Source: Oscillospiraceae bacterium (lineage in GTDB: Bacteria; Bacillota; Clostridia; Oscillospirales; Oscillospiraceae). Taken from it: a stretch of 53,102 nt of DNA. The stretch spans positions 1 to 53,102 of the forward strand of contig JAAWQM010000014.1 in assembly GCA_022800525.1 (NCBI GenBank). The letters run 5' to 3'. The notes under the pieces were generated by a model. It searched no databases, had not been told where the DNA came from, and saw nothing but the letters and a program-made list of their open reading frames with translations. Position 1 is the first letter of the stretch; every line of letters begins with the position of its first letter. Positions 1 through 53,102 of this stretch are shown here, in pieces. Position numbers and translations under genes: made by a program.

Positions 1-302
1 TTTCCCTCAAAAGTAGTAAATTGGTAGTAAATTCAGCTTGAAATCCTGCTTGTATGCCCGTAAATCAAGGCTTTTTTGAGATAATCAACCATTTTCGGTT
101 AATAATTTCGACCCGGCCAAGCATAAAGCCGGGGAAGTTTTCAGGGGATAGAGGGGGAGAAATCGGGATTTTTACTCGAAGAATCCCCTCGCCAGAGGAG
201 ATTTTCTGGGGCGGGTCTGGGGAGAATTTTAGGCACTTTTACTTCGAAGGATCCCCATGAAATGGTCTGGAATGGAGAGGTGAAGAGGTGGAAAAATGGG
301 AA
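1..302. other. Gene-free stretch downstream of rplL
   Basis: I see no convincing gene here. Two similar stretches around 165-200 and 233-258 share the core ACTTCGAAG/ACTCGAAG followed by GATCCCC or AATCCCC, so a short direct repeat is present. rpoB, which usually follows rplL, is not found in this stretch; it may begin beyond the window edge. Confidence 0.5.
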
Positions 303-338
303 CAAAAAAGGGCCGCAGCAACGAATTGCTACAGCCCT
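303..338 (-). terminator. Intrinsic terminator of the rplJ-rplL operon
   Basis: Read on the minus strand, a 13-bp stem (one mismatch pair) closes on a TTCG tetraloop and is followed directly by TTTTTT. It lies about 70 nt after the rplL stop codon, so most L10-L7/L12 transcripts should end here, before any rpoB further on. Confidence 0.9.
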
Positions 339-405
339 CTCGGGTGTCATTATTTGTCAGACATTATGCGCGTCTTATTTCAGACGTCGTCAACCAACAC
401 CGATC

Positions 406-780
406 TTACTTCAGCTCGACCTTGCCGCCAGCCTCCTCGACCTTCTTCTTCAGCTCCTCGGCCTCGTCCTTGGAGACAGCTTCCTTCAGGGTCTTGGGGG
501 TACCCTCGACGGCAGCCTTGGCCTCGGCCAGGCCCAAACCGGTGATCTCGCGGACGGCCTTGATGACCTTGATCTTAGCGGCGGCATCAAAGCCGGTCAG
601 AACCACGTCGAACTCCGTCTTCTCCTCGGCAGCAGGAGCGGCAGCGCCAGCGGCGGGAGCGGCCATGGCGGCAGCGGAAACGCCGAACTCCTCCTCCAAA
701 GCGTGAACCAGCTCGCTCAGCTCCAGAACGGTCAGAGCCTTTACTTCTTCAATCATAGCGGTGACTTTCTCACTAGCCAT
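406..780 (-). CDS. rplL: 50S ribosomal protein L7/L12
   Basis: L7/L12 forms the flexible stalk of the large ribosomal subunit and recruits translation GTPases. The 124-residue protein shows the expected layout: an N-terminal dimerisation helix (about 1-33), an Ala/Pro-rich hinge (about 36-53) and a globular C-terminal domain with the conserved EKTEFDVVL and [13 protein letters not shown] stretches. AGGAGG stands 9 nt before the ATG. It follows rplJ by 58 nt on the same strand and shares its leader and terminator. Length and sequence are typical and I see nothing odd. Confidence 0.98.
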
Positions 781-838
781 TAGTATTTACCTCCTAATAA
801 TGTTTCCGTAAAAGTAGATTTTGTGGTGACAGCGCTGC

Positions 839-1390
839 TTACTCAGCAACGGGGGCTTCCCCGGCGGGAGCATCTGCGGGTGCGCCCTGCTTTTCCGCGA
901 TCTGCTTCAGGACGCAGGCCAAACCGGAAATGGGAGCCAGCATGGTACCCAGAACCTGGGCCTGCAGGATGGGCAGCGGGGGAATCTCGGCCAGGGCCAT
1001 GACCTCGTTCAGGGGCATAGCCTTGCCGTCCATGAAGCCGCCCTTAATCTCAAAGCGGCCGTCGATCTTCTTGGCGAAGTCGTTGACCACACGGGCGGGA
1101 GCCACGGGGTCGTCATGGCAGATGGCCAAGGCGGTGGCGCCATTGAGCAGGCTGTCCAGCTCGTTCATGCCGCAGTTGTTGACGGCGAACTGGAGCAGGG
1201 TGTTCTTCACCACGGCGTACTCGACATTGTTCTTGCGCAGCTCGGCGCGCAGAGCGGTGTCCTCCGCCACAGTGATGCCCTTGTAGTCCACCAGCACACC
1301 GGCGGCGGCATTCTGCAGCTTGTGGGTCAAATCGGCCACAATGGCCTGCTTCTCGCTGAGAACTTTTGCGTTAGGCATTCTTGTTTTCAC
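839..1390 (-). CDS. rplJ: 50S ribosomal protein L10
   Basis: L10 anchors the L7/L12 dimers to 23S rRNA at the stalk base and, as the L10(L12)4 complex, represses its own operon through the leader. The 183-residue protein starts with the usual MPNAKVLSEKQ-like block (here preceded by MKTR) and keeps the YKGITVAEDTALR segment. The tail after about residue 165 is a low-complexity Ala/Pro/Glu extension that makes it slightly longer than average. The GGAGGTG ribosome-binding site fixes the start. It is the first gene of rplJ-rplL. Confidence 0.97.
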   Translation of the reverse strand: MKTRMPNAKVLSEKQAIVADLTHKLQNAAAGVLVDYKGITVAEDTALRAELRKNNVEYAVVKNTLLQFAVNNCGMNELDSLLNGATALAICHDDPVAPARVVNDFAKKIDGRFEIKGGFMDGKAMPLNEVMALAEIPPLPILQAQVLGTMLAPISGLACVLKQIAEKQGAPADAPAGEAPVAE

Positions 1391-1607
1391 CTCCAGTAAT
1401 CATGCTTGCACGATTGAATCCTGCGCAATACCTCAATGGGGCTGCCGGCAGGCGCTACAACCGTGTTAGCGTAAGATGCGTTCGCGAAAGAGAAAACGGT
1501 CCATGCGTAAAGACGCAAGGACCGTGCTAATCAATACAATCAGCAATCCTCGGCAGGATTTCCAGCCCCGGCTGCCACCGACGCCAACCTGCTGTCTTTG
1601 GAACGCA
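1391..1607 (-). promoter_or_regulatory. L10 ribosomal protein leader (autoregulatory RNA)
   Basis: The roughly 215-nt untranslated leader of rplJ starts with a CAAAGACAGCAGG block like that of Firmicutes L10 leaders (Rfam L10_leader family). It is followed by GGCAGCC/GGCTGG helices and then an attenuator hairpin at 1487-1525. Position, motif and terminator match the known mechanism in which L10(L12)4 binding favours termination. Confidence 0.85.
1487..1525 (-). terminator. Attenuator terminator inside the L10 leader
   Basis: On the minus strand ACGGTCC pairs with GGACCGT, with inner GCGT/ACGC pairing, and the hairpin is followed by the T-rich run TTTTCTCTTT. It sits about 100 nt before the rplJ start, where a conditional terminator is expected. 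Confidence 0.8.
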
Positions 1608-1613
1608 AACCCT

Positions 1614-1642
1614 ATTATACCCAAGCTTTGGCGGCTTGTCAA
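1614..1642 (-). promoter_or_regulatory. Promoter of rplJ-rplL
   Basis: Perfect consensus on the minus strand: TTGACA at 1642-1637, a 17-nt spacer, and TATAAT at 1619-1614. This is the strongest sigma-A-type promoter seen in the window, as expected for a ribosomal protein operon. Confidence 0.93.
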
Positions 1643-1702
1643 TAGAAAATCGCCAGAATTTTGTGAAATTATCGTTTTTTCCCCAACAGGGGGGAGAAGA
1701 GG

Positions 1703-2374
1703 TCATCCACCGTTCATCTCCGCCCGCAGGGTCTCCCTGACCCGCCGCATTTCCACTCTCCACTCGGCGGAGCGGTCAAAGGTGACGGCCTCTCCTGCGG
1801 TGATGCGCCGCCCAGCGGTGTCCAGACGCAGCGGGACAAATTGAAGCGTCTGGTCTGACAGCCGCCGCCAGAACCGCTCCAGCAGCAGAAAGCCTTCATA
1901 GACCTCCCCAACATTTCCAGAGGTGTCTGTGTAGTCCACATTGGGGAAGATCAGTATGCTGTCCCCCGCCTGGAGCGCGGCCACCGTCTCCTGGAAGGTC
2001 TCCCGGATCTGCGCCATGCCCCGGTAAACGGGGATGGCGCCCAGGGAGCGCATCAACGCGCTGACATATTCGGCGGCGGCCCCGGCGGCGAGCGAGGCTG
2101 CGGGCTCCGGCATCCCAAACCGCTGGGAGAAGGTGTAGTCCCGGTATTGGGCGCGGCAGGTCTCCCGCTCCATAAACACATGCAGCACCCAGGGCCGCAC
2201 TGCAAAGGGAAGCCAGCATAGCGTCGCCAGCGGCCCCCGCAGGTTGCTGTGGCTGCAAATATAGGCCGTCGGACCGTCCGGAGGCTCGACGTTGACATCC
2301 CAGCGTCCGATCCCCAGCCGGACAAAGAAGCGGCTGAACGCAAACAGCTTACCCCGCTTCATAGGACTCCTCAT
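1703..2374 (-). CDS. Lysophospholipid acyltransferase-like protein
   Basis: A 223-residue protein resembling the PlsC/LPLAT superfamily: a short hydrophobic N-terminus, an ICSHSN block near residue 40 where family members carry the NHxxxD catalytic motif, then AIPVYRG and ILIFPN segments in the order seen in acyltransferases. The usual catalytic aspartate is not obvious (HSNLRGP), so activity or substrate may differ. The start overlaps the end of the upstream glycosyltransferase by 26 nt; an alternative ATG four codons later still overlaps. The tight coupling suggests a joint role in lipid or glycolipid modification. Function is inferred from family resemblance only. Confidence 0.6.
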   Translation of the reverse strand: MRSPMKRGKLFAFSRFFVRLGIGRWDVNVEPPDGPTAYICSHSNLRGPLATLCWLPFAVRPWVLHVFMERETCRAQYRDYTFSQRFGMPEPAASLAAGAAAEYVSALMRSLGAIPVYRGMAQIRETFQETVAALQAGDSILIFPNVDYTDTSGNVGEVYEGFLLLERFWRRLSDQTLQFVPLRLDTAGRRITAGEAVTFDRSAEWRVEMRRVRETLRAEMNGG

Positions 2375-3461
2375 TCTGAAACACCCAGTGCATCTGGAGC
2401 TGATAGCTGCACAGGGCCAGAATAATATCCCCCAGCGCCTTGTTCACCGTGGGCCAGATCCCCGGCAGTAGCCAATTCAGCGCCAGCAGCAGCAGATATG
2501 AGCACAGCAGCTGGCAGCCCCACAGGCAGTAGTAGCGCACCAGCGTCCTGCCGCTGGGAGAGCCTCCGAATACATACCGGCGGTTCATCGTATAGTTCAG
2601 TGCCGAGGACAGCGCCCGCGCCGCCAGGGTGGACCACCAGTAGCAGGCGATCTCCGACAGGGGATGGAATACCACCGCGCTGCACAGCCAGAAGGCCGCC
2701 ACATCCGTCACCGCCGACAGCACGGAGGACGCCGCATACCACCCCAGCCCGGAGATCAGAATGACGAACACCCGCCAGGAGTCCCGCAGGGTGCGCAGAT
2801 GGGTGCCCTCATTATTGTTGTAGTAGATGGCCTGGATAGGCACCTGGCGCAGCTCCACCCGTTCCCGGGCGGCCCGGACCAGTGTGTTCATCTCGTACTC
2901 ATACCGATCCCCCTTGATGCCGCAGCACCATTCCAGCAGTGGCCACGGAATACCCCGAAGGCCCGTCTGCGTGTCTCCCAGTTGAACTCCGTAAAGGGCA
3001 TGGAACCCCCAGCTGGACAGCCGGTTTCCCAGCTTGGATTTACCGGGCACCTGGGGCTGGGTCAGGTCCCGCACCCCCAGTACCAGGCGCCCCGTCTCCT
3101 CTCGGGCCGCCTGTCCCACCGCGCACACATCGTCCACGCAGTGCTGGCCATCGGCGTCTGCCGTTACCACCGGACAGCCCCTCCAGCGGTCCTGTCCGGC
3201 TATGTAGGCGAAGGCGTCCTTCATGGCCCGGCCTTTCCCCTGGTTGCGCTCATGGCGCAGGACGGTGCAGCCGTCTGTCTCCTCCAGCGCATGAAATACC
3301 GTCTGGCAGACAGGCCCGCTGCCGTCATCCACCACGACCACCTGCTCCGCCCCACGCTCCAGAAGGGAAGCGGCATAGCCAGCCAGAGACTCATCCGGGT
3401 CCAGCGCCGGGATCACGATTACACAGCCGCTCAGGGCGGCAAGCTCTTTTCCTGTACGCAT
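2349..3461 (-). CDS. Family 2 glycosyltransferase fused to a GtrA membrane domain
   Basis: Residues 11-220 form a GT2 fold like polyprenyl-phosphate sugar synthases: VIVIPALDPDESL at the start, VVVDDGSG near 42-49, and the metal-binding DADGQ near 102-106. Residues from about 235 form a four-helix GtrA-like region with the typical NYTMNRRYVF motif. Such fusions are expected to load a sugar onto a lipid carrier and help move it across the membrane. I chose the ATG at 3461 because GAGGAAAA precedes it; an in-frame ATG at 3488 is possible but has a weaker site. With the downstream acyltransferase it forms a two-gene operon placed between rplA and rplJ, an unusual location. Confidence 0.8.
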   Translation of the reverse strand: MRTGKELAALSGCVIVIPALDPDESLAGYAASLLERGAEQVVVVDDGSGPVCQTVFHALEETDGCTVLRHERNQGKGRAMKDAFAYIAGQDRWRGCPVVTADADGQHCVDDVCAVGQAAREETGRLVLGVRDLTQPQVPGKSKLGNRLSSWGFHALYGVQLGDTQTGLRGIPWPLLEWCCGIKGDRYEYEMNTLVRAARERVELRQVPIQAIYYNNNEGTHLRTLRDSWRVFVILISGLGWYAASSVLSAVTDVAAFWLCSAVVFHPLSEIACYWWSTLAARALSSALNYTMNRRYVFGGSPSGRTLVRYYCLWGCQLLCSYLLLLALNWLLPGIWPTVNKALGDIILALCSYQLQMHWVFQNEESYEAG

Positions 3462-3564
3462 AACGTTCTTTTCCTCGCTCCTTCGCATGACTTCAAGGGT
3501 ATCACAGACACAGGTATGATTAAGCTCAGGGCTGCCCTTTGAAAAGGGCGGCGGGGGCCAGGGG

Positions 3565-3697
3565 GACGGTCCTTGGCCGAAGGACAAGGACCGTCGGGGC
3601 GGAGCTCAACATACGCTCGTTCCCCCATGTGTCAAACTATCATCATGTCTCTGGACGGTAAGAGCGTCCAGAGACACCGGAGGGCCCTCCGGTGTCT
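3565..3697. repeat. Chain of perfect palindromes in the leader of the glycosyltransferase operon
   Basis: Three stems lie in a row: ACGGTCCTTG/CAAGGACCGT (about 3568-3596), GTCTCTGGACG/CGTCCAGAGAC (3647-3675) and GACACCGGAGG/CCTCCGGTGTC (3673-3696). The last two share the trinucleotide GAC, so they are mutually exclusive or stacked. None is followed by a T-run. They fall between a TATAAT at 3746-3741 (minus strand) and the gene start. Confidence 0.6.
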
Positions 3698-3797
3698 ACG
3701 ATCCCTTGAAAGCTATATCCACAGCTTCTTGGTATCAACGATTATAGTACAGTTCTTTTAAGTTCGGTATAGAACCATTATTAAAGCTTCCTTAAGA

Positions 3798-4105
3798 TTA
3801 CCGCAAAATGCTGGCGCTACCGCTTTTCTCCAAGGTCCAGGATGACCCGGAGAATGTGTTCCGCATGGGTGGCGTCAGGTTCTCCAAGGCCGGCAGAAAC
3901 TCCTCCGACACCTGCGGCGCAACCGTGCCCGTGCCGAAAAATTCTCCGGGTGCAATCCCCAAATACTCACTGATATAAGTGAACCCCGTCATGAAGGGAA
4001 GCATCCGTCCATTTTCGGTCTTGTTCATATAGCTCTCGCTTTGTCCCAGGGACAGACTCATGCCCCTGGCGGAAATGTTTTCTGGAGCTGCAGCCTCGCG
4101 CTGGG
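3798..4105 (-). pseudogene. Broken XRE-family helix-turn-helix gene
   Basis: The readable part (4061-3798) encodes MSLSLGQSESYMNKTENG and then a FTYISEYLGIAPGEFF block, the second half of a Cro/C1-type HTH domain common in Clostridia. The first helices should lie just upstream. A matching LQLQK(N)ISARG stretch is present, but its two halves are in different frames at an AAAA run near 4088, and further upstream the similarity fades. I read this as a frameshifted, truncated remnant. It lies between the rplA terminator and the glycosyltransferase operon. Confidence 0.6.
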
Positions 4106-4324
4106 GCTCACGCTGACGGGATGCGGCATCCTGCGTCCGGGACCTGTGTCACTGGAAGGCTCTTCGCCTGTCACGCTTGCAATCTCGGTGGATCCTGCTG
4201 CGCCAGGAGATATCGCATTCACCTGGAGAGAGAACTGCGGAGCTGCTGGATGTGACCGTGACCAGCCAAGGCTCAGGTTCACCGGAAATCACAATCCGGG
4301 TTGCCCCCAGTTCATCCGGTCCAG

Positions 4325-4366
4325 TTAGAAAAAACTCCAGGTCCGCAGACCTGTAGTTTTTTCTAA
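4325..4366. terminator. Bidirectional terminator after rplA
   Basis: TTAGAAAAAACT and AGTTTTTTCTAA form the outer arms around an inner CAGGTC/GACCTG stem, so a T-run follows the hairpin on both strands. It starts 15 nt after the rplA stop and should separate the rpmG-rplA operon from the genes beyond. Confidence 0.9.
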
Positions 4367-4380
4367 CGCTTGATGAAATT

Positions 4381-5073
4381 TTACACCAGACGGGCAGTGC
4401 TGACCTTGACGCCGGGACCCATGGTGGAGGCTGTGACGCAGCTCTTCACGTACTGGCCCTTGGCGGCGGCGGGCTTAGCCTTGATGATTGCGCCCATGAG
4501 GGTATTGAAGTTGTCGTTCAGCTTCTCAGCGCCGAAGGACACCTTGCCGATGGGGCAGTGGATAATGTTGGTCTTGTCCAGGCGGTACTCGATCTTACCG
4601 GCCTTCACCTCCTGCACGGCCTTGGCAACGTCAGGGGTGACGGTACCGGCCTTGGGGGAGGGCATCAGACCCTTGGGGCCCAGCAGCTTACCGAGACGGC
4701 CCACAACGCCCATCATATCGGGGCTGGCGACGACCACATCGAAGTCGAACCAGTTTTCCTTCTGAATCTTCTCCACCATGTCCATCTCGCCCACATAATC
4801 TGCGCCGGCCTCACGGGCGGCGTCGGCCTTGTCGCCCTTGGCGAACACCAGGACGCGGACAGTACGGCCGGTGCCGTGGGGGAGAACCACTGCGCCGCGG
4901 ACCTGCTGGTCGGCGTGACGGGAGTCAACGCCCAGCTTCACGTGGAGTTCCACGGTCTCGTCGAACTTGGCGGAAGCGGTCTTGCAGATCAGCTCAAAGG
5001 CTTCCTTGGCCTCATACTGGGTGGCGCGGTCAATCTGCTTGGCGCTGTTCTGATATTTCTTACCTCTAAACAT
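4381..5073 (-). CDS. rplA: 50S ribosomal protein L1
   Basis: L1 forms the mobile stalk at the ribosomal E site and in many bacteria represses the L11 operon. The 230-residue protein has the expected length and conserved features: ELHVKLGVD near 45, [12 protein letters not shown] near 60-71, the [25 protein letters not shown] block near 120-145, and a C-terminal GPGVKV. AAAGGAGGG precedes the ATG. It follows rplK by 15 nt and is the last gene before the terminator. Confidence 0.98.
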
Positions 5074-5088
5074 CTCTCAAGCCCTCCT

Positions 5089-5514
5089 TTATTCACCCAC
5101 GACGACGCCCATGCTGCGGGCCGTGCCGGCGATCATGCTCATGGCGGATTCCAAGCTGGCGGCGTTCAGGTCGGGCATCTTGGTCTCGGCGATCTTCTGC
5201 ACGTCGGCCTTGCTGATGGTGGCCACCTTGGTCTTGTTGGGCACGCCGGAGCCGGACTCGATGTTGCAGGCCTTCTTGATAAGGACCGCCGCAGGGGGGG
5301 TCTTGGTGATGAAGCTGAAGGAGCGGTCGGAGTACACGGTGATGATAACGGGGATAATCATGCCCATATCATTCTTGGTGCGCTCGTTGAACTCCTTGGT
5401 GAAGGCGGCGATATTCACGCCGTGCTGGCCCAGAGCGGGGCCGACGGGGGGAGCGGGCGTTGCCTTGCCCGCAGGGATCTGAAGCTTGACGTATCCTACG
5501 ACTTTCTGTGCCAT
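5089..5514 (-). CDS. rplK: 50S ribosomal protein L11
   Basis: L11 is part of the GTPase-associated centre with 23S rRNA. The 141-residue protein shows the canonical [22 protein letters not shown]-terminus and the C-terminal RNA-binding block ending in [18 protein letters not shown] precedes the ATG. Position between nusG and rplA is the standard bacterial order. Confidence 0.98.
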
Positions 5515-5632
5515 GTGTAGGCACCTCCTTGATAAAATGTGGTGGTGACGGGGCTATACTGGTAGTCCCTCCCACGATGCCGGTTTACGGCGAAAAATGT
5601 TTGTTGGGGATTTGGCGGCAGGGGCGTGCCGG

Positions 5633-6166
5633 TCAGACGGAGCTTTCCACTTCGACCTGCTCCAGCTCCATTTCGACGGGGGTTTCCCGGCCAAACATGG
5701 AGACGACGACGGTGACCTTGTTCTTCTCGGCGTCGATCTCCTCCACCACGCCGGTGAAGGACTCCAGCGGGCCGTCGCTGATGCGGACCCGGTCGCCCAC
5801 TTTATAGTGCACCTCGATTTCGTGCTTCTCCATTCCAAGGGCCGTGACCTCCTCGTCGCTGAGGGGAATGGGCTTGTTGCTGGCCTCGCCGACAAAGCCG
5901 GTGACGCCGCGCACATTGCGCACCAGGTGCCAGGTGTCGTCCGTCATGACCATCTTCACCAGCACGTAGCCGGGGAAAATCTTCCGCTCCACTTCCTTGG
6001 CGACGCCGTTTTCGTTGATTTCGGTGACGGTCTCCAGGGGAATCTGGAGGTCTACAATCATGTCCTCCAGGTGGCGGTTGGTCACGAACTTCTCAATTGT
6101 GGTTTTCACGGCGTTCTCATAGCCGGAATAAGTGTGTACGACGTACCACTTTGCGTTTTCGGACAT
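5633..6166 (-). CDS. nusG: Transcription termination/antitermination factor NusG
   Basis: NusG binds the RNA polymerase clamp and modulates pausing and termination. At 177 residues it has the NGN domain first (WYVVHTYSGYENAVKTTIE, then LVKMVMTDDTWHLVRNVRGVTGFVG) and a C-terminal KOW domain (VGDRVRISDGPLESFTGVV). It sits 13 nt after secE in the conserved secE-nusG-rplK-rplA order. Nothing unusual. Confidence 0.98.
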   Translation of the reverse strand: MSENAKWYVVHTYSGYENAVKTTIEKFVTNRHLEDMIVDLQIPLETVTEINENGVAKEVERKIFPGYVLVKMVMTDDTWHLVRNVRGVTGFVGEASNKPIPLSDEEVTALGMEKHEIEVHYKVGDRVRISDGPLESFTGVVEEIDAEKNKVTVVVSMFGRETPVEMELEQVEVESSV

Positions 6167-6179
6167 CTCTGGGCCCCTC

Positions 6180-6398
6180 TTACGCGGAGAACAGGCCGAG
6201 CAGGGTCTTGATGAACAGTCCGGCGACGCCGTCGAAAATCCAGATGCACGCGCCGAAAATCACACTGTACAGAATAACGGTGCCAGTGTTTTTGGCGACC
6301 TTCTGGGGGGTAGGCCATACGACCTTTTTCAGTTCGCTTCTCATTTCACGGAACCAGCGGCCCCGGTCTTTTTTTACGACTTTCTTTTCTTCAGCCAT
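6180..6398 (-). CDS. secE: Preprotein translocase subunit SecE
   Basis: SecE clamps the two halves of SecY in the translocon. The 72-residue protein has a charged N-terminus, the conserved WFREMRSELKKVVWPT segment (about 16-31) and a single C-terminal membrane helix (about 40-60), the usual short Gram-positive form. AAAGGAA precedes the ATG by about 9 nt. Confidence 0.96.
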   Translation of the reverse strand: MAEEKKVVKKDRGRWFREMRSELKKVVWPTPQKVAKNTGTVILYSVIFGACIWIFDGVAGLFIKTLLGLFSA

Positions 6399-6418
6399 GA
6401 TGAATGTTCCTTTCCTCT

Positions 6419-6568
6419 TTACTTGGTCTCAGAGTGGACCGTGTGCTTGCGGCAGAAGGGGCAGTACTTCTTCATCTCCAGCCGGTCTGGGTCGTTCTTC
6501 TTGTTCTTGACCGTATTGTAGTTTCTCTGCTTGCACTCGCTGCATCTCAAAGTGATCTTAACGCGCAT
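6419..6568 (-). CDS. rpmG: 50S ribosomal protein L33
   Basis: A 49-residue L33 with four cysteines in two CxxC pairs (CSEC and CPFC), the zinc-binding form of the protein. The open frame extends upstream, but AAGGAGG places the start at the MRVKITL methionine, giving the normal length. It is the first gene of rpmG-secE-nusG-rplK-rplA and has its own promoter at 6709-6737. Confidence 0.96.
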
Positions 6569-6708
6569 TCCTAGCGGCACCTCCTTGTTGATGTATCCAG
6601 GCTTTGTCGCCTGTCTCGATTTGCCTCCCTGTTGGACGCAGGGCGGTTTCCGCGCGTAAGAAGCGAAAAGCGCGCAAAAAGAAAACCCCATTTCCACAGG
6701 TAATGCTT

Positions 6709-6737
6709 ACTATATCATGTATTCTTCCTCGCGTCAA
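6709..6737 (-). promoter_or_regulatory. Promoter of rpmG-secE-nusG-rplKA
   Basis: On the minus strand TTGACG (6737-6732) and TATAGT (6714-6709) are separated by 17 nt. It lies about 140 nt before rpmG, back to back with ruvX. Confidence 0.8.
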
Positions 6738-6826
6738 CATAAATATTTCATAAAAGGTTCTTTTTTTCCTGCGGGACTTCCTGTATACTGTAGGCATACC
6801 GCTTATACTTGAAGGAGGAGTATGCC

Positions 6827-7240
6827 ATGCGCATTATGGCAATCGACTATGGAGATGCCCATACGGGGGTGGCGCTCTCCGATCTCACCGGACTGCTGGC
6901 CGGATATACGGAGGTCATCCACACCCGCAGGGAGGCGGAGGTGGTCCGCCGCCTGGGCGAGCTTGTGAAGGAATATGAGGTGACGGAGCTGGTGCTGGGG
7001 CACCCCAGGAACATGGACGGCACCCTGGGACCCAGGGCGGAGAAGGCGGAAGCGCTGGCCCGCACGCTGGAGGAGGCGTTCGGCCTGCCGGTCAGGCTCT
7101 GGGACGAGCGGCGGACCACCATTGACGCCCACCATATCCTGTACGCCGCCGGGAAGAACGGCAGGCAGAGGAAAAAAAATGTGGACGCCGTGGCGGCCGC
7201 GCTGATTCTGGAAGGGTATCTGACATTCCGGAGGCGGTGA
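6827..7240 (+). CDS. ruvX: Putative pre-16S rRNA nuclease / Holliday junction resolvase-like RuvX (YqgF)
   Basis: A 137-residue RNase H-fold protein of the YqgF family, which processes 16S rRNA 5' ends and is also named RuvX. Conserved acidic motif IDYGDAHTGVALS at the N-terminus, LVLGHPRNMDGTLG in the middle, WDERRTT near 92-98 and a closing VDAVAAALIL. The ATG at 6827 is preceded by AAGGAGGAG; an in-frame ATG at 6809 lies before this site and is rejected. It is monocistronic with a strong terminator. Confidence 0.93.
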   Translation: MRIMAIDYGDAHTGVALSDLTGLLAGYTEVIHTRREAEVVRRLGELVKEYEVTELVLGHPRNMDGTLGPRAEKAEALARTLEEAFGLPVRLWDERRTTIDAHHILYAAGKNGRQRKKNVDAVAAALILEGYLTFRRR

Positions 7241-7261
7241 TTCCCGCCCTGATTCCTAGAC

Positions 7262-7315
7262 GCTGTCGTCCCAGGCGTTGAATGCCGTCTGGGACGACAG
7301 CTGCTTAATTTTTTT
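7262..7315 (+). terminator. Terminator of ruvX
   Basis: GCTGTCGTCCCAG pairs with CTGGGACGACAGC (13 bp), followed by TGCTTAATTTTTTT. It separates ruvX from the blaI promoter. Confidence 0.92.
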
Positions 7316-7319
7316 CTGA

Positions 7320-7390
7320 AACTACCACAGTAGTATTGACAGGGCGCCACGACTGTGGTAGTATATCCCTGGTAGTACTACTGTAGTCTT
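7320..7390 (+). promoter_or_regulatory. blaI promoter with three BlaI-type operators
   Basis: TTGACA (7336-7341), a 17-nt spacer and TAGTAT (7359-7364) form the promoter. ACTACCACAGTAGT lies just upstream (7321-7334, plus strand). A 13/14 match, ACTACCACAGTCGT, lies inside the spacer on the minus strand (about 7349-7362). A third dyad with ACTACTGTAGT lies after the -10 (about 7377-7387). TACA/TGTA-type dyads overlapping their own promoter are typical of BlaI/MecI repressors. Confidence 0.82.
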
Positions 7391-7407
7391 ACGAAGGAGG
7401 ACTGACC

Positions 7408-7767
7408 ATGGACGTGAAATTGTTTGATTCCGAGCTGAAGGTAATGGATGTGCTATGGCGGGAGGGGGACCTGCCCGCCCGGCAGGTCGCAGCCGTCCTG
7501 GAGGCCGAGGTTGGCTGGAACGTGAACACCACCTACACCCTCATCAAGCGGTGCATGAAGAAGGGGGCCATCCAGCGCACGGACCCCGGCTTCCGGTGCC
7601 ATGCCCTGATCCCCAAGGAGGCTGTCCAGGCCGCTGAGACCGACGAGCTGGTGGGCAAGCTGTTCGACGGCTCCGTAGACAAGCTGTTCGCATCCCTGCT
7701 GGGCCGGCGGAATCTGACGGCGGAGCAGGTCCAGCGGCTGCGGGACATCGTGGAGGAACTGGGATGA
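7408..7767 (+). CDS. blaI: BlaI/MecI/CopY family repressor
   Basis: A 119-residue winged-helix repressor: LFDSELKVMDVLWREGDLPARQV followed by the recognition helix WNVNTTYTLIKRCMKKG, then a C-terminal dimerisation helix. Family members bind dyads at their own promoter and are removed when a BlaR1-type protease senses a cell-wall signal. GAAGGAGG precedes the ATG. Its stop overlaps the start of the protease gene (ATGA), so the two are translationally coupled. No beta-lactamase gene is nearby, so the controlled target may be the pair itself or distant genes; the symbol reflects family, not a proven beta-lactam role. Confidence 0.9.
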   Translation: MDVKLFDSELKVMDVLWREGDLPARQVAAVLEAEVGWNVNTTYTLIKRCMKKGAIQRTDPGFRCHALIPKEAVQAAETDELVGKLFDGSVDKLFASLLGRRNLTAEQVQRLRDIVEELG

Positions 7768-10346
7768 GCCTGATACAGATGAGCGTTTCCGGCGGGATTC
7801 TGATTCTGGCGGTGATTGTGCTGCGGGCGCTGGCGCTGAACCGGCTGCCCAAGTGGACCTTCCTGGCGCTGTGGGGCGTGGCGGCGCTGCGGCTGCTGGT
7901 CCCATTCTCCGTCCCCTCTCCCGCCAGCATTTACACATTGGCGGAGAGCGTTCCGCCGGCTGCGGCGGCCCCCGCCGCAGAGCTGCCGGAGTTCACCTTC
8001 AGCGCCGCGCCCTTCCTTCCGGCGTCCGCCCCTGTCACAGAGGCCGGGGGCGCGGCTGAGACCCACCCGGCGGCGGTTCCGGAAACGTCCCTGCCTGTAT
8101 GGCGGCTGGTGTGGCTCGCTGGCGCGGCGGTGTGCGGGACATTTTTCCTGCTTTCCTATCTCCGCTGCCGCCGGGAATTCCAGACCGCCCTGCCGGTGGA
8201 GGACCGGCGGATGCAGGCATGGCTGGCGCGTCAGCGTCTCCGCCGGAAAATCTCCCTGCGGCAGTCCGACCGGGTGGATGCGCCGCTGACTTACGGCCTG
8301 CTGCGGCCCATAATCCTTTTTCCGAAGAATTGGGCAGGGGAGGGAGGGGGCTGCTGTTGCGCCGCAAGCGGCCCGGCAGCCGTTCCCGGCAGCCTGACGG
8401 CTGTTCTGGAGCATGAGCTGGCCCATATCCGGCATCTGGACGCGCTGTGGAAGCTGATACTGGTTCTTGCCGCCTGCGTCCACTGGTTCAACCCGCTGGT
8501 GTGGTGCATGTTCGTGCTGGCCAACTGGGACATCGAGCTGCGCTGCGACGAGACGGTGGTCCGGCGGCTGGGATTGGACAGCCGGTCCGCCTACGCCCTG
8601 ACCCTCATCTCCATGGAGGAGAAAAAGAGCGGCCTGAGCCCCTTGACCAGCCCGTTCAGCAAAAACGCTATTGAAGAAAGGATCGTTGCTATCATGAAGA
8701 TCAAAAAACGTTCCCTCGCCGCTACGCTGGCGGCGGTGGTACTGGTCTGCTGCATCGGGGCTGGCTTTGCGACCTCGGCGGCGGCTAAAACGCAGACCCC
8801 CTATCCTGAAGCCCTCGATGGCTTCACCAGACAGGAGCTGGACCGTATCGCCTCCCTGTGGTTCGAGGGCTGGGCGGACATGACCGTGACGGAGTACCAG
8901 CAGAAAATGTGGATCGAGTTCGACACCCCGGAGGACATGGCGCTTATTGAGCGCTACGCCCAGAGCGCGGCGCAGGGCATCTGCTGGGATGAGGCCGGCA
9001 CTACCTCTTTCCACGATTATTTCTACCAGGTCTATGAACCTCTGACGGCGCACAATTGGCAAGAGCGGACGTTCTCCGATGAGGCGTCGGTCAAGACGGA
9101 AGATGGCGGCACGGCTGTGTTGGAGTACGATATTACTATGCACATCCTGGACCCGAACGTCCTGACAGCGGGAGAATACCAAAGGCGGCTCCACTACACG
9201 AAAGCAAGCATGGAGAGAATGCTGGCGCTGAACATGACAGAGGAACAATCCACGTCAATCTATCAAATGTTGTCTTCAGCGACGCCCGATGGAATATTGG
9301 AGATCACCATTATGTCACGATCACCATACACCCGGGAAGCCGGCCAGTCCGCCGCCGGCCCGGACGCTGATTTCCACGCTCAAATCTCCCATGAAAATGC
9401 CGCCGAATGGGACCGCCTGCTGACGCCTTATATGCCCTTCGGCCTGACCTGGGAGTTCAACGACCCCGACCTGGACGGCAACGGCCTGACCATGTGGTTT
9501 GAGGGCAAGGAGGTCCGGAGTATCATGGACGAGCAGGAGGGCATATGGATCGCCGAGCATGTCGGAAACGGCTTTTCCGACGGTGCGGTGGAGCTGTACG
9601 CAGTCTACACGGACGGCAAGCTCTCCGGCCTTCGCCTTGCCACAGCCGGGGAGCAGGCGGGGTGGGACGCGATCCACAACCGCAACAGCGTTCTCGCCGA
9701 CACGATCTCTGAGGAGTCCAGGGAGTTTCCCCAGGCCACTCTGGAGGACTATGACGCGCTCCTGACCCTGCGCCTCCGGGACACGGAGAACGAAACCCTA
9801 GAGTCGTTCAATCAGCATCTTCTGGACTGGGCCAACGAGAACACGGACGCCTGGAACCGCATCAACTGCGACGTAATCTGGAACGACTTCAATCAAGAGC
9901 TGACTACAGACGCGCGGACGTTTGCATCCATCACCTGTTACTTCTCCGGCGCCGAGAACGGGCAGATGGTCCGCGCCCTCTATACCGGCGGCCCGGAGCA
10001 GGACCCCGGCTGGGCCCGCAACCTGCCCATGAAGTACAACAAGAAGGATGGTATCGTCAACGCATGGTGCGGCCTGTACTATGACATCTCCTACCACATC
10101 TCCGACAAGTCCTCCGCAACGGTACAGGAGCGGGACGCCTGCGTGGGAGGGATGATGAACGCTGTCAGCGCCTTCTGGCAGGAAACGGACCTGGATACTC
10201 TGCTCACCATGACCGAAGACGACGTTGTGCGGCAGTTCAACGCCTGGGCGGAGGAAGCCAGCACGGAGAACGTCAAAATCAACCCCGTCACGGCGGATAA
10301 CATCCATTTCGAGCCCTACGACGAGCGTGGCATCAACTACAACTGA
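7764..10346 (+). CDS. BlaR1-type M56 membrane metallopeptidase with a large C-terminal sensor region
   Basis: At 860 residues this is much longer than BlaR1/MecR1 (about 580-600). The N-terminal third has membrane helices (about 8-25, 30-48, 115-135) and the M56 zinc motif H217-E-L-A-H221, followed by hydrophobic stretches near 232-260. A further membrane segment (about 317-341) leads to a roughly 520-residue, probably extracellular part. This lacks the SxxK/SxN penicillin-binding motifs of BlaR1 as far as I can see. It is rich in Trp, Asp and Glu and contains similar-looking helical blocks (LDRIASLWFEGWADMTVTEY, TLESFNQHLLDWANEN, DDVVRQFNAWAEEAS). Inferred role: it senses an envelope signal and inactivates the adjacent BlaI repressor. 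Confidence 0.85.
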   Translation: MSLIQMSVSGGILILAVIVLRALALNRLPKWTFLALWGVAALRLLVPFSVPSPASIYTLAESVPPAAAAPAAELPEFTFSAAPFLPASAPVTEAGGAAETHPAAVPETSLPVWRLVWLAGAAVCGTFFLLSYLRCRREFQTALPVEDRRMQAWLARQRLRRKISLRQSDRVDAPLTYGLLRPIILFPKNWAGEGGGCCCAASGPAAVPGSLTAVLEHELAHIRHLDALWKLILVLAACVHWFNPLVWCMFVLANWDIELRCDETVVRRLGLDSRSAYALTLISMEEKKSGLSPLTSPFSKNAIEERIVAIMKIKKRSLAATLAAVVLVCCIGAGFATSAAAKTQTPYPEALDGFTRQELDRIASLWFEGWADMTVTEYQQKMWIEFDTPEDMALIERYAQSAAQGICWDEAGTTSFHDYFYQVYEPLTAHNWQERTFSDEASVKTEDGGTAVLEYDITMHILDPNVLTAGEYQRRLHYTKASMERMLALNMTEEQSTSIYQMLSSATPDGILEITIMSRSPYTREAGQSAAGPDADFHAQISHENAAEWDRLLTPYMPFGLTWEFNDPDLDGNGLTMWFEGKEVRSIMDEQEGIWIAEHVGNGFSDGAVELYAVYTDGKLSGLRLATAGEQAGWDAIHNRNSVLADTISEESREFPQATLEDYDALLTLRLRDTENETLESFNQHLLDWANENTDAWNRINCDVIWNDFNQELTTDARTFASITCYFSGAENGQMVRALYTGGPEQDPGWARNLPMKYNKKDGIVNAWCGLYYDISYHISDKSSATVQERDACVGGMMNAVSAFWQETDLDTLLTMTEDDVVRQFNAWAEEASTENVKINPVTADNIHFEPYDERGINYN

Positions 10347-10352
10347 TATTCA

Positions 10353-10386
10353 GAAGGGCCGAAGGCTATGCGCCTCCGGCCCTTTC
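10353..10386. terminator. Bidirectional terminator between the M56 gene and the ABC exporter
   Basis: AAGGGCCG ... CGGCCCTT with an inner AGGC/GCCT pairing sits between two convergent stop codons; CTTTCC and CTTCTG follow on the two strands. The T-runs are short, so efficiency is uncertain. Confidence 0.65.
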
Positions 10387-10387
10387 C

Positions 10388-12109
10388 TCACCCGTTCGCC
10401 ACCGTATACAGCGAATAGAAATACTCCTTCCTCGCCATGAGGTCTTCAAACCTGCCCTCCTCGCAGAGCCTTCCGCCCCGCAGGACGAAGATCCTGTCGT
10501 ACTGCTCCAGCAGAGCCTCCTCCAGCCGGTGGGTCACCACCACGCGGGTCAGTCCGTCCAGACGAAGGATAGCGTCTGTTACTGCAAACGCTGTCTGGTT
10601 GTCCAACGCCGCTGTAGCCTCGTCCAGCAATAATACAGGCGTCTCCCGCATCAGGCACCGGGCAATGGACACACGCTGCCGCTCCCCGCCGGAGAGGCCA
10701 TTGCCGTTCTCTCCGCAGCGGCAGCTCTCGCCTCTGCGCTCAATCAGCTCATCCAGTCCCGAGCGGTGGACCGCAAGCTCCAGTTTGTCCTCCGGAAAGT
10801 CCCGGAACATGGTGATGTTCTGATACAAGGTGTCGTCAAAGAGGAATACGTTCTGCCCGATGAGGCTCATCACATCGTATAGGCTGTCCGTGTCCACCTC
10901 CCGCAGCTCCTTTCCGTCAATAGAGATGGACCCGCTGTAGCCGCCATACGCTCCCATAAGCAGGTTCAGCAGCGTACTCTTCCCCGACCCGGACGCGCCC
11001 ACCAGGGCGTATTTCTTCCCGGCCTCCAGTTTCATGGACAAATCGTTCAGCACCGGCTCCGCCGGGTCATACCCGAAGGTCACATGGTCCAGCGTGATGG
11101 CGTCGCTGAGCCGGGCGGGGATGGCGTCGCCGGAACGGCCCGCGTTCTCCTCCGTGACCTCCGCCAGCTTCTCCACCAGGGCGGCGGCGGCCTTGCGGTT
11201 GGCCCAGTACCGGGGGATGCTGCCGATGGCGTTGACCAGATAGCCGGACAGGTTCACGAACACCACCACCGTACCGCTGGTGATGTCCCCGCGGATGGCG
11301 AGATACGCTCCAATCAGAAAAATGCCGAGCTGAAAGATCAGGCTGAAGCTGCCGGACAGACTGCTCACGAGGCCCTCGAAGTACCGGCGGCGGCGTTTTG
11401 CGTCCTCCACAGTCCGGTTGGAGGCGTCAAACAGCTTTTGCGTCTCCTTTTCCGCCTTGAAGCTCTTGATAACGGAGAAGCCGCTGAGCAGATCCTTGAC
11501 CTGCGCCATAAAGCCCTCGTTTTTGTCGCTGACGGCCTTGGCCCGCTTCGCCATCGGACCTCCGGTCAATACCGACAGCAGGATGGGCGGGACGCTCAGG
11601 AGGACGGAGAGCAGCGTCATAAGCGGACTGTACCAGCACATCATTCCCAACGCGCCAAGAAACAGCAGGACCTGCAAGAGCATACTGAAGGAGCTTTCCA
11701 GATAGTCGGTCTCAATGGTGGTTGCATCGTTGGTCAGGGTGGATAAGTACCGGCCCGTATTTTCCTGGGAAAAGGCGCTGATGCTCTTTTCCGACAGCTT
11801 CCGGAAGGCCATGGACTTGTACTGCCGCAGGGCCTGGCTGACAAAGACGGCGCGGCTCCCGTAATACCCGGCATCCAGCAGGGAATTGAGAACCATCACG
11901 CCCAATACCAACCAGAAAATTCGTTGCAGCCGCCCAAGGTCCCCGTCCGTGATCGTATCCATCACCGCGCCCAGCACCCAGGACATCGTAAAATTGACGC
12001 CCAGGGTCAGTACTGTGAAGGTCATCCCAATCGCGAAATGCAGGCGGTTTTTCTCGTAAAAGGCCCGGAAATATGCCTGGGCTGCAGGGCTTCTCTTATT
12101 TCTTTTCAT
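10388..12109 (-). CDS. ABC transporter, fused permease and ATP-binding protein
   Basis: A 573-residue half-transporter of the exporter type. A six-helix membrane domain occupies about 20-310. The nucleotide-binding domain has Walker A GASGSGKST near 369, a Q-loop in SLIGQNVFLFDDTLYQNI, the LSGGERQRV signature, Walker B VLLLDEATAALD and the H-switch VVVTHR. The start ATG overlaps the end of the upstream XRE regulator gene by 14 nt and has AAAGGAG 7 nt before it. Substrate cannot be told; small peptide or drug export is usual for this class. It probably works as a homodimer, as no second half-transporter is nearby. Confidence 0.9.
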   Translation of the reverse strand: MKRNKRSPAAQAYFRAFYEKNRLHFAIGMTFTVLTLGVNFTMSWVLGAVMDTITDGDLGRLQRIFWLVLGVMVLNSLLDAGYYGSRAVFVSQALRQYKSMAFRKLSEKSISAFSQENTGRYLSTLTNDATTIETDYLESSFSMLLQVLLFLGALGMMCWYSPLMTLLSVLLSVPPILLSVLTGGPMAKRAKAVSDKNEGFMAQVKDLLSGFSVIKSFKAEKETQKLFDASNRTVEDAKRRRRYFEGLVSSLSGSFSLIFQLGIFLIGAYLAIRGDITSGTVVVFVNLSGYLVNAIGSIPRYWANRKAAAALVEKLAEVTEENAGRSGDAIPARLSDAITLDHVTFGYDPAEPVLNDLSMKLEAGKKYALVGASGSGKSTLLNLLMGAYGGYSGSISIDGKELREVDTDSLYDVMSLIGQNVFLFDDTLYQNITMFRDFPEDKLELAVHRSGLDELIERRGESCRCGENGNGLSGGERQRVSIARCLMRETPVLLLDEATAALDNQTAFAVTDAILRLDGLTRVVVTHRLEEALLEQYDRIFVLRGGRLCEEGRFEDLMARKEYFYSLYTVANG

Positions 12110-12983
12110 GGCTGCTCTCCTTTTCGTCTTTCCACAGTCCGCCTTTGAAGGTGGGGACGTCGCTCTCTGACTGATAAGTCAGGTTCATTCCCCGCTGCAT
12201 CAGGCAGCGGGATGTATACAGGACAGGGACCAGCTGGATCAGCCCAGTGGTCTGATACGCCTTTACCGTCCCTGTTGGCAGCTCCAGCACCATCGACCAC
12301 ACCATTTGCCGCTCGTCCATCTCCTCCAGTATCTCCTTCACCTGCTCCAAGGGAAGCCTGGTCTGTTTCGCCGCCACCTCCGGCACGAAATAGTGAATCT
12401 CCGTACTGTACATATACTCCAGAAGCTCCAGGCAGCCGGGCCGGGCCAGCAGCTGGAAGAACTTCCGGTACTCGCTCTTGGGCGCGAGGAAAGCGTCATA
12501 GCCCGCCTCCGGCTCCGGCCAGATGGTTACGAAGGAAAATTCATCCGAATGGACGTCCAGCACGATGCCGTCCAGCAGACGGAACTGGCTCAGCAGCAGC
12601 CTGCCGTCCCCCTCCAATTTTCCTTGGGCCGGGTAATCAATCTTGGGCAGCTCCGTCTCTGTCAGCCCGCCCCTGATGAGCAGCGACCATACCAGGCGGC
12701 AGAACTGATCCAGCCGTTTTCCCTTTGGCAGAGTTCTTGCCCACTGGAGCATTGTCTCACGGATGTCCACCCGCTCGCCGCCATCCCGGCCGAAAAGCGC
12801 GTCGATGGTCACGCCTAATTTGTCCGCAATGGCGGGAAGCAGGGCCACGTCCGGCGCGCCGCCGTTCTCCCAGCGGCTGACGGCCTGGGTACTGACGCCT
12901 GCGGCCCTGCCCAGCTCCTCCTGGGTCAGGTTTTTCTCTTTTCTGTAGCGAGTAATCTGCTCGCCGATCAACTTATTGTCCAT
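12096..12983 (-). CDS. XRE-family transcriptional regulator with a large C-terminal domain
   Basis: A 295-residue protein with an HTH at residues 3-58 (IGEQITRYRKEKNLTQEELG, VSTQAVSRWENG). The helical C-terminal region of about 230 residues does not match a family I recognise. It contains MLQWARTLPKGKRLDQF and EELLEYM-like helices and may sense a signal. The ATG at 12983 has a perfect AGGAGG 6 nt before it; an upstream TTG is rejected because it overlaps that site. It probably controls the coupled ABC exporter and itself. Confidence 0.85.
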   Translation of the reverse strand: MDNKLIGEQITRYRKEKNLTQEELGRAAGVSTQAVSRWENGGAPDVALLPAIADKLGVTIDALFGRDGGERVDIRETMLQWARTLPKGKRLDQFCRLVWSLLIRGGLTETELPKIDYPAQGKLEGDGRLLLSQFRLLDGIVLDVHSDEFSFVTIWPEPEAGYDAFLAPKSEYRKFFQLLARPGCLELLEYMYSTEIHYFVPEVAAKQTRLPLEQVKEILEEMDERQMVWSMVLELPTGTVKAYQTTGLIQLVPVLYTSRCLMQRGMNLTYQSESDVPTFKGGLWKDEKESSHEKK

Positions 12984-13012
12984 GCGCCGCCTCCTGTTCA
13001 ATGGATGCTTGA

Positions 13013-13041
13013 ATTATACTTCAATATTAAATTGAATTCAA
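13013..13041 (-). promoter_or_regulatory. Promoter and probable operator of the XRE-ABC operon
   Basis: On the minus strand TTGAAT (13041-13036), a 17-nt spacer and TATAAT (13018-13013). Nested TTGAA/TTCAA dyads (TTGAATTCAA and TTGAAGTATAATTCAA) overlap both boxes, a natural site for autoregulation by the XRE protein. Confidence 0.75.
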
Positions 13042-13101
13042 GGCAGGTGTATTTGAGGAAAATCAAATAACAGTTGATTCCATCCGGCGGTCCTTGAGAT
13101 G

Positions 13102-13122
13102 TGGGCGGATAGTATCCGCCCA
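13102..13122. repeat. REP-like palindrome
   Basis: TGGGCGGAT-AGT-ATCCGCCCA, a member of the dispersed family that recurs at 13948, 14002, 19572 and 46311. The flanking text (CCTTGAGATG before it, CATACAAAATCGATTTCCCC after it) is shared with the pair at 13948-14035. Confidence 0.8.
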
Positions 13123-13159
13123 TACAAAATCGATTTCCCCGCGCCTGCAAGCTCCGCTG

Positions 13160-13205
13160 TTTACACGCTTTATGATTTGTGATACAATGGCACAAATCAT
13201 AAAGC
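13160..13205 (+). promoter_or_regulatory. Promoter with a perfect 15-bp inverted repeat around the -10
   Basis: TTTACA (13160-13165), a 17-nt spacer and TACAAT (13183-13188). The arms GCTTTATGATTTGTG (13167-13181) and CACAAATCATAAAGC (13191-13205) are exact complements with a 9-nt centre that holds the -10. This is a strong operator candidate for control of the next gene; as RNA only its 3' arm would be transcribed, so a DNA-binding regulator is more likely than an attenuator. Confidence 0.85.
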
Positions 13206-13226
13206 ATTATCTAAGGAGGCAAGAAA

Positions 13227-13838
13227 ATGGAATTAAAAAATCCGATCAACGTAAAAGAGGAACTTGAACGGAAAGTGGGCGCGGCAGACGGTATTTATCT
13301 GAACAACATTGAAATTGACCCGCTTGCAGTCAAGGCGGTCATGATAAATGAGGTCGTACCCTCTGACCCCTTACAGGATTTTTATGGAATCCCCGGCGCT
13401 GATTATCTGAAAACAACAATTCCTCTTTTTCAAAGAGCGGGAGCGGAGGCCGGTTCTGTGCAGGACATATTGCAGATGGGGGTCTATATCACAAACGCCG
13501 TAAAAACTCCGAAGACCGAATATGCCATTGACAAAAGCAGTATTGAAAACAGCTTGCCCTATTTGGAAGCAGAGCTTTCTCTGTTCCCCAATGTAAGGGT
13601 TATCATGCTTATGGGCGATGTTGCAAAGAAAGTTTTTAACATGATTACGAAAAAAGCAACAAAGAAAAATGTTATTCCCGCCGTTTCCACCTATAAGCTG
13701 CGGAGCAGTGAATTTTATTATGAGGGTATCAGGGTAATGCCGTCCTACATCATGACAGGGGGAAACATTTTGATTGAAAAGTCTAAAGTGGCAATGGCAG
13801 CTGAGGACATTGCCGCTATGTTGGAAATCATCCGGTAA
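13227..13838 (+). CDS. Uracil-DNA glycosylase superfamily-like protein
   Basis: A 203-residue protein with the layout of the UDG fold: VVPSDPLQDFYG near 43-54, DILQMGVYITNAVKTPKTEY near 80-99 and PNVRVIMLMGDVAKKVFN near 120-137. UDG-fold enzymes remove uracil or other damaged bases, but I cannot pin down the catalytic residues and the subfamily is unclear. AAGGAGG precedes the ATG. The gene is visibly more AT-rich than its neighbours and stands alone behind an inverted-repeat operator, which suggests acquisition. A non-enzymatic or different role is possible. Confidence 0.65.
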   Translation: MELKNPINVKEELERKVGAADGIYLNNIEIDPLAVKAVMINEVVPSDPLQDFYGIPGADYLKTTIPLFQRAGAEAGSVQDILQMGVYITNAVKTPKTEYAIDKSSIENSLPYLEAELSLFPNVRVIMLMGDVAKKVFNMITKKATKKNVIPAVSTYKLRSSEFYYEGIRVMPSYIMTGGNILIEKSKVAMAAEDIAAMLEIIR

Positions 13839-13947
13839 GGCTTGACGCTGTCACGGGCTGCGCTCAGTTTCCGGCAAACTATTCTCAAATAGCAGAGTAT
13901 ATTTCCTTCTCCGGCGGAGTTTAAACTTGCTGGTACAATCTGCGTAG

Positions 13948-14035
13948 GGGCGGGTATTACCCGCCCGCATCTCAAGGGCCGCTGTGCAGGCCCGGTGGAG
14001 CGGGCGGATGATATCCGCCCCTACAAAATTGATTT
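13948..14035. repeat. Two REP-like palindromes
   Basis: GGGCGGGTATTACCCGCCC (13948-13966) and GGGCGGATGATATCCGCCC (14002-14020), the second followed by CTACAAAATTGATTTCCC, nearly the same flank as the copy at 13102. Together with 13102 they bracket the UDG-like gene, which may have helped its exchange. Confidence 0.8.
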
Positions 14036-14116
14036 CCCTGGGGCCGCGTCATTTCCTCTTGTATTTTCCACTCTGAAATGTTAAAATGGGTCAGAAGAAA
14101 TCAAAGGAGTTGTCCC

Positions 14117-14638
14117 ATGCGTATTTTGGGCATCGACCCGGGCGTGGCTACCATCGGCTTCGGCCTTGTGGAGGCGGAACGGGCCAGCGTGCGGCCGCTT
14201 CGCTATGGCGTCATCACGACCCCGGCGGGGCTGCGGCTGTCCAACCGGCTGTACCAGATCTCTCAGGATATGTCCGAGCTGCTGGCCCTGTTCAAGCCGG
14301 ACGAGGTGGCGGTGGAGGAGCTTTTTTTCTCCAAAAATATCACTACTGGCATCGCGGTGGCCCATGGGCGGGGCGTAATCCTGCTGGAGGCGGAGCGGGC
14401 CGGGGTGCCGGCCTATGAGTACACCCCCATGCAGGTCAAGCAGGCCGTGGCCGGTTACGGCGGCGCGGACAAGCGGCAGGTCATGCTGATGACCCAGCGC
14501 CTGCTGAAAATGAAGGAGATTCCCCGACCGGACGACGCCGCCGACGCGCTGGCGATTGCCATTTGCCACAGCCGCAGCGCCACCAGCCTCCTCAATACCG
14601 AGCGGGTCTTCGACCCCAGGCGGTACGATACCCGTTAG
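14117..14638 (+). CDS. ruvC: Crossover junction endodeoxyribonuclease RuvC
   Basis: RuvC cleaves Holliday junctions together with RuvAB. The 173-residue protein has the acidic catalytic set of the family: D7 in ILGIDPG, VAVEELFF near 67-74 and the C-terminal DDAADALAIAICH. The ATG at 14117 has AAAGGAG 7 nt upstream; an in-frame start at 14078 has none. It is followed by ruvA after 33 nt and ruvB, so a full ruvCAB cluster is present. Confidence 0.96.
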   Translation: MRILGIDPGVATIGFGLVEAERASVRPLRYGVITTPAGLRLSNRLYQISQDMSELLALFKPDEVAVEELFFSKNITTGIAVAHGRGVILLEAERAGVPAYEYTPMQVKQAVAGYGGADKRQVMLMTQRLLKMKEIPRPDDAADALAIAICHSRSATSLLNTERVFDPRRYDTR

Positions 14639-14671
14639 GCGGCGGTTCAATCTGCTTTTTAGGAGCGTTCT

Positions 14672-15280
14672 ATGTATTACTATGTTTCAGGAACGGTGGC
14701 TCATGTGGAGCCATATCTGGCGGTCATCGACTGCGGTGGGGTGGGATACGCCTGCCGAACCACCTCTTACACCATTTCTCAGATCAGAAAGGGCGACAAG
14801 GTGAAACTCTTTACATACCTTGGCGTGAAAGAGGATGCAATGGATCTGTACGGCTTTTTCAGCCAGGAGGAGCTGAAGCTGTTCCAGCAGTTGATCTCTG
14901 TGTCCGGCGTAGGGCCGAAGGCCGCGCTGGCGATCCTCTCTGCCAGCACGCCCGCCAATCTTGCAATGAGCATCATTACCAGCGACGAGAAGGCGCTTAC
15001 CCGGGCGCCCGGCGTGGGCAAGCGAATCGCCCAGCGGGTGATCCTGGAATTGAAGGACAAGCTGGCAAAAGGCCAGACGGTTTCCGCCTCCGGCGAGAGC
15101 GTGGCGGGGGACGCGGTGACCATCATCCCCCAGAACAAGCTCAGCGAGGCGTCCGCCGCGCTGGCGGTGCTGGGATACTCCCAGGCGGAGATCAATGTGG
15201 CCCTCAAGGGCGTGGACATCGACGGCCAGCCGCTGGAGCAGGTCATCCGGCTGGCGCTGAAGAATATGGTCAAGTCCTAG
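14672..15280 (+). CDS. ruvA: Holliday junction branch migration protein RuvA
   Basis: RuvA binds four-way junctions as a tetramer and loads RuvB. The 202-residue protein shows the OB-fold start MYYYVSGTVAHVEPYLAVIDCGGVGY, the helix-hairpin-helix motifs SVSGVGPKAALAIL and APGVGKRIAQRVILELKDK, and a C-terminal RuvB-contacting domain from about 150 (SAALAVLGYSQAEI). Normal length. Confidence 0.97.
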   Translation: MYYYVSGTVAHVEPYLAVIDCGGVGYACRTTSYTISQIRKGDKVKLFTYLGVKEDAMDLYGFFSQEELKLFQQLISVSGVGPKAALAILSASTPANLAMSIITSDEKALTRAPGVGKRIAQRVILELKDKLAKGQTVSASGESVAGDAVTIIPQNKLSEASAALAVLGYSQAEINVALKGVDIDGQPLEQVIRLALKNMVKS

Positions 15281-15327
15281 GCGGACGGCCCGCGATGGCG
15301 AATGAAAGGTTTTGATCGAGGAACAGT

Positions 15328-16395
15328 ATGAGTATTGATTTTTCCGGGAACAACGCCCCGCTTGTGGAGGAGGAGCCCCTGGTGACCACCAGTCTCACCA
15401 GGGAGGACGAGAACGAGTACTCCCTCCGCCCCAAAACCTTGAAGGAGTATATCGGCCAGGAGAAGGCCAAGGGGAACCTGGAGGTTTTCATCCAGGCTGC
15501 CAAGATGCGGCAGGAGCCGCTGGACCATGTGTTGCTCCACGGTCCTCCGGGCCTGGGCAAGACCACCCTTTCGGGCATCATCGCCAACGAGATGGGGGTC
15601 AATGTGCGGATCACCTCCGGCCCAGCCATTGAAAAAGCGGGAGACCTGGCGGCACTGCTGACCAATCTGAATGAAAACGATATTTTGTTTGTGGACGAAA
15701 TCCACCGGCTCAACCGCTCCGTGGAGGAGGTTCTGTATCCCGCCATGGAGGATTTCGCCATCGACATCATCATCGGCAAGGGACCGTCGGCCAATTCCAT
15801 CCGGCTGGACCTGCCGAAATTCACCCTGATCGGAGCCACCACCCGGGCAGGGCAGTTGTCCGCACCCCTGCGGGACCGCTTCGGCGTGACGTTGCGGCTG
15901 GAGCTGTATACGCCGGAAGAGCTGGCCTTGATTGTCACCCGTTCCGCCGGGATTCTGGACGCGCTCATTGAGCGGGAGGGCGCGATGGAAATTGCCCGCC
16001 GAAGCCGTGGCACGCCAAGGATTGCCAACCGGATGCTGCGGCGGGTGCGGGACTTTGCGCAGGTGGTAGGGGATGGAGTGATCAATAAGGAACTGGCGGA
16101 CAAGGCTCTGACCGCCCTGGAGGTGGACTATCTGGGGCTGGACAACATCGACCGCCGGATGCTGCGGGCGATAATTGAGTACTACAGCGGCGGCCCGGTG
16201 GGACTGGAAACGCTGGCGGCGACGATCAATGAAGAATCGGTGACGCTGGAGGATGTGTATGAGCCGTATCTGCTGCAAATCGGCTTCCTGACCCGGACGC
16301 CGAGAGGCCGGTGTGTGACGCCGAAAGCGTACCAGCATCTGGGCATCGCCGTGCCCGGCGGGATACCGCCTGTGATGGACCAGCTGACATTCTAG
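15328..16395 (+). CDS. ruvB: Holliday junction branch migration ATPase RuvB
   Basis: The AAA+ motor that drives branch migration. The 355-residue protein has [13 protein letters not shown] near 34, Walker [10 protein letters not shown] at 72-80, Walker B FVDEIHRL, sensor [18 protein letters not shown] and the C-terminal winged helix ([14 protein letters not shown]). GAGGAAC precedes the ATG by a few nt. It closes the ruvCAB cluster. Confidence 0.98.
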
Positions 16396-16540
16396 ACGGA
16401 GCGGGAGAGAGCCAGGGACTTGCATCAGTTCGTCCATAGGGGTATGCTCCTTTTTATTTGATAATGCAATTTTGCACTGAAGATAGGGATTGACGGCACT
16501 CGGGTTAGTGAAGGTGGAAATATTTTTAAGAGGCAGGCAT

Positions 16541-16735
16541 ATGCTGAGATATAAGGTCAATATCATGGAAGAATTGAAGAAAGCAGAGTATTCCAGCTGC
16601 CAGCTCCGACAGGAGAAAGTCCTGGACGAGGCACCCTGCAAAAATTCGTAAGGGTTCGGCAATGCTGACGATGGAGAGCCTGATCGTGACCTGCGATATC
16701 CTCCAGTGCCAGCCAGGGGGGATTTGGTGGAGTGG
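16541..16735 (+). pseudogene. Decayed small XRE/YozG-type regulator
   Basis: Starting at ATG 16541 the frame gives MLRYKVNIMEELKKAEY, the typical start of small one-domain Cro/C1 regulators. It then stops at 16650 shortly after EAPCKNS. The later parts of the same family can be read in other frames: LQKFVRVRQC around 16638-16667, then TMESLIVTCDILQCQPGG around 16670-16725, where intact members read roughly SLDNLETICRLLDCQPGD. At least two frameshifts therefore interrupt it. The rest of the gap from 16396 to 16855 holds half of a REP palindrome (GTAGGGGCGGAT near 16746) and nothing else that I recognise. Confidence 0.72.
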
Positions 16736-16855
16736 GCGCCGCATGTAGGGGCGGATGTATTGAAATAAAACATCCTGCGAACGACGCATTCTGCTGATTG
16801 ACTTACATTCATTTATCATTATGCAGTATTGGCGGATTGCCAAGAAGGAGATTTC

Positions 16856-18211
16856 ATGAGTAAACTGTTTGGCACCGACGGCATTCGCGGCGTCGTCGGA
16901 GAAAATCTAACGGCAGAGCTGGCCTACCGCGTAGGCCAATCCGTAACGACGACGCTCAGTGAGGAGAAGGGGCGGCCGCCCCTCATCACCATCGGCATGG
17001 ATACGAGGATATCTTCCGACATGCTGGAGGGCGCGCTGATTGCGGGCATCACATCCGTAGGCGGCGACGTCATGCCTCTTGGCACCATTCCGACGCCGGC
17101 GGTGGCTTATCTGACGGTCAAGGTGGGAGCGGATGCCGGCGTGGTGATCTCCGCCAGCCACAACCCTTTTGAGCACAATGGAATCAAGGTTTTCAACGGG
17201 CAGGGCTATAAGCTCTCCGACACGCTGGAGGACCGTGTGGAGGAAAAGATTCTCTCCAACGAACCCATGCCCATCAAAAAAGGCGGCGAAATCGGCAAGC
17301 GCATCCATGGCATGAAAAACCTGAAATATGAATATATCCAGCACCTGAAGGGTACCGTTCAGGACGATCTGGGCGGTCTGCGCGTGCTTATCGACTGCGC
17401 CAACGGCGCGGCAGCGGCCACGGCGCCGGACCTCTTCGCCGGGCTTGCCATCGAGGCCGATTTCATTCACCGCAAGCCCAACGGCGTCAACATCAACCTG
17501 AAGTGCGGCTCCACCCATCTCAAGAGTCTGGCCGCTATGGTCACTGCCGGGGAGTACGACCTGGGCATTGCCTTTGACGGCGACGCGGACCGGTGCCTGA
17601 TGATCGACGAGAAGGGAAATGTGGTGGACGGCGACAAGACCATGGCCGTCTGCGGGAAATACATGCGGGACCAGGGACTGCTGACAGGCCGGGCCATCGT
17701 GGGCACGGTCATGAGCAACCTGGGGCTCCACGAGTTCTGCAATAAGAACAATATCCGCCTGATCTGTACGCCGGTGGGAGACCGAAACGTGCTGGAGAAA
17801 ATGCTGGAGTTCGGCTACCGCATCGGCGGGGAGCAGTCTGGGCACACCATTTTTACTGACTACGCCACCACCGGCGACGGCCAGCTGACCGCGCTGCAGT
17901 TCCTCCAGATTCTGAAGCGCAGCGGACAGACAGCGTCTGAGCTGGCCTCCATCTGCCCCAGCTATCCCCAGACACTGGTGAACGTGGAGCTGGCCAACCA
18001 GCCGGGGCTGAAGGAGGCGGTCATGGCCTCCGGGGAGCTTGCCGCCGCCGTCGCCAGGGAGGAGGAGCTGCTGAGCGGAGACGGCCGGGTGCTGGTCCGG
18101 CCCTCCGGAACGGAGCCTCTGATCCGGGTTATGGTGGAGGCAAAGACCACACAGCAGGCGGAAGACTGTGCAAACCGACTGACCGCTTTGGTGAAAACGC
18201 TGAAAATCTGA
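16856..18211 (+). CDS. glmM: Phosphoglucosamine mutase
   Basis: Converts glucosamine-6-phosphate to glucosamine-1-phosphate on the way to UDP-GlcNAc and peptidoglycan. The 451-residue protein has LFGTDGIRGVVGENLTAELA at the start, the phosphoserine loop VVISASHNPFEHNGIK with S101, the metal loop DGDADRC near 243, a GGEQSGH substrate loop and the C-terminal RPSGTEPLIRVMVEA. AAGGAG precedes the ATG at 16856. It appears monocistronic, with a separate promoter beginning 30 nt later for the sigma factor. Confidence 0.97.
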   Translation: MSKLFGTDGIRGVVGENLTAELAYRVGQSVTTTLSEEKGRPPLITIGMDTRISSDMLEGALIAGITSVGGDVMPLGTIPTPAVAYLTVKVGADAGVVISASHNPFEHNGIKVFNGQGYKLSDTLEDRVEEKILSNEPMPIKKGGEIGKRIHGMKNLKYEYIQHLKGTVQDDLGGLRVLIDCANGAAAATAPDLFAGLAIEADFIHRKPNGVNINLKCGSTHLKSLAAMVTAGEYDLGIAFDGDADRCLMIDEKGNVVDGDKTMAVCGKYMRDQGLLTGRAIVGTVMSNLGLHEFCNKNNIRLICTPVGDRNVLEKMLEFGYRIGGEQSGHTIFTDYATTGDGQLTALQFLQILKRSGQTASELASICPSYPQTLVNVELANQPGLKEAVMASGELAAAVAREEELLSGDGRVLVRPSGTEPLIRVMVEAKTTQQAEDCANRLTALVKTLKI

Positions 18212-18241
18212 AAAAGATATTTACAAATTTTTAATATTTAC

Positions 18242-18271
18242 TTGACAAGCATGAGGGATAATAGGTATAAT
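18242..18271 (+). promoter_or_regulatory. Consensus promoter ending 4 nt before the sigma-factor ATG
   Basis: TTGACA (18242-18247), an 18-nt spacer and TATAAT (18266-18271). The next ATG, used by the sigma factor, begins at 18276, so a transcript started 6-8 nt after the -10 would begin at or inside the start codon. Confidence 0.8.
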
Positions 18272-18275
18272 AGCT

Positions 18276-18902
18276 ATGTCAGTTACAGAAGCCCAGTTGA
18301 CCGCCTGGGAGTCCCGGACGGACGAGGAGCTGTGCGCTCTGGTCCGCGGCGGCGTTCTCGGTGCGGAGGAAGTCCTGGTCAAACGCTATACTCGTTTAGT
18401 ACGCAAGCTGGCCCGTCCGTTCTACCTGGCGGGGGGTGACAGCGACGATCTGATCCAGGAGGGCATGATAGGTCTGCTTCACGGCGTCAGGGAATATGAC
18501 GCGTCGCGGCCTGCGAGCTTCCGGACCTTCGCAGAAATCTGTATTCGCAACCGGCTGTATTCCGCTGTTCGGGCTGCTGCCCGGGATAAGCATTCGTCGC
18601 TCAATCAGTCGGTTCCTCTTGAGATACCCTTCTTTGACAGTCAGGTTCCCTTGTTTGATGGACTGGCCGGGGAGAACCCGGAGGATTTGATCATCGGGCG
18701 GGAGGGGGCCCAGGACACCCTGAGCGATGTTCGCAAGCAGTTGTCCGAGTTCGAGGCGAAGATTTTGGGGTACTATTTGGACGGCCTGACAATACAAGAA
18801 ATGGCCAAAGCGGTTTCTCGGTCCCCCAAATCGGTGGACAACGCCGTGCAGCGCGTCAGGCGCAAGGCAGCGCGGCAACTTACTTCCGGCGATCTCAGCT
18901 AG
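18276..18902 (+). CDS. Sigma-70 family RNA polymerase sigma factor, SigH-like
   Basis: A 208-residue sigma factor resembling SigH/Spo0H, which in Clostridia directs early sporulation and stationary-phase genes. Region 1.2/2 is clear: DEELCALVRGGVLGAEEVLVKRY, then DSDDLIQEGMIGLLHGVREYD and FRTFAEICIRNRLYSAVRAA. Region 4 follows (LSEFEAKILGYYLDGLTIQEMAKAVSRSPKSVDNAVQRVRRK). The only good start is ATG 18276, with no strong ribosome-binding site in front. The zinc-ribbon gene follows 47 nt later. A SigH assignment is likely but rests on family resemblance. Confidence 0.85.
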   Translation: MSVTEAQLTAWESRTDEELCALVRGGVLGAEEVLVKRYTRLVRKLARPFYLAGGDSDDLIQEGMIGLLHGVREYDASRPASFRTFAEICIRNRLYSAVRAAARDKHSSLNQSVPLEIPFFDSQVPLFDGLAGENPEDLIIGREGAQDTLSDVRKQLSEFEAKILGYYLDGLTIQEMAKAVSRSPKSVDNAVQRVRRKAARQLTSGDLS

Positions 18903-18949
18903 TGCTGACCGCAATATATTTTTTTCTATTCAAAGAGAGGGTAAAAATC

Positions 18950-19228
18950 ATGTACGAAGACAAGACCTTAGTTTGCAAGGAGTGCGGCAACGAGTTCGTT
19001 TTCACCGCCGGCGAGCAGGAGTTCTACGCTGAGCGCGGCTTCCAGAACGAGCCTCAGCGCTGCAAGGCCTGCCGTGACGCTCGCAAGAACGCCGCCCGTG
19101 GTCCCCGCGAGTACTTCACCGCTACCTGCGCCTCCTGCGGCGGCGAGGCGAGAGTGCCCTTCGAGCCCAAGAGCGACCGGCCTGTTTATTGCAGTGACTG
19201 CTTCGCCAAGATGCGGGAGCAGGGCTGA
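18950..19228 (+). CDS. Zinc-ribbon protein
   Basis: A 92-residue protein with two CxxC pairs in the first half (CKEC at 9-12 and CKAC near 38-41) and two more in the second (CASC near 60-63, CSDC near 82-85), so two small zinc ribbons. The N-terminal part, ending in ERGFQNEPQRCKACRDARK, matches a widespread clostridial zinc-ribbon family of unknown function. GAGAGGG precedes the ATG at 18950. It may be co-transcribed with the sigma factor and could bind nucleic acid, but this is inference. Confidence 0.85.
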   Translation: MYEDKTLVCKECGNEFVFTAGEQEFYAERGFQNEPQRCKACRDARKNAARGPREYFTATCASCGGEARVPFEPKSDRPVYCSDCFAKMREQG

Positions 19229-19244
19229 TAGATAGCTTGTCTGC

Positions 19245-19279
19245 GCGGCGTCCCCTGCGGGGGACGCCGCTTCCTTTTT
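19245..19279 (+). terminator. Terminator of the zinc-ribbon gene
   Basis: GCGGCGTCCCC pairs with GGGGACGCCGC over a TGCG loop, followed by TTCCTTTTT. On the other strand the same hairpin is the last stem of chained-hairpin copy A. Confidence 0.85.
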
Positions 19280-19373
19280 CCCCAGCGGGCAGGGGCCTGC
19301 TTTTCTCTCGTGGGAAAAGCAGCAAAAGCAAAGGGGTGTTCCCCTTTGAGAATCCCCTGAATGGTGGGGATTA
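19245..19373 (-). repeat. Chained-hairpin element, copy A
   Basis: Read on the minus strand: AGGGGATTCTC, the stem AAAGGGG/CCCCTTT, a T-rich linker, the stem CTGCTTTTC/GAAAAGCAG and a final GC-rich stem. The order and linkers match copies B, D, E and F while stem sequences differ in a paired manner. Confidence 0.65.
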
Positions 19374-19571
19374 ATTTCCCTCTGACGAGGCTTTGGTTAG
19401 TTCTGACTCGATGCTCTCATTGATGCGCCGGACTTCTGCGGCGATCCACAGGTTCTATCGGGGGCGGGGCGCTGCTGGACGGTAGTGCATCAGCAATATT
19501 GCTGAGATGTTCGTTGGCTGTAAGACAATGTCGGTTGATGACTGAGCCTTATCGCCAGGAGAGCAGTCCGT

Positions 19572-19598
19572 GCAGGGGCGGATGGTATCCGCCCCTGC
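19572..19598. repeat. REP-like palindrome
   Basis: A 27-bp palindrome with core GGGCGGATGGTATCCGCCC and GCAG/CTGC ends. Same family as 13102, 13948, 14002 and 46311. It lies in the 770-bp gap between the zinc-ribbon gene and metH; I see no gene in that gap. Confidence 0.8.
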
Positions 19599-19689
19599 GG
19601 GCGCCGCCCACCGCCGATGTTTCGCAGCAGCCCTTCAATGTGCGCCCCTGCATGGGCGATCAGACCAGAACAGATTTCGACACCGGAAA

Positions 19690-19995
19690 ACAGGCAGGCG
19701 CTGTCGGCGCAGCAGCGAAATTTTCCGGTAGAGCGTATCCGCAGGAGCTTCGCCCGCTGGCGGCCCACAGCATCCCGCAGAACAGCCAATCTCCCAGATC
19801 GTAGCGTAAACTGAACAAAGCATAAAGTATCGCCCTCCGGGCGATGCTTAAGGGATTCTCAAACCGCAGGTTTGAGCGCGTTTTTGCCTGCTTTTGCCGC
19901 GAAGCAAAAGTAGGTGCGGGTCCGGGCTGCGTAAGCCCGGGCTGTCGAATAGAAACAATACCCACTTGCCGCCGGAGGCGGCAAAGAAAGGAGTC
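19690..19995 (+). repeat. Long chained-hairpin element, copy B, upstream of metH
   Basis: This roughly 300-bp stretch is homologous, in inverted orientation, to 41690-42010. It begins near GGCGCAGCAGCGAAAT, passes CGTAGCGTAAA, then has five stems: CGCCCTCCGGGCG, CTCAAACC/GGTTTGAG, GCTTTTGC/GCAAAAG, CCGGGCT/AGCCCGG and TTGCCGCC/GGCGGCAA. The last stem ends just before the AAAGGAG of metH, so the element forms the 5' end region of that gene. Peptides predicted in it are repeat-derived and I do not call them genes. Confidence 0.75.
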
Positions 19996-19998
19996 TCC

Positions 19999-22344
19999 AT
20001 GCTTGACCTCACGAAAATATACCTCTTCGACGGGGGAATGGGCACCATGCTGCAAAGGGCCGGTCTCCCGGCGGGGACCCCGCCGGAGAGGATGAACCTC
20101 ACCAATCCTGCGGCAGTGGAAAAAGTCCACACTGCATACGCGGCGGCGGGAGCGGACATCATCACTGCCAACACCTTCGGAGCCAGCCGCCGCAAGCTGG
20201 GGGAGGACCCTGTCCCCTATGTCGCCGCAGGCGTCGCCATCGCCCGCCGGGCCGCAGGCCCGGAACGCTATACCGCCTTGGATGTCGGCCCGCTGGGTGC
20301 GCTGCTTGAGCCCTTCGGGGATGTGACCTTTGATGAAGCCTACGCCATGTTCGCTGAAATCATGGAGGCCGGGGCCGCCGCCGGGGCGGATCTGGTCCTC
20401 ATCGAGACCATGAGCGACCTGCTGGAGGCCAAAGCGGCCCTGCTGGCGGCAAAGGAGCGGACCAGCCTGCCGGTATTCGTTACAATGACCTTCGGAGAGG
20501 ACGGGCGGACGTTCCTGGGTGTGGACCCCGCTGCGGCGGCGGTGACGCTGACATCGTTGGGAGCCGCTGCGGTCGGCGTCAACTGCTCTGCGGGCCCCAA
20601 GGAGCTGCGGCCTGTCTTGCGGGAGATTTTGCGGAACACCCACCTGCCTGTTATGATCCAGCCCAACGCCGGACTGCCCCGTTTGGTGGACGGCGAAACG
20701 GTTTACGACGTGGAGCCGGAGGAATTCGCCTGTTGGGCGGAGCGGTTCCTTGAGGACGGCGCGGCTGTTTTAGGCGGCTGCTGCGGTACTGGTCCGGCAC
20801 ATATTCAGGCGCTGCGGAACCTGTTGGACCGGCGGGAGGGTACGGTTAAACCACGGCGGAGAGATGGGGTCAACCGACTGTGCGGCTGGCAGGGCGTGGT
20901 GGAGCTGGCAAACGACTCCATTGCAACAGTGGGAGAGCGCATGAACCCCACAGGCCGCCAAAAGATGAAGGACGCCCTGTATGCCAGGGACTGGGAGGCT
21001 GCCGCCGAAGCGGCGGTCTGGCAGGAGCGGGAGGGCGCGGACTTTCTGGTGGTGAACGTTGGCCTGCCGGACATCGACGATATGGAGGCTTTGCCCGCCC
21101 TGGTGCTGGCAATCCAGAAGGTGTCCCCGCTGCCGCTGGTGATTGACTGCTCCAATCCGGCCGCCCTGGAGAAAGCCCTGCGGGTCTGCCGGGGGAGACC
21201 GGTGCTCAACTCCGTCAACGGCGGACAGGAGAGCATGGAGGCCATGCTGCCCCTGGCGGCGAAGTACGGTACGGGATTGATTGTGCTGGCCTTGGACGGA
21301 AACGGCATCAGCCCCAGGGCGGAGGACCGCCGGGATACCGCCCTGCATGTCGCGCGGGCGGCGGAGAAGGCCGGGGTCCAGCAGGAGGATATCTGGATTG
21401 ACTGCCTGGCTCTGGCGGCGTCCGTGAGCCAGAAGGACGCTCTGGCGACGCCGGAGGCCATCCGGCTGGTACGGCAGGCGGGGTACAAGACGGTGCTGGG
21501 CGTGTCCAACGTCAGCTACGGCCTGCCGGGACGGGACGAGCTGAATCAGGCTTATCTGGCGGCATGTCTGGCAGCGGGACTGAATGTGGCGATTATCAAC
21601 ACTGGCTCTTCCCGGATGATGGACACGCTGGCGGCAATGAAGGCGCTGACGGGCGCGGACGAGGGCTGCGGGGCGTATATCGACCGGTTCCGGATCATTG
21701 GCGGGGCCTGTCAATCCGTGGGCGGCTCGGATATGCCCCTGGAGACGCTGATTGTCATGGGGCAGCGCTCCGGCGTCCCGGCGGCGGCGGAGGCCCTGCT
21801 GGAGAGGGAGCTGCCGCTGGAGGTCATCAACGGGCATATCATCCCGGCCCTGGACACGGTGGGGGAGAGGTACGAGCGGGGGAGTCTGTTTCTGCCCCAG
21901 CTGATGGCCTCCGCCGGCGCGGTGCAGGCGGCTTTTGACGTGGTGCGTACACGCCTGCCCCAGGGGGCGGGGGACAAGGGGACCATTCTTCTGGCTACCG
22001 TGAAGAACGACGTCCACGACATCGGAAAGAACATCGTGAAAATGCTGCTGGAGAACTATGGCTACCGGGTCATCGACCTGGGCCGGGACGTGGAGCCGGA
22101 GGCTGTCGTGAAGGCCGCCCTGGAGACGCAGGCCCCGCTGGTGGGCCTCAGTTCGCTGATGACCACCACGGCTCAGAACATTGCAGTGACCATCCGCGCC
22201 CTCCGGGAGGCGGGAGCGCCCTGCAAGGTGATGGTGGGCGGCGCAGTGGTGACCCAGGAGTTTGCGGATAAAATCGGCGCGGACTTCTATACCAAGGACG
22301 CCGCGCAGTCCGCGAAAGTGGCGGCGAGGGTGTTTGGAAAATAG
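19999..22344 (+). CDS. metH: B12-dependent methionine synthase lacking the reactivation domain
   Basis: Transfers a methyl group from methyltetrahydrofolate to homocysteine through cobalamin. The 781-residue protein has the homocysteine/zinc domain first (C196 in GVNC, C261-C262 in GGCCGTG), a pterin-binding domain (about 315-560) and a cobalamin-binding domain with DVHDIGKN (H673 as the expected lower ligand). It ends there, whereas the classical enzyme of about 1,200 residues carries a SAM-dependent reactivation domain. A separate activator would have to be encoded elsewhere. AAAGGAG 6 nt before ATG 19999 sets the start; the open frame extends upstream only through the repeat element. Confidence 0.93.
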   Translation: MLDLTKIYLFDGGMGTMLQRAGLPAGTPPERMNLTNPAAVEKVHTAYAAAGADIITANTFGASRRKLGEDPVPYVAAGVAIARRAAGPERYTALDVGPLGALLEPFGDVTFDEAYAMFAEIMEAGAAAGADLVLIETMSDLLEAKAALLAAKERTSLPVFVTMTFGEDGRTFLGVDPAAAAVTLTSLGAAAVGVNCSAGPKELRPVLREILRNTHLPVMIQPNAGLPRLVDGETVYDVEPEEFACWAERFLEDGAAVLGGCCGTGPAHIQALRNLLDRREGTVKPRRRDGVNRLCGWQGVVELANDSIATVGERMNPTGRQKMKDALYARDWEAAAEAAVWQEREGADFLVVNVGLPDIDDMEALPALVLAIQKVSPLPLVIDCSNPAALEKALRVCRGRPVLNSVNGGQESMEAMLPLAAKYGTGLIVLALDGNGISPRAEDRRDTALHVARAAEKAGVQQEDIWIDCLALAASVSQKDALATPEAIRLVRQAGYKTVLGVSNVSYGLPGRDELNQAYLAACLAAGLNVAIINTGSSRMMDTLAAMKALTGADEGCGAYIDRFRIIGGACQSVGGSDMPLETLIVMGQRSGVPAAAEALLERELPLEVINGHIIPALDTVGERYERGSLFLPQLMASAGAVQAAFDVVRTRLPQGAGDKGTILLATVKNDVHDIGKNIVKMLLENYGYRVIDLGRDVEPEAVVKAALETQAPLVGLSSLMTTTAQNIAVTIRALREAGAPCKVMVGGAVVTQEFADKIGADFYTKDAAQSAKVAARVFGK

Positions 22345-22346
22345 GG

Positions 22347-22382
22347 AAAGTCCCTGGAGGCGGTTTGCTTCCAGGGACTTTT
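22347..22382 (+). terminator. Terminator of metH
   Basis: AAAGTCCCTGGA pairs with TCCAGGGACTTT over a GC-rich loop and is followed by TT. It separates metH from the convergent small membrane-protein gene. Confidence 0.8.
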
Positions 22383-22388
22383 GCGATG

Positions 22389-22694
22389 TCAGGATTCAAG
22401 AAGGCACATGACCGTGGCGATGATCCATATAACTGCGAGCCCGACCAATATACCGGCGAAGATACGGTCTCTTTTTCTGAGAGATTCCGTATTTGTATGC
22501 CCGGGAGGTTCTTCCTTTGAGGCAGTTGACGGAAACAGCAGAGGGAGCTGTGTAACAAGGCTTCCGATGCAGATGACGCCAGTTGAAAACGGCCACATGC
22601 CAATGGGAAGTGCGCCCGCCAGACACAGATAATCCCAGACAGCGCCAAACGCCAATGCCGCAAGGAGGATGATGTGTCTGGTTTTCGCCTTCAT
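22389..22694 (-). CDS. Small membrane protein of unknown function
   Basis: A 101-residue protein with three predicted membrane segments: about 8-28 (IILLAALAFGAVWDYLCLAG), 33-54 (MWPFSTGVICIGSLVTQLPLLF) and 78-98 (IFAGILVGLAVIWIIATVMCLL), with a polar loop between the second and third. I do not recognise the family. GAGGGAG precedes the ATG, and it follows the aminopeptidase gene by only 17 nt on the same strand, so it may be the last gene of that operon. Confidence 0.7.
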   Translation of the reverse strand: MKAKTRHIILLAALAFGAVWDYLCLAGALPIGMWPFSTGVICIGSLVTQLPLLFPSTASKEEPPGHTNTESLRKRDRIFAGILVGLAVIWIIATVMCLLES

Positions 22695-22711
22695 GCAGTT
22701 CTCCCTCTCTT

Positions 22712-23785
22712 TTACTTGAGGACAATCAGCTCATGGGGCGCTTCCATGATGTCTTCCGCGCCGTCCTCCCGGATAATGATAACGTCTTCGATACGGACGC
22801 CAAACTTGCCAGGGATGTAGATGCCCGGCTCTGCGGACATCACCGCGCCTGCGGGGATGGGCTTGTTGTTCAGGAGAGAGAACCTGGGGTCCTCATGGAT
22901 CTCCACGCCCAGGCTGTGGCCAAAGCCGTGGCCAAAATACTCGCCGTAACCCGCATCGGCGATGACCTTTGCGGCGGCCTCGTGGACGCTCTTGCCGGTG
23001 ACACCGGCCCTGGCGGCGGCGATGCCCGCTTTCTGGGCCTCCAGCACGGTATAGTAGACCTTCTCCATCTCCCCGGTGACATGGCCCACCGCCACGGTCC
23101 GGGTCATGTCGGAGCAGTAGCCGTCGTAGACGCAGCCGAAGTCCATGGTGATGAAATCGCCGTCCTCCACCTTCTTGCCGCTGGGAACGCCATGGGGCAT
23201 ACTGCTGTTGGCGCCGCTGACCACGATGGGCTCAAAGGACATCTTCTCCGCGCCGTGGAACAGCATCCGGTACTGGAGGTACGCGGAAATTTCCTTCTCC
23301 GTCGTACCCGGCTTGATGAACTCCAGCGCTTCCTTGAGGGCCTTCTCAGCGATGCGCTGGGCGGCGATCATGGATTTGACCTCCTCCTCATCCTTCACCT
23401 TACGCAGCTCTGTGAGCAGGCCGGCGGCGGGGACCAGCTCCTTGCATTCCAGCTTCTTCTGCCAATCGTTGTAGGCGGATACGGTGGTGGTCTGCTCCTC
23501 GAAGCCCAGCTTCTGGATGCTGTGCTCCCGGATGACCTCGTTGGCCAGGTCCGTCATGGTGACGTCGTTGGTGTTCATACGGATGACCGCGTCGGTGATT
23601 TTCTTCTGGGCGGCTTCGATGTAGCGGGTGTCGGTGAAGAAATAGTTCTTTGTCCGGGTGACGATCACCATGCCGGCGCTGGACTTGAAGCCGGCGGCGT
23701 AGAGGCGGTTGGGCATACTGGTAATCATCATGGCGTCCAGACCATATGCGTCCAGCTTCCCGGCGATCTTAGAAAATCTGCTCAT
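22712..23785 (-). CDS. M24 family Xaa-Pro aminopeptidase/dipeptidase
   Basis: A 357-residue pita-bread metallopeptidase that removes residues before proline. The N-terminal creatinase-like domain (SKIAGKLDAYGLDAMMITSMPNRLYAAGF) is followed by the catalytic domain with the dimetal ligands in TMDFGCVYDGYCSDMTRT, GHGFGHSLG, SAEPGIYIPG and RIEDVI. The ATG at 23785 forms an ATGA overlap with the stop of the upstream phosphatase gene. The open frame runs further upstream, but there it is antisense or out of frame to that gene. Confidence 0.92.
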   Translation of the reverse strand: MSRFSKIAGKLDAYGLDAMMITSMPNRLYAAGFKSSAGMVIVTRTKNYFFTDTRYIEAAQKKITDAVIRMNTNDVTMTDLANEVIREHSIQKLGFEEQTTTVSAYNDWQKKLECKELVPAAGLLTELRKVKDEEEVKSMIAAQRIAEKALKEALEFIKPGTTEKEISAYLQYRMLFHGAEKMSFEPIVVSGANSSMPHGVPSGKKVEDGDFITMDFGCVYDGYCSDMTRTVAVGHVTGEMEKVYYTVLEAQKAGIAAARAGVTGKSVHEAAAKVIADAGYGEYFGHGFGHSLGVEIHEDPRFSLLNNKPIPAGAVMSAEPGIYIPGKFGVRIEDVIIIREDGAEDIMEAPHELIVLK

Positions 23786-24285
23786 GTTTTCCTGCATCTC
23801 CTTTTCGCGATCCATTTGAAGGGGCTCTGCAAGGCGTGGAGAACGTGGTTCCATGCCCCCACGGGGCCTCCCAGCGGCTCCACCATCAGCGCCAATACCC
23901 CGCTCCGCTTCGCGCCCAGCACGTCGGTGAGCAGCTTGTCGCCCAGCATGGCGGTGTGCGCGGCGTTCTCGCCCGCCTGGGCCATGGCTTCCCGGTATCC
24001 CCGCGTGGAGGGCTTTCCGGCGTGGCCCACATACCGGATGCCCAGCTCCCCGCAGAACGTCTCCACCCGGCGGGAGGAGCGGTTGTTGGAGAGGATCATC
24101 ACAGTGACCCCGGCCTTTCTGCACCCATCCAGCCAGGCGCGGAGCTCTCCATCGGGCTCCGCCACCGAGCGGGGGGCCAGGGTATAGTCCAGGTCGCACA
24201 GCAGCAGGCGGATCTCCAATTGCCGCAGCAGCTGGGGCGTGAGGTCGGTATAACGCTGGAACAGCCGGTCGGGGATCATAGGCAT
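23782..24285 (-). CDS. YqeG-type HAD-superfamily phosphatase
   Basis: A 167-residue HAD phosphatase of the YqeG family, related to phosphatidylglycerophosphate phosphatases. Motif I is LLLCDLDYTLAP (near 27-38), motif II VMILSNN, and motif III with MLGDKLLTDVLGAKRSG. The N-terminal LTPQLLRQLEIR is typical. AAGGAGGAG precedes ATG 24285. It is translationally coupled to the M24 peptidase, a pairing without obvious shared chemistry. Confidence 0.88.
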   Translation of the reverse strand: MPMIPDRLFQRYTDLTPQLLRQLEIRLLLCDLDYTLAPRSVAEPDGELRAWLDGCRKAGVTVMILSNNRSSRRVETFCGELGIRYVGHAGKPSTRGYREAMAQAGENAAHTAMLGDKLLTDVLGAKRSGVLALMVEPLGGPVGAWNHVLHALQSPFKWIAKRRCRKT

Positions 24286-24348
24286 AGGCTCCTCCTTGGC
24301 CGCATAAATATAGGGAAGAGCCGGTACGCGCCGGCGCTTCCGGAGAAT

Positions 24349-24377
24349 ACTATATCACAGTTGATTTGATTTCACAA
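24349..24377 (-). promoter_or_regulatory. Promoter of the yqeG-aminopeptidase operon
   Basis: On the minus strand TTGTGA (24377-24372) and TATAGT (24354-24349) with a 17-nt spacer, divergent from the gene that starts at 24391. Confidence 0.7.
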
Positions 24378-24390
24378 GGGGGAACTGCCT

Positions 24391-25176
24391 GTGCAACTCT
24401 TTTTGGCCGTCACGCCTGACAAGCTGCGGGAGGCCGCCCGCTATACGGAACGGCTGGCCCATGTGGCCTACCGGGTGGGGCCGGATGGACGGCTGGCCCG
24501 ACAAAACCTTCTGGCCCGGACCCGGGGCGGGCTGATGGTCCTGGGGGACTGGGACTGCGGGGCCATCCGGGATGCGCCCGCCCTTTGCCGGGATATATGG
24601 CGGGAGTGCGGCAACCGTGGCTATGGCGGGGTGGTGGCGGATTTCGAGCAGCCACCCAGCCCGGACCGCACCGCCTTTCTGGAGGCCCTAGGGAACGTAC
24701 TGGGGCGCAACAACAAGCGGCTGTATGTGCCGGAGGCGTACGGCCAGCGCGTCCCCCAGGCGGCGGTGATGGTCTGCACGGCTTTGTCCGGCGGGAGCCT
24801 GCGCCAGCGGCTGGAGGAGTGCGCCCGTATGTATGGCCGCCAGCGGCTGGCGCTGGATCTCCAGCGGCTGCGGATGCGGTTCCCGCTGCCCTGTCCCACG
24901 GGGGAGGGGACGCCCATGGAGGCCGGCGAGCTGTCGGAGCTGCTGGAGCGGCGGAATCCGACGGTGTTCTACTCCGGGGATCTGTGCGCCCGGTACTTTA
25001 CCATCACAGAGAACAATGAAAGCCGGTTTGTCCTCTATGACGATGCCGGGACCCTCCGCAGGAAGATTCAGCTGGGGCAGGACATCGGCGCGGGAGCGGG
25101 GTTCCTCATGTATCCGGAGACGGAGGATCTGCTGCCGGAGCTGTTCGGTCAGAAAAGGGCGAACGGCGGGTTCTGA
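24391..25176 (+). CDS. Uncharacterised protein, possible TIM-barrel fold
   Basis: A 261-residue protein starting at GTG 24391 behind AAGGGGGAA. No signal peptide is clear. The stretch GYGGVVADFEQPPSPDR (near 76-92) resembles the end of a barrel strand in GH18-type proteins (DxE), but the full DxxDxDxE motif is absent. It starts MQLFLAVTPDKLREAARY and ends in a segment with FVLYDDAGTLRRKIQLGQ. I do not recognise a defined family, and the glycosidase-like reading is weak. It is monocistronic and closed by a strong terminator. Confidence 0.65.
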   Translation: MQLFLAVTPDKLREAARYTERLAHVAYRVGPDGRLARQNLLARTRGGLMVLGDWDCGAIRDAPALCRDIWRECGNRGYGGVVADFEQPPSPDRTAFLEALGNVLGRNNKRLYVPEAYGQRVPQAAVMVCTALSGGSLRQRLEECARMYGRQRLALDLQRLRMRFPLPCPTGEGTPMEAGELSELLERRNPTVFYSGDLCARYFTITENNESRFVLYDDAGTLRRKIQLGQDIGAGAGFLMYPETEDLLPELFGQKRANGGF

Positions 25177-25210
25177 CGCCGTTCAGAAACGGAGCGCCAT
25201 CCGGGACAAT

Positions 25211-25245
25211 AAAAAAGGTCCGCGCCTCAGGCGCGGACCTTTTTT
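25211..25245. terminator. Bidirectional terminator between two convergent genes
   Basis: AAAAAAGGTCCGCGCC pairs perfectly with GGCGCGGACCTTTTTT, giving T-runs on both strands. It ends the gene at 24391-25176 and rpmB. Confidence 0.95.
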
Positions 25246-25248
25246 ATG

Positions 25249-25437
25249 TCAGACAGCTCTGGTGACTTTACCGGAACGCAGACACCGGGTACAAACATAG
25301 ACATGGCGGGGCGTACCATCGACGATCGCCTTGACACGCTTGACATTGGGTTTCCACGTGCGGTTAGACCGCCTGTGGGAGTGGGAGACCTTGATCCCAA
25401 AGGTCACGCCCTTGTCACAGAATTGACACTTTGCCAT
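25249..25437 (-). CDS. rpmB: 50S ribosomal protein L28
   Basis: A 62-residue L28. It has the family's KVSHSHRRSNRTWKPNVK block, two zinc-type CxxC pairs (CQFC near 4-7 and CTRC near 49-52) and ends in SGKVTRAV. AGGAGGTG places the start at MAKCQFC; the longer frame upstream lacks support. It is transcribed from its own promoter at 25495-25523. Confidence 0.96.
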   Translation of the reverse strand: MAKCQFCDKGVTFGIKVSHSHRRSNRTWKPNVKRVKAIVDGTPRHVYVCTRCLRSGKVTRAV

Positions 25438-25494
25438 CCGTTGCACCTCCTTGCTGTTCAAAAATCTTGGGTGGTATGAAATGCACCGGTTCAT

Positions 25495-25523
25495 ATGATA
25501 GCAGAGTTTGACACAAAATGCAA
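25495..25523 (-). promoter_or_regulatory. Promoter of rpmB
   Basis: On the minus strand TTGCAT (25523-25518) and TATCAT (25500-25495) with a 17-nt spacer. Confidence 0.7.
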
Positions 25524-25560
25524 GTATAAATTTTGATTTTCCGAAAACTTTTTCATCTAC

Positions 25561-25589
25561 TTGTCAAGCCGCCCCATTTATACTATAAT
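25561..25589 (+). promoter_or_regulatory. Promoter of the hprK operon
   Basis: TTGTCA (25561-25566), a 17-nt spacer and TATAAT (25584-25589), about 65 nt before hprK and divergent from rpmB. Confidence 0.85.
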
Positions 25590-25653
25590 TAGCTTATCAT
25601 ACCAATCGAAACACCGGGGCGAACCGTCCCCGTGGGAAACGGAGGAGATCGAC

Positions 25654-26598
25654 ATGATCCAACAGGATGAGATGAAGGGCGGCGTCAAGCTCTCCGAGCT
25701 GGTGGAGCACCTGGAGCTGGCGGTGGTGAACCGGGGGGCCGACTATGACACGGCCCTGGTGGGCATCAAGGATGTCAACCGGCCGGGCCTGCAGCTGGTG
25801 GGCTTTTTTGACTATTTTGATTCCCGGCGCCTGCAGGTCATCGGCATGGCGGAGACGAAGATGCTGGAGAGCGTGGACTCGGAGCGGCGGGCGAAGAGCT
25901 TTTCCAGGCTCTTTGAGTACGATATTCCGGCGCTTGTGGTTTCCCGGGACCTGGATATATACCCGGAGTGCCTGTCAATGGCTCGGAGGCATCAGCGCAC
26001 CCTGCTGCATACGGCGGACACTACGGTGGCGTTTACCACCAAGGTCATCGAATACCTGACCCACACGCTGGCTCCCACAATTACCCGGCATGGCGGCCTG
26101 CTGGACATCTACGGCGAGGGCGTCCTGATTACCGGCGACAGCGGCGTGGGCAAGAGCGAGACGGCTATTGAGCTCATCAAGCGCGGACACCGGCTGGTGG
26201 CGGACGATGCGGTGGACATCCGCCGGGTGGCGGACCAGCTCTACGGCAGAGCGCCTGAGCTGATCCGGCACTATATTGAGCTGCGGGGCATCGGCGTGGT
26301 GGATGTGCAGCAACTTCTGGGCATGAGCGCGGTCAAGCCGGAAGCTCAGGTGGATCTGGTGGTGCATCTGGAGCGCTGGCGGGAGGATAAGTTCTATGAC
26401 CGCTTTGGTTTGGATGAGGAGAAGGTGGATATTCTTGGGATTGAGATACCTATTGTGACCATCCCGGTCCAGCCGGGGCGGAATCTGGCCACCATCGTGG
26501 AGGTGGCGGCCATGAACAACCGCCACAAGAAGTACGGCTTCAACGCCGCGCAGCAGCTGGCGGATGAGCTGGAGCGCATTGCCCAGGGAGATAATTGA
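25654..26598 (+). CDS. hprK: HPr kinase/phosphorylase
   Basis: Phosphorylates HPr on Ser46 and so controls catabolite repression in Firmicutes. The 314-residue protein has an N-terminal regulatory domain and a C-terminal kinase domain with the P-loop GDSGVGKSE at 161-169 and the HprK signature ELRGIGVVDVQQLLG near 211-225. GGAGGAGATC precedes ATG 25654, giving the usual family length. No ptsH is adjacent. A small metalloprotein-like gene follows after 16 nt. Confidence 0.95.
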   Translation: MIQQDEMKGGVKLSELVEHLELAVVNRGADYDTALVGIKDVNRPGLQLVGFFDYFDSRRLQVIGMAETKMLESVDSERRAKSFSRLFEYDIPALVVSRDLDIYPECLSMARRHQRTLLHTADTTVAFTTKVIEYLTHTLAPTITRHGGLLDIYGEGVLITGDSGVGKSETAIELIKRGHRLVADDAVDIRRVADQLYGRAPELIRHYIELRGIGVVDVQQLLGMSAVKPEAQVDLVVHLERWREDKFYDRFGLDEEKVDILGIEIPIVTIPVQPGRNLATIVEVAAMNNRHKKYGFNAAQQLADELERIAQGDN

Positions 26599-26614
26599 GG
26601 ACATGGGGGAGAGT

Positions 26615-27079
26615 ATGACGGATAGAGATAAGTGCCAACAGCTGTTGGAAAAATATTGCAGGAAGCTTCGCGTCGTGCCCGGCTGGGACGTTCAGCTGCG
26701 GTTTGTGGAGGACCCGGAGTGGCGCAAGACCGGCGATATCAAGATCGACTGCACGGACCGGAAGGCGATTCTGCTGCTGAACGCCGCAAATCCCAAGCAG
26801 GAGAATCTGGAGGAGGTCATCGTACACGAGCTGATGCATCTGAAAATGTATCCGCTGGATCAGGTGACGGAATCGCTGATTACCAGCCATTTTGAGGAGG
26901 GCACACCGGCCAGGGATTTTGCTTACACCGAGTTTTTTACTGCGCTGGAAATAACGGTGGAGGAGCTGGCAAAATGTTTCCTGCTGGAGTTCGGGGAGGA
27001 CAAAGGATTTTCTTACGGCAGATGTGACCGGGAGAAGTCCTTCCATGAGCTGTATGAGGGCTTGAACAACCTGGACTGA
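26615..27079 (+). CDS. Small putative zincin-type metallopeptidase
   Basis: A 154-residue protein with the zinc-protease motif VIVHELMHLKM (near 69-79) after a mixed alpha/beta start (CRKLRVVPGWDVQLRFVEDP) that resembles SprT/IrrE-type zincins. The third zinc ligand is not evident to me, so activity is uncertain. I chose the ATG at 26615 because GGGGGAGAG precedes it. It sits between hprK and a glucokinase, probably as part of the hprK transcript. Confidence 0.7.
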   Translation: MTDRDKCQQLLEKYCRKLRVVPGWDVQLRFVEDPEWRKTGDIKIDCTDRKAILLLNAANPKQENLEEVIVHELMHLKMYPLDQVTESLITSHFEEGTPARDFAYTEFFTALEITVEELAKCFLLEFGEDKGFSYGRCDREKSFHELYEGLNNLD

Positions 27080-27125
27080 TTCCGTTCTCACAAAAAGAAC
27101 ACATTTTGGATGAGGAGACAATAGG

Positions 27126-28076
27126 ATGTATTATATCGGTATCGATATCGGCGGCACCAACCTGAAGGCGGGGCTGGTGGACGAGAATTATCACATCGCC
27201 GCTGCCAGGAAGCAGCCCCTGCAGTTTGCCTCCATGGAGCAGATGGGGGAGACCCTGGCGGACATGGCCATCGCCCTGGCGGAGGAGAACAATGTTCCCA
27301 AGGAGCGGATTGCCTCTGTGGGCATGGGATTCCCTGGTCCGGTGGACGACAAGCGGGGCGTGGTCATCAGGACAGTGAACATTCCCATCAAGTTCATGCC
27401 GGTGGCGGAGATGTTCCACCGCCGCTGGGCGGATGTGCCCGTCCATTTGGGAAACGACGCGGACTGCGCCGCATTGGGGGAGTACTACCACTATGAGGAC
27501 AAGGACATTGAGAGCCTGATTCTGGTGACGCTGGGTACCGGCATCGGCACCGGCATCATCCTTAATGGCAGGATTCATACAGGCATCAACGGCTGTGCCG
27601 GAGAGGGCGGACACATTGTGCTGGTCCACGGCGGCGAGCAGTGTACCTGCGGCCGGAAGGGATGCTGGGAGCGCTACGCCTCCGCGAATGCGCTCATCCG
27701 CCAGACCGTGGCCGCCATGGACCGGGATAAGGGGTCCATCATGTGGGACATGGTAGGCGGCGACCTGAGCCGGGTGGATGGCCGGACCGCCTTTGAGGCG
27801 AAGCATCAGGGGGATTCCGCGGCGCAGGCGGTGATTGAGCAGTACCTGAGATATCTGGCCGATGGGCTGGCGAACTATGTGAACATCTTCCAGCCGGAAG
27901 TCATCGCCCTGGGCGGCGGCGTCAGTCAGGCCCAGGACGAGGACCTGCTGCTTCCGCTGCAAAGCATGGTGCTGGAGCAGTGCTTCGGCCGGGAGGCCGA
28001 CCGCCATACCCGCATCGTCAGGGCGAAGCTGGGCAACGATGCCGGGATTATTGGAGCGGCGCTGCTGGGGCTGTGA
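27126..28076 (+). CDS. ROK-family glucokinase
   Basis: Phosphorylates glucose with ATP (inferred from the ROK family). The 316-residue protein has the N-terminal phosphate-binding motif YYIGIDIGGTNLKAGLVD, a LGNDADCAALGEY sugar-binding segment with the catalytic Asp, LVTLGTGIGTGI, and the ROK zinc motif CTCGRKGCWERYAS. GAGGAGACAATAGG precedes the ATG. Placement after hprK fits carbon metabolism control. Other sugars, such as N-acetyl-mannosamine, cannot be excluded. Confidence 0.9.
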   Translation: MYYIGIDIGGTNLKAGLVDENYHIAAARKQPLQFASMEQMGETLADMAIALAEENNVPKERIASVGMGFPGPVDDKRGVVIRTVNIPIKFMPVAEMFHRRWADVPVHLGNDADCAALGEYYHYEDKDIESLILVTLGTGIGTGIILNGRIHTGINGCAGEGGHIVLVHGGEQCTCGRKGCWERYASANALIRQTVAAMDRDKGSIMWDMVGGDLSRVDGRTAFEAKHQGDSAAQAVIEQYLRYLADGLANYVNIFQPEVIALGGGVSQAQDEDLLLPLQSMVLEQCFGREADRHTRIVRAKLGNDAGIIGAALLGL

Positions 28077-28080
28077 GGCA

Positions 28081-28160
28081 GTGATACTTTTCTTTATGGA
28101 TAAAGAAAAGTATCAAAAGAAACACTTTTTGCGCAAAACTTCGTTTTGCTTGATGCTTTA
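28081..28160 (-). repeat. Chained-hairpin element, copy C
   Basis: On the minus strand: the stem GCAAAAC/GTTTTGC (28133-28149), a T-rich linker, then a perfect 14-bp stem GATACTTTTCTTTA/TAAAGAAAAGTATC with loop TCCA (28083-28114). Same order of parts as the other copies but AT-rich. It fills the gap between the glucokinase and murB. Confidence 0.6.
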
Positions 28161-28180
28161 TGATTGAAGGAGTTTTTTCT

Positions 28181-29092
28181 ATGCCTTGGTTTGACCGCTT
28201 TGACGCTGTTATTGAGCAGGAGTTTCCGGATATGGAAGTTCTGAAGGAGGAACCCATGGCGAAGCACACCACCTTCCGTCTGGGAGGTCCGGTCCGCCGG
28301 ATGGCCCGCCCGGACTCGGCGCGGGCGTGCGCCGCGCTGCTGGAGCTGGCGGAGGCGCAGGGTTGGCCGGTATTGCTGCTGGGCAACGGGTCCAACCTCC
28401 TGGCGGCGGATGAAGGGATTGACCTTCTGGCGGTCCATACCGGACGGATGGACTGGGTGGAGCGCACCGGTGAAAGGACCATTCGCGCTGGGGCGGGGCT
28501 GACTTTGGCGAGGTTGGCGTCCTTTGCCATGCGGGAGGGCCTGGGCGGTCTGGCGTTCGCCCACGGCATCCCGGGGACCTTGGGCGGGGCGGTATGCATG
28601 AACGCGGGGGCGTATGGCGGTGAGATGAAGCAGGCGCTTTCTGCTGTGACGGCCTGGTTTCCGGGGGAGGGCGTCAGACGGGTGGCTGTGGAGGAGCTGG
28701 ACCTGGGCTACCGCCGCAGCCTGTTCAGCGGGAAGCGGGGCGCGGTGTTGGAGGCGGAGCTGCTGCTGGAGCCGGAGGCCCCGGAGGTCATCCGGGCGGT
28801 GATGGACGATCTCAGCCGCCGCCGCCGGGAGAAGCAGCCGCTGGAATATCCCAGCGCCGGGAGCACCTTCAAGCGGCCCGAGGGCTATTTTGCCGGGGGA
28901 TTGATCGAGCAGTGCGGATTGAAGGGCTTCCGCGTGGGCGGAGCCCAGGTATCGGAGAAGCACGCCGGTTTCATCATCAACGCTGGGGGAGCCTCCTGCG
29001 CTGATGTACTGGCGTTGATTGGCGAGGTCCGGCGGGTTGTCCGGGAGCGGACCGGCGTGGAGCTGGAGCCAGAGGTCAGGATGGTTCCGTGA
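28181..29092 (+). CDS. murB: UDP-N-acetylenolpyruvoylglucosamine reductase
   Basis: FAD enzyme that makes UDP-MurNAc in peptidoglycan synthesis. The 303-residue protein has the FAD-binding LLLGNGSNLLAADEGID block, GLAFAHGIPGTLGGAVCMNAGAYGGEM and the C-terminal SAGSTFKRPEGYFAGGLIEQCGLKG with the catalytic Ser in the S(A)GSTF motif. AAGGAG precedes ATG 28181. It is followed by rapZ after 19 nt, tying cell-wall synthesis to the RapZ-YvcK-WhiA block. Confidence 0.96.
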   Translation: MPWFDRFDAVIEQEFPDMEVLKEEPMAKHTTFRLGGPVRRMARPDSARACAALLELAEAQGWPVLLLGNGSNLLAADEGIDLLAVHTGRMDWVERTGERTIRAGAGLTLARLASFAMREGLGGLAFAHGIPGTLGGAVCMNAGAYGGEMKQALSAVTAWFPGEGVRRVAVEELDLGYRRSLFSGKRGAVLEAELLLEPEAPEVIRAVMDDLSRRRREKQPLEYPSAGSTFKRPEGYFAGGLIEQCGLKGFRVGGAQVSEKHAGFIINAGGASCADVLALIGEVRRVVRERTGVELEPEVRMVP

Positions 29093-29111
29093 GGGACGGG
29101 GGAGAGAGAAA

Positions 29112-29972
29112 ATGAAGATTCTGATTATTTCCGGACTGTCCGGCGGGGGAAAAAGTAAAGCGGCCTCCTTTCTGGAGGACGCTGGCTTCTATATCGTGGA
29201 CAACATGCCTGCGGGCATGATCCTGAAATTCGCGGAGTTCTGCGCCGGGGGCAGCGGGCGGTACAGCCGGGTGGCTCTTGTTTATGACGTGCGTACGGCG
29301 GACAGCTTCGACGAGTTCCTGGAGGTGCTGGAAATTCTGCGGCAGCGGGAGTACGACTGCAAACTGCTGTATCTGGAGGCCGGTGTGGGGGCTATTATCA
29401 AGCGGTATAAGGAGACCCGCCGCATCCATCCCTTGCAGGATAAGGCGGCATCTCTGGAGGAGGCCGTGGACCAGGAGATCGCGCTCATGGCCCCGGTCCG
29501 GGCCCAGGCGGATATTGTGATCGATTCCACCAACTACTCCACCGCGCGGCTGCGGGGGGAGCTGCTGCGGCTGTTCGGCGGGAGCCGCCAGGCGGGGGAG
29601 CTGCTGGTGAGTCTGGTGTCCTTCGGGTTCAAGCACGGGCTGCCGCTGGAGGCGGATCTGGTGTTCGATGTGCGGTTCATGCCAAACCCCTTCTATATTG
29701 ACGCGTTGCGGCCCAAGACCGGGCTGGACCAGGAGGTGCGGGACTATGTGCTGTCCTTCCGGGAGACGGAGCAGTTTCTGGAGAAGCTGCGGGAGCTGCT
29801 GCGGTTCGTGCTGCCGCTGTACCGGGAGGAGGGGAAGACAGTGCTGGTGGTGGCCATCGGCTGCACTGGCGGCCACCACCGTTCTGTGGCGGTGACCCAC
29901 GCACTGGCGGAGTATATCAATTCCCTGGGGTATCAGGTAACGGAAAATCACCGGGATATGACGCGGTCATAA
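29112..29972 (+). CDS. rapZ: RapZ/YvcJ nucleotide-binding protein
   Basis: A 286-residue P-loop protein of the RapZ/YvcJ family. In Proteobacteria it guides GlmZ/GlmY sRNA decay, while the Firmicutes role is less defined. Walker A is ISGLSGGGKSKAA, followed by the signature DNMP, DVRT and, near the end, VVAIGCTGGHHRSV. GGGGGAGAG precedes the ATG at 29112. It normally heads yvcJ-yvcK-whiA; here a restriction-modification pair separates it from yvcK. Confidence 0.94.
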   Translation: MKILIISGLSGGGKSKAASFLEDAGFYIVDNMPAGMILKFAEFCAGGSGRYSRVALVYDVRTADSFDEFLEVLEILRQREYDCKLLYLEAGVGAIIKRYKETRRIHPLQDKAASLEEAVDQEIALMAPVRAQADIVIDSTNYSTARLRGELLRLFGGSRQAGELLVSLVSFGFKHGLPLEADLVFDVRFMPNPFYIDALRPKTGLDQEVRDYVLSFRETEQFLEKLRELLRFVLPLYREEGKTVLVVAIGCTGGHHRSVAVTHALAEYINSLGYQVTENHRDMTRS

Positions 29973-30000
29973 AATCAGGACGGTTCAAGGGGATAGGAAA

Positions 30001-30678
30001 GTGAACGATACGGGCAGATATATACGGAATCATTTGTTCAATAAATTTGAGTTTCAAAATTATGGTCACGCTCTGGAAATATTGTACGGCGCATTTCCGG
30101 AGGAGTGGAATGAAATACAGGACTGCTTGGAGAGCATCTCTATTTCTATTGAGGATTTAAAGGCCGCAGGGGGAAATGAGACAGCAATTCCGAAAAAATT
30201 CGATGATGCTTTATACCCTTTGGGGTGGCGTGAAATTAGGATTACGGGGGATTTGCTTGTAAAAATGTATCCCAGGCGGACAAACCAGAGAGGGCGCTTT
30301 GCGGATGAGCCGTACGATGAAAAAATAATCACGGGGTACATTGATGGTCACAATATCGATTTCTTAAAAGGAAAAGTTGCTTTTGATCTGGAGTGGAACA
30401 GTAAAGATCAGACGTTTGATCGTGACCTGCTGGCAATGCGGACGTATTTTGACTGTGGCCTCATTGAAGCTGGAGTTATTGTGACCAGGTCAAGAGAGCT
30501 GAACGACATTTTTCGGGAAGTGCAGGATCAGAACGGAAAGCTGCTGATGGCAAAATATGGAGCCAGCACAACTTGGATGGGAAAGCTGGAGTACAGGCTG
30601 AAATCCCGCAGAAATGGAGGGTGCCCAATCCTGGCTGTCGGTATAAAAAAGTCTTGTGTAGAGGGGTATGGATTGTGA
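30001..30678 (+). CDS. Type II restriction endonuclease, BglII/BstYI-like
   Basis: A 225-residue protein whose core has D120 in the HNID segment and the stretch DLEWNSKDQTFDRDL (E131, N133), matching the PD-(D/E)xK-type active site arrangement of BglII-like enzymes, which cut sites containing GATC. It starts at GTG 30001 after AAGGGGATAGGAAA. The gene is much more AT-rich than rapZ and yvcK around it, and its stop overlaps the start of the methyltransferase gene (GTGA). The pair is a complete type II system by appearance. Recognition of a GATC-containing site is inferred from family only. Confidence 0.82.
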   Translation: MNDTGRYIRNHLFNKFEFQNYGHALEILYGAFPEEWNEIQDCLESISISIEDLKAAGGNETAIPKKFDDALYPLGWREIRITGDLLVKMYPRRTNQRGRFADEPYDEKIITGYIDGHNIDFLKGKVAFDLEWNSKDQTFDRDLLAMRTYFDCGLIEAGVIVTRSRELNDIFREVQDQNGKLLMAKYGASTTWMGKLEYRLKSRRNGGCPILAVGIKKSCVEGYGL

Positions 30679-31316
30679 CAAAGACAGAATTGGAAAGGAC
30701 GATTGGGGATTTCAGACAATATACAGCTGGACAGAAATATAAAACGATTTATGCGGATCCTCCTTGGCAGTTTCAGAACCGAACAGGCAAAGTAGCTCCT
30801 GAGCACAAGCGGTTGTCCAGATACCGCACAATGCAGCTGGATGAGATCAAGGCATTGCCGGTTTCAGAGGTTGCAGATGAAAAGTGCCACCTGTATTTGT
30901 GGGTTCCCAATGCCCTGCTGCCGGAAGGGCTGGAGGTAATGAAAGCATGGGGATTTGAATATAAGACCAATATCATCTGGGAAAAAGTCAGAAAGGATGG
31001 TATGCCGGATGGTAGAGGCGTTGGATTTTATTTCCGAAATGTAACAGAAATGCTTTTGTTTGGAATAAGAGGGGATAAAAACAGGACTTTGGCTGCGGGC
31101 AGGTCGCAGGTCAATCTTATCCGGGCAATAAAGCGTGAACATTCAAGAAAGCCGGATGAATTCTGCTCATTGATTGAGAGCTGCTCGTCTGCGCCTTTTT
31201 TAGAGATTTTTGCAAGAGGGAACCGGGATGGTTGGGATATGTGGGGCGATCAGGCAACTGCGGATTATGAACCGACGTGGAGCACATATTCCAATCATAC
31301 GACCGCTGACAGATAG
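30675..31316 (+). CDS. MT-A70 family DNA adenine methyltransferase
   Basis: A 213-residue N6-adenine methyltransferase. The catalytic motif is DPPW at 28-31 in KTIYADPPWQF; later come LYLWVPNALLPEGLEVMKAWGF and the SAM-binding region near FLEIFARGNRDGW. It starts at GTG 30675 inside the GTGA overlap with the endonuclease gene and ends 7 nt before yvcK. It should protect host DNA from the cognate nuclease. MT-A70 enzymes accompany several type II nucleases; the modification is inferred to be m6A. Confidence 0.88.
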   Translation: MTKTELERTIGDFRQYTAGQKYKTIYADPPWQFQNRTGKVAPEHKRLSRYRTMQLDEIKALPVSEVADEKCHLYLWVPNALLPEGLEVMKAWGFEYKTNIIWEKVRKDGMPDGRGVGFYFRNVTEMLLFGIRGDKNRTLAAGRSQVNLIRAIKREHSRKPDEFCSLIESCSSAPFLEIFARGNRDGWDMWGDQATADYEPTWSTYSNHTTADR

Positions 31317-31323
31317 GATTACT

Positions 31324-32361
31324 ATGAGTGAAACGACATTATATCGCGGTCCCAGCGGGAAGGGGCCGAAAATTGCGGCCATCGGCGGCGGAACTGGGCT
31401 GTCCACTATGCTGCGGGGCCTGAAACGACACACCAACAACCTGACCGCCATCGTCACGGTGGCGGACGACGGGGGCGGCTCCGGCGTGCTGCGGCAGGAG
31501 TTGGGGATGCTGCCGCCGGGGGACGTGCGCAACTGTCTGGAGGCGCTGGCGAATGTGGAGCCCTTGATGGGCGAGCTGCTGCACTACCGGTTCACCGAGG
31601 GTTCGCTGCGGGGACAGAGCTTCGGCAACCTGTTTCTGGCGGCCCTCAACGGCATCTCCGGCGGAAACTTCAATGAGGCGGTCAGCCGCATGAGTCAGGT
31701 TCTGGCCATCACAGGCCGGGTAATCCCGGTGACCAACGCCAACGTACAGCTGGAGGCCGAGCTGGAGAACGGAGCGCGGGTGCTGGGGGAGTCCAAGATT
31801 TTCTACTGCAAGAAGCGGGAGGACTGCCGGGTCCGGCGGGTGCGGCTGCTGCCGGAGTGTCCGCCAGCCGTGGAGTCGGCCCTGGAGGCCATCCGCGAGG
31901 CGGACATGATCCTGCTGGGGCCGGGGAGCCTGTATACCAGCATCATTCCCAATTTGCTGGTGGAGGGCGTGGCGGAGACCATCGCGGAGTCGTCCGCTTT
32001 GAAAATTTACATCGGCAATGTCATGACCCAGGAGGGGGAGACGGAGGGATACACCAATTCGGACCACATCCGGGCTGTCTTCGAGCATTCCCTGCCGGGG
32101 CTGTTCCATTTGTGTCTGGTGAACTCCGCCACCATTCCGGCGGACATTACCGCCCGCTACGCCCAGGAGGGCGCGGAGCCGCTGCGGTTTGATAAGAACG
32201 CCTGCGCGGAGCTGGGGGTCGAGCTGGTCAGCCGCCCGGTGTCCATGGTGCGGGACGGGTATGTGCGCCATGACCCCGAGCTGCTGGCCGCCGCGCTGCT
32301 GGAGCTGCACGCCCAGAGGAGCGTCCGCATCGCCGGACTGGGGCGGTACCGGACGGAGTGA
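31324..32361 (+). CDS. YvcK/CofD-like gluconeogenesis factor
   Basis: A 345-residue protein of the YvcK family, needed in Bacillus for growth on gluconeogenic carbon and for correct cell shape, and thought to bind UDP-sugars. The glycine-rich start IAAIGGGTGLSTMLRGLKRHTNNLTAIVTVADDGGGSG is diagnostic, as are PGDVRNCLEAL and LGPGSLYTSIIPNLLV. The start ATG 31324 lies 7 nt after the methyltransferase stop, so it may be read from the same transcript. In related bacteria it directly follows rapZ. Confidence 0.95.
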   Translation: MSETTLYRGPSGKGPKIAAIGGGTGLSTMLRGLKRHTNNLTAIVTVADDGGGSGVLRQELGMLPPGDVRNCLEALANVEPLMGELLHYRFTEGSLRGQSFGNLFLAALNGISGGNFNEAVSRMSQVLAITGRVIPVTNANVQLEAELENGARVLGESKIFYCKKREDCRVRRVRLLPECPPAVESALEAIREADMILLGPGSLYTSIIPNLLVEGVAETIAESSALKIYIGNVMTQEGETEGYTNSDHIRAVFEHSLPGLFHLCLVNSATIPADITARYAQEGAEPLRFDKNACAELGVELVSRPVSMVRDGYVRHDPELLAAALLELHAQRSVRIAGLGRYRTE

Positions 32362-32473
32362 GCGGGGCAGACCGCAGGTCTGCCGGGACCGGTCATTGGG
32401 CCGCAGGCACAATGACGGTCCCCATCCCTGTTGATTCGTGTTGCCGCTGCCGCGGTTCTGCCCTTTGGTTTGC

Positions 32474-32492
32474 GGGCGAGCAATGCTCGCCC
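32474..32492. repeat. Palindrome after yvcK
   Basis: GGGCGAGCAATGCTCGCCC followed by CCTACATGG. Related in form to the REP-like GGGCGGAT palindromes but with a different core. Confidence 0.6.
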
Positions 32493-32542
32493 CTACATGG
32501 ATTCTGCGATTTTGAGGATTGCGCCTCAGAAATGGATGGCCG

Positions 32543-32761
32543 TCAGTTTTGACAGGCGGTGCTGAGTCCCGCGCCGGTGCGTAGGCCCAGCAGGAAGGCG
32601 TTGACGGCGTAGAACTCCAGCAAGCGTTCAATGTCCCGGCGCTGTTCGGGCATCAGGTCTATGGCAAGCACGTCAAGAGGCTGCTCATATCCGGTGCGGT
32701 CCTGGTGTTCAATGTGGGGCTTGATGTAGTTGGCGTACAGCCAGCGAGTAAAGTCTGTCAT
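32543..32761 (-). CDS. Small helical partner protein with FLLGLRTGA motif (module 1)
   Basis: A 72-residue protein I cannot assign to a family. It contains PHIE near residue 14 and ends in a helix with LLEFYAVNAFLLGLRTGAGL. A clear relative is encoded at 51107-51331, also divergent from an XRE gene. AAAGGAA precedes the ATG at 32761. Its promoter (TTGACA-17-TACACT) has one of two identical operators as its spacer, so it is very likely repressed by the XRE protein encoded opposite. A toxin, anti-regulator or signalling peptide role is possible but not shown by the sequence. Confidence 0.75.
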   Translation of the reverse strand: MTDFTRWLYANYIKPHIEHQDRTGYEQPLDVLAIDLMPEQRRDIERLLEFYAVNAFLLGLRTGAGLSTACQN

Positions 32762-32788
32762 TTCAATTTGTTCCTTTCTTTTTAGATG

Positions 32789-32849
32789 TTGAAAACACGA
32801 ACTATAGGGTGTATACTGTAAGTGTAACACGAACTATAGGGTATGTCAA
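32789..32849. promoter_or_regulatory. Overlapping divergent promoters, each with a 16-bp operator as spacer
   Basis: ACACGAACTATAGGGT occurs exactly at 32795-32810 and 32827-32842, 32 bp apart. The rightward promoter for the XRE gene is TTGAAA (32789-32794) - 17 nt - TATACT (32812-32817), and its spacer is copy 1. The leftward promoter for the small gene is TTGACA (32849-32844) - 17 nt - TACACT (32826-32821), and its spacer is copy 2. The core CTATAG with flanking ACAC/GTGT makes each copy partly palindromic. Confidence 0.88.
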
Positions 32850-32858
32850 GGGGTAATT

Positions 32859-33077
32859 ATGGCGCTTAATGAACTTTTTAAGAAAAGACTGCGTGAACTT
32901 CGGAAAGAAACGAAGGAAACGCAGGTTCAGGTTGCACAGGCGATAGGAACAACTGGCCGGTATTATCAGAAGCTGGAAGCAGGAGAAAGCCTGCCAGGAT
33001 TGGAGTATTGCTGCGCTTTAGCTGACCATTTTGGCGTGACGATTGATTATTTGGCGGGCCGTACAGACGAGAGGTAA
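32859..33077 (+). CDS. Single-domain XRE regulator (module 1)
   Basis: A 72-residue Cro/C1-type HTH protein: FKKRLRELRKETKETQVQVAQAI, then TTGRYYQKLEAGESLPGLEYCCALADHFGVTIDYLAGRTDER. It consists of the HTH domain only. AAGGGGTAATT precedes the ATG, a leader shared with the XRE genes at 33169 and 50779. Overlapping divergent promoters with two operators indicate autoregulation and control of the divergent small gene. Confidence 0.92.
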   Translation: MALNELFKKRLRELRKETKETQVQVAQAIGTTGRYYQKLEAGESLPGLEYCCALADHFGVTIDYLAGRTDER

Positions 33078-33102
33078 AGCAGTATGTATTCGTTTGAAGT
33101 GG

Positions 33103-33153
33103 ACGTAGATTTCTGCGTCTTCTGCCTGTATACTAACACGTAGATTTCTACAT
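33103..33153 (+). promoter_or_regulatory. Promoter region with two operator copies for the solo XRE gene
   Basis: ACGTAGATTTCTGCGT (33103-33118) and ACGTAGATTTCTACAT (33138-33153) are near-identical dyads (ACGTAGA-TT-TCTACGT type), 35 bp apart, on either side of a TATACT -10 at 33129-33134. No good -35 is visible, so the promoter may be weak or the first dyad may replace it. Confidence 0.7.
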
Positions 33154-33168
33154 ATCAAGGGGTGCTTT

Positions 33169-33387
33169 ATGGTTACAAAGGATTTTTTCAAGGCACGGCT
33201 GCGTCAATTGCGCAAAGAGCGGGGAGAGACACAGGTACAAGTAAGCGAGGCTACAGGAATTGGAGAACGGCATTATCAAAAATTTGAAGCAGGCGATAAT
33301 TTTCCGAATGTAGAGAACTTATGTGCGCTGGCAGATCATTTTGAGGTCAGTGTAGATTATCTGTTGGGCCGTACGGAAGAGAAGTAA
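33169..33387 (+). CDS. Single-domain XRE regulator, solo copy
   Basis: A 72-residue paralogue of the gene at 32859: FKARLRQLRKERGETQVQVSEATGIGERHYQKFEAGDNFPNVENLCALADHFEVSVDYLLGRTEEK. AAGGGGTGCTTT precedes the ATG. It has its own operator type (ACGTAGA dyads) but no small partner gene nearby. It lies 15 nt before whiA and may be co-transcribed with it, which would link whiA expression to this operator. Confidence 0.9.
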   Translation: MVTKDFFKARLRQLRKERGETQVQVSEATGIGERHYQKFEAGDNFPNVENLCALADHFEVSVDYLLGRTEEK

Positions 33388-33402
33388 ATGGAGTAAACGA
33401 CA

Positions 33403-34296
33403 ATGTCTTTTTCCAGCGATGTCAAAAGTGAATTGTGTGAAATTGCCCTGGACCCGCTCTGCTGCATCCGGGCGGAGGTTTATGGAGCGCTGCTGTATGG
33501 AAACACATTTTCCACCCATGAGGTGCGGCTGATTACAGAGAGCGAGGCGTTTGCCCGGCGGCTTCCGGCTCTGCTGGGGCGGGCGTTCGGGCTGGCCTTC
33601 GACCGTTTGCCGGGGGAGGGAGAGCGGAAATATGTTTTCCAGCTGAACAACCGGGAGAAGATCGGTAAGATGATTGACGCGTTTGGATTTGATTCCCGGC
33701 AGAGCCCGGTTCTGCATATCAACTTCGGGTTGCTGGAGGACGACTGCTGCCGGGCTGCGTTCCTGCGTGGAGCGTTCCTGGCGGGCGGCAGCGTGACGGA
33801 GCCGTCGAAGCGGTACCACCTGGAGCTGGTAACCAGCCACGCCCAGGCCAGCCGGGAGATGCTGGCGCTGCTGACGGACATGGGCCGTCAGCCGGGACAG
33901 GCTGTCCGGGGCGGGTGTCAGGTGACTTACTTCAAGAGTGGGGAGCAGATTGCGGAGCTTCTGACTTTGATGGGTGCAGGCAGGTCGGCGGCGGCCCTGA
34001 TGGACGCACGGGCGGAAAAGAATCTGCGCAACGGCGTAAACCGTCAGGTGAACTGCGAGGCGGCGAACCTGGATAAAGCGGTCAATGCGGCGCAGGAGCA
34101 GCTGGAGGCCATCCGGCGGCTGTACGAGCTGGACAGGGTGGAGGGGCTGACGGCGCAGCTGAAGGAGACCATCATTTTGCGGGAGACATATCCGGAGCTG
34201 ACGCTGAGCCAGCTTGCGGAGGAGTTTGAGCCGCCGATTACAAAGAGCTGTCTGAACCACCGGCTGCGGAAGCTGGTGGAGCTGAGCAGGGCATAA
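33403..34296 (+). CDS. whiA: DNA-binding protein WhiA
   Basis: A 297-residue WhiA: an N-terminal LAGLIDADG-like domain (starting SFSSDVKSELCEI, with AAFLRGAFLAGGSV) and a C-terminal HTH (LKETIILRETYPELTLSQLAEEF, SCLNHRLRKL). WhiA affects cell division and chromosome segregation in Firmicutes and sporulation in Actinobacteria. It is the third member of the normally contiguous rapZ-yvcK-whiA block. Confidence 0.95.
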   Translation: MSFSSDVKSELCEIALDPLCCIRAEVYGALLYGNTFSTHEVRLITESEAFARRLPALLGRAFGLAFDRLPGEGERKYVFQLNNREKIGKMIDAFGFDSRQSPVLHINFGLLEDDCCRAAFLRGAFLAGGSVTEPSKRYHLELVTSHAQASREMLALLTDMGRQPGQAVRGGCQVTYFKSGEQIAELLTLMGAGRSAAALMDARAEKNLRNGVNRQVNCEAANLDKAVNAAQEQLEAIRRLYELDRVEGLTAQLKETIILRETYPELTLSQLAEEFEPPITKSCLNHRLRKLVELSRA

Positions 34297-34311
34297 AAGG
34301 GGGGAACAGGC

Positions 34312-35106
34312 ATGAGGATCACTGCGCTGGTGGAGAACAAGTCGGACTGTGAACTGACGCCGGTCCACGGACTGGCGCTGTATATTGAGACGGAGAAGCA
34401 CAGGCTGCTGTTTGACCTGGGGCCGGATGATACGCTGCTGAAGAACGCGGAGAAGCGGGGCATTGATCTGGGACAGGTGGATGCGGCAGTTATCTCACAT
34501 GGACATTTTGACCACGGAGGTGCGCTGGCAGCTTTTCTGGAGGTCAATCGTACCGCGAAGATTTATGTCCAGCGGCGGGCATTTGAGAAGCATTTTTCCA
34601 AGTCGCTGGGGTTTGTGAAGGTGCCGGTTGGTCTGGACCGGAAGCTGATGGAGCATCCGCAGGTGGTTCTGGTGGATGGGGAGTACCGGATTGATGAGGA
34701 GTTGCTGCTTTTTACGGTTGCGGACTGTTCGCGGTATTATTCGGCGGCGAATGACACTCTTTATGATGAAAATGGGCGGGATATGTTTGCTCATGAGCAG
34801 GATTTGATGATTTTTGGAGAGAGGAACGCGCTCATAATGGGGTGCGGGCACTGTGGCGTGGTGAACATTCTGGAGCGGGCGAAGGCGTATAAGCCGGATG
34901 TCTGTGTGGGCGGGTATCATTTGAGGGTGCCTGTAACGAAGAAGACGGTGCCGGAGGAGGTTCTGGAAGGGATTGCGGGAGAGCTGAGGAAGTATGACAT
35001 GGATTTTTATACCTGTCACTGTACGGGCGACAAGGCGTTTGCATATCTGGCGGAGCGGGTTTCCAGGATGCGGTATCTGGCTTGCGGGAAGTGCGTTGAG
35101 GTATAG
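34312..35106 (+). CDS. Metallo-beta-lactamase fold hydrolase
   Basis: A 264-residue MBL-fold protein with the zinc motif HGHFDHGG near 63-70 and further ligand candidates in GCGHCG (near 180-185) and CVGGYHL, and TCHCTG near the end. It resembles the group annotated as dihydropteroate-like or 7,8-dihydropterin-phosphate synthase-related MBL proteins. The substrate is unknown. GGGGGGAAC precedes the ATG, 15 nt after whiA, so co-transcription is likely. Confidence 0.85.
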   Translation: MRITALVENKSDCELTPVHGLALYIETEKHRLLFDLGPDDTLLKNAEKRGIDLGQVDAAVISHGHFDHGGALAAFLEVNRTAKIYVQRRAFEKHFSKSLGFVKVPVGLDRKLMEHPQVVLVDGEYRIDEELLLFTVADCSRYYSAANDTLYDENGRDMFAHEQDLMIFGERNALIMGCGHCGVVNILERAKAYKPDVCVGGYHLRVPVTKKTVPEEVLEGIAGELRKYDMDFYTCHCTGDKAFAYLAERVSRMRYLACGKCVEV

Positions 35107-35125
35107 GGGGCGCTATGAAAGGGCC

Positions 35126-35176
35126 GCCAATCATGCTGCGCCCCTACACCAGATTTAACGATTTGGAAAGGACCAG
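35126..35176. repeat. Dispersed repeat shared with 46378-46430
   Basis: GCGCCCCTACACCAGATTTA is followed by a nearly identical stretch (GGAAAGGACCAGC here, AGAAAGAACCAGC at the other copy). It lies in the gap between the MBL gene and dnaE; the rest of the gap to 35325 has no gene that I recognise. Confidence 0.75.
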
Positions 35177-35325
35177 CGTCAGAACACCCCCCGTTGATGG
35201 CTCTGTCCCTTTAACAGGCCGGCAGGCGGAGTTGGAATATTGCCAGACCACCAGATCAGATGCCCGTAGGACCTTTTGTTCACGGGGCAGCGCAGCGCTT
35301 CACCTCCGCCCAGGGTCCGAAAAAT

Positions 35326-35494
35326 CCCCCGCCGAGGTCATGCCGGAGGCATCACCGAGAAGGGAGTCCAGAACCGTAGGTTCTGGGGTACTTTTGCCTG
35401 CTTTTCCTACAAGGGAAAAGCAGGCCGCCGTCCGGGCGCGGGAGCCCGGGGTTACGAATAGAATCAACTCCCCCTCACGCCGGCAGGCGTGAAG
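35326..35494 (+). repeat. Chained-hairpin element, copy D, upstream of dnaE
   Basis: Five stems in order: ATGCC/GGCAT (35340-35352), CCAGAACC/GGTTCTGG (35368-35386), CCTGCTTTTCC/GGAAAAGCAGG (35397-35424), CCGGGC/GCCCGG (35432-35449) and CACGCC/GGCGTG (35476-35491). The order and linkers equal copy B, but the stems differ with pairing kept. It ends about 20 nt before the dnaE start. Confidence 0.7.
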
Positions 35495-35513
35495 AAAGAT
35501 AGAGGAAAAACAG

Positions 35514-38500
35514 ATGTCATTTGTCCACCTCCACGTCCATACAGAGTACAGCCTTCTGGACGGTTTTTGCAAAATCAATGGGCTGGCAAAAAGGATTAAG
35601 GAACTGGGTCAGACCGCAGTGGCGGTCACCGACCACGGGGTCATGTATGGGGCCATCGACTTTTACCGCTCCTGCAAGGCTGAAGGGGTCAAGCCCATTA
35701 TCGGCTGCGAGGTCTACATGACGCCGCCGGGGCGCTCCCGGTTCGACCGGGTCCACGACCTGGATGCGGAGAGCCGCCATCTGGTCCTGCTGTGCCGCAA
35801 TGAGGAGGGGTATAAAAACCTCTGCTATATGGTCAGCAAGGGCTTCACGGAGGGTTTCTACATCAAGCCGCGGATTGACATGGAGCTGCTGCGGCAGCAT
35901 AGCGGCGGGCTGATCGCCCTATCCGCCTGTCTGGCGGGGGAGATTCCCAAGCGGCTGATGAACGGGGAGTACGAGAACGCGAAAAGCTGTGCCCTGGAGA
36001 TGCGGGATATCTTTGGGGAGGACGGGTTCTACCTGGAGCTCCAGGACCACGGCATCCGGGATCAGACCGTCGTGAACCAGGGGCTGCTGCGCATACACGA
36101 GGAGACCGGCATCCCGCTGGTCTGCACCAACGACAGCCACTACCTGACGCCGGAGGATGCGGAGAGCCACGACGTCCTGCTGTGCATCCAGACCGGCAAG
36201 CTGGTGGAGGACGAGAAGCGGATGCGGTACGAGCCGCGGAACTTCTATATCCGCTCCACCGAGGAAATGGAGAAATTGTTCAGCCAATACCCGGGAGCCA
36301 TTGAGAACACCCAGCGGGTCGCGGAGCTGTGCAACCTGGAATTCACCTTTGGCAAGTACCACCTGCCGGAGTTCAGGGTGCCGGATGGCGGGACGTCCAA
36401 GAACTATATTCAGATGCTGTGCGAAAAGGGCTTTGCCCAGAGATATCAGGGAAAGTACCCGGAATATCATCAGCGGATGGAGTATGAGCTGGGCGTTATT
36501 GAAACGATGGGATTCCTGGACTATTTTCTCATCGTCTCCGACTTTGTGGCCTACGCCAGGACTCATGACATCCCCGTGGGGCCGGGGCGCGGCAGCGCGG
36601 CGGGGTCCATGGTGGCCTACTGCCTCTATATTACGGACGTTGACCCCATGAAGTACAATCTGACCTTTGAGCGTTTCCTGAACCCTGAGCGGGTGTCCAT
36701 GCCGGATATCGACCTGGATTTCGGAGACGTCCGCCGGGACGAGGTGGTGGATTACGTCCGCCGGAAGTACGGCGGTGACCGGGTGGCGCAGATTGTCACC
36801 TTTGGCACCATGGCCGCCCGGAACAGCATCCGGGACGTGGGCCGGGTGATGAATATGCCCTATGCCGACGTGGACCTGGTGGCCAAGCAAGTGCCCAGCG
36901 GACCAGGGGCGCTGCACATCACCCTGAATGACGCCCTGCGCTTGAGCAAGGCGCTGAAGGACATGTACGACCAGGACCCCAGGATCAAAAAGCTGATTGA
37001 CACTGCCAAGGCGCTGGAGGGGATGCCCCGCCATGCCTCCACCCATGCCGCCGGAGTGGTCATTACCAAGAATCCGGTGTATACCTACGTCCCACTGGCG
37101 AAGAACGACGAGACCGTGGTCTGCCAGTACACCATGGTGACGCTGGAGGAGCTGGGGCTGCTGAAGATGGACTTTTTGGGCCTTCGCAACCTGACAGTGC
37201 TGGACGACGCGGTGAAGATGGTCCGGCGGCGGAAGCCCGATTTCAGGGTGGAGGACATCCCGGAGGACGATCAGGCGGTCTACGACATGCTCACCCAGGG
37301 AAAGACCAGCGGTGTGTTCCAGATGGAGTCCGCCGGGATGACCGGGGTGTGCGTGGGGCTGAAGCCCCAGTCCATTGAAGATCTGACGGCTATCGTGGCG
37401 CTGTTCCGGCCGGGACCTATGGAGTCCATACCCCGGTTCATCGCCTGCAAGCACGACCCGTCCCTGGTGACCTACAAGCACCCGTCCCTGACGCCGATTT
37501 TGTCCGTCACCTACGGCTGCATCGTCTATCAGGAGCAGGTCATGCAGGTCTTCCAGCAGCTGGCGGGCTACTCTCTGGGACAGGCCGACATGGTGCGGCG
37601 GGCCATGAGCAAGAAGAAGGCCAAGGACATCGCCAGGGAGAAGGAGGCGTTCCTCCACGGCGACCCGGAACGGGGAATCAAGGGCTGCGTTGCTAACGGC
37701 ATCCCGGAGGACATCGCCCAGGCGATTTATGATGAAATTTACGATTTTGCCAACTACGCCTTCAATAAGGCCCACGCGGTCTGCTACGCGGTGGTGGCCT
37801 ATCAGACGGCGTGGTTCAAGTACTATTACCCCAAGGAGTACATGGCCGCGCTGCTGACCAGCGTGCTGGACGTGACGGATAAGGTGACGGCGTATATCGG
37901 CGAATGCCGGGATATGGGCATCGCCCTGCTGCCGCCGGACGTGAACCGCTCCAAGGACAGCTTTACAGTGGAGGAGGGAGGCATCCGTTTCGGGCTGGGA
38001 GCCATCAAAAATATTGGCCGCGGGTTCATCCAGGGCGTGGTGAAGGAGCGGGAGGCCAAGGGGGACTTTACCAGCTTCCAGGACTTCTGCCAGCGGATGT
38101 ACGGCGGCGACGTCAACAAGCGGGCCCTGGAGAACCTCATCCGGGCGGGAGCCTTCGACAGCCTGGGGGCCTACCGCAGCCAGCTGCTGCATATCAGCGA
38201 CAAGCTGCTGGACTCCATCGCTGACAGCAGGCGGCAGAACGTGGACGGCCAGCTGGACTTTTTCGGCATGTCGGCCTCCTCCGCGCGGCAGCCTGTCACC
38301 ATCCGCCTGCCGGAAATGCCGGAGTTCGCCCTGGAGGAGCGGCTGCGGCAGGAGCGGGAGGTCACAGGGATGTATCTGTCCGGCCATCCGATGAATGCTT
38401 ACCGGGCGGCGGCGAAGGCTGCCGGAGCGGTCAGCATTGGCTCCATCAACGACGATTTCGCCCAGGAGGGCGGGCCGGTCCTCTATCAGGACGAGCAGCG

Positions 38501-39020
38501 CATTTCGGTCGCGGGCATCGTCAGCGGCTACCGGACGCGGACCACGCGGAACAATACGCTGATGGCCTACGCTATGGTAGAGGACGACACGTCGTCCATT
38601 GAGCTGCTGTGCTTCAGCCGGACGGTGGAGCGGTTCGGGAGACAGCTGACTCCGGGGAACGCGGTGCTGATCCGGGGAAAGCTGTCCGTCCGGGACGAGA
38701 AGCCGCCGCAGATTCTGTGCGATGAGGTGTACGCCCTGCGGGGCGGAGAGGCTCCCCCGCAGTCCGCCGCCCAGGAGAAGCCGGCGGCGGCGGGCGTCCA
38801 GGTGCTGGAAGGGAAGGTGCTTTGGCTGCGCCTGCCGTCGATGGAGCACCCGGCGCTGGGGCATATCAACCGGGTGATCGCCATGTTCCCCGGCAGTACG
38901 CCGGCGAAGCTGGTGTTTTCCGACACCGGCAAGCGGATGGGGACCACCTGCCTGCTGGGCAAGTCCCTGATCGAGGAGCTGACCAGTGCGCTGGGGCAGG
39001 AAAACGTGATTGTGCAATAG
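35514..39020 (+). CDS. dnaE: DNA polymerase III subunit alpha
   Basis: Replicative DNA polymerase of the DnaE (not PolC) type, 1,168 residues. Domains in order: PHP (FVHLHVHTEYSLLDG, VTDHGVMYGAIDFY), palm with PGRGSAAGS near 361 and catalytic PDIDLDFGDVRRDEVVDYV near 403, fingers (GVFQMESAGMTG), tandem HhH, and a C-terminal OB fold (ISVAGIVSGYRTRTTRNNTLMAYAMVEDD). AGAGGAAAA precedes the ATG. Firmicutes usually also encode PolC; it is not in this window. Confidence 0.97.
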   Translation: MSFVHLHVHTEYSLLDGFCKINGLAKRIKELGQTAVAVTDHGVMYGAIDFYRSCKAEGVKPIIGCEVYMTPPGRSRFDRVHDLDAESRHLVLLCRNEEGYKNLCYMVSKGFTEGFYIKPRIDMELLRQHSGGLIALSACLAGEIPKRLMNGEYENAKSCALEMRDIFGEDGFYLELQDHGIRDQTVVNQGLLRIHEETGIPLVCTNDSHYLTPEDAESHDVLLCIQTGKLVEDEKRMRYEPRNFYIRSTEEMEKLFSQYPGAIENTQRVAELCNLEFTFGKYHLPEFRVPDGGTSKNYIQMLCEKGFAQRYQGKYPEYHQRMEYELGVIETMGFLDYFLIVSDFVAYARTHDIPVGPGRGSAAGSMVAYCLYITDVDPMKYNLTFERFLNPERVSMPDIDLDFGDVRRDEVVDYVRRKYGGDRVAQIVTFGTMAARNSIRDVGRVMNMPYADVDLVAKQVPSGPGALHITLNDALRLSKALKDMYDQDPRIKKLIDTAKALEGMPRHASTHAAGVVITKNPVYTYVPLAKNDETVVCQYTMVTLEELGLLKMDFLGLRNLTVLDDAVKMVRRRKPDFRVEDIPEDDQAVYDMLTQGKTSGVFQMESAGMTGVCVGLKPQSIEDLTAIVALFRPGPMESIPRFIACKHDPSLVTYKHPSLTPILSVTYGCIVYQEQVMQVFQQLAGYSLGQADMVRRAMSKKKAKDIAREKEAFLHGDPERGIKGCVANGIPEDIAQAIYDEIYDFANYAFNKAHAVCYAVVAYQTAWFKYYYPKEYMAALLTSVLDVTDKVTAYIGECRDMGIALLPPDVNRSKDSFTVEEGGIRFGLGAIKNIGRGFIQGVVKEREAKGDFTSFQDFCQRMYGGDVNKRALENLIRAGAFDSLGAYRSQLLHISDKLLDSIADSRRQNVDGQLDFFGMSASSARQPVTIRLPEMPEFALEERLRQEREVTGMYLSGHPMNAYRAAAKAAGAVSIGSINDDFAQEGGPVLYQDEQRISVAGIVSGYRTRTTRNNTLMAYAMVEDDTSSIELLCFSRTVERFGRQLTPGNAVLIRGKLSVRDEKPPQILCDEVYALRGGEAPPQSAAQEKPAAAGVQVLEGKVLWLRLPSMEHPALGHINRVIAMFPGSTPAKLVFSDTGKRMGTTCLLGKSLIEELTSALGQENVIVQ

Positions 39021-39026
39021 CGAAGC

Positions 39027-39060
39027 AGGCGGCAGGCTGGGAGCTCCCAGTCTGCCGCCT
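39027..39060. terminator. Hairpin between dnaE and a convergent gene
   Basis: AGGCGGCAG / CTGCCGCCT with inner CTGGGAGCTCCCAG, a near-perfect 34-bp palindrome between two convergent stop codons. No T-run follows on either strand, so intrinsic termination is uncertain. Confidence 0.6.
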
Positions 39061-39063
39061 GTA

Positions 39064-39849
39064 TCATCCATACTTTTTTCCGATTACGACTATGGGGATA
39101 AACAGTCCGTCAAAAAGGATCAACAAAGTGAGCACCAGCATCGCCATGCTCAAAGCCTGTCCCTCCGTCAGGACCAGAAGGGCCGCCCGGCGGATCAGCC
39201 AGAAAAGGGGCAGCCACCCCGCCAGGGTCGCACAGGCCCAGGTCCGCATGGCGTTGAGGATATGGGGCCAGTTGCGGTTGTTGAAATATACCCCCGTCAT
39301 GTTGAGACGGAACGCGCCGTCGCTGACAAAATTCAGCTTGTACTGATCGTAAAAAGCGGGCAGCTTCTCCTTGGAAAAGAAGACCAGATGTACGCCGAAC
39401 CCCAGCGCCATCAGCGTGGGCAGCCATGGAAACACCGCCCAGTCGTTCCACATCCACTCGGACCTCCGGAGCAGCCACACCTCCACCGCAAAGGCCAGGA
39501 TGGAAGCAAGGAACCGCTTTCCCCACCGGCGGCGGTGTTCCCGCTGCTGCGCCGCCTCCTCGGTGTTCAGCGTCAGGACTCCGGTGACCAGGGGCTCCAC
39601 CTCCTCCACCGTCAGCGGCTGGTCCTCCCGGATTGTCCGCCCGCTGAGGAGTTCCGTCACGCTGACGCCCAGCATCTCCGCCATAGGCTGGAGCAGGGAG
39701 ATGTCCGGCAGGCTCAGGCCCCGCTCCCATTTGCTGACCGCCTTGTCGGATACATAGAGCTGTTCCGCCAGCTCCTTCTGGGTCATACTCTTTTCTTTTC
39801 GAAGCTGCACGAGAAATGTGCCGAATTTTTCTTTGTCGATCTGATACAT
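39064..39849 (-). CDS. XRE regulator fused to a membrane domain
   Basis: A 261-residue protein: HTH at about 8-62 (FGTFLVQLRKEKSMTQKELAEQLYVSDKAVSKWERG), a linker, then hydrophobic segments near 113-130, 140-158, 206-224 and 231-252. HTH proteins with membrane tails of this kind may respond to envelope signals. AAGGAGGTG precedes ATG 39849. Its promoter is TTGACA (39900-39895) with TACACT (39876-39871), spacer 18 nt. Targets are unknown. Confidence 0.85.
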   Translation of the reverse strand: MYQIDKEKFGTFLVQLRKEKSMTQKELAEQLYVSDKAVSKWERGLSLPDISLLQPMAEMLGVSVTELLSGRTIREDQPLTVEEVEPLVTGVLTLNTEEAAQQREHRRRWGKRFLASILAFAVEVWLLRRSEWMWNDWAVFPWLPTLMALGFGVHLVFFSKEKLPAFYDQYKLNFVSDGAFRLNMTGVYFNNRNWPHILNAMRTWACATLAGWLPLFWLIRRAALLVLTEGQALSMAMLVLTLLILFDGLFIPIVVIGKKYG

Positions 39850-39870
39850 GGTTGGCACCTCCTTGCGTCC

Positions 39871-39900
39871 AGTGTAGGCGAAATATACCGGCCTTGTCAA
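39871..39900 (-). promoter_or_regulatory. Promoter of the XRE-membrane gene
   Basis: On the minus strand TTGACA and TACACT are separated by 18 nt, just before the ribosome-binding site. Confidence 0.75.
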
Positions 39901-39942
39901 CCGACCAGCGGTAGAGTCTTTGTGCCGCAATGGGTTCGACTG

Positions 39943-40929
39943 TTACTCCACCTCCAGGTAGGGCCGCGCCAGTCCGATGGTCACGCAGGTCCCTTTCCCC
40001 AGTTCGGAGGCCACCTGGATGGTGTGGCCCAGCTTTCCACAGATTTCCCTGCACAGATACAGGCCGATTCCGGTGGCCCGCTTGTCCATTCTGCCGTTGT
40101 AGCCGGTGAAGCCCCGCTCGAAGATCCGGGGCAGGTCCTCTGGGGCGATTCCCACGCCGTCGTCCTGGATCAGCAGGTACTCGCCCTCGCTGCGGACCGT
40201 CACATGTCCGCCGGGGGCGTACTTGACCGCGTTGGACAGCACCTGCTCAAGCAGCAATTGCAGCCATTTTTCATCGCTGAGGACTCTCAGCCCTGTCTCC
40301 CGCAGGTCGAGAGAGACCTTTCCCCGGATAAACAGGGGGGCGTACTTCCGTGCGGCCTGCCGCAGGACGGCGTCCACGTCCACCTGACGGAACATGTAGT
40401 CCGACGCGCCTCCGTCCAGGCGCAGGTAGCTGAGTACCAGCTCCACATAGCGCTCAATCCGGAACAGCTCCGCGCTCAGGGCGCGGCCTTGCTCGGACTC
40501 ATCGCCCTGAAGCAGCAGTCTCATTGCGGCGATAGGGGTTTTGATCTGGTGGACCCACATGGTGTAATAATCGGTGCTCTGCCGCAGGCGGGCGTCGCGG
40601 GCGGAGACCGCCGCCCGCCGGTCCTCATTCAGTTCCGACAGCAGTTCACGGTAGGCGGCCTCTTCCAGGTCGTGGGGCTCCGGCAGCATGTGCAGCAGCA
40701 GCGCCGCCTGTCCCTGGATGCTCTCCAGCTCCAATACCTTCCGCCGCCACCGCAGGAAGTCCCGCAGTCCGAAGAGCGCCAGGACAATCAGGCACAGCAG
40801 TCCTGCGTAGCCCGCCGCCTCCGCCGGAAGGTCGTACAGGCTCAGCACCAGGGCAAATATTCCGGTACACAGTCCCAGTGTCGCCAGCAGCCAGCATTTT
40901 CCTTTGATGTATCCCCATAGTATCCTCAT
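39943..40929 (-). CDS. Sensor histidine kinase, BceS-like
   Basis: A 328-residue kinase with two closely spaced membrane helices at the N-terminus (about 12-32 and 38-56) and almost no extracellular loop, as in intramembrane-sensing BceS-type kinases. The phosphorylated histidine is in WVHQIKTPIAAM (near 127). The ATPase domain has LLLEQVLSNAVKYAPGG and LIQDDGVGI. The ATG at 40929 has GTGAGG 6 nt upstream; a GTG at 40941 overlapping the response regulator stop is the alternative start. BceS kinases usually work with a BceAB peptide exporter, which is absent here. Confidence 0.88.
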   Translation of the reverse strand: MRILWGYIKGKCWLLATLGLCTGIFALVLSLYDLPAEAAGYAGLLCLIVLALFGLRDFLRWRRKVLELESIQGQAALLLHMLPEPHDLEEAAYRELLSELNEDRRAAVSARDARLRQSTDYYTMWVHQIKTPIAAMRLLLQGDESEQGRALSAELFRIERYVELVLSYLRLDGGASDYMFRQVDVDAVLRQAARKYAPLFIRGKVSLDLRETGLRVLSDEKWLQLLLEQVLSNAVKYAPGGHVTVRSEGEYLLIQDDGVGIAPEDLPRIFERGFTGYNGRMDKRATGIGLYLCREICGKLGHTIQVASELGKGTCVTIGLARPYLEVE

Positions 40930-40937
40930 AAGCCGCC

Positions 40938-41612
40938 TCACGATTCAATCAGATAGCCCAGGCCCTTTTTGGTGCGGATGAAATCTGTCAGGCCGGCGCC
41001 CTCCAGCTTCCGCCGCAGGCGGGCCATGTTGACGGTCAGGGTGTTCTCATCCACGAAGCTGTCAGTCTCCCACAGCTTGCGCATGAGGGTATCGCGGGAA
41101 ACGGTGCGGCCCTTCTGTTCCAGGAGGACCTGAAGGATGCGGTACTCGTTCCGGCTGAGCTCCAGGGTCTGGCCTGCATAGCGGAGGGTGTTGTTGCCGG
41201 TGTCCAGCACCGCGCCCCGACAGCCCAGCAGTGGGGCGGCCGCGCCGAAGTCGTAGGTTCTGCGCAGGAGGGCCTGGATTTTGGCGGCCAGTACCTCCAG
41301 ATCGAAGGGTTTGGCGATGAAGTCGTCGCCGCCCATGTTCATGGCCATGACGACATTCATTTTGTCGGAGGCGGAGGAGAGGAAGATGATGGGGGCCTGG
41401 CTGAGTTTGCGGATCTCAGAGCACCAGTGGTAGCCGTTGCGGTAGGGGAGGCCGATGTCAAGGAGGACCAGGTGGGGGGCGAAGGCGGTGAATTCCTCCA
41501 TCACGCGGGTGAGGTCGTTGGCTTTTCGGGCTTCCCAGCCCCAGGATGCGATGTGGGAGACGACTGCCGCAGCGATGGCGGCATCGTCCTCAATGAGAAA
41601 TATCTTATACAT
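40938..41612 (-). CDS. OmpR-family response regulator
   Basis: A 224-residue regulator: receiver domain with acidic pocket FLIEDD and phosphorylated D52 in LVLLDIGLPYRNG, conserved Lys in FIAKPFD, and a C-terminal winged helix (LELSRNEYRILQVLLEQKGRTVSRDTLMRKLW). AAAGGAAAC precedes ATG 41612. It is the first gene of the pair with the histidine kinase and has its own promoter. The DNA target is probably an envelope-stress gene elsewhere. Confidence 0.92.
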   Translation of the reverse strand: MYKIFLIEDDAAIAAAVVSHIASWGWEARKANDLTRVMEEFTAFAPHLVLLDIGLPYRNGYHWCSEIRKLSQAPIIFLSSASDKMNVVMAMNMGGDDFIAKPFDLEVLAAKIQALLRRTYDFGAAAPLLGCRGAVLDTGNNTLRYAGQTLELSRNEYRILQVLLEQKGRTVSRDTLMRKLWETDSFVDENTLTVNMARLRRKLEGAGLTDFIRTKKGLGYLIES

Positions 41613-41630
41613 TGGCGTTTCCTTTTTGCA

Positions 41631-41687
41631 ATACTGTCGCGAGTAATCGCGCGATAGTATCATACCGCGTTTGGGGGCGATTGACAA
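41631..41687 (-). promoter_or_regulatory. Promoter and hairpin leader of the two-component operon
   Basis: On the minus strand TTGTCA (41687-41682) and TATGAT (41664-41659), spacer 17 nt. Just downstream, ATACT-A-TCGCG and CGCGA-C-AGTAT form an inverted repeat (41660-41631) covering the expected transcription start, a possible operator. Confidence 0.75.
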
Positions 41688-41689
41688 GA

Positions 41690-42010
41690 GGATTCTTTGC
41701 CGCTTCCAGCGGCAAGGGGGAGTCCTTTCTGCCCTTCAGCCCGGGGGCTTCTCGCCCCCGGACGCCCCCGGTTACTTTTGCCGCGCGGCAAAAGTAACCA
41801 AAAACGCGCTCAAATCTACGGTTTGAGAATCCCCTGAGCATCGCCCAGAGGGCGATACTTTATGTATTTGTTGTTTTACGCTACGATTCGGGGGACTGGT
41901 TGTCCTGCGGGGCGCTGTGGGCCGCCAGCAGGCGAAGCGTCTGCGGATGCGCTCTACCGGAGGATTTCGCTGCTGCGCCGATGGCGTCTGCGTCTACCAT
42001 TTGGCGCTCG
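41690..42010 (-). repeat. Long chained-hairpin element, copy E
   Basis: Inverted homologue of 19690-19995, including the GGCGCAGCAGCGAAAT start, CGTAGCGTAAA, CTCAAACC-type stem (with one mismatch) and the last stem TTGCCGCT/AGCGGCAA. On the minus strand it ends right before the response-regulator promoter. Predicted peptides in both copies resemble each other, but this follows from DNA similarity; I see no supported gene in 41690-42450. Confidence 0.75.
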
Positions 42011-42179
42011 TCGATGCGCTGCAGTTCTGGCGATGGATGCAGACCAATTCCAGAAGCGGCGCAGCAGCGAAATCTATCGGCAGAACCTGTGGGTAGCCGC
42101 AGAAGACCGGCACACCAACGAAGGTATTGGGACAGAAGCAAACAGGGTATCGTCGGAGGGCCATTCAACACCCCCGTAA

Positions 42180-42345
42180 TTCAGGGGCTTCTCAAGGGGG
42201 TCCGCCCCCTTGAGGGTGCTTTTGGTTCTTTTCCCACAAGGGAAAAGAATGCCCCCGTTTCCACCCGTTGGGCGGAACGGTCCTTTGCGGCCCCGCAGGG
42301 CCGCAAAAACCAAAAGGATGCCCAGGCGGTCTTGAGACCTGGACA
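42180..42345 (+). repeat. Chained-hairpin element, copy F
   Basis: Plus-strand order: AGGGGCTTCTC, stem CAAGGGGG/CCCCCTTG, linker GGTGCTTTTGGTT, stem CTTTTCCC/GGGAAAAG, then a strong stem TTTGCGGCCC/GGGCCGCAAA near 42292-42317. It abuts copy E in opposite orientation. Confidence 0.65.
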
Positions 42346-42450
42346 CCCCTCTGGCTTTTCATACAGAGCCGAATTAGGAAGAGAGCTGAATATTTGTTTC
42401 CCAACGCCGCCCCATCGGCGCTGGTGGAAACACACCGCAGTGGAGCACAT

Positions 42451-42482
42451 AAAAAACGCGCTCCGTGCCGCACACGGAACGC
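42451..42482 (-). terminator. Terminator behind the cobalamin riboswitch
   Basis: On the minus strand GCGTTCCGTG pairs with CACGGAGCGC and is followed by GTTTTTTATG, a classic intrinsic terminator and the likely expression platform of the riboswitch. Confidence 0.88.
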
Positions 42483-42544
42483 ACAAAACCTCCCTGCATG
42501 GTTGCAGTGAGGCCGAACAGAAATCGCAGTTCCGGTTTCGGCAG

Positions 42545-42673
42545 AATGCCGCCAAACTGTCATGTATCTGACTGATCCTCTCTATTGGAGGCATCACAGT
42601 GACCGACTCGCGGGGAATCTCACCCCATTCCATGTGCCGCTTCCGCAGCTACAGCTGGCGCAGTTATTCAATT
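42545..42673 (-). promoter_or_regulatory. Cobalamin riboswitch without a downstream gene
   Basis: On the minus strand the sequence has GGAATGGGGTGAGATTCCCC, then GTCGGTCACTGTGATG, then AGTCAGATACATGAC, the order of conserved parts in the cobalamin aptamer. It lies between a promoter (42680-42708) and a terminator (42451-42482). No gene in the same direction follows before the response regulator, which has its own promoter about 900 nt away. A cobalamin-uptake or B12-related gene may have been lost or replaced by repeats. The identification is by eye. Confidence 0.75.
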
Positions 42674-42679
42674 GATGTC

Positions 42680-42708
42680 AGTATAGCACGTTCCAGCGGA
42701 TTTGTAAA
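42680..42708 (-). promoter_or_regulatory. Promoter of the riboswitch transcript
   Basis: On the minus strand TTTACA (42708-42703), a 17-nt spacer and TATACT (42685-42680). Confidence 0.8.
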
Positions 42709-42759
42709 GAGGCAAAGAGGAAATTTTTTTGATTTTCTCCTTGCCTCTTATCCACGCGC

Positions 42760-43164
42760 CTATTTCCGCGCCGCCCAGCGGCTGGGTTGACTGGCGCAGA
42801 TGCTGTCCCACTGACAGCTTCCGCAAATGCCGGAGCGCAGGCCCGGCTTCAGAATCTTGTCCTCCACAAGCTGTGTGAAACCGCCAAAGGGGAGAACAGC
42901 TCCCTCCGTCAGCCCGCACAGCTCCAGCACCCTCCAATCCCACGAGGCCACAAGCTCCGGCTTGTCGCATAAGCCGCCGCTGTTATTGGGACAGGGGCCG
43001 CACACCGCGTCCGTGCCTACCGTCAGGCAGACCGGGCTTTCCGGCGTCAGCGCCTCCAACAGCCGGGCCATATGAGCAGTAAAACCGCCGCTATAGCCGT
43101 GGCCGATGAAGTACGCCATGCACATGCCATGGTGAGGCCGGAGAAGGATTGGCTCACTTGACAT
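42760..43164 (-). CDS. DUF1284 domain protein, probable iron-sulfur binding
   Basis: A 134-residue protein matching DUF1284: start ILLRPHHGMCMAYFIGHGYS, then a cysteine-rich body (CGPCPNNSGG-LC near 56-67 and CGSCQWDSIC near 117-126), suggesting an Fe-S cluster or zinc. The ATG at 43164 lies inside the last codons of bioY (11-nt overlap), so it is translated with it. No function is established for the family; a role near biotin transport is suggested only by position. Confidence 0.85.
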   Translation of the reverse strand: MSSEPILLRPHHGMCMAYFIGHGYSGGFTAHMARLLEALTPESPVCLTVGTDAVCGPCPNNSGGLCDKPELVASWDWRVLELCGLTEGAVLPFGGFTQLVEDKILKPGLRSGICGSCQWDSICASQPSRWAARK

Positions 43165-43708
43165 GGGGACGGAGACGGACAGAGACCAGCAGGGCCAAGG
43201 CAATCTTCATGGCGTCGAAGGGGAGGTAGGGGATTACGCACCAGGACAGGGCGGTCCACAGCCCCACACTTTCACCGCCCATGGGGTAGACGACCATGAA
43301 CCAGGCGGTGCCGAAGGCGTAGCAGACAATCAGCCCCAAGACCATACTCAAGGACAGAATCCAATTCTTCTTGCCCAGCGTTTTCTCCATGCCCCACATA
43401 AGGAGTCCGGAAAACAGAAAGCCTACCAGATATCCGCCGCTGGGAGTCAGAAGCGCTCCAGCTCCCCCGCTGAAGCCGGCAAACACCGGCGCGCCCACCA
43501 GACCCAGCAGGAGGTAGGCCAGAATGGACAGCGTGCCCCGTTTCCCGCCCAGGACGCCTACGGCCAGGAATACCCCCATGGTTTGCAGGGTGAAATCAAT
43601 CTGGACCGGCGTTGGAATGGCAATCCAGGCGCAAACGGCGAGCAGTGCGGTGAAAACCGCAATGTACGTCAGATCCTTGACGCGGAATTTTGTGGTGGTC
43701 AGTTCCAT
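43154..43708 (-). CDS. bioY: Biotin transporter substrate-binding subunit BioY
   Basis: The S component of an ECF transporter for biotin, 184 residues with about six membrane helices. Typical segments: IPTPVQIDFTLQTMGVFLAVGVLGGKRGTLSILAYLLLGLVGAPVFAGFSGG, then GYLVGFLFSG. AAAGGAAC precedes ATG 43708. The promoter overlaps a BirA-type operator, so biotin should repress it. The energising ECF module is not nearby and is probably shared. Confidence 0.94.
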   Translation of the reverse strand: MELTTTKFRVKDLTYIAVFTALLAVCAWIAIPTPVQIDFTLQTMGVFLAVGVLGGKRGTLSILAYLLLGLVGAPVFAGFSGGAGALLTPSGGYLVGFLFSGLLMWGMEKTLGKKNWILSLSMVLGLIVCYAFGTAWFMVVYPMGGESVGLWTALSWCVIPYLPFDAMKIALALLVSVRLRPHVK

Positions 43709-43739
43709 AGTGAATATGTTCCTTTCTTTTTGTATCCAC

Positions 43740-43793
43740 ACTGTACCATATGACGGTTCTGTTGTCAACTGAAAATTTATATTTGGTTTACAA
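43740..43793 (-). promoter_or_regulatory. bioY promoter with BirA operator
   Basis: TTGTCAACT - 14 nt - GGTTTACAA (43762-43793, plus strand) matches the Firmicutes BirA box TTGTTAACC-N14/15-GGTTAACAA with few changes. On the minus strand the right-hand half contains the -35 TTGACA, followed 17 nt later by TACAGT. Confidence 0.85.
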
Positions 43794-43825
43794 TTGAGGA
43801 GCGGCATTTTGCGGCAAACCATGAA

Positions 43826-43845
43826 TGCCAGAAAGAAATCTGGCA
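43826..43845. promoter_or_regulatory. Inverted repeat upstream of arcA
   Basis: TGCCAGA-AAGAAA-TCTGGCA, 7-bp perfect arms, 15 nt before the arcA ribosome-binding site. It may be an operator or a leader hairpin; it does not clearly match an ArgR box. Confidence 0.5.
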
Positions 43846-43875
43846 ATCCTAACGGCAGTAAAGGAGTGATGTGTG

Positions 43876-45117
43876 ATGCCAACGGAAGCAAGGCTGAAAA
43901 CCGGCCTGCACAATACCAGCGAGATCGGACGGCTGCGGAAGGTGATGCTCCACCGCCCGGGACGGGAGCTGGAAAACCTGATGCCGGAATATCTGGAACG
44001 TCTGCTGTTTGATGACATCCCCTATCTGAAAGCGGCTCAGGCGGAGCATGACGCCTTCGCGCAGTGTCTGCGGGAAAATGGGGCGGAAGTGGTCTACCTG
44101 CGGGATCTGGTGGAGGAGACCATCGCCGAGCCGGGCATCCGGCGGGAGCTGACGGAACAGTTCCTGGACGAGGCGGGGCTGGAGAACCACCGCATCCGGG
44201 ATATTTTGCAGGAATATTTCTCCGATATGAGCGACGGCGGCTTGGTGGATACCATGATGGCCGGGGTGCGCAAGAGCGATGTACGGGGCTTCGAGACCGG
44301 GAAGCTGGCGGACTATCTCAGCTTCCGGTCGGATGAGTACCCGTTCCTCATCGACCCCATGCCCAACCTGTATTTCACGCGGGACCCCTTCGCCACCATC
44401 GGCACCGGGGTATCCCTGCACCGGATGCACACCGTAACCCGGAACCGGGAGACCCTGTTCGGAAAATTTATTTTCAAGTACCATCCTGTGTATAAGGACA
44501 CACCCAAGTGGTACGACCGGGGCGAGACCAGCTCCCTGGAGGGCGGGGACATTCTGATCCTGTCCCCGGAGGTTATCGCCGTAGGCATTTCCCAGCGGAC
44601 GCAGGAGGACAGCATCGATAAGTTTGCCCACACGGTTCTGTCCGTCAGCAGGACATTCAAGAAGATTTTAGCCTTCAATATTCCCAAAACCCGCAGCTTC
44701 ATGCATCTGGACACCGTGTTCACCATGGTGGACCGGGACAAGTTCACTGTCCATCCCAACATCCTCCATGAAATCACGGTGTTTGTGATGGAGCTGGTGG
44801 ACGGGCACGTCCACATCCAGGAGGAGCAGGGGAGACTGGAGGACATCCTGAAACGGCACCTGGAGCTGGACGATGTGAAGCTCATCAAATGCGGCAGCGA
44901 CAGCCCCATTGACGCCGCCCGCGAGCAGTGGAGCGACGGCAGCAACACGCTGGCCATCGCCCCCGGCGAGGTGGTGGTGTATGAGCGCAACTATGTGACC
45001 AACCGCATCCTGGAGGACAATGGGATCACGGTGCATACCATCCCGTGCAGCGAGCTCAGCAGGGGCCGCGGCGGGCCCAGGTGCATGTCCATGCCCTTTA
45101 TCCGGGATGATCTGTAG
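43876..45117 (+). CDS. arcA: Arginine deiminase
   Basis: Converts arginine to citrulline and ammonia, the first step of the ADI energy pathway. The 413-residue protein has [20 protein letters not shown], the [13 protein letters not shown] motif, [10 protein letters not shown] with the catalytic His/Asp, and near the C-terminus [11 protein letters not shown] with the nucleophilic Cys. AAGGAG precedes both GTG 43873 and ATG 43876; I prefer the ATG. The carbamoyltransferase gene follows 124 nt later. No carbamate kinase (arcC) or ArcD antiporter is adjacent. Confidence 0.95.
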
Positions 45118-45241
45118 GGCCGGACGCCGTCCGCCCGCTCTCGCGGCGCATCCCGGTCATCGTGGGGGTTGACGCCATACCCGCCCCTGCACAGATTTTG
45201 GGGTTCGCAAATCAACAAATCAATCAATAAGGAGAACATCT

Positions 45242-46240
45242 ATGGCAATTAATCTGAAAGGCAAAAGCTTCCTGACCCTGATGGACCTTACGCCCCAGGA
45301 GATCCGTTATCTGCTGGACCTGGGCCACGCCCTGAAAGCGAAGCGCAGGGCCGGCATCTGCGATCCGGCCCTGAAGGGCAAGCACATCGTCCTGCTCTTT
45401 GAAAAGACTTCCACACGGACCCGGTGTTCCTTCGAGGTGGCCGCAACCCAGGAGGGCGCTCATGTCACCTACCTGGATGCAGGCAGCAGCCAGATGGGCA
45501 AGAAGGAGAGCATGGAGGACACCGCAAAGGTCCTGGGCCGGTTTTTTGACGGCATTGAGTACCGGGGCTTCGATCAGAAGGTAGTGGAGGATCTGGCGAA
45601 ATATTCCGGCGTGCCTGTGTGGAACGGCCTGACGGACGCGGACCATCCCACTCAGATTTTAGCGGATATGATGACCATTGAGGAGCACTGCGCAAAGCCC
45701 TTAAAGGATGTGAAGGTAGTGTTCCCCGGCGATGTGCGCAACAACATGTGCTACGCCTGGATGTACGGCTGCGCCAAGATGGGGATGCATTTTGTGGGTC
45801 TTGGCCCTCAGGAGCTGATTGACGGCGTGGATCAGGCCGTCCTGCGGAAGGTTCAGGAGGTGGCGAAGGAGACCGGAGCCACTATTGAGATTACCAGCGA
45901 TGAAAGCACGCTGACCGGCGCGGATGTGATCTATGGCGACATCTGGGCTTCCATGGGCGAGGAGGCGCTGATTCCCGAGAGGGCCAGACTCCTGACGCCC
46001 TACCGGGTCACGGAGCAGACCCTGGAACGTACCGGCAACCGGAACGTGCTGTATCTCCACTGCCTGCCCTCTTTCCACGACTTTGAGACCAAGCTGGCAA
46101 AGGAATGGAAGGACAAGGGCGTGGATATCCGGGAGGTCACGGACGAGGTGTTCCGGGGACCCCACTCCGTGGTGTTCGACGAAGCGGAGAACCGGATGCA
46201 CTCCATCAAGGCGGTGCTGGTGGCTACCATCGGGCATTGA
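45242..46240 (+). CDS. Ornithine carbamoyltransferase, catabolic type
   Basis: Interconverts citrulline plus phosphate and ornithine plus carbamoyl phosphate. The 332-residue protein has the carbamoyl-phosphate motif EKTSTRTRCSFE, HPTQILADMMT, and the ornithine loop with HCLPSFHD. Position directly after arcA suggests the catabolic (ArcB) role, though the anabolic ArgF has the same fold. TAAGGAGAAC precedes the ATG. To make ATP from the product, a carbamate kinase must be encoded elsewhere. Confidence 0.95.
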   Translation: MAINLKGKSFLTLMDLTPQEIRYLLDLGHALKAKRRAGICDPALKGKHIVLLFEKTSTRTRCSFEVAATQEGAHVTYLDAGSSQMGKKESMEDTAKVLGRFFDGIEYRGFDQKVVEDLAKYSGVPVWNGLTDADHPTQILADMMTIEEHCAKPLKDVKVVFPGDVRNNMCYAWMYGCAKMGMHFVGLGPQELIDGVDQAVLRKVQEVAKETGATIEITSDESTLTGADVIYGDIWASMGEEALIPERARLLTPYRVTEQTLERTGNRNVLYLHCLPSFHDFETKLAKEWKDKGVDIREVTDEVFRGPHSVVFDEAENRMHSIKAVLVATIGH

Positions 46241-46244
46241 GTAC

Positions 46245-46279
46245 GACCCGGCCAGCCGCATTATGCGGCTGGCCGGGTC
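46245..46279. terminator. Terminator-like palindrome after the carbamoyltransferase gene
   Basis: GACCCGGCCAGCCGCAT pairs with ATGCGGCTGGCCGGGTC (17 bp) around a minimal loop; TGAACTTTTGC follows, with only a short T-run. Confidence 0.7.
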
Positions 46280-46310
46280 TGAACTTTTGCTGCAGATTGG
46301 TTCCCTTGCC

Positions 46311-46430
46311 GTAGGGGCGGATAATATCCGCCCCTACAAGATGCAATGATTGTTACTACGAAGCAGCCATTCGCATTCGGTGCGCCCCTACACCAGATTT
46401 ACCGGTTTAGAAAGAACCAGCTCAGCGATC
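46311..46430. repeat. REP-like palindrome and shared repeat
   Basis: GGGCGGATAATATCCGCCC with GTAG/CTAC ends (46311-46337), then from 46378 the GCGCCCCTACACCAGATTTA repeat also found at 35126-35176. No gene lies between 46241 and 46421. Confidence 0.8.
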
Positions 46431-47528
46431 CAGGTACGCCTCTGCGGCCAGCAGAATCTCCTCATCGGTAGCATAAGTGATCCGCTCCGCCGCCTCCTGG
46501 AAGGAGAACCACTCCAGCTGGGAGATCTCAGCCTCCTGGGGGCGCTCCGACCCGCCGGTCGGAACAGCAATAAAGAAGATAACATCCTTGATGATGCCCG
46601 GCTTGGGGGAGTAGGTCACCTGATGGCGGAAGGAGGTGTCAATCTGCGCGTTCAGGCCGGTCTCCTCCCAGATTTCCCGGATGGCGGTCTCCTCCTCCGT
46701 CTCGCTGTTTTCCACATGCCCCTTTGGAAAGCTCCAATGTCCGCCGTTGTGGCGGGCGAGAAGATACCTCCGCTGGCCGGACTCCTCCCGCCAGATCACC
46801 GCGCCGCAGGACTTTTCCTCCCTGGCCTTGTGGAATACGCCGCCGTTGCCCAGGGTCCACTCGCCGCCGTGGGCTCCCAATTCAAAGTGCCGCTTGGCGA
46901 TGCCCAGGTCCACCAAGGCGAAAGCTTCCGCGCCGCAGAGACGGGCGCAGACCGTGCCGTCCTCCCGGCAGGTGAACCGGTAGCCCTGACGGTTCATAGC
47001 GGAGGGGGCGTACTGGACCGAGCGGATGCCCGCCCGGAACCATTCCGGGGCATTCTCCAGCCCGTCGGCCAGTTCCTCCGGCGCGCGGTGGGGAGACGAA
47101 TTTTTCCGCGCCGCACCATTGGCGGCGGCGCCGATTGCGGCGACGCAGACCAGTTCCTCCCCCTGCTCCAGCAGAGGCAGGCAGCGCTTGCGGTCATAGG
47201 TCCCGCCCACCCAGCAGGTGGACAGCCCCATGGCTTCCGCGGTGAGGATGATCTCCTCACCGTAGTAGCCGCATTTTTCCTCCAGGTCCGGGTCCCCGGA
47301 GGGACCGGCGAAGAGCAGGTAATCCCGTACGCCCTTGATGCTCACGGCCCCCTTGGAGAAGCTGGAAAAGGGCTCGGAGCGGTCGCAGATCAGCCGGAGG
47401 TTCAGCCCGGCGCGGCGGTTGCACTGGCTGACAGCCTTGCTGAGCTGCTGGCGCTGGGCAGGGGAGAGGGGGCGGGGCAAAAAAGAGCGCTGAGACGTGC
47501 GGGTGAATACAGCGTCGGACAGGATCAT
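46422..47528 (-). CDS. Nitroreductase-like domain fused to a Nudix hydrolase
   Basis: A 368-residue two-domain protein. Residues 1 to about 200 resemble a nitroreductase family (TSQRSFLPRPLSPAQRQQL at the start, GYYGEEIILTAEAMGLSTCWVGG in the middle), presumably flavin-binding. Residues from about 228 form a Nudix domain with the box GHVENSETEEETAIREIWEETGL, close to diadenosine tetraphosphatase-type members (CGAVIWREESGQRRYLLARHNGGHWSFPKG). AAAGGAGG precedes the ATG. Both domains look complete, so this is a true fusion rather than a read-through. It stands alone. Confidence 0.85.
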   Translation of the reverse strand: MILSDAVFTRTSQRSFLPRPLSPAQRQQLSKAVSQCNRRAGLNLRLICDRSEPFSSFSKGAVSIKGVRDYLLFAGPSGDPDLEEKCGYYGEEIILTAEAMGLSTCWVGGTYDRKRCLPLLEQGEELVCVAAIGAAANGAARKNSSPHRAPEELADGLENAPEWFRAGIRSVQYAPSAMNRQGYRFTCREDGTVCARLCGAEAFALVDLGIAKRHFELGAHGGEWTLGNGGVFHKAREEKSCGAVIWREESGQRRYLLARHNGGHWSFPKGHVENSETEEETAIREIWEETGLNAQIDTSFRHQVTYSPKPGIIKDVIFFIAVPTGGSERPQEAEISQLEWFSFQEAAERITYATDEEILLAAEAYLDR

Positions 47529-47783
47529 AAGTCCTCCTTTCTCCCGGAGGCGGGCCTCCGGAGAGAGAATATCAGTGACACTTATGTTACACTATTTTTT
47601 AGGATTTTTCCATAGTTTTGCGAAGATTTCTTTCCAAAATGGTGTTTATTTTCCATTTAAAGGAAAATTTGCCTTGCCGCGCACTGTGCAACACGTCGCA
47701 AAAAATAACATAAATTGGCGTAACGGCAGATTTTCCGATGTATGGAATATTCATAAAATGTGAACGTAAAATGAAAAAAAGGC

Positions 47784-47812
47784 TTGCAACCCTGGAGAAG
47801 GTCTGATAATAT
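47784..47812 (+). promoter_or_regulatory. Promoter of the alanine symporter
   Basis: TTGCAA (47784-47789), a 17-nt spacer and TAATAT (47807-47812), about 75 nt before the start codon. The AT-rich region 47600-47780 in front holds no gene. Confidence 0.75.
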
Positions 47813-47888
47813 AACCAATAATATAACTTTGGTGCGGACCGTCTCTTGTAGTTGTGAAAAGTGTGAGGAAAAGAAAAGGAGAATGCAA

Positions 47889-49307
47889 ATGAACGAACTC
47901 TATCAGATGGTAAAAACTGGCAACGACTGGCTTAATGGAATCGTCTGGGGCATACCGGCCCTGGTGCTGCTCACTGGAGTGGGGCTGCTGCTGACGGTGG
48001 GACTGAGGGGCTTCCAGTTCCGCAAATTCGGCTACGCCATGAAAAATACCATCGGAAAGATGTTCCAGAAGCACACCGCAAGAGCCGGTGAGGTTACGCC
48101 CCTCCAGGCACTGACCACCGCCCTGGCCGCAACGGTCGGCACCGGAAACATCGCCGGAATCACCTCCGCCGTGACGCTGGGCGGTCCCGGGTCCATCTTC
48201 TGGCTGTGGGTGTCCGCCCTGCTGGGCATGGCGACCAAGTACTCCGAGGTGCTGCTGTCCGTGAAGTTCCGGGAGCGCAACGCCCACGGCGACTGGGTGG
48301 GCGGCCCCATGTACTACATCAAGAACGGCCTGGGGAAGAACTGGAAATGGCTGGGCGCGATCTTCTGTATCTTCGGCGGTCTGGCCTCCTTCGGCATCGG
48401 CAACGCCGTGCAGATTGGCAACATCACCGATTCCGTCAATACCGCCATCCAGGCGTTCGTCCCCTCCGCCGCAGAGTATCAGGTGACCATCAACATCGTT
48501 CTGGCCCTGGTTCTGATGGCTATTGTGGGCATTGTGCTGCTGGGCGGCGTGAAGCGCATCGGCGCGGTGACGGAGAAGCTGGTGCCCGTCATGTCCGTCA
48601 TTTATATCCTCGCTTGTCTGGCGGTGGTGCTCACCAACGTGACCAGGGTCCCCCACGTCTTCGCCATGATCTTCCAGGGCGCGTTCACCCCGAAGGCGGT
48701 CACCGGCGGCGTCGCCGGCATGTCCGTGAAGCTGTGCATTGAGTGGGGCGTCAAGCGGGGCGTCTTCTCCAATGAGGCCGGCCTGGGCTCCGCGCCCATC
48801 GCCCACGCCGCCTCCTGCGAATCCAACCCGGTGAAGCAGGGCCTTTACGGTATCTTCGAGGTGTTCATGGACACCATCGTCATCTGCACCCTGTCCGGCC
48901 TGACCCTCCTGCTGGCGCTGGACGAGACGGCGCTCCACTATGGTGTGGAGGGGACCACCGCCCTGAACGCCCAGGCCCTGGGATCTGTCTTTGGCAGCAG
49001 GGCGGGCGCGCTGATTATTGCCGTGGGACTGAGCCTCTTTGCGCTGTCCACGGTTCTGAGCTGGGGCCTGTACGGAACCCGCTGCTGGGAGTTCCTGCTG
49101 GGCAGCAGGGCCATCAAGCCCTACCAGTTCATTTTCACGCTGGTCGTGGTGGTCAGCGCCACCATGGACCTGTCCCTGGCGTGGAGCATCGCCGACACCC
49201 TCAACGGTCTCATGGCCATCCCCAACCTGATCGCGCTGCTGGCCTTGTGCCCGGTAGTCTTCCGGGCCACAAAGGATCACTTTGCGGCAGGCTGCCGTCT
49301 GAAATAA
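47889..49307 (+). CDS. Sodium:alanine symporter family protein (AGCS)
   Basis: A 472-residue Na+-coupled amino-acid (alanine/glycine) carrier with about ten membrane helices. Family signatures: TPLQALTTALAATVGTGNIAGITSAVTLGGPGSIFWLW near 68-105, GGPMYYIKNGLG, and WGVKRGVFSNEAGLGSAPIAHAA in the second half. AAAAGGAG precedes ATG 47889; the frame further upstream runs through the promoter and is rejected. Monocistronic, closed by a terminator. Confidence 0.94.
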   Translation: MNELYQMVKTGNDWLNGIVWGIPALVLLTGVGLLLTVGLRGFQFRKFGYAMKNTIGKMFQKHTARAGEVTPLQALTTALAATVGTGNIAGITSAVTLGGPGSIFWLWVSALLGMATKYSEVLLSVKFRERNAHGDWVGGPMYYIKNGLGKNWKWLGAIFCIFGGLASFGIGNAVQIGNITDSVNTAIQAFVPSAAEYQVTINIVLALVLMAIVGIVLLGGVKRIGAVTEKLVPVMSVIYILACLAVVLTNVTRVPHVFAMIFQGAFTPKAVTGGVAGMSVKLCIEWGVKRGVFSNEAGLGSAPIAHAASCESNPVKQGLYGIFEVFMDTIVICTLSGLTLLLALDETALHYGVEGTTALNAQALGSVFGSRAGALIIAVGLSLFALSTVLSWGLYGTRCWEFLLGSRAIKPYQFIFTLVVVVSATMDLSLAWSIADTLNGLMAIPNLIALLALCPVVFRATKDHFAAGCRLK

Positions 49308-49313
49308 GGCTGG

Positions 49314-49346
49314 CAGGAAGGCTCCGGTCAGGAGCCTTCCTGTTTT
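49314..49346 (+). terminator. Terminator of the symporter gene
   Basis: CAGGAAGGCTCC pairs with GGAGCCTTCCTG over GGTCA and is followed by TTTT. Confidence 0.9.
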
Positions 49347-49494
49347 GCGCCGCCGCAGGACGGCTGGACGTCCAGCCCGGACCCGGCTCTCCATAGATGA
49401 GCTGGTCTCTCACGAGCGCCTGTAACGGCAGCCTATAAGAATGCGGTGCCGTTACCGTGTGAAAATGCGGGATTCCCACGGCGCTGAAGAGCGA

Positions 49495-49585
49495 GGTTAA
49501 AGTTCTTTTTGGTACTTTTTCTTTCAAGAAAAAGTACAGGCAGGGAAAGAAGCCCGTCCGAACGCATCGGACGGGCTTCTTCCGC
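49495..49585 (+). repeat. Chained-hairpin element, copy G
   Basis: T-rich linker AGTTCTTTTTGGT, a stem TACTTTTTCTTTCAAGAAAAAGTA, then a 15-bp stem AAGAAGCCCGTCCGA/TCGGACGGGCTTCTT (49547-49581). Same order as the right half of the other copies. Confidence 0.6.
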
Positions 49586-49810
49586 TTAGGACAGATGGAG
49601 GAAAGAAAAGAGAAGGTCGAGGGATTTGAACCGAAGGACCACGCCCTCGGATTCCCACCGTACACCACCGTTGTCCTCAGACAATTCGGCGGTGGTCAGC
49701 GGCTGAGACAGGGGGGAGAAGAGGACGCCCCACCACATGGGGGAGCTGTAAAGCAGCATCGCCAGAAGGCCCGCTGTAATAGAAATCAAAATTTTATTGC
49801 GCAGTTTCAT
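49586..49810 (-). CDS. Possible small membrane-anchored protein
   Basis: A 74-residue frame beginning MKLRNKILISITAGLLAMLLYSSPMWWG, one clear membrane segment with a positively charged N-terminus, then a polar tail. No good ribosome-binding site stands before the ATG, which lies in the ispE terminator, and its end abuts a repeat. It may be a real small gene, a truncated one, or chance. Confidence 0.35.
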   Translation of the reverse strand: MKLRNKILISITAGLLAMLLYSSPMWWGVLFSPLSQPLTTAELSEDNGGVRWESEGVVLRFKSLDLLFSFLHLS

Positions 49811-49815
49811 AAAAA

Positions 49816-49859
49816 GCACCGTCCAGACTGGATTTGATAGTACCAGTATGGACGGTGTT
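49816..49859. terminator. Terminator of ispE (bidirectional form)
   Basis: CACCGTCCAGACTGG and CCAGTATGGACGGTG form 15-bp arms (one mismatch) with AAAAAG and TTTT outside, so on the minus strand the hairpin is followed by CTTTTT. Confidence 0.85.
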
Positions 49860-49867
49860 TTCCAGTT

Positions 49868-50776
49868 TTAAACAGGGTTTTCCAAATTTTTTTTGCCTTC
49901 CGGGAACGGCGGGGCAGGCTGGCAGAGAAATACGGCGGGATACTGCCCGGACAGCGCCCCGGCGGCAGTCTCCGCCGCCGCCTTCTCCCGGAACAGGCCG
50001 AACACCGCCGGTCCGCTGCCTGTCATGGAGGCCGTCATGGCCCCCAGCTCCAGAAGCAGGCTTTTGATTTCGAACACCTGGGCGTACCGCCGGGGCAGCA
50101 CGTCCTCGAAGACGTTATACATTCTCCGCGCGGCGCCCTCCAGGTCCCCGTGCTCCAGGGCCGCCAGCAGTCCGGCGGTGTCCGGATGGCACCGCAGCTT
50201 CCTGACCCGCACCTGGGCGAACAGCTCCGGCGTGGAGATGGAGCAGGCGGGCTTGCAGACCACGAACCAGCAGGGGGGGAGTCCCGGCAGGCTGGTCATT
50301 TTCTCGCCGCGCCCCTCGGCCAGGACAGTACCGCCCCGGATGCAGTAAGGGACGTCGCTGCCCACCAGCGCGCCGATTTCCTCCAGCCTGCTGTCCGGCA
50401 GCTGCGGCGCGTAGGCCCGCCGCAGCACCCGCAGGACCGCCGCGCCGTCGCTGCTGCCTCCGGCCATTCCGGCGCAGACCGGAATCCGTTTGTGGATGCG
50501 TACCGACAGCCCGGCGGGGGGCAGGCCGGTCTGCTCAAAGAAACGGCTGGCCGCCTTATGGGCGATATTGCCCTCGCCCCGGGGGAGGTAGGGCAGATCG
50601 GCGGACACATGGAAGCCAGGCTCCGGCGAGCCGGAGATATTCACCTCGTCCGCCAGGTCGATGGACTGCATCACCATCCGCATTTCGTGGTAGCCGTCCG
50701 GGCGTTTGCCCAGAATGTCCAGGGTCAGATTCAGTTTTGCGCAGGCGGGTTCGGTGTAGTCCATGACCTGATCCAT
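49868..50776 (-). CDS. ispE: 4-diphosphocytidyl-2-C-methyl-D-erythritol kinase
   Basis: GHMP kinase of the MEP isoprenoid pathway, 302 residues. Motifs: ACAKLNLTLDILGKRPDGYHEM at the start, the ATP loop IPVCAGMAGGSSDGAAVLRVL near 98-118, and the C-terminal TASMTGSGPAVFGLF. AAAGGAAGAATAAGG precedes ATG 50776, which lies 2 nt after the stop of the XRE gene; that stop codon is part of the spacer, so the two are tightly coupled. This puts an essential pathway gene downstream of a module regulator. Confidence 0.95.
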   Translation of the reverse strand: MDQVMDYTEPACAKLNLTLDILGKRPDGYHEMRMVMQSIDLADEVNISGSPEPGFHVSADLPYLPRGEGNIAHKAASRFFEQTGLPPAGLSVRIHKRIPVCAGMAGGSSDGAAVLRVLRRAYAPQLPDSRLEEIGALVGSDVPYCIRGGTVLAEGRGEKMTSLPGLPPCWFVVCKPACSISTPELFAQVRVRKLRCHPDTAGLLAALEHGDLEGAARRMYNVFEDVLPRRYAQVFEIKSLLLELGAMTASMTGSGPAVFGLFREKAAAETAAGALSGQYPAVFLCQPAPPFPEGKKNLENPV

Positions 50777-50778
50777 CC

Positions 50779-51012
50779 TTATTCTTCCTTTGCGCCCCGG
50801 TCCACTGTGCGGCCCGCCAGATAGTCCAGGGATACGTTGAAGTGGTCCGCAAGGGCGATGAAATTTTCCAGGCTGGGCAGATTGTCGCCGGATTCAAATT
50901 TCTGATAATGCTGTCTTGGCACGCCAAGACCATCCGCTACCTGCTGTTGTGTTTCGTGACACGCTTTGCGTGTTTCACGAAGCCGGGCGGGGAAAAAAGC
51001 GCGAAATTCCAT
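50779..51012 (-). CDS. Single-domain XRE regulator (module 2)
   Basis: A 77-residue Cro/C1-type HTH protein: FFPARLRETRKACHETQQQVADGLGVPRQHYQKFESGDNLPSLENFIALADHFNVSLDYLAGRTVDRGAKEE, a close paralogue of the genes at 32859 and 33169. AAGGGGTAGTT precedes ATG 51012, the same leader as in the other two. It is divergent from a relative of the module 1 small gene and directly upstream of ispE. Confidence 0.92.
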   Translation of the reverse strand: MEFRAFFPARLRETRKACHETQQQVADGLGVPRQHYQKFESGDNLPSLENFIALADHFNVSLDYLAGRTVDRGAKEE

Positions 51013-51021
51013 AACTACCCC

Positions 51022-51079
51022 TTGGCGCAACGAAAATTATGCGTTATAATAGCGCTGCTTACAACGAACTTTATGCAAA
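51022..51079. promoter_or_regulatory. Module 2 control region with two operator-like repeats
   Basis: CAACGAAAATTATGCG (51028-51043) and CAACGAACTTTATGCA (51062-51077) are direct repeats 34 bp apart. The first fills exactly the 17-nt spacer of the rightward promoter TTGGCG (51022-51027) - TATAAT (51045-51050). The second lies after the start site and near where the XRE promoter should be; no good leftward boxes are visible. Confidence 0.78.
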
Positions 51080-51106
51080 ACTATATCACAGAAAGGAAAA
51101 AAGACA

Positions 51107-51331
51107 ATGAATGCAATTATAGAAATACTGAGCACAGCCTGCACCACGCCGCATATAGAAGATGATGAAGAATATATGGCGTGTCTTTCGGCGTTTTTAT
51201 AAGAAATGGCAACCAAGCAGAAGGACCAGTGTGCGCGGGTGCTGGAGCTGTGCGCCAGCAAGTCATTTCTGTTGGGAATGCGAACCGGCGCGGAACTGGA
51301 ACGCTTCCTCAATCAGGACGAGGCCGGATAA
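51107..51331 (+). pseudogene. FLLG-RTGA partner gene of module 2 with an in-frame stop
   Basis: Starting at ATG 51107 (GAAAGGA upstream) the frame encodes MNAIIEILSTACTTPHIEDD and so on for 31 codons, meets TAA at 51200-51202, and continues in the same frame with EMATKQKDQCARVLELCASK then SFLLGMRTGAELERFL to a stop at 51329-51331. The part after the stop carries the motif shared with the gene at 32543. An ATG at 51206 could restart translation. Either the gene is inactivated by a single nonsense change, or two short peptides are made. The total length (75 codons) matches the intact relative. Confidence 0.75.
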
Positions 51332-51426
51332 ACGAAACATCCCGTAGAGGCGCGCCGTTCGCAGGTACTGCCAATCAGCGGCGCGCCGGGGGCGTCGCAC
51401 CCTGCAATTGCCTGCGTCAACTGTGC

Positions 51427-52710
51427 TTACTTGATCTTCCGGCCCTCGACGTAGTACCGCTTGTCCTCAGCGTGGCCCATGGAGAAGGTCTTGCGGGGCA
51501 GCACGCCGTCGGCGATAACGGTCTTGAAAAGCTGGTCCTTGCCCATAGCGGGGAGCTTGAAGCCGATGTTGCCCGGCTTCGCGCCCAGCTCGTCAGTGAC
51601 CTGGTCGCCGTGGATGTAGTCCACTTCGCCGCCGTTCTCCTTGAGGTAGGCGTCCAGGAAGTTTTGCAGCGTCCCCACCGCCAGCTGCACCCGGGGATTG
51701 GGGACGGTAAGATAACCCGTTCCTCCGGCCCAGGTATAGGCGATGGTGTGGCCCACGCCCTGGCCCATATGGGCGCTGGGGTAGAAGTCCTTGAACGCGG
51801 CGATCAGCTTCTCCGGGTCCACATTGAACACCACGCGGTGGATGGCCTCGAATTTCAGGGAGTCGTCGTGGAGGTTTTCAATCTCCACCAGGGCGTACCG
51901 GGCAGGCAGGTCCGCCCACTGCTCCTCGGGCGTGACCTTCTTCAGGTTCTCATAGCAGGTCTTGGCGGTCGCCAGGGAATGGTTGCCGTCGCCCACGGCG
52001 AACAGCAGGGGAGGCACACCGCCCAGGCCATACTTGGACTGCATCGCCTCGTCGCCGGTCATGAACTCCAGAGCGTCCGCCAGGGCGTCGGTCTGGGCGT
52101 CGCTGAGCTTCCAGGCCCGCAGATGGCCGCCCTTCATCATCAGCTCGAAGTCGTACAGGGGCTCCATCGTCTCCTTGGCGGCAGCGACAGGCTCCACGCA
52201 GGTCTTTTGGGGGTCGTCAATCAGCAGCATCACGTGGGGCAGCTCGATCGGAGCGTCCTTGCGGACCCGAACGCGGGGCGGGATACGCTCCAGGACAGTG
52301 CCCTCGGTGGCGCGGATGAGGGAGCCGGAGCCGGGGGTGTAGTCGTACTTGTCCAGGTCAACGGCGGCCACCAGACCGGGGCGCACGGTGCCGTCAGACT
52401 GGGTGCGCTCGATGTAGACAATAGAATCCTTCAGGGTTGTGAAGATGTCCTTCGCCAGGTAGTCCTCCATGGAGCGGTTGATGTCCGCGATATAGTCCTC
52501 CACATTGGGGTCGTTGAGTTTGCTCTCCGGCAGGATCAGCCGCAGGGCGGAGGGAGCGTCCCCGGCGATACGGTCCACCTCAGCCCAGTATTCGGGCTGA
52601 GAGGTAAACTGGTCGCAGGCCACCACGGCCCACCGGGCCATGTCAGTCCCTGCCTTGGGCAGCAGGATATCCGCGGGTTTCATTCCAAGGGCTTCAAACT
52701 TCTTGTTCAT
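51427..52710 (-). CDS. DUF1015 family protein
   Basis: A 427-residue protein matching DUF1015: the start MKPADILLPKAGTDMARWAVVACDQFTSQPEYW, the conserved FAVGDGNHSLATAK near 243-256, and the IHRVVF segment near 291. The family is widespread in Clostridia and its biochemical role is not established; the GDGNHS motif resembles a nucleotide- or DNA-binding site. GGAGGAGAACCC precedes the ATG. It is transcribed away from the end-of-window gene in the same direction. A 9-bp inverted repeat (GGCGCGCCG/CGGCGCGCC, 51349-51387) follows its neighbour. Confidence 0.9.
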   Translation of the reverse strand: MNKKFEALGMKPADILLPKAGTDMARWAVVACDQFTSQPEYWAEVDRIAGDAPSALRLILPESKLNDPNVEDYIADINRSMEDYLAKDIFTTLKDSIVYIERTQSDGTVRPGLVAAVDLDKYDYTPGSGSLIRATEGTVLERIPPRVRVRKDAPIELPHVMLLIDDPQKTCVEPVAAAKETMEPLYDFELMMKGGHLRAWKLSDAQTDALADALEFMTGDEAMQSKYGLGGVPPLLFAVGDGNHSLATAKTCYENLKKVTPEEQWADLPARYALVEIENLHDDSLKFEAIHRVVFNVDPEKLIAAFKDFYPSAHMGQGVGHTIAYTWAGGTGYLTVPNPRVQLAVGTLQNFLDAYLKENGGEVDYIHGDQVTDELGAKPGNIGFKLPAMGKDQLFKTVIADGVLPRKTFSMGHAEDKRYYVEGRKIK

Positions 52711-52765
52711 GGGTTCTCCTCCATCAGTTTTTTAATATCAATCATACTGCCAGGGGACTAGCGGT

Positions 52766-53102
52766 TTATTGCGCTTGCTCCAGGCGAGTCAGCCGGTCGG
52801 ATAAAGAGACAATGAGAGTTCTCATGAAAGCCACATCACCTTCTAAAGATTCAACCCGGTCCTTGGGGGCCAAAGTTTCTTCCAGATGCTTATGGCCCTC
52901 GCCTAGCAGACGAAGCTGCGGCAGGACAAAGTTTTCCTGGGTGACAGCAACTCTGGTCAGAGTCTCCTGCATGGAAGAGACGTCCTCCTTGAGACCGGAG
53001 GCATCCTCCTTGAGACCGGAGACGTCCTCCTTGAGTCTGGAGACGTCCTCCTTGAGACCGGAGACGTCCTCCTTGAGACCGGAGACGTCCTCCTTGAGAC
53101 CG
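52766..53102 (-). CDS. Heptad-repeat coiled-coil protein, 5' end outside the window
   Basis: The open frame continues to the window edge on the minus strand. The last 68 residues (from M at 52972) are MQETLTRVAVTQENFVLPQL and a helical tail ending in LSDRLTRLEQAQ. Before this the frame repeats the heptad GLKEDVS at least six times, placing Val and Leu at core positions a and d and Lys/Asp at e and g, an ideal coiled coil. The true start lies outside. Similar tails occur in clostridial proteins of unknown function; no domain with a known activity is visible. Confidence 0.8.
   Translation of the reverse strand, partial: GLKEDVSGLKEDVSGLKEDVSRLKEDVSGLKEDASGLKEDVSSMQETLTRVAVTQENFVLPQLRLLGEGHKHLEETLAPKDRVESLEGDVAFMRTLIVSLSDRLTRLEQAQ
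52976..53102. repeat. 21-bp tandem repeat coding for heptads
   Basis: The unit GAGACCGGAGACGTCCTCCTT (plus-strand reading, 21 bp) is repeated about six times up to the window end with one or two substitutions per unit, e.g. GTCTGG for GACCGG and GGCATC for GACGTC. Each unit encodes one heptad, so copy number can change without breaking the frame. Confidence 0.92.

Follow-up and report, generated by a model that had tools for sequence, protein, structure and literature searches.

Gene organization of the locus

The window, that is, the whole analysed stretch of 53,102 nucleotides from an Oscillospiraceae bacterium (contig JAAWQM010000014.1), carries between yvcK and whiA a module of one small gene and two regulators (Table 1). 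The small gene is divergent from XRE1, as a preliminary description of this DNA had stated for two 72-residue ORFs, and 97 bp separate them. A second tandem XRE, absent from that description, ends 15 bp upstream of whiA. The upstream CofD-family gene is one that we take to be yvcK, from gene order and general knowledge. XRE1 matched Pfam HTH_3 with E 1.4e-11, and all three XREs of the window passed the HTH_3 (PF01381) gathering cut-off, with 44.7, 43.6 and 54.9 bits against 23; in PADLOC they matched only HTH-bearing models, such as capH and RmrA.

Two further genes lie between rapZ and yvcK, within positions 30001-31316, and encode a BglII-type restriction endonuclease (PF09195, E 5.6e-40) and an MT-A70 methyltransferase (E 2.1e-33). 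They represent a second insertion in the same core operon as the module. An ORF at 52766-53102, which runs off the end of the window, contains tandem LKEDVSG-type repeats.

Table 1. Genes and predicted signals of the two module copies in the window
Feature	Position	Strand	Basis
yvcK-like gene (CofD family), upstream host gene	31210..32361	+	CofD family match
Small protein gene, 72 aa, motif FLLGLRTGAGL	32543..32761	-	ORF call and sequence
Possible XRE1 promoter, TTGAAA-17-TATACT	32789..32817	+	Promoter scoring
Predicted operator copy 1, CACGAACTATAGGG core	32796..32813		16/18 identical to copy 2
Promoter-like site of the small gene, TTGACA (32849-32844), 17 bp, TACACT (32826-32821)	32821..32849	-	
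Predicted operator copy 2	32828..32845		
XRE1 ribosome-binding site AAGGGG, overlapping the small-gene -35 box	32848..32853	+	Sequence
XRE1, 72 aa, single-domain HTH_3 regulator adjoining the small gene	32859..33077	+	ORF call and Pfam
Promoter-like site before XRE2, TTGATA-17-TAGTAT, antisense into XRE1	33130..33158	-	
XRE2, second tandem XRE	33169..33387	+	Pfam
whiA, downstream host gene	33403..34296	+	NCBIfam TIGR00647
GHMP-kinase gene read as ispE	49868..50776	-	Likeness to the L031 gene, named ispE by NCBIfam
Second-copy XRE, open, directly upstream of the ispE-like gene	50779..51012	-	Pfam
Second-copy promoter-like site of the small gene, TTGGCG-17-TATAAT	51022..51050	+	Sequence
Second-copy small gene, fragment 1, 31 aa, ending at an in-frame TAA (51200-51202)	51107..51202	+	Sequence
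Second-copy small gene, fragment 2, 41-aa ORF with FLLGMRTGAE	51206..51331	+	ORF call and family search

The recurrence of the pair at 50779-51331, reported earlier, holds for the arrangement and for the XRE, which is open; the small ORF, as assembled, is damaged, since one in-frame TAA divides it into 31 and 41 codons. Its -35 box is TTGGCG, compared with TTGACA in the first copy. A third copy, likewise with two XREs, was found on contig C15, and a fourth, more distant one (E 1.2e-8) with a divergent XRE on C4.

Promoters and operators

Promoter and operator statistics were obtained from 63 non-redundant intergenic regions. In 59 of the 63 a promoter towards the small gene scored no lower than the 95th percentile of shuffles, 14 regions having a perfect TTGACA-17-TATAAT. 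Towards the XRE this level was reached in 18 of 63 regions (about 3 expected), which makes self-transcription of the XRE possible. The 18-mer before the TCAAG-type motif, which adjoins the XRE start, has an upstream operator partner that is identical on average at 12.6 of 18 positions within its own region, against 9.4 with the regions of other modules and 8.7 with shuffles. The copies exceeded the shuffle 95th percentile in 55/63 regions and were spaced by 26-38 bp in 60/63; the TCAAG motif served as the anchor for copy 2, whose position beside the -35 box is therefore partly by construction. TGTCAAGG, which commonly precedes the XRE, is a -35 box in reverse complement. The AAGGGGT leader of the preliminary description is present and overlaps the small-gene TTGACA box, and the best explanation for it is the ribosome-binding site of the XRE.

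One predicted operator is placed in the spacer between the -35 and -10 boxes and the other just beyond the -10 box. Because two matching copies sit on the small-gene promoter, in the position expected for a repressor, the XRE most likely represses the small gene; it is their position that suggests a repressor rather than an activator. At the first copy in the window, promoters in both directions score 10/12, and no terminator-like site was found within 32250-33450, where 1.1 would be expected by chance, so the XRE could be supplied by read-through from yvcK, by its own promoter, or by both. No small gene was recognised behind the promoter-like site before XRE2.

A DNA signature combining promoter and ribosome-binding site was tried as a module finder. 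It occurred at 63 places in the genome versus 1 in a reversed control, few of them at modules, and is read as a general promoter signature.

The small-protein family

The window small protein had no match in Pfam (up to E 10), NCBIfam or PHROGs, and matched none of the families among the PADLOC models. The PDB sequence search returned no relative (best E 0.57; 0.12 with the DUF6809 alignment), and the PDB fold search with the predicted structure gave nothing at E 0.001 or better, with one match at E 9.9. A match to the Tsi6 immunity protein (E 0.67) was read as chance. The earlier assignment to no known family is therefore nearly right, the remote similarity to DUF6809 described below being the sole qualification.

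With the protein as query (E 0.01), 14 of 99 genomes matched, its own included, all of them from the same genus; these comprise 13 of the 24 other genus members. With the family alignment, matches were found in 4 of 295 genomes of the order, again including its own and all from the same family. A collection of genome contigs yielded 54 loci, whose titles name Oscillospiraceae, Oscillibacter, Dysosmobacter, Intestinimonas or uncultured Clostridia; Oscillibacter valericigenes An411 and Oscillibacter sp. 1-3 each carry a module. In the collections searched, the family is confined to Oscillospiraceae-type genomes.

Residues invariant in 51 family sequences include F4, W7, L8, Y12, P15, F56, G59 and L66. 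FLLG(L)RTGA, pointed out earlier, is indeed a family motif; of the PHIE sequence proposed along with it, the P alone is invariant across the family. The AlphaFold2 model is predicted with mean pLDDT 87 and pTM 0.68 and has helices at residues 3-18, 26-35, 38-62 and 66-70. Over its first 66 codons the small gene had a dN/dS of 0.04-0.35 in 18 of 19 pairs that we chose; the sole exception (0.60, L022/L025) comes from the ispE site, where the damaged copy of the window is also found. At the hflX site the 3' end of hflX, read antisense, codes for the C-terminal tail of the small protein (..SFGSTQPSI or the like), so that the host gene supplies part of the protein (L027, L028, L034, L035, L038, L042 and L077).

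Pairing with the regulator

A divergent XRE was found beside 84 of the 85 ORFs that match the family HMM, a redundant set in which many modules were fetched twice or more, mostly with 78-106 bp between domain starts; the distance is wider in L047 and in the second-copy fragment. L064, the lone case without a recognised XRE, has a different short ORF, of 55 aa and with no match in Pfam, where the XRE would lie. Because so nearly all family ORFs carry the divergent XRE, the pairing is not chance, and the small protein was not found widely apart from such a gene. The preliminary description had proposed a mobile or selectively kept unit. The latter agrees with the near-constant XRE neighbour, the low dN/dS in 18/19 chosen pairs and the presence or absence of the module at one operon junction in sister genomes. 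An association with phage or mobile regions found no such backing: viral contigs gave no confirmed match and phages and plasmids none at all, and those neighbours that could be named are core genes.

Insertion sites in core operons

Flanking genes were identified by tblastn with proteins from these loci and from the window, and NCBIfam supplied the names of representatives. A module received a site label when any gene of that site was found nearby, so that some modules show one flank. Among 60 modules, 19 are at hflX|yigZ, 10 at ybeY|era, 6 at DUF1015|ispE (one of them DUF1015|pckA), 5 each at yvcK|whiA and ruvB|glmM, 4 at nusB|xseA, 3 at uvrA, 2 at queA|tgt, 2 at an aspartate kinase gene (upstream of L066 and L078, named by NCBIfam) and 1 each at gyrB|gyrA, guaA, lepA and tsaD; the names uvrA and tsaD are our assumption.

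The XRE is co-directional with both flanks in 44 of 44 modules with both identified, at 8 of 8 distinct sites (random expectation 0.39). For single flanks, tblastn gave 52/52 co-directional upstream genes and 50/51 downstream genes, with tsaD as the exception. Counts from gene prediction (38/39 upstream, 42/45 downstream, 30/31 for both) hold minus-strand calls that resemble antisense artefacts (L032, L062), and the tblastn counts were used instead. The XRE lies upstream of co-directional host genes, often with few bases between, and the small ORF overlaps the 3' ends of host genes at several sites.

A search of the genus detected whiA in 23 of 25 genomes. Both the yvcK and whiA ORFs were recognised in 12 of 24 fetched loci, 5 with the module (G000, G002, G005, G010 and G022) and 7 without it; in the latter, the genes are 15 bp apart in G007 and 35 bp in G019. 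L168 and L169, in which whiA is cut, are left out of the yvcK|whiA count. In the window, no module was predicted between the ruvB-like (15328-16395) and glmM-like (from 16856) genes, which were named by eye. In the sister genomes L159 and L161, the yvcK-whiA gap contains a different short, cysteine-rich ORF that is bordered, by eye, by GCGAAAC/GTTTCGC words, and the junction seems to accept other inserts.

Exchange of regulators and tandem arrays

Small proteins at least 75% identical occur in 24 module pairs, and in 17 of these the HTH regions of the XREs are less than 65% identical. In the 17 swapped pairs, 12 of which are at one and the same site, mean identity is 0.46 in the HTH region and 0.84 in the C-terminal part. 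L019 and L020 (hflX) share 99% identity in the small protein and 68% in the XRE, and L039 and L041 (nusB) 99% and 65%, with different operators in both cases. In L038 and L042, identity is 95-100% through the small gene, falls to 55-73% across the operators and roughly the initial two thirds of the XRE, and returns to 87-100% past the divergent block, a sharp block replacement. These comparisons show that the DNA-reading half of the XRE and the predicted operators are exchanged between relatives, the small protein being constant. Small-protein and XRE identities are weakly correlated (rho 0.26), and for each of the two proteins 38 of 56 nearest relatives share the insertion site.

Tandem arrays contain regulators related to those of other modules. 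The last of three XREs in L039 matches the single one of L041; L075 and L047 have two each, the first similar to that of L065 and the second to those of L069 and L043. At yvcK|whiA, XRE2 of the window shares 80% identity with the G005 XRE proximal to the small gene, while the second XRE of G005 has 89% identity with the one XRE present in G002. Relic small-gene starts precede the distal XRE in the arrays of L051 (MSDFMKWL-stop) and L075 (FMLWLY), with a possible one in L006. It may be that successive modules were placed beside the small gene and the older XRE was pushed away, an order that we infer from these arrays.

A divergent promoter-like site scoring at least 11 is kept in just 5 of 11 gaps in 9 arrays. 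Such sites (33130-33158 in the window and the gaps of L004, L006, L051 and L075) point antisense through the proximal XRE towards the small gene, and they could possibly constitute an OR-gate.

Correspondence of recognition helix and operator

The predicted operators differ between modules and follow the recognition helix of the XRE. Where the helix reads TSRQYQG or TVRQYQG (L039, L053, L056 and L073), one or both operator copies contain CGAAAnnnnTTTCG, and such operators occur at three different sites (nusB, hflX and ruvB). GERPYQY or RERPYQY helices are accompanied by CGCTynnnnrAGCG operators (L049, L059 and L067).

The covariation analysis used 54 modules, after removal of 7 of the 63 and merging of near-duplicates that were more than 92% identical. 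The partial correlation between operator similarity and 10-residue XRE windows, holding XRE identity elsewhere constant and with relatedness staying in the test, was 0.13-0.29 for windows starting at residues 20-43, 0.11-0.21 at 9-19 and near 0 at 50-56, and the peak was just behind helix 3. The helix-3 window alone gave r 0.164, compared with a maximum of 0.155 in 1000 permutations that ignore relatedness. Pairs with helix 3 at least 80% identical (97 pairs) had a mean operator similarity of 12.5/18, against 10.6 in 239 control pairs, in which the remaining XRE identity was slightly lower (0.68, compared with 0.73). A per-position covariation was discarded, being dominated by one XRE subgroup.

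Relation to DUF6809

In a single hhalign comparison, the small-protein family matched Pfam DUF6809 (PF20648), of unknown function, with probability 87 and E 3.7e-6, collinear over the whole length; a repeat profile-profile comparison gave E 2.7e-6 and probability 88.5. The two are similar in length and share end motifs (..LY near the start and F..GfrLG..L near the end). The window protein itself did not reach the DUF6809 gathering cut-off, with no match up to E 10. A Pfam scan matched DUF6809 in 3 of 23 family members and in 2 of 51 in a larger set, the best E, 0.014, being no better than those of the unrelated families CARDS_D3 (0.012) and DUF6694 (0.015). In the reverse direction, the DUF6809 protein of L117 matched the family HMM at 2e-4 in a small ORF set.

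The genome of the window has 7 places that match DUF6809 at E 0.01, 5 of them divergent from an XRE 85-134 bp away; one, on C11, is above the Pfam cut-off (32.3 vs 27). An XRE was found in 15 of 30 fetched DUF6809 loci, which are the best per genome plus one extra, with over 100 further matches beyond them. In each of the 13 DUF6809-XRE regions examined, 76-105 bp separate the two genes, which are divergent; the promoter in the small-gene direction was at or above the shuffle 95th percentile in 13/13 (12 with TTGACA or TTGATA) and that in the XRE direction in 5/13. The highest-scoring loci (L117-L126) had no XRE in the fetched stretch. Among six of these loci that were viewed gene by gene, some had neighbours that we took to be recombinase- or relaxosome-like. 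Since the profile match and, in this genus, the divergent XRE context are shared, the small protein may be a remote relative of DUF6809, and the window pair is probably one branch of a wider kind formed by an XRE and a DUF6809-like protein. No paper on DUF6809 was found in the open PMC literature, and no description of the present modules was recognised in the literature search.

Comparison with known systems

In lambdoid phages, exchange of the immunity region changes the repressor and its operators together and leaves neighbouring genes constant. The modules resemble this in the swap of repressor and operators beside constant genes and differ in their setting, which is chromosomal core operons, and in having a single small gene as their output.

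The XRE-DUF397 pairs of Streptomyces (Scr1/Scr2 and the WhiJ/BldB paralogues), according to PMC10364602 and PMC10294661, are present as many paralogous pairs per genome and were once proposed as toxin-antitoxin systems. The modules are likewise paralogous pairs of an XRE and a small protein, several per genome; DUF397, however, is downstream of its XRE and not divergent, whereas the modules are found inside core operons. No Pfam match to DUF397 was obtained for the small family, and the domain is absent from the listed family tallies.

Vibrio phage TF-smORF modules (PMC10432266) are carried by prophages and consist of a transcription factor divergent from a small-protein gene, which the factor activates; promoter specificity is private to each module, and small proteins that inactivate a repressor are known. 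The divergent layout and, as predicted from the operators, the private specificity are the same here; by contrast, the present modules have putative repression, core-gene flanks and no viral or phage match found.

Proposed function and alternatives

We propose, and consider rather probable, that the module is a regulatory cassette embedded in core operons, in which the XRE silences the divergent small gene. The XRE, made by read-through of the host operon, from a weak back-to-back promoter, or by both, would bind two private operator copies over the small-gene promoter and keep that gene off. When the XRE falls or is inactivated, the small all-helical protein would be made, and its transcript, given the layout, would extend in antisense into the host gene upstream, at its 3' end. 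Tandem XREs would displace one another beside the small gene. For the small protein, a normally silent effector is the role that we favour most, tentatively.

A less probable role is that of an anti-repressor or co-regulator of the XRE, acting on its conserved C-terminal half, with the downstream host gene as the real output. The position of the XRE a few bases upstream of co-directional host genes fits this role, as does the conservation of that half in swapped pairs, and repressor-inactivating small proteins are described for phage TF-smORF modules (PMC10432266); the weak co-variation of the small protein and the XRE argues against it. The same C-terminal half could be a binding surface in a type II toxin-antitoxin system, where the small protein would be a toxin that its own XRE binds directly and so neutralises; a toxin-antitoxin-like module was one example given in the preliminary description. 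A small partner, an HTH partner, several copies per genome and autoregulatory-looking operators are in keeping with such a system, which we nevertheless regard as improbable. The genes are divergent and not co-transcribed (84/85 ORFs, redundant set), small-protein and XRE identities go together weakly, and a dedicated pair is disfavoured because near-identical small proteins occur with swapped XREs, as in L019/L020 and L039/L041.

About as improbable is a selfish insertion of no benefit to the host, which would persist through its location in core operons and in which the swaps would be recombination between similar sequences. Occupied and empty yvcK|whiA junctions in sister genomes, the strict co-direction with the flanks and the damaged copy at ispE are what such an insertion would produce. 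It accords poorly with the low dN/dS of the small gene, with operators and recognition helices that change together and with nearest identified flanking genes that include no mobility gene. The promoter that points at the host-gene 3' end, and the overlap of the small ORF with such ends at several sites, would also suit a non-coding ORF, what is conserved being an antisense transcript that acts on the host gene upstream; given dN/dS of 0.04-0.35 in 18 of 19 chosen pairs, a confident helical model and invariant residues, we give this very little credence.

Returning to the repressed cassette, a more speculative scheme, which we regard as doubtful, is that core operons of these bacteria hold a silent effector whose repressor specificity is repeatedly replaced by arriving and stacking XRE-operator cassettes, in order to insulate the copies from paralogues or foreign repressors. 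A repressor fed by the host operon would then be a tripwire for failing core transcription, and the whole a chromosomal counterpart of phage immunity exchange.

The regulators sit in core operons, at recurrent junctions and always in the same orientation where both flanks are identified. DUF6809-like small proteins gain a genomic context, a divergent XRE partner. The modules offer numerous natural pairs of repressor and operator that share one fold and differ in specificity, a directly testable recognition code and a source of orthogonal switches. Should the small protein prove toxic or growth-regulating, the core operons of these bacteria would hold a hidden switch.
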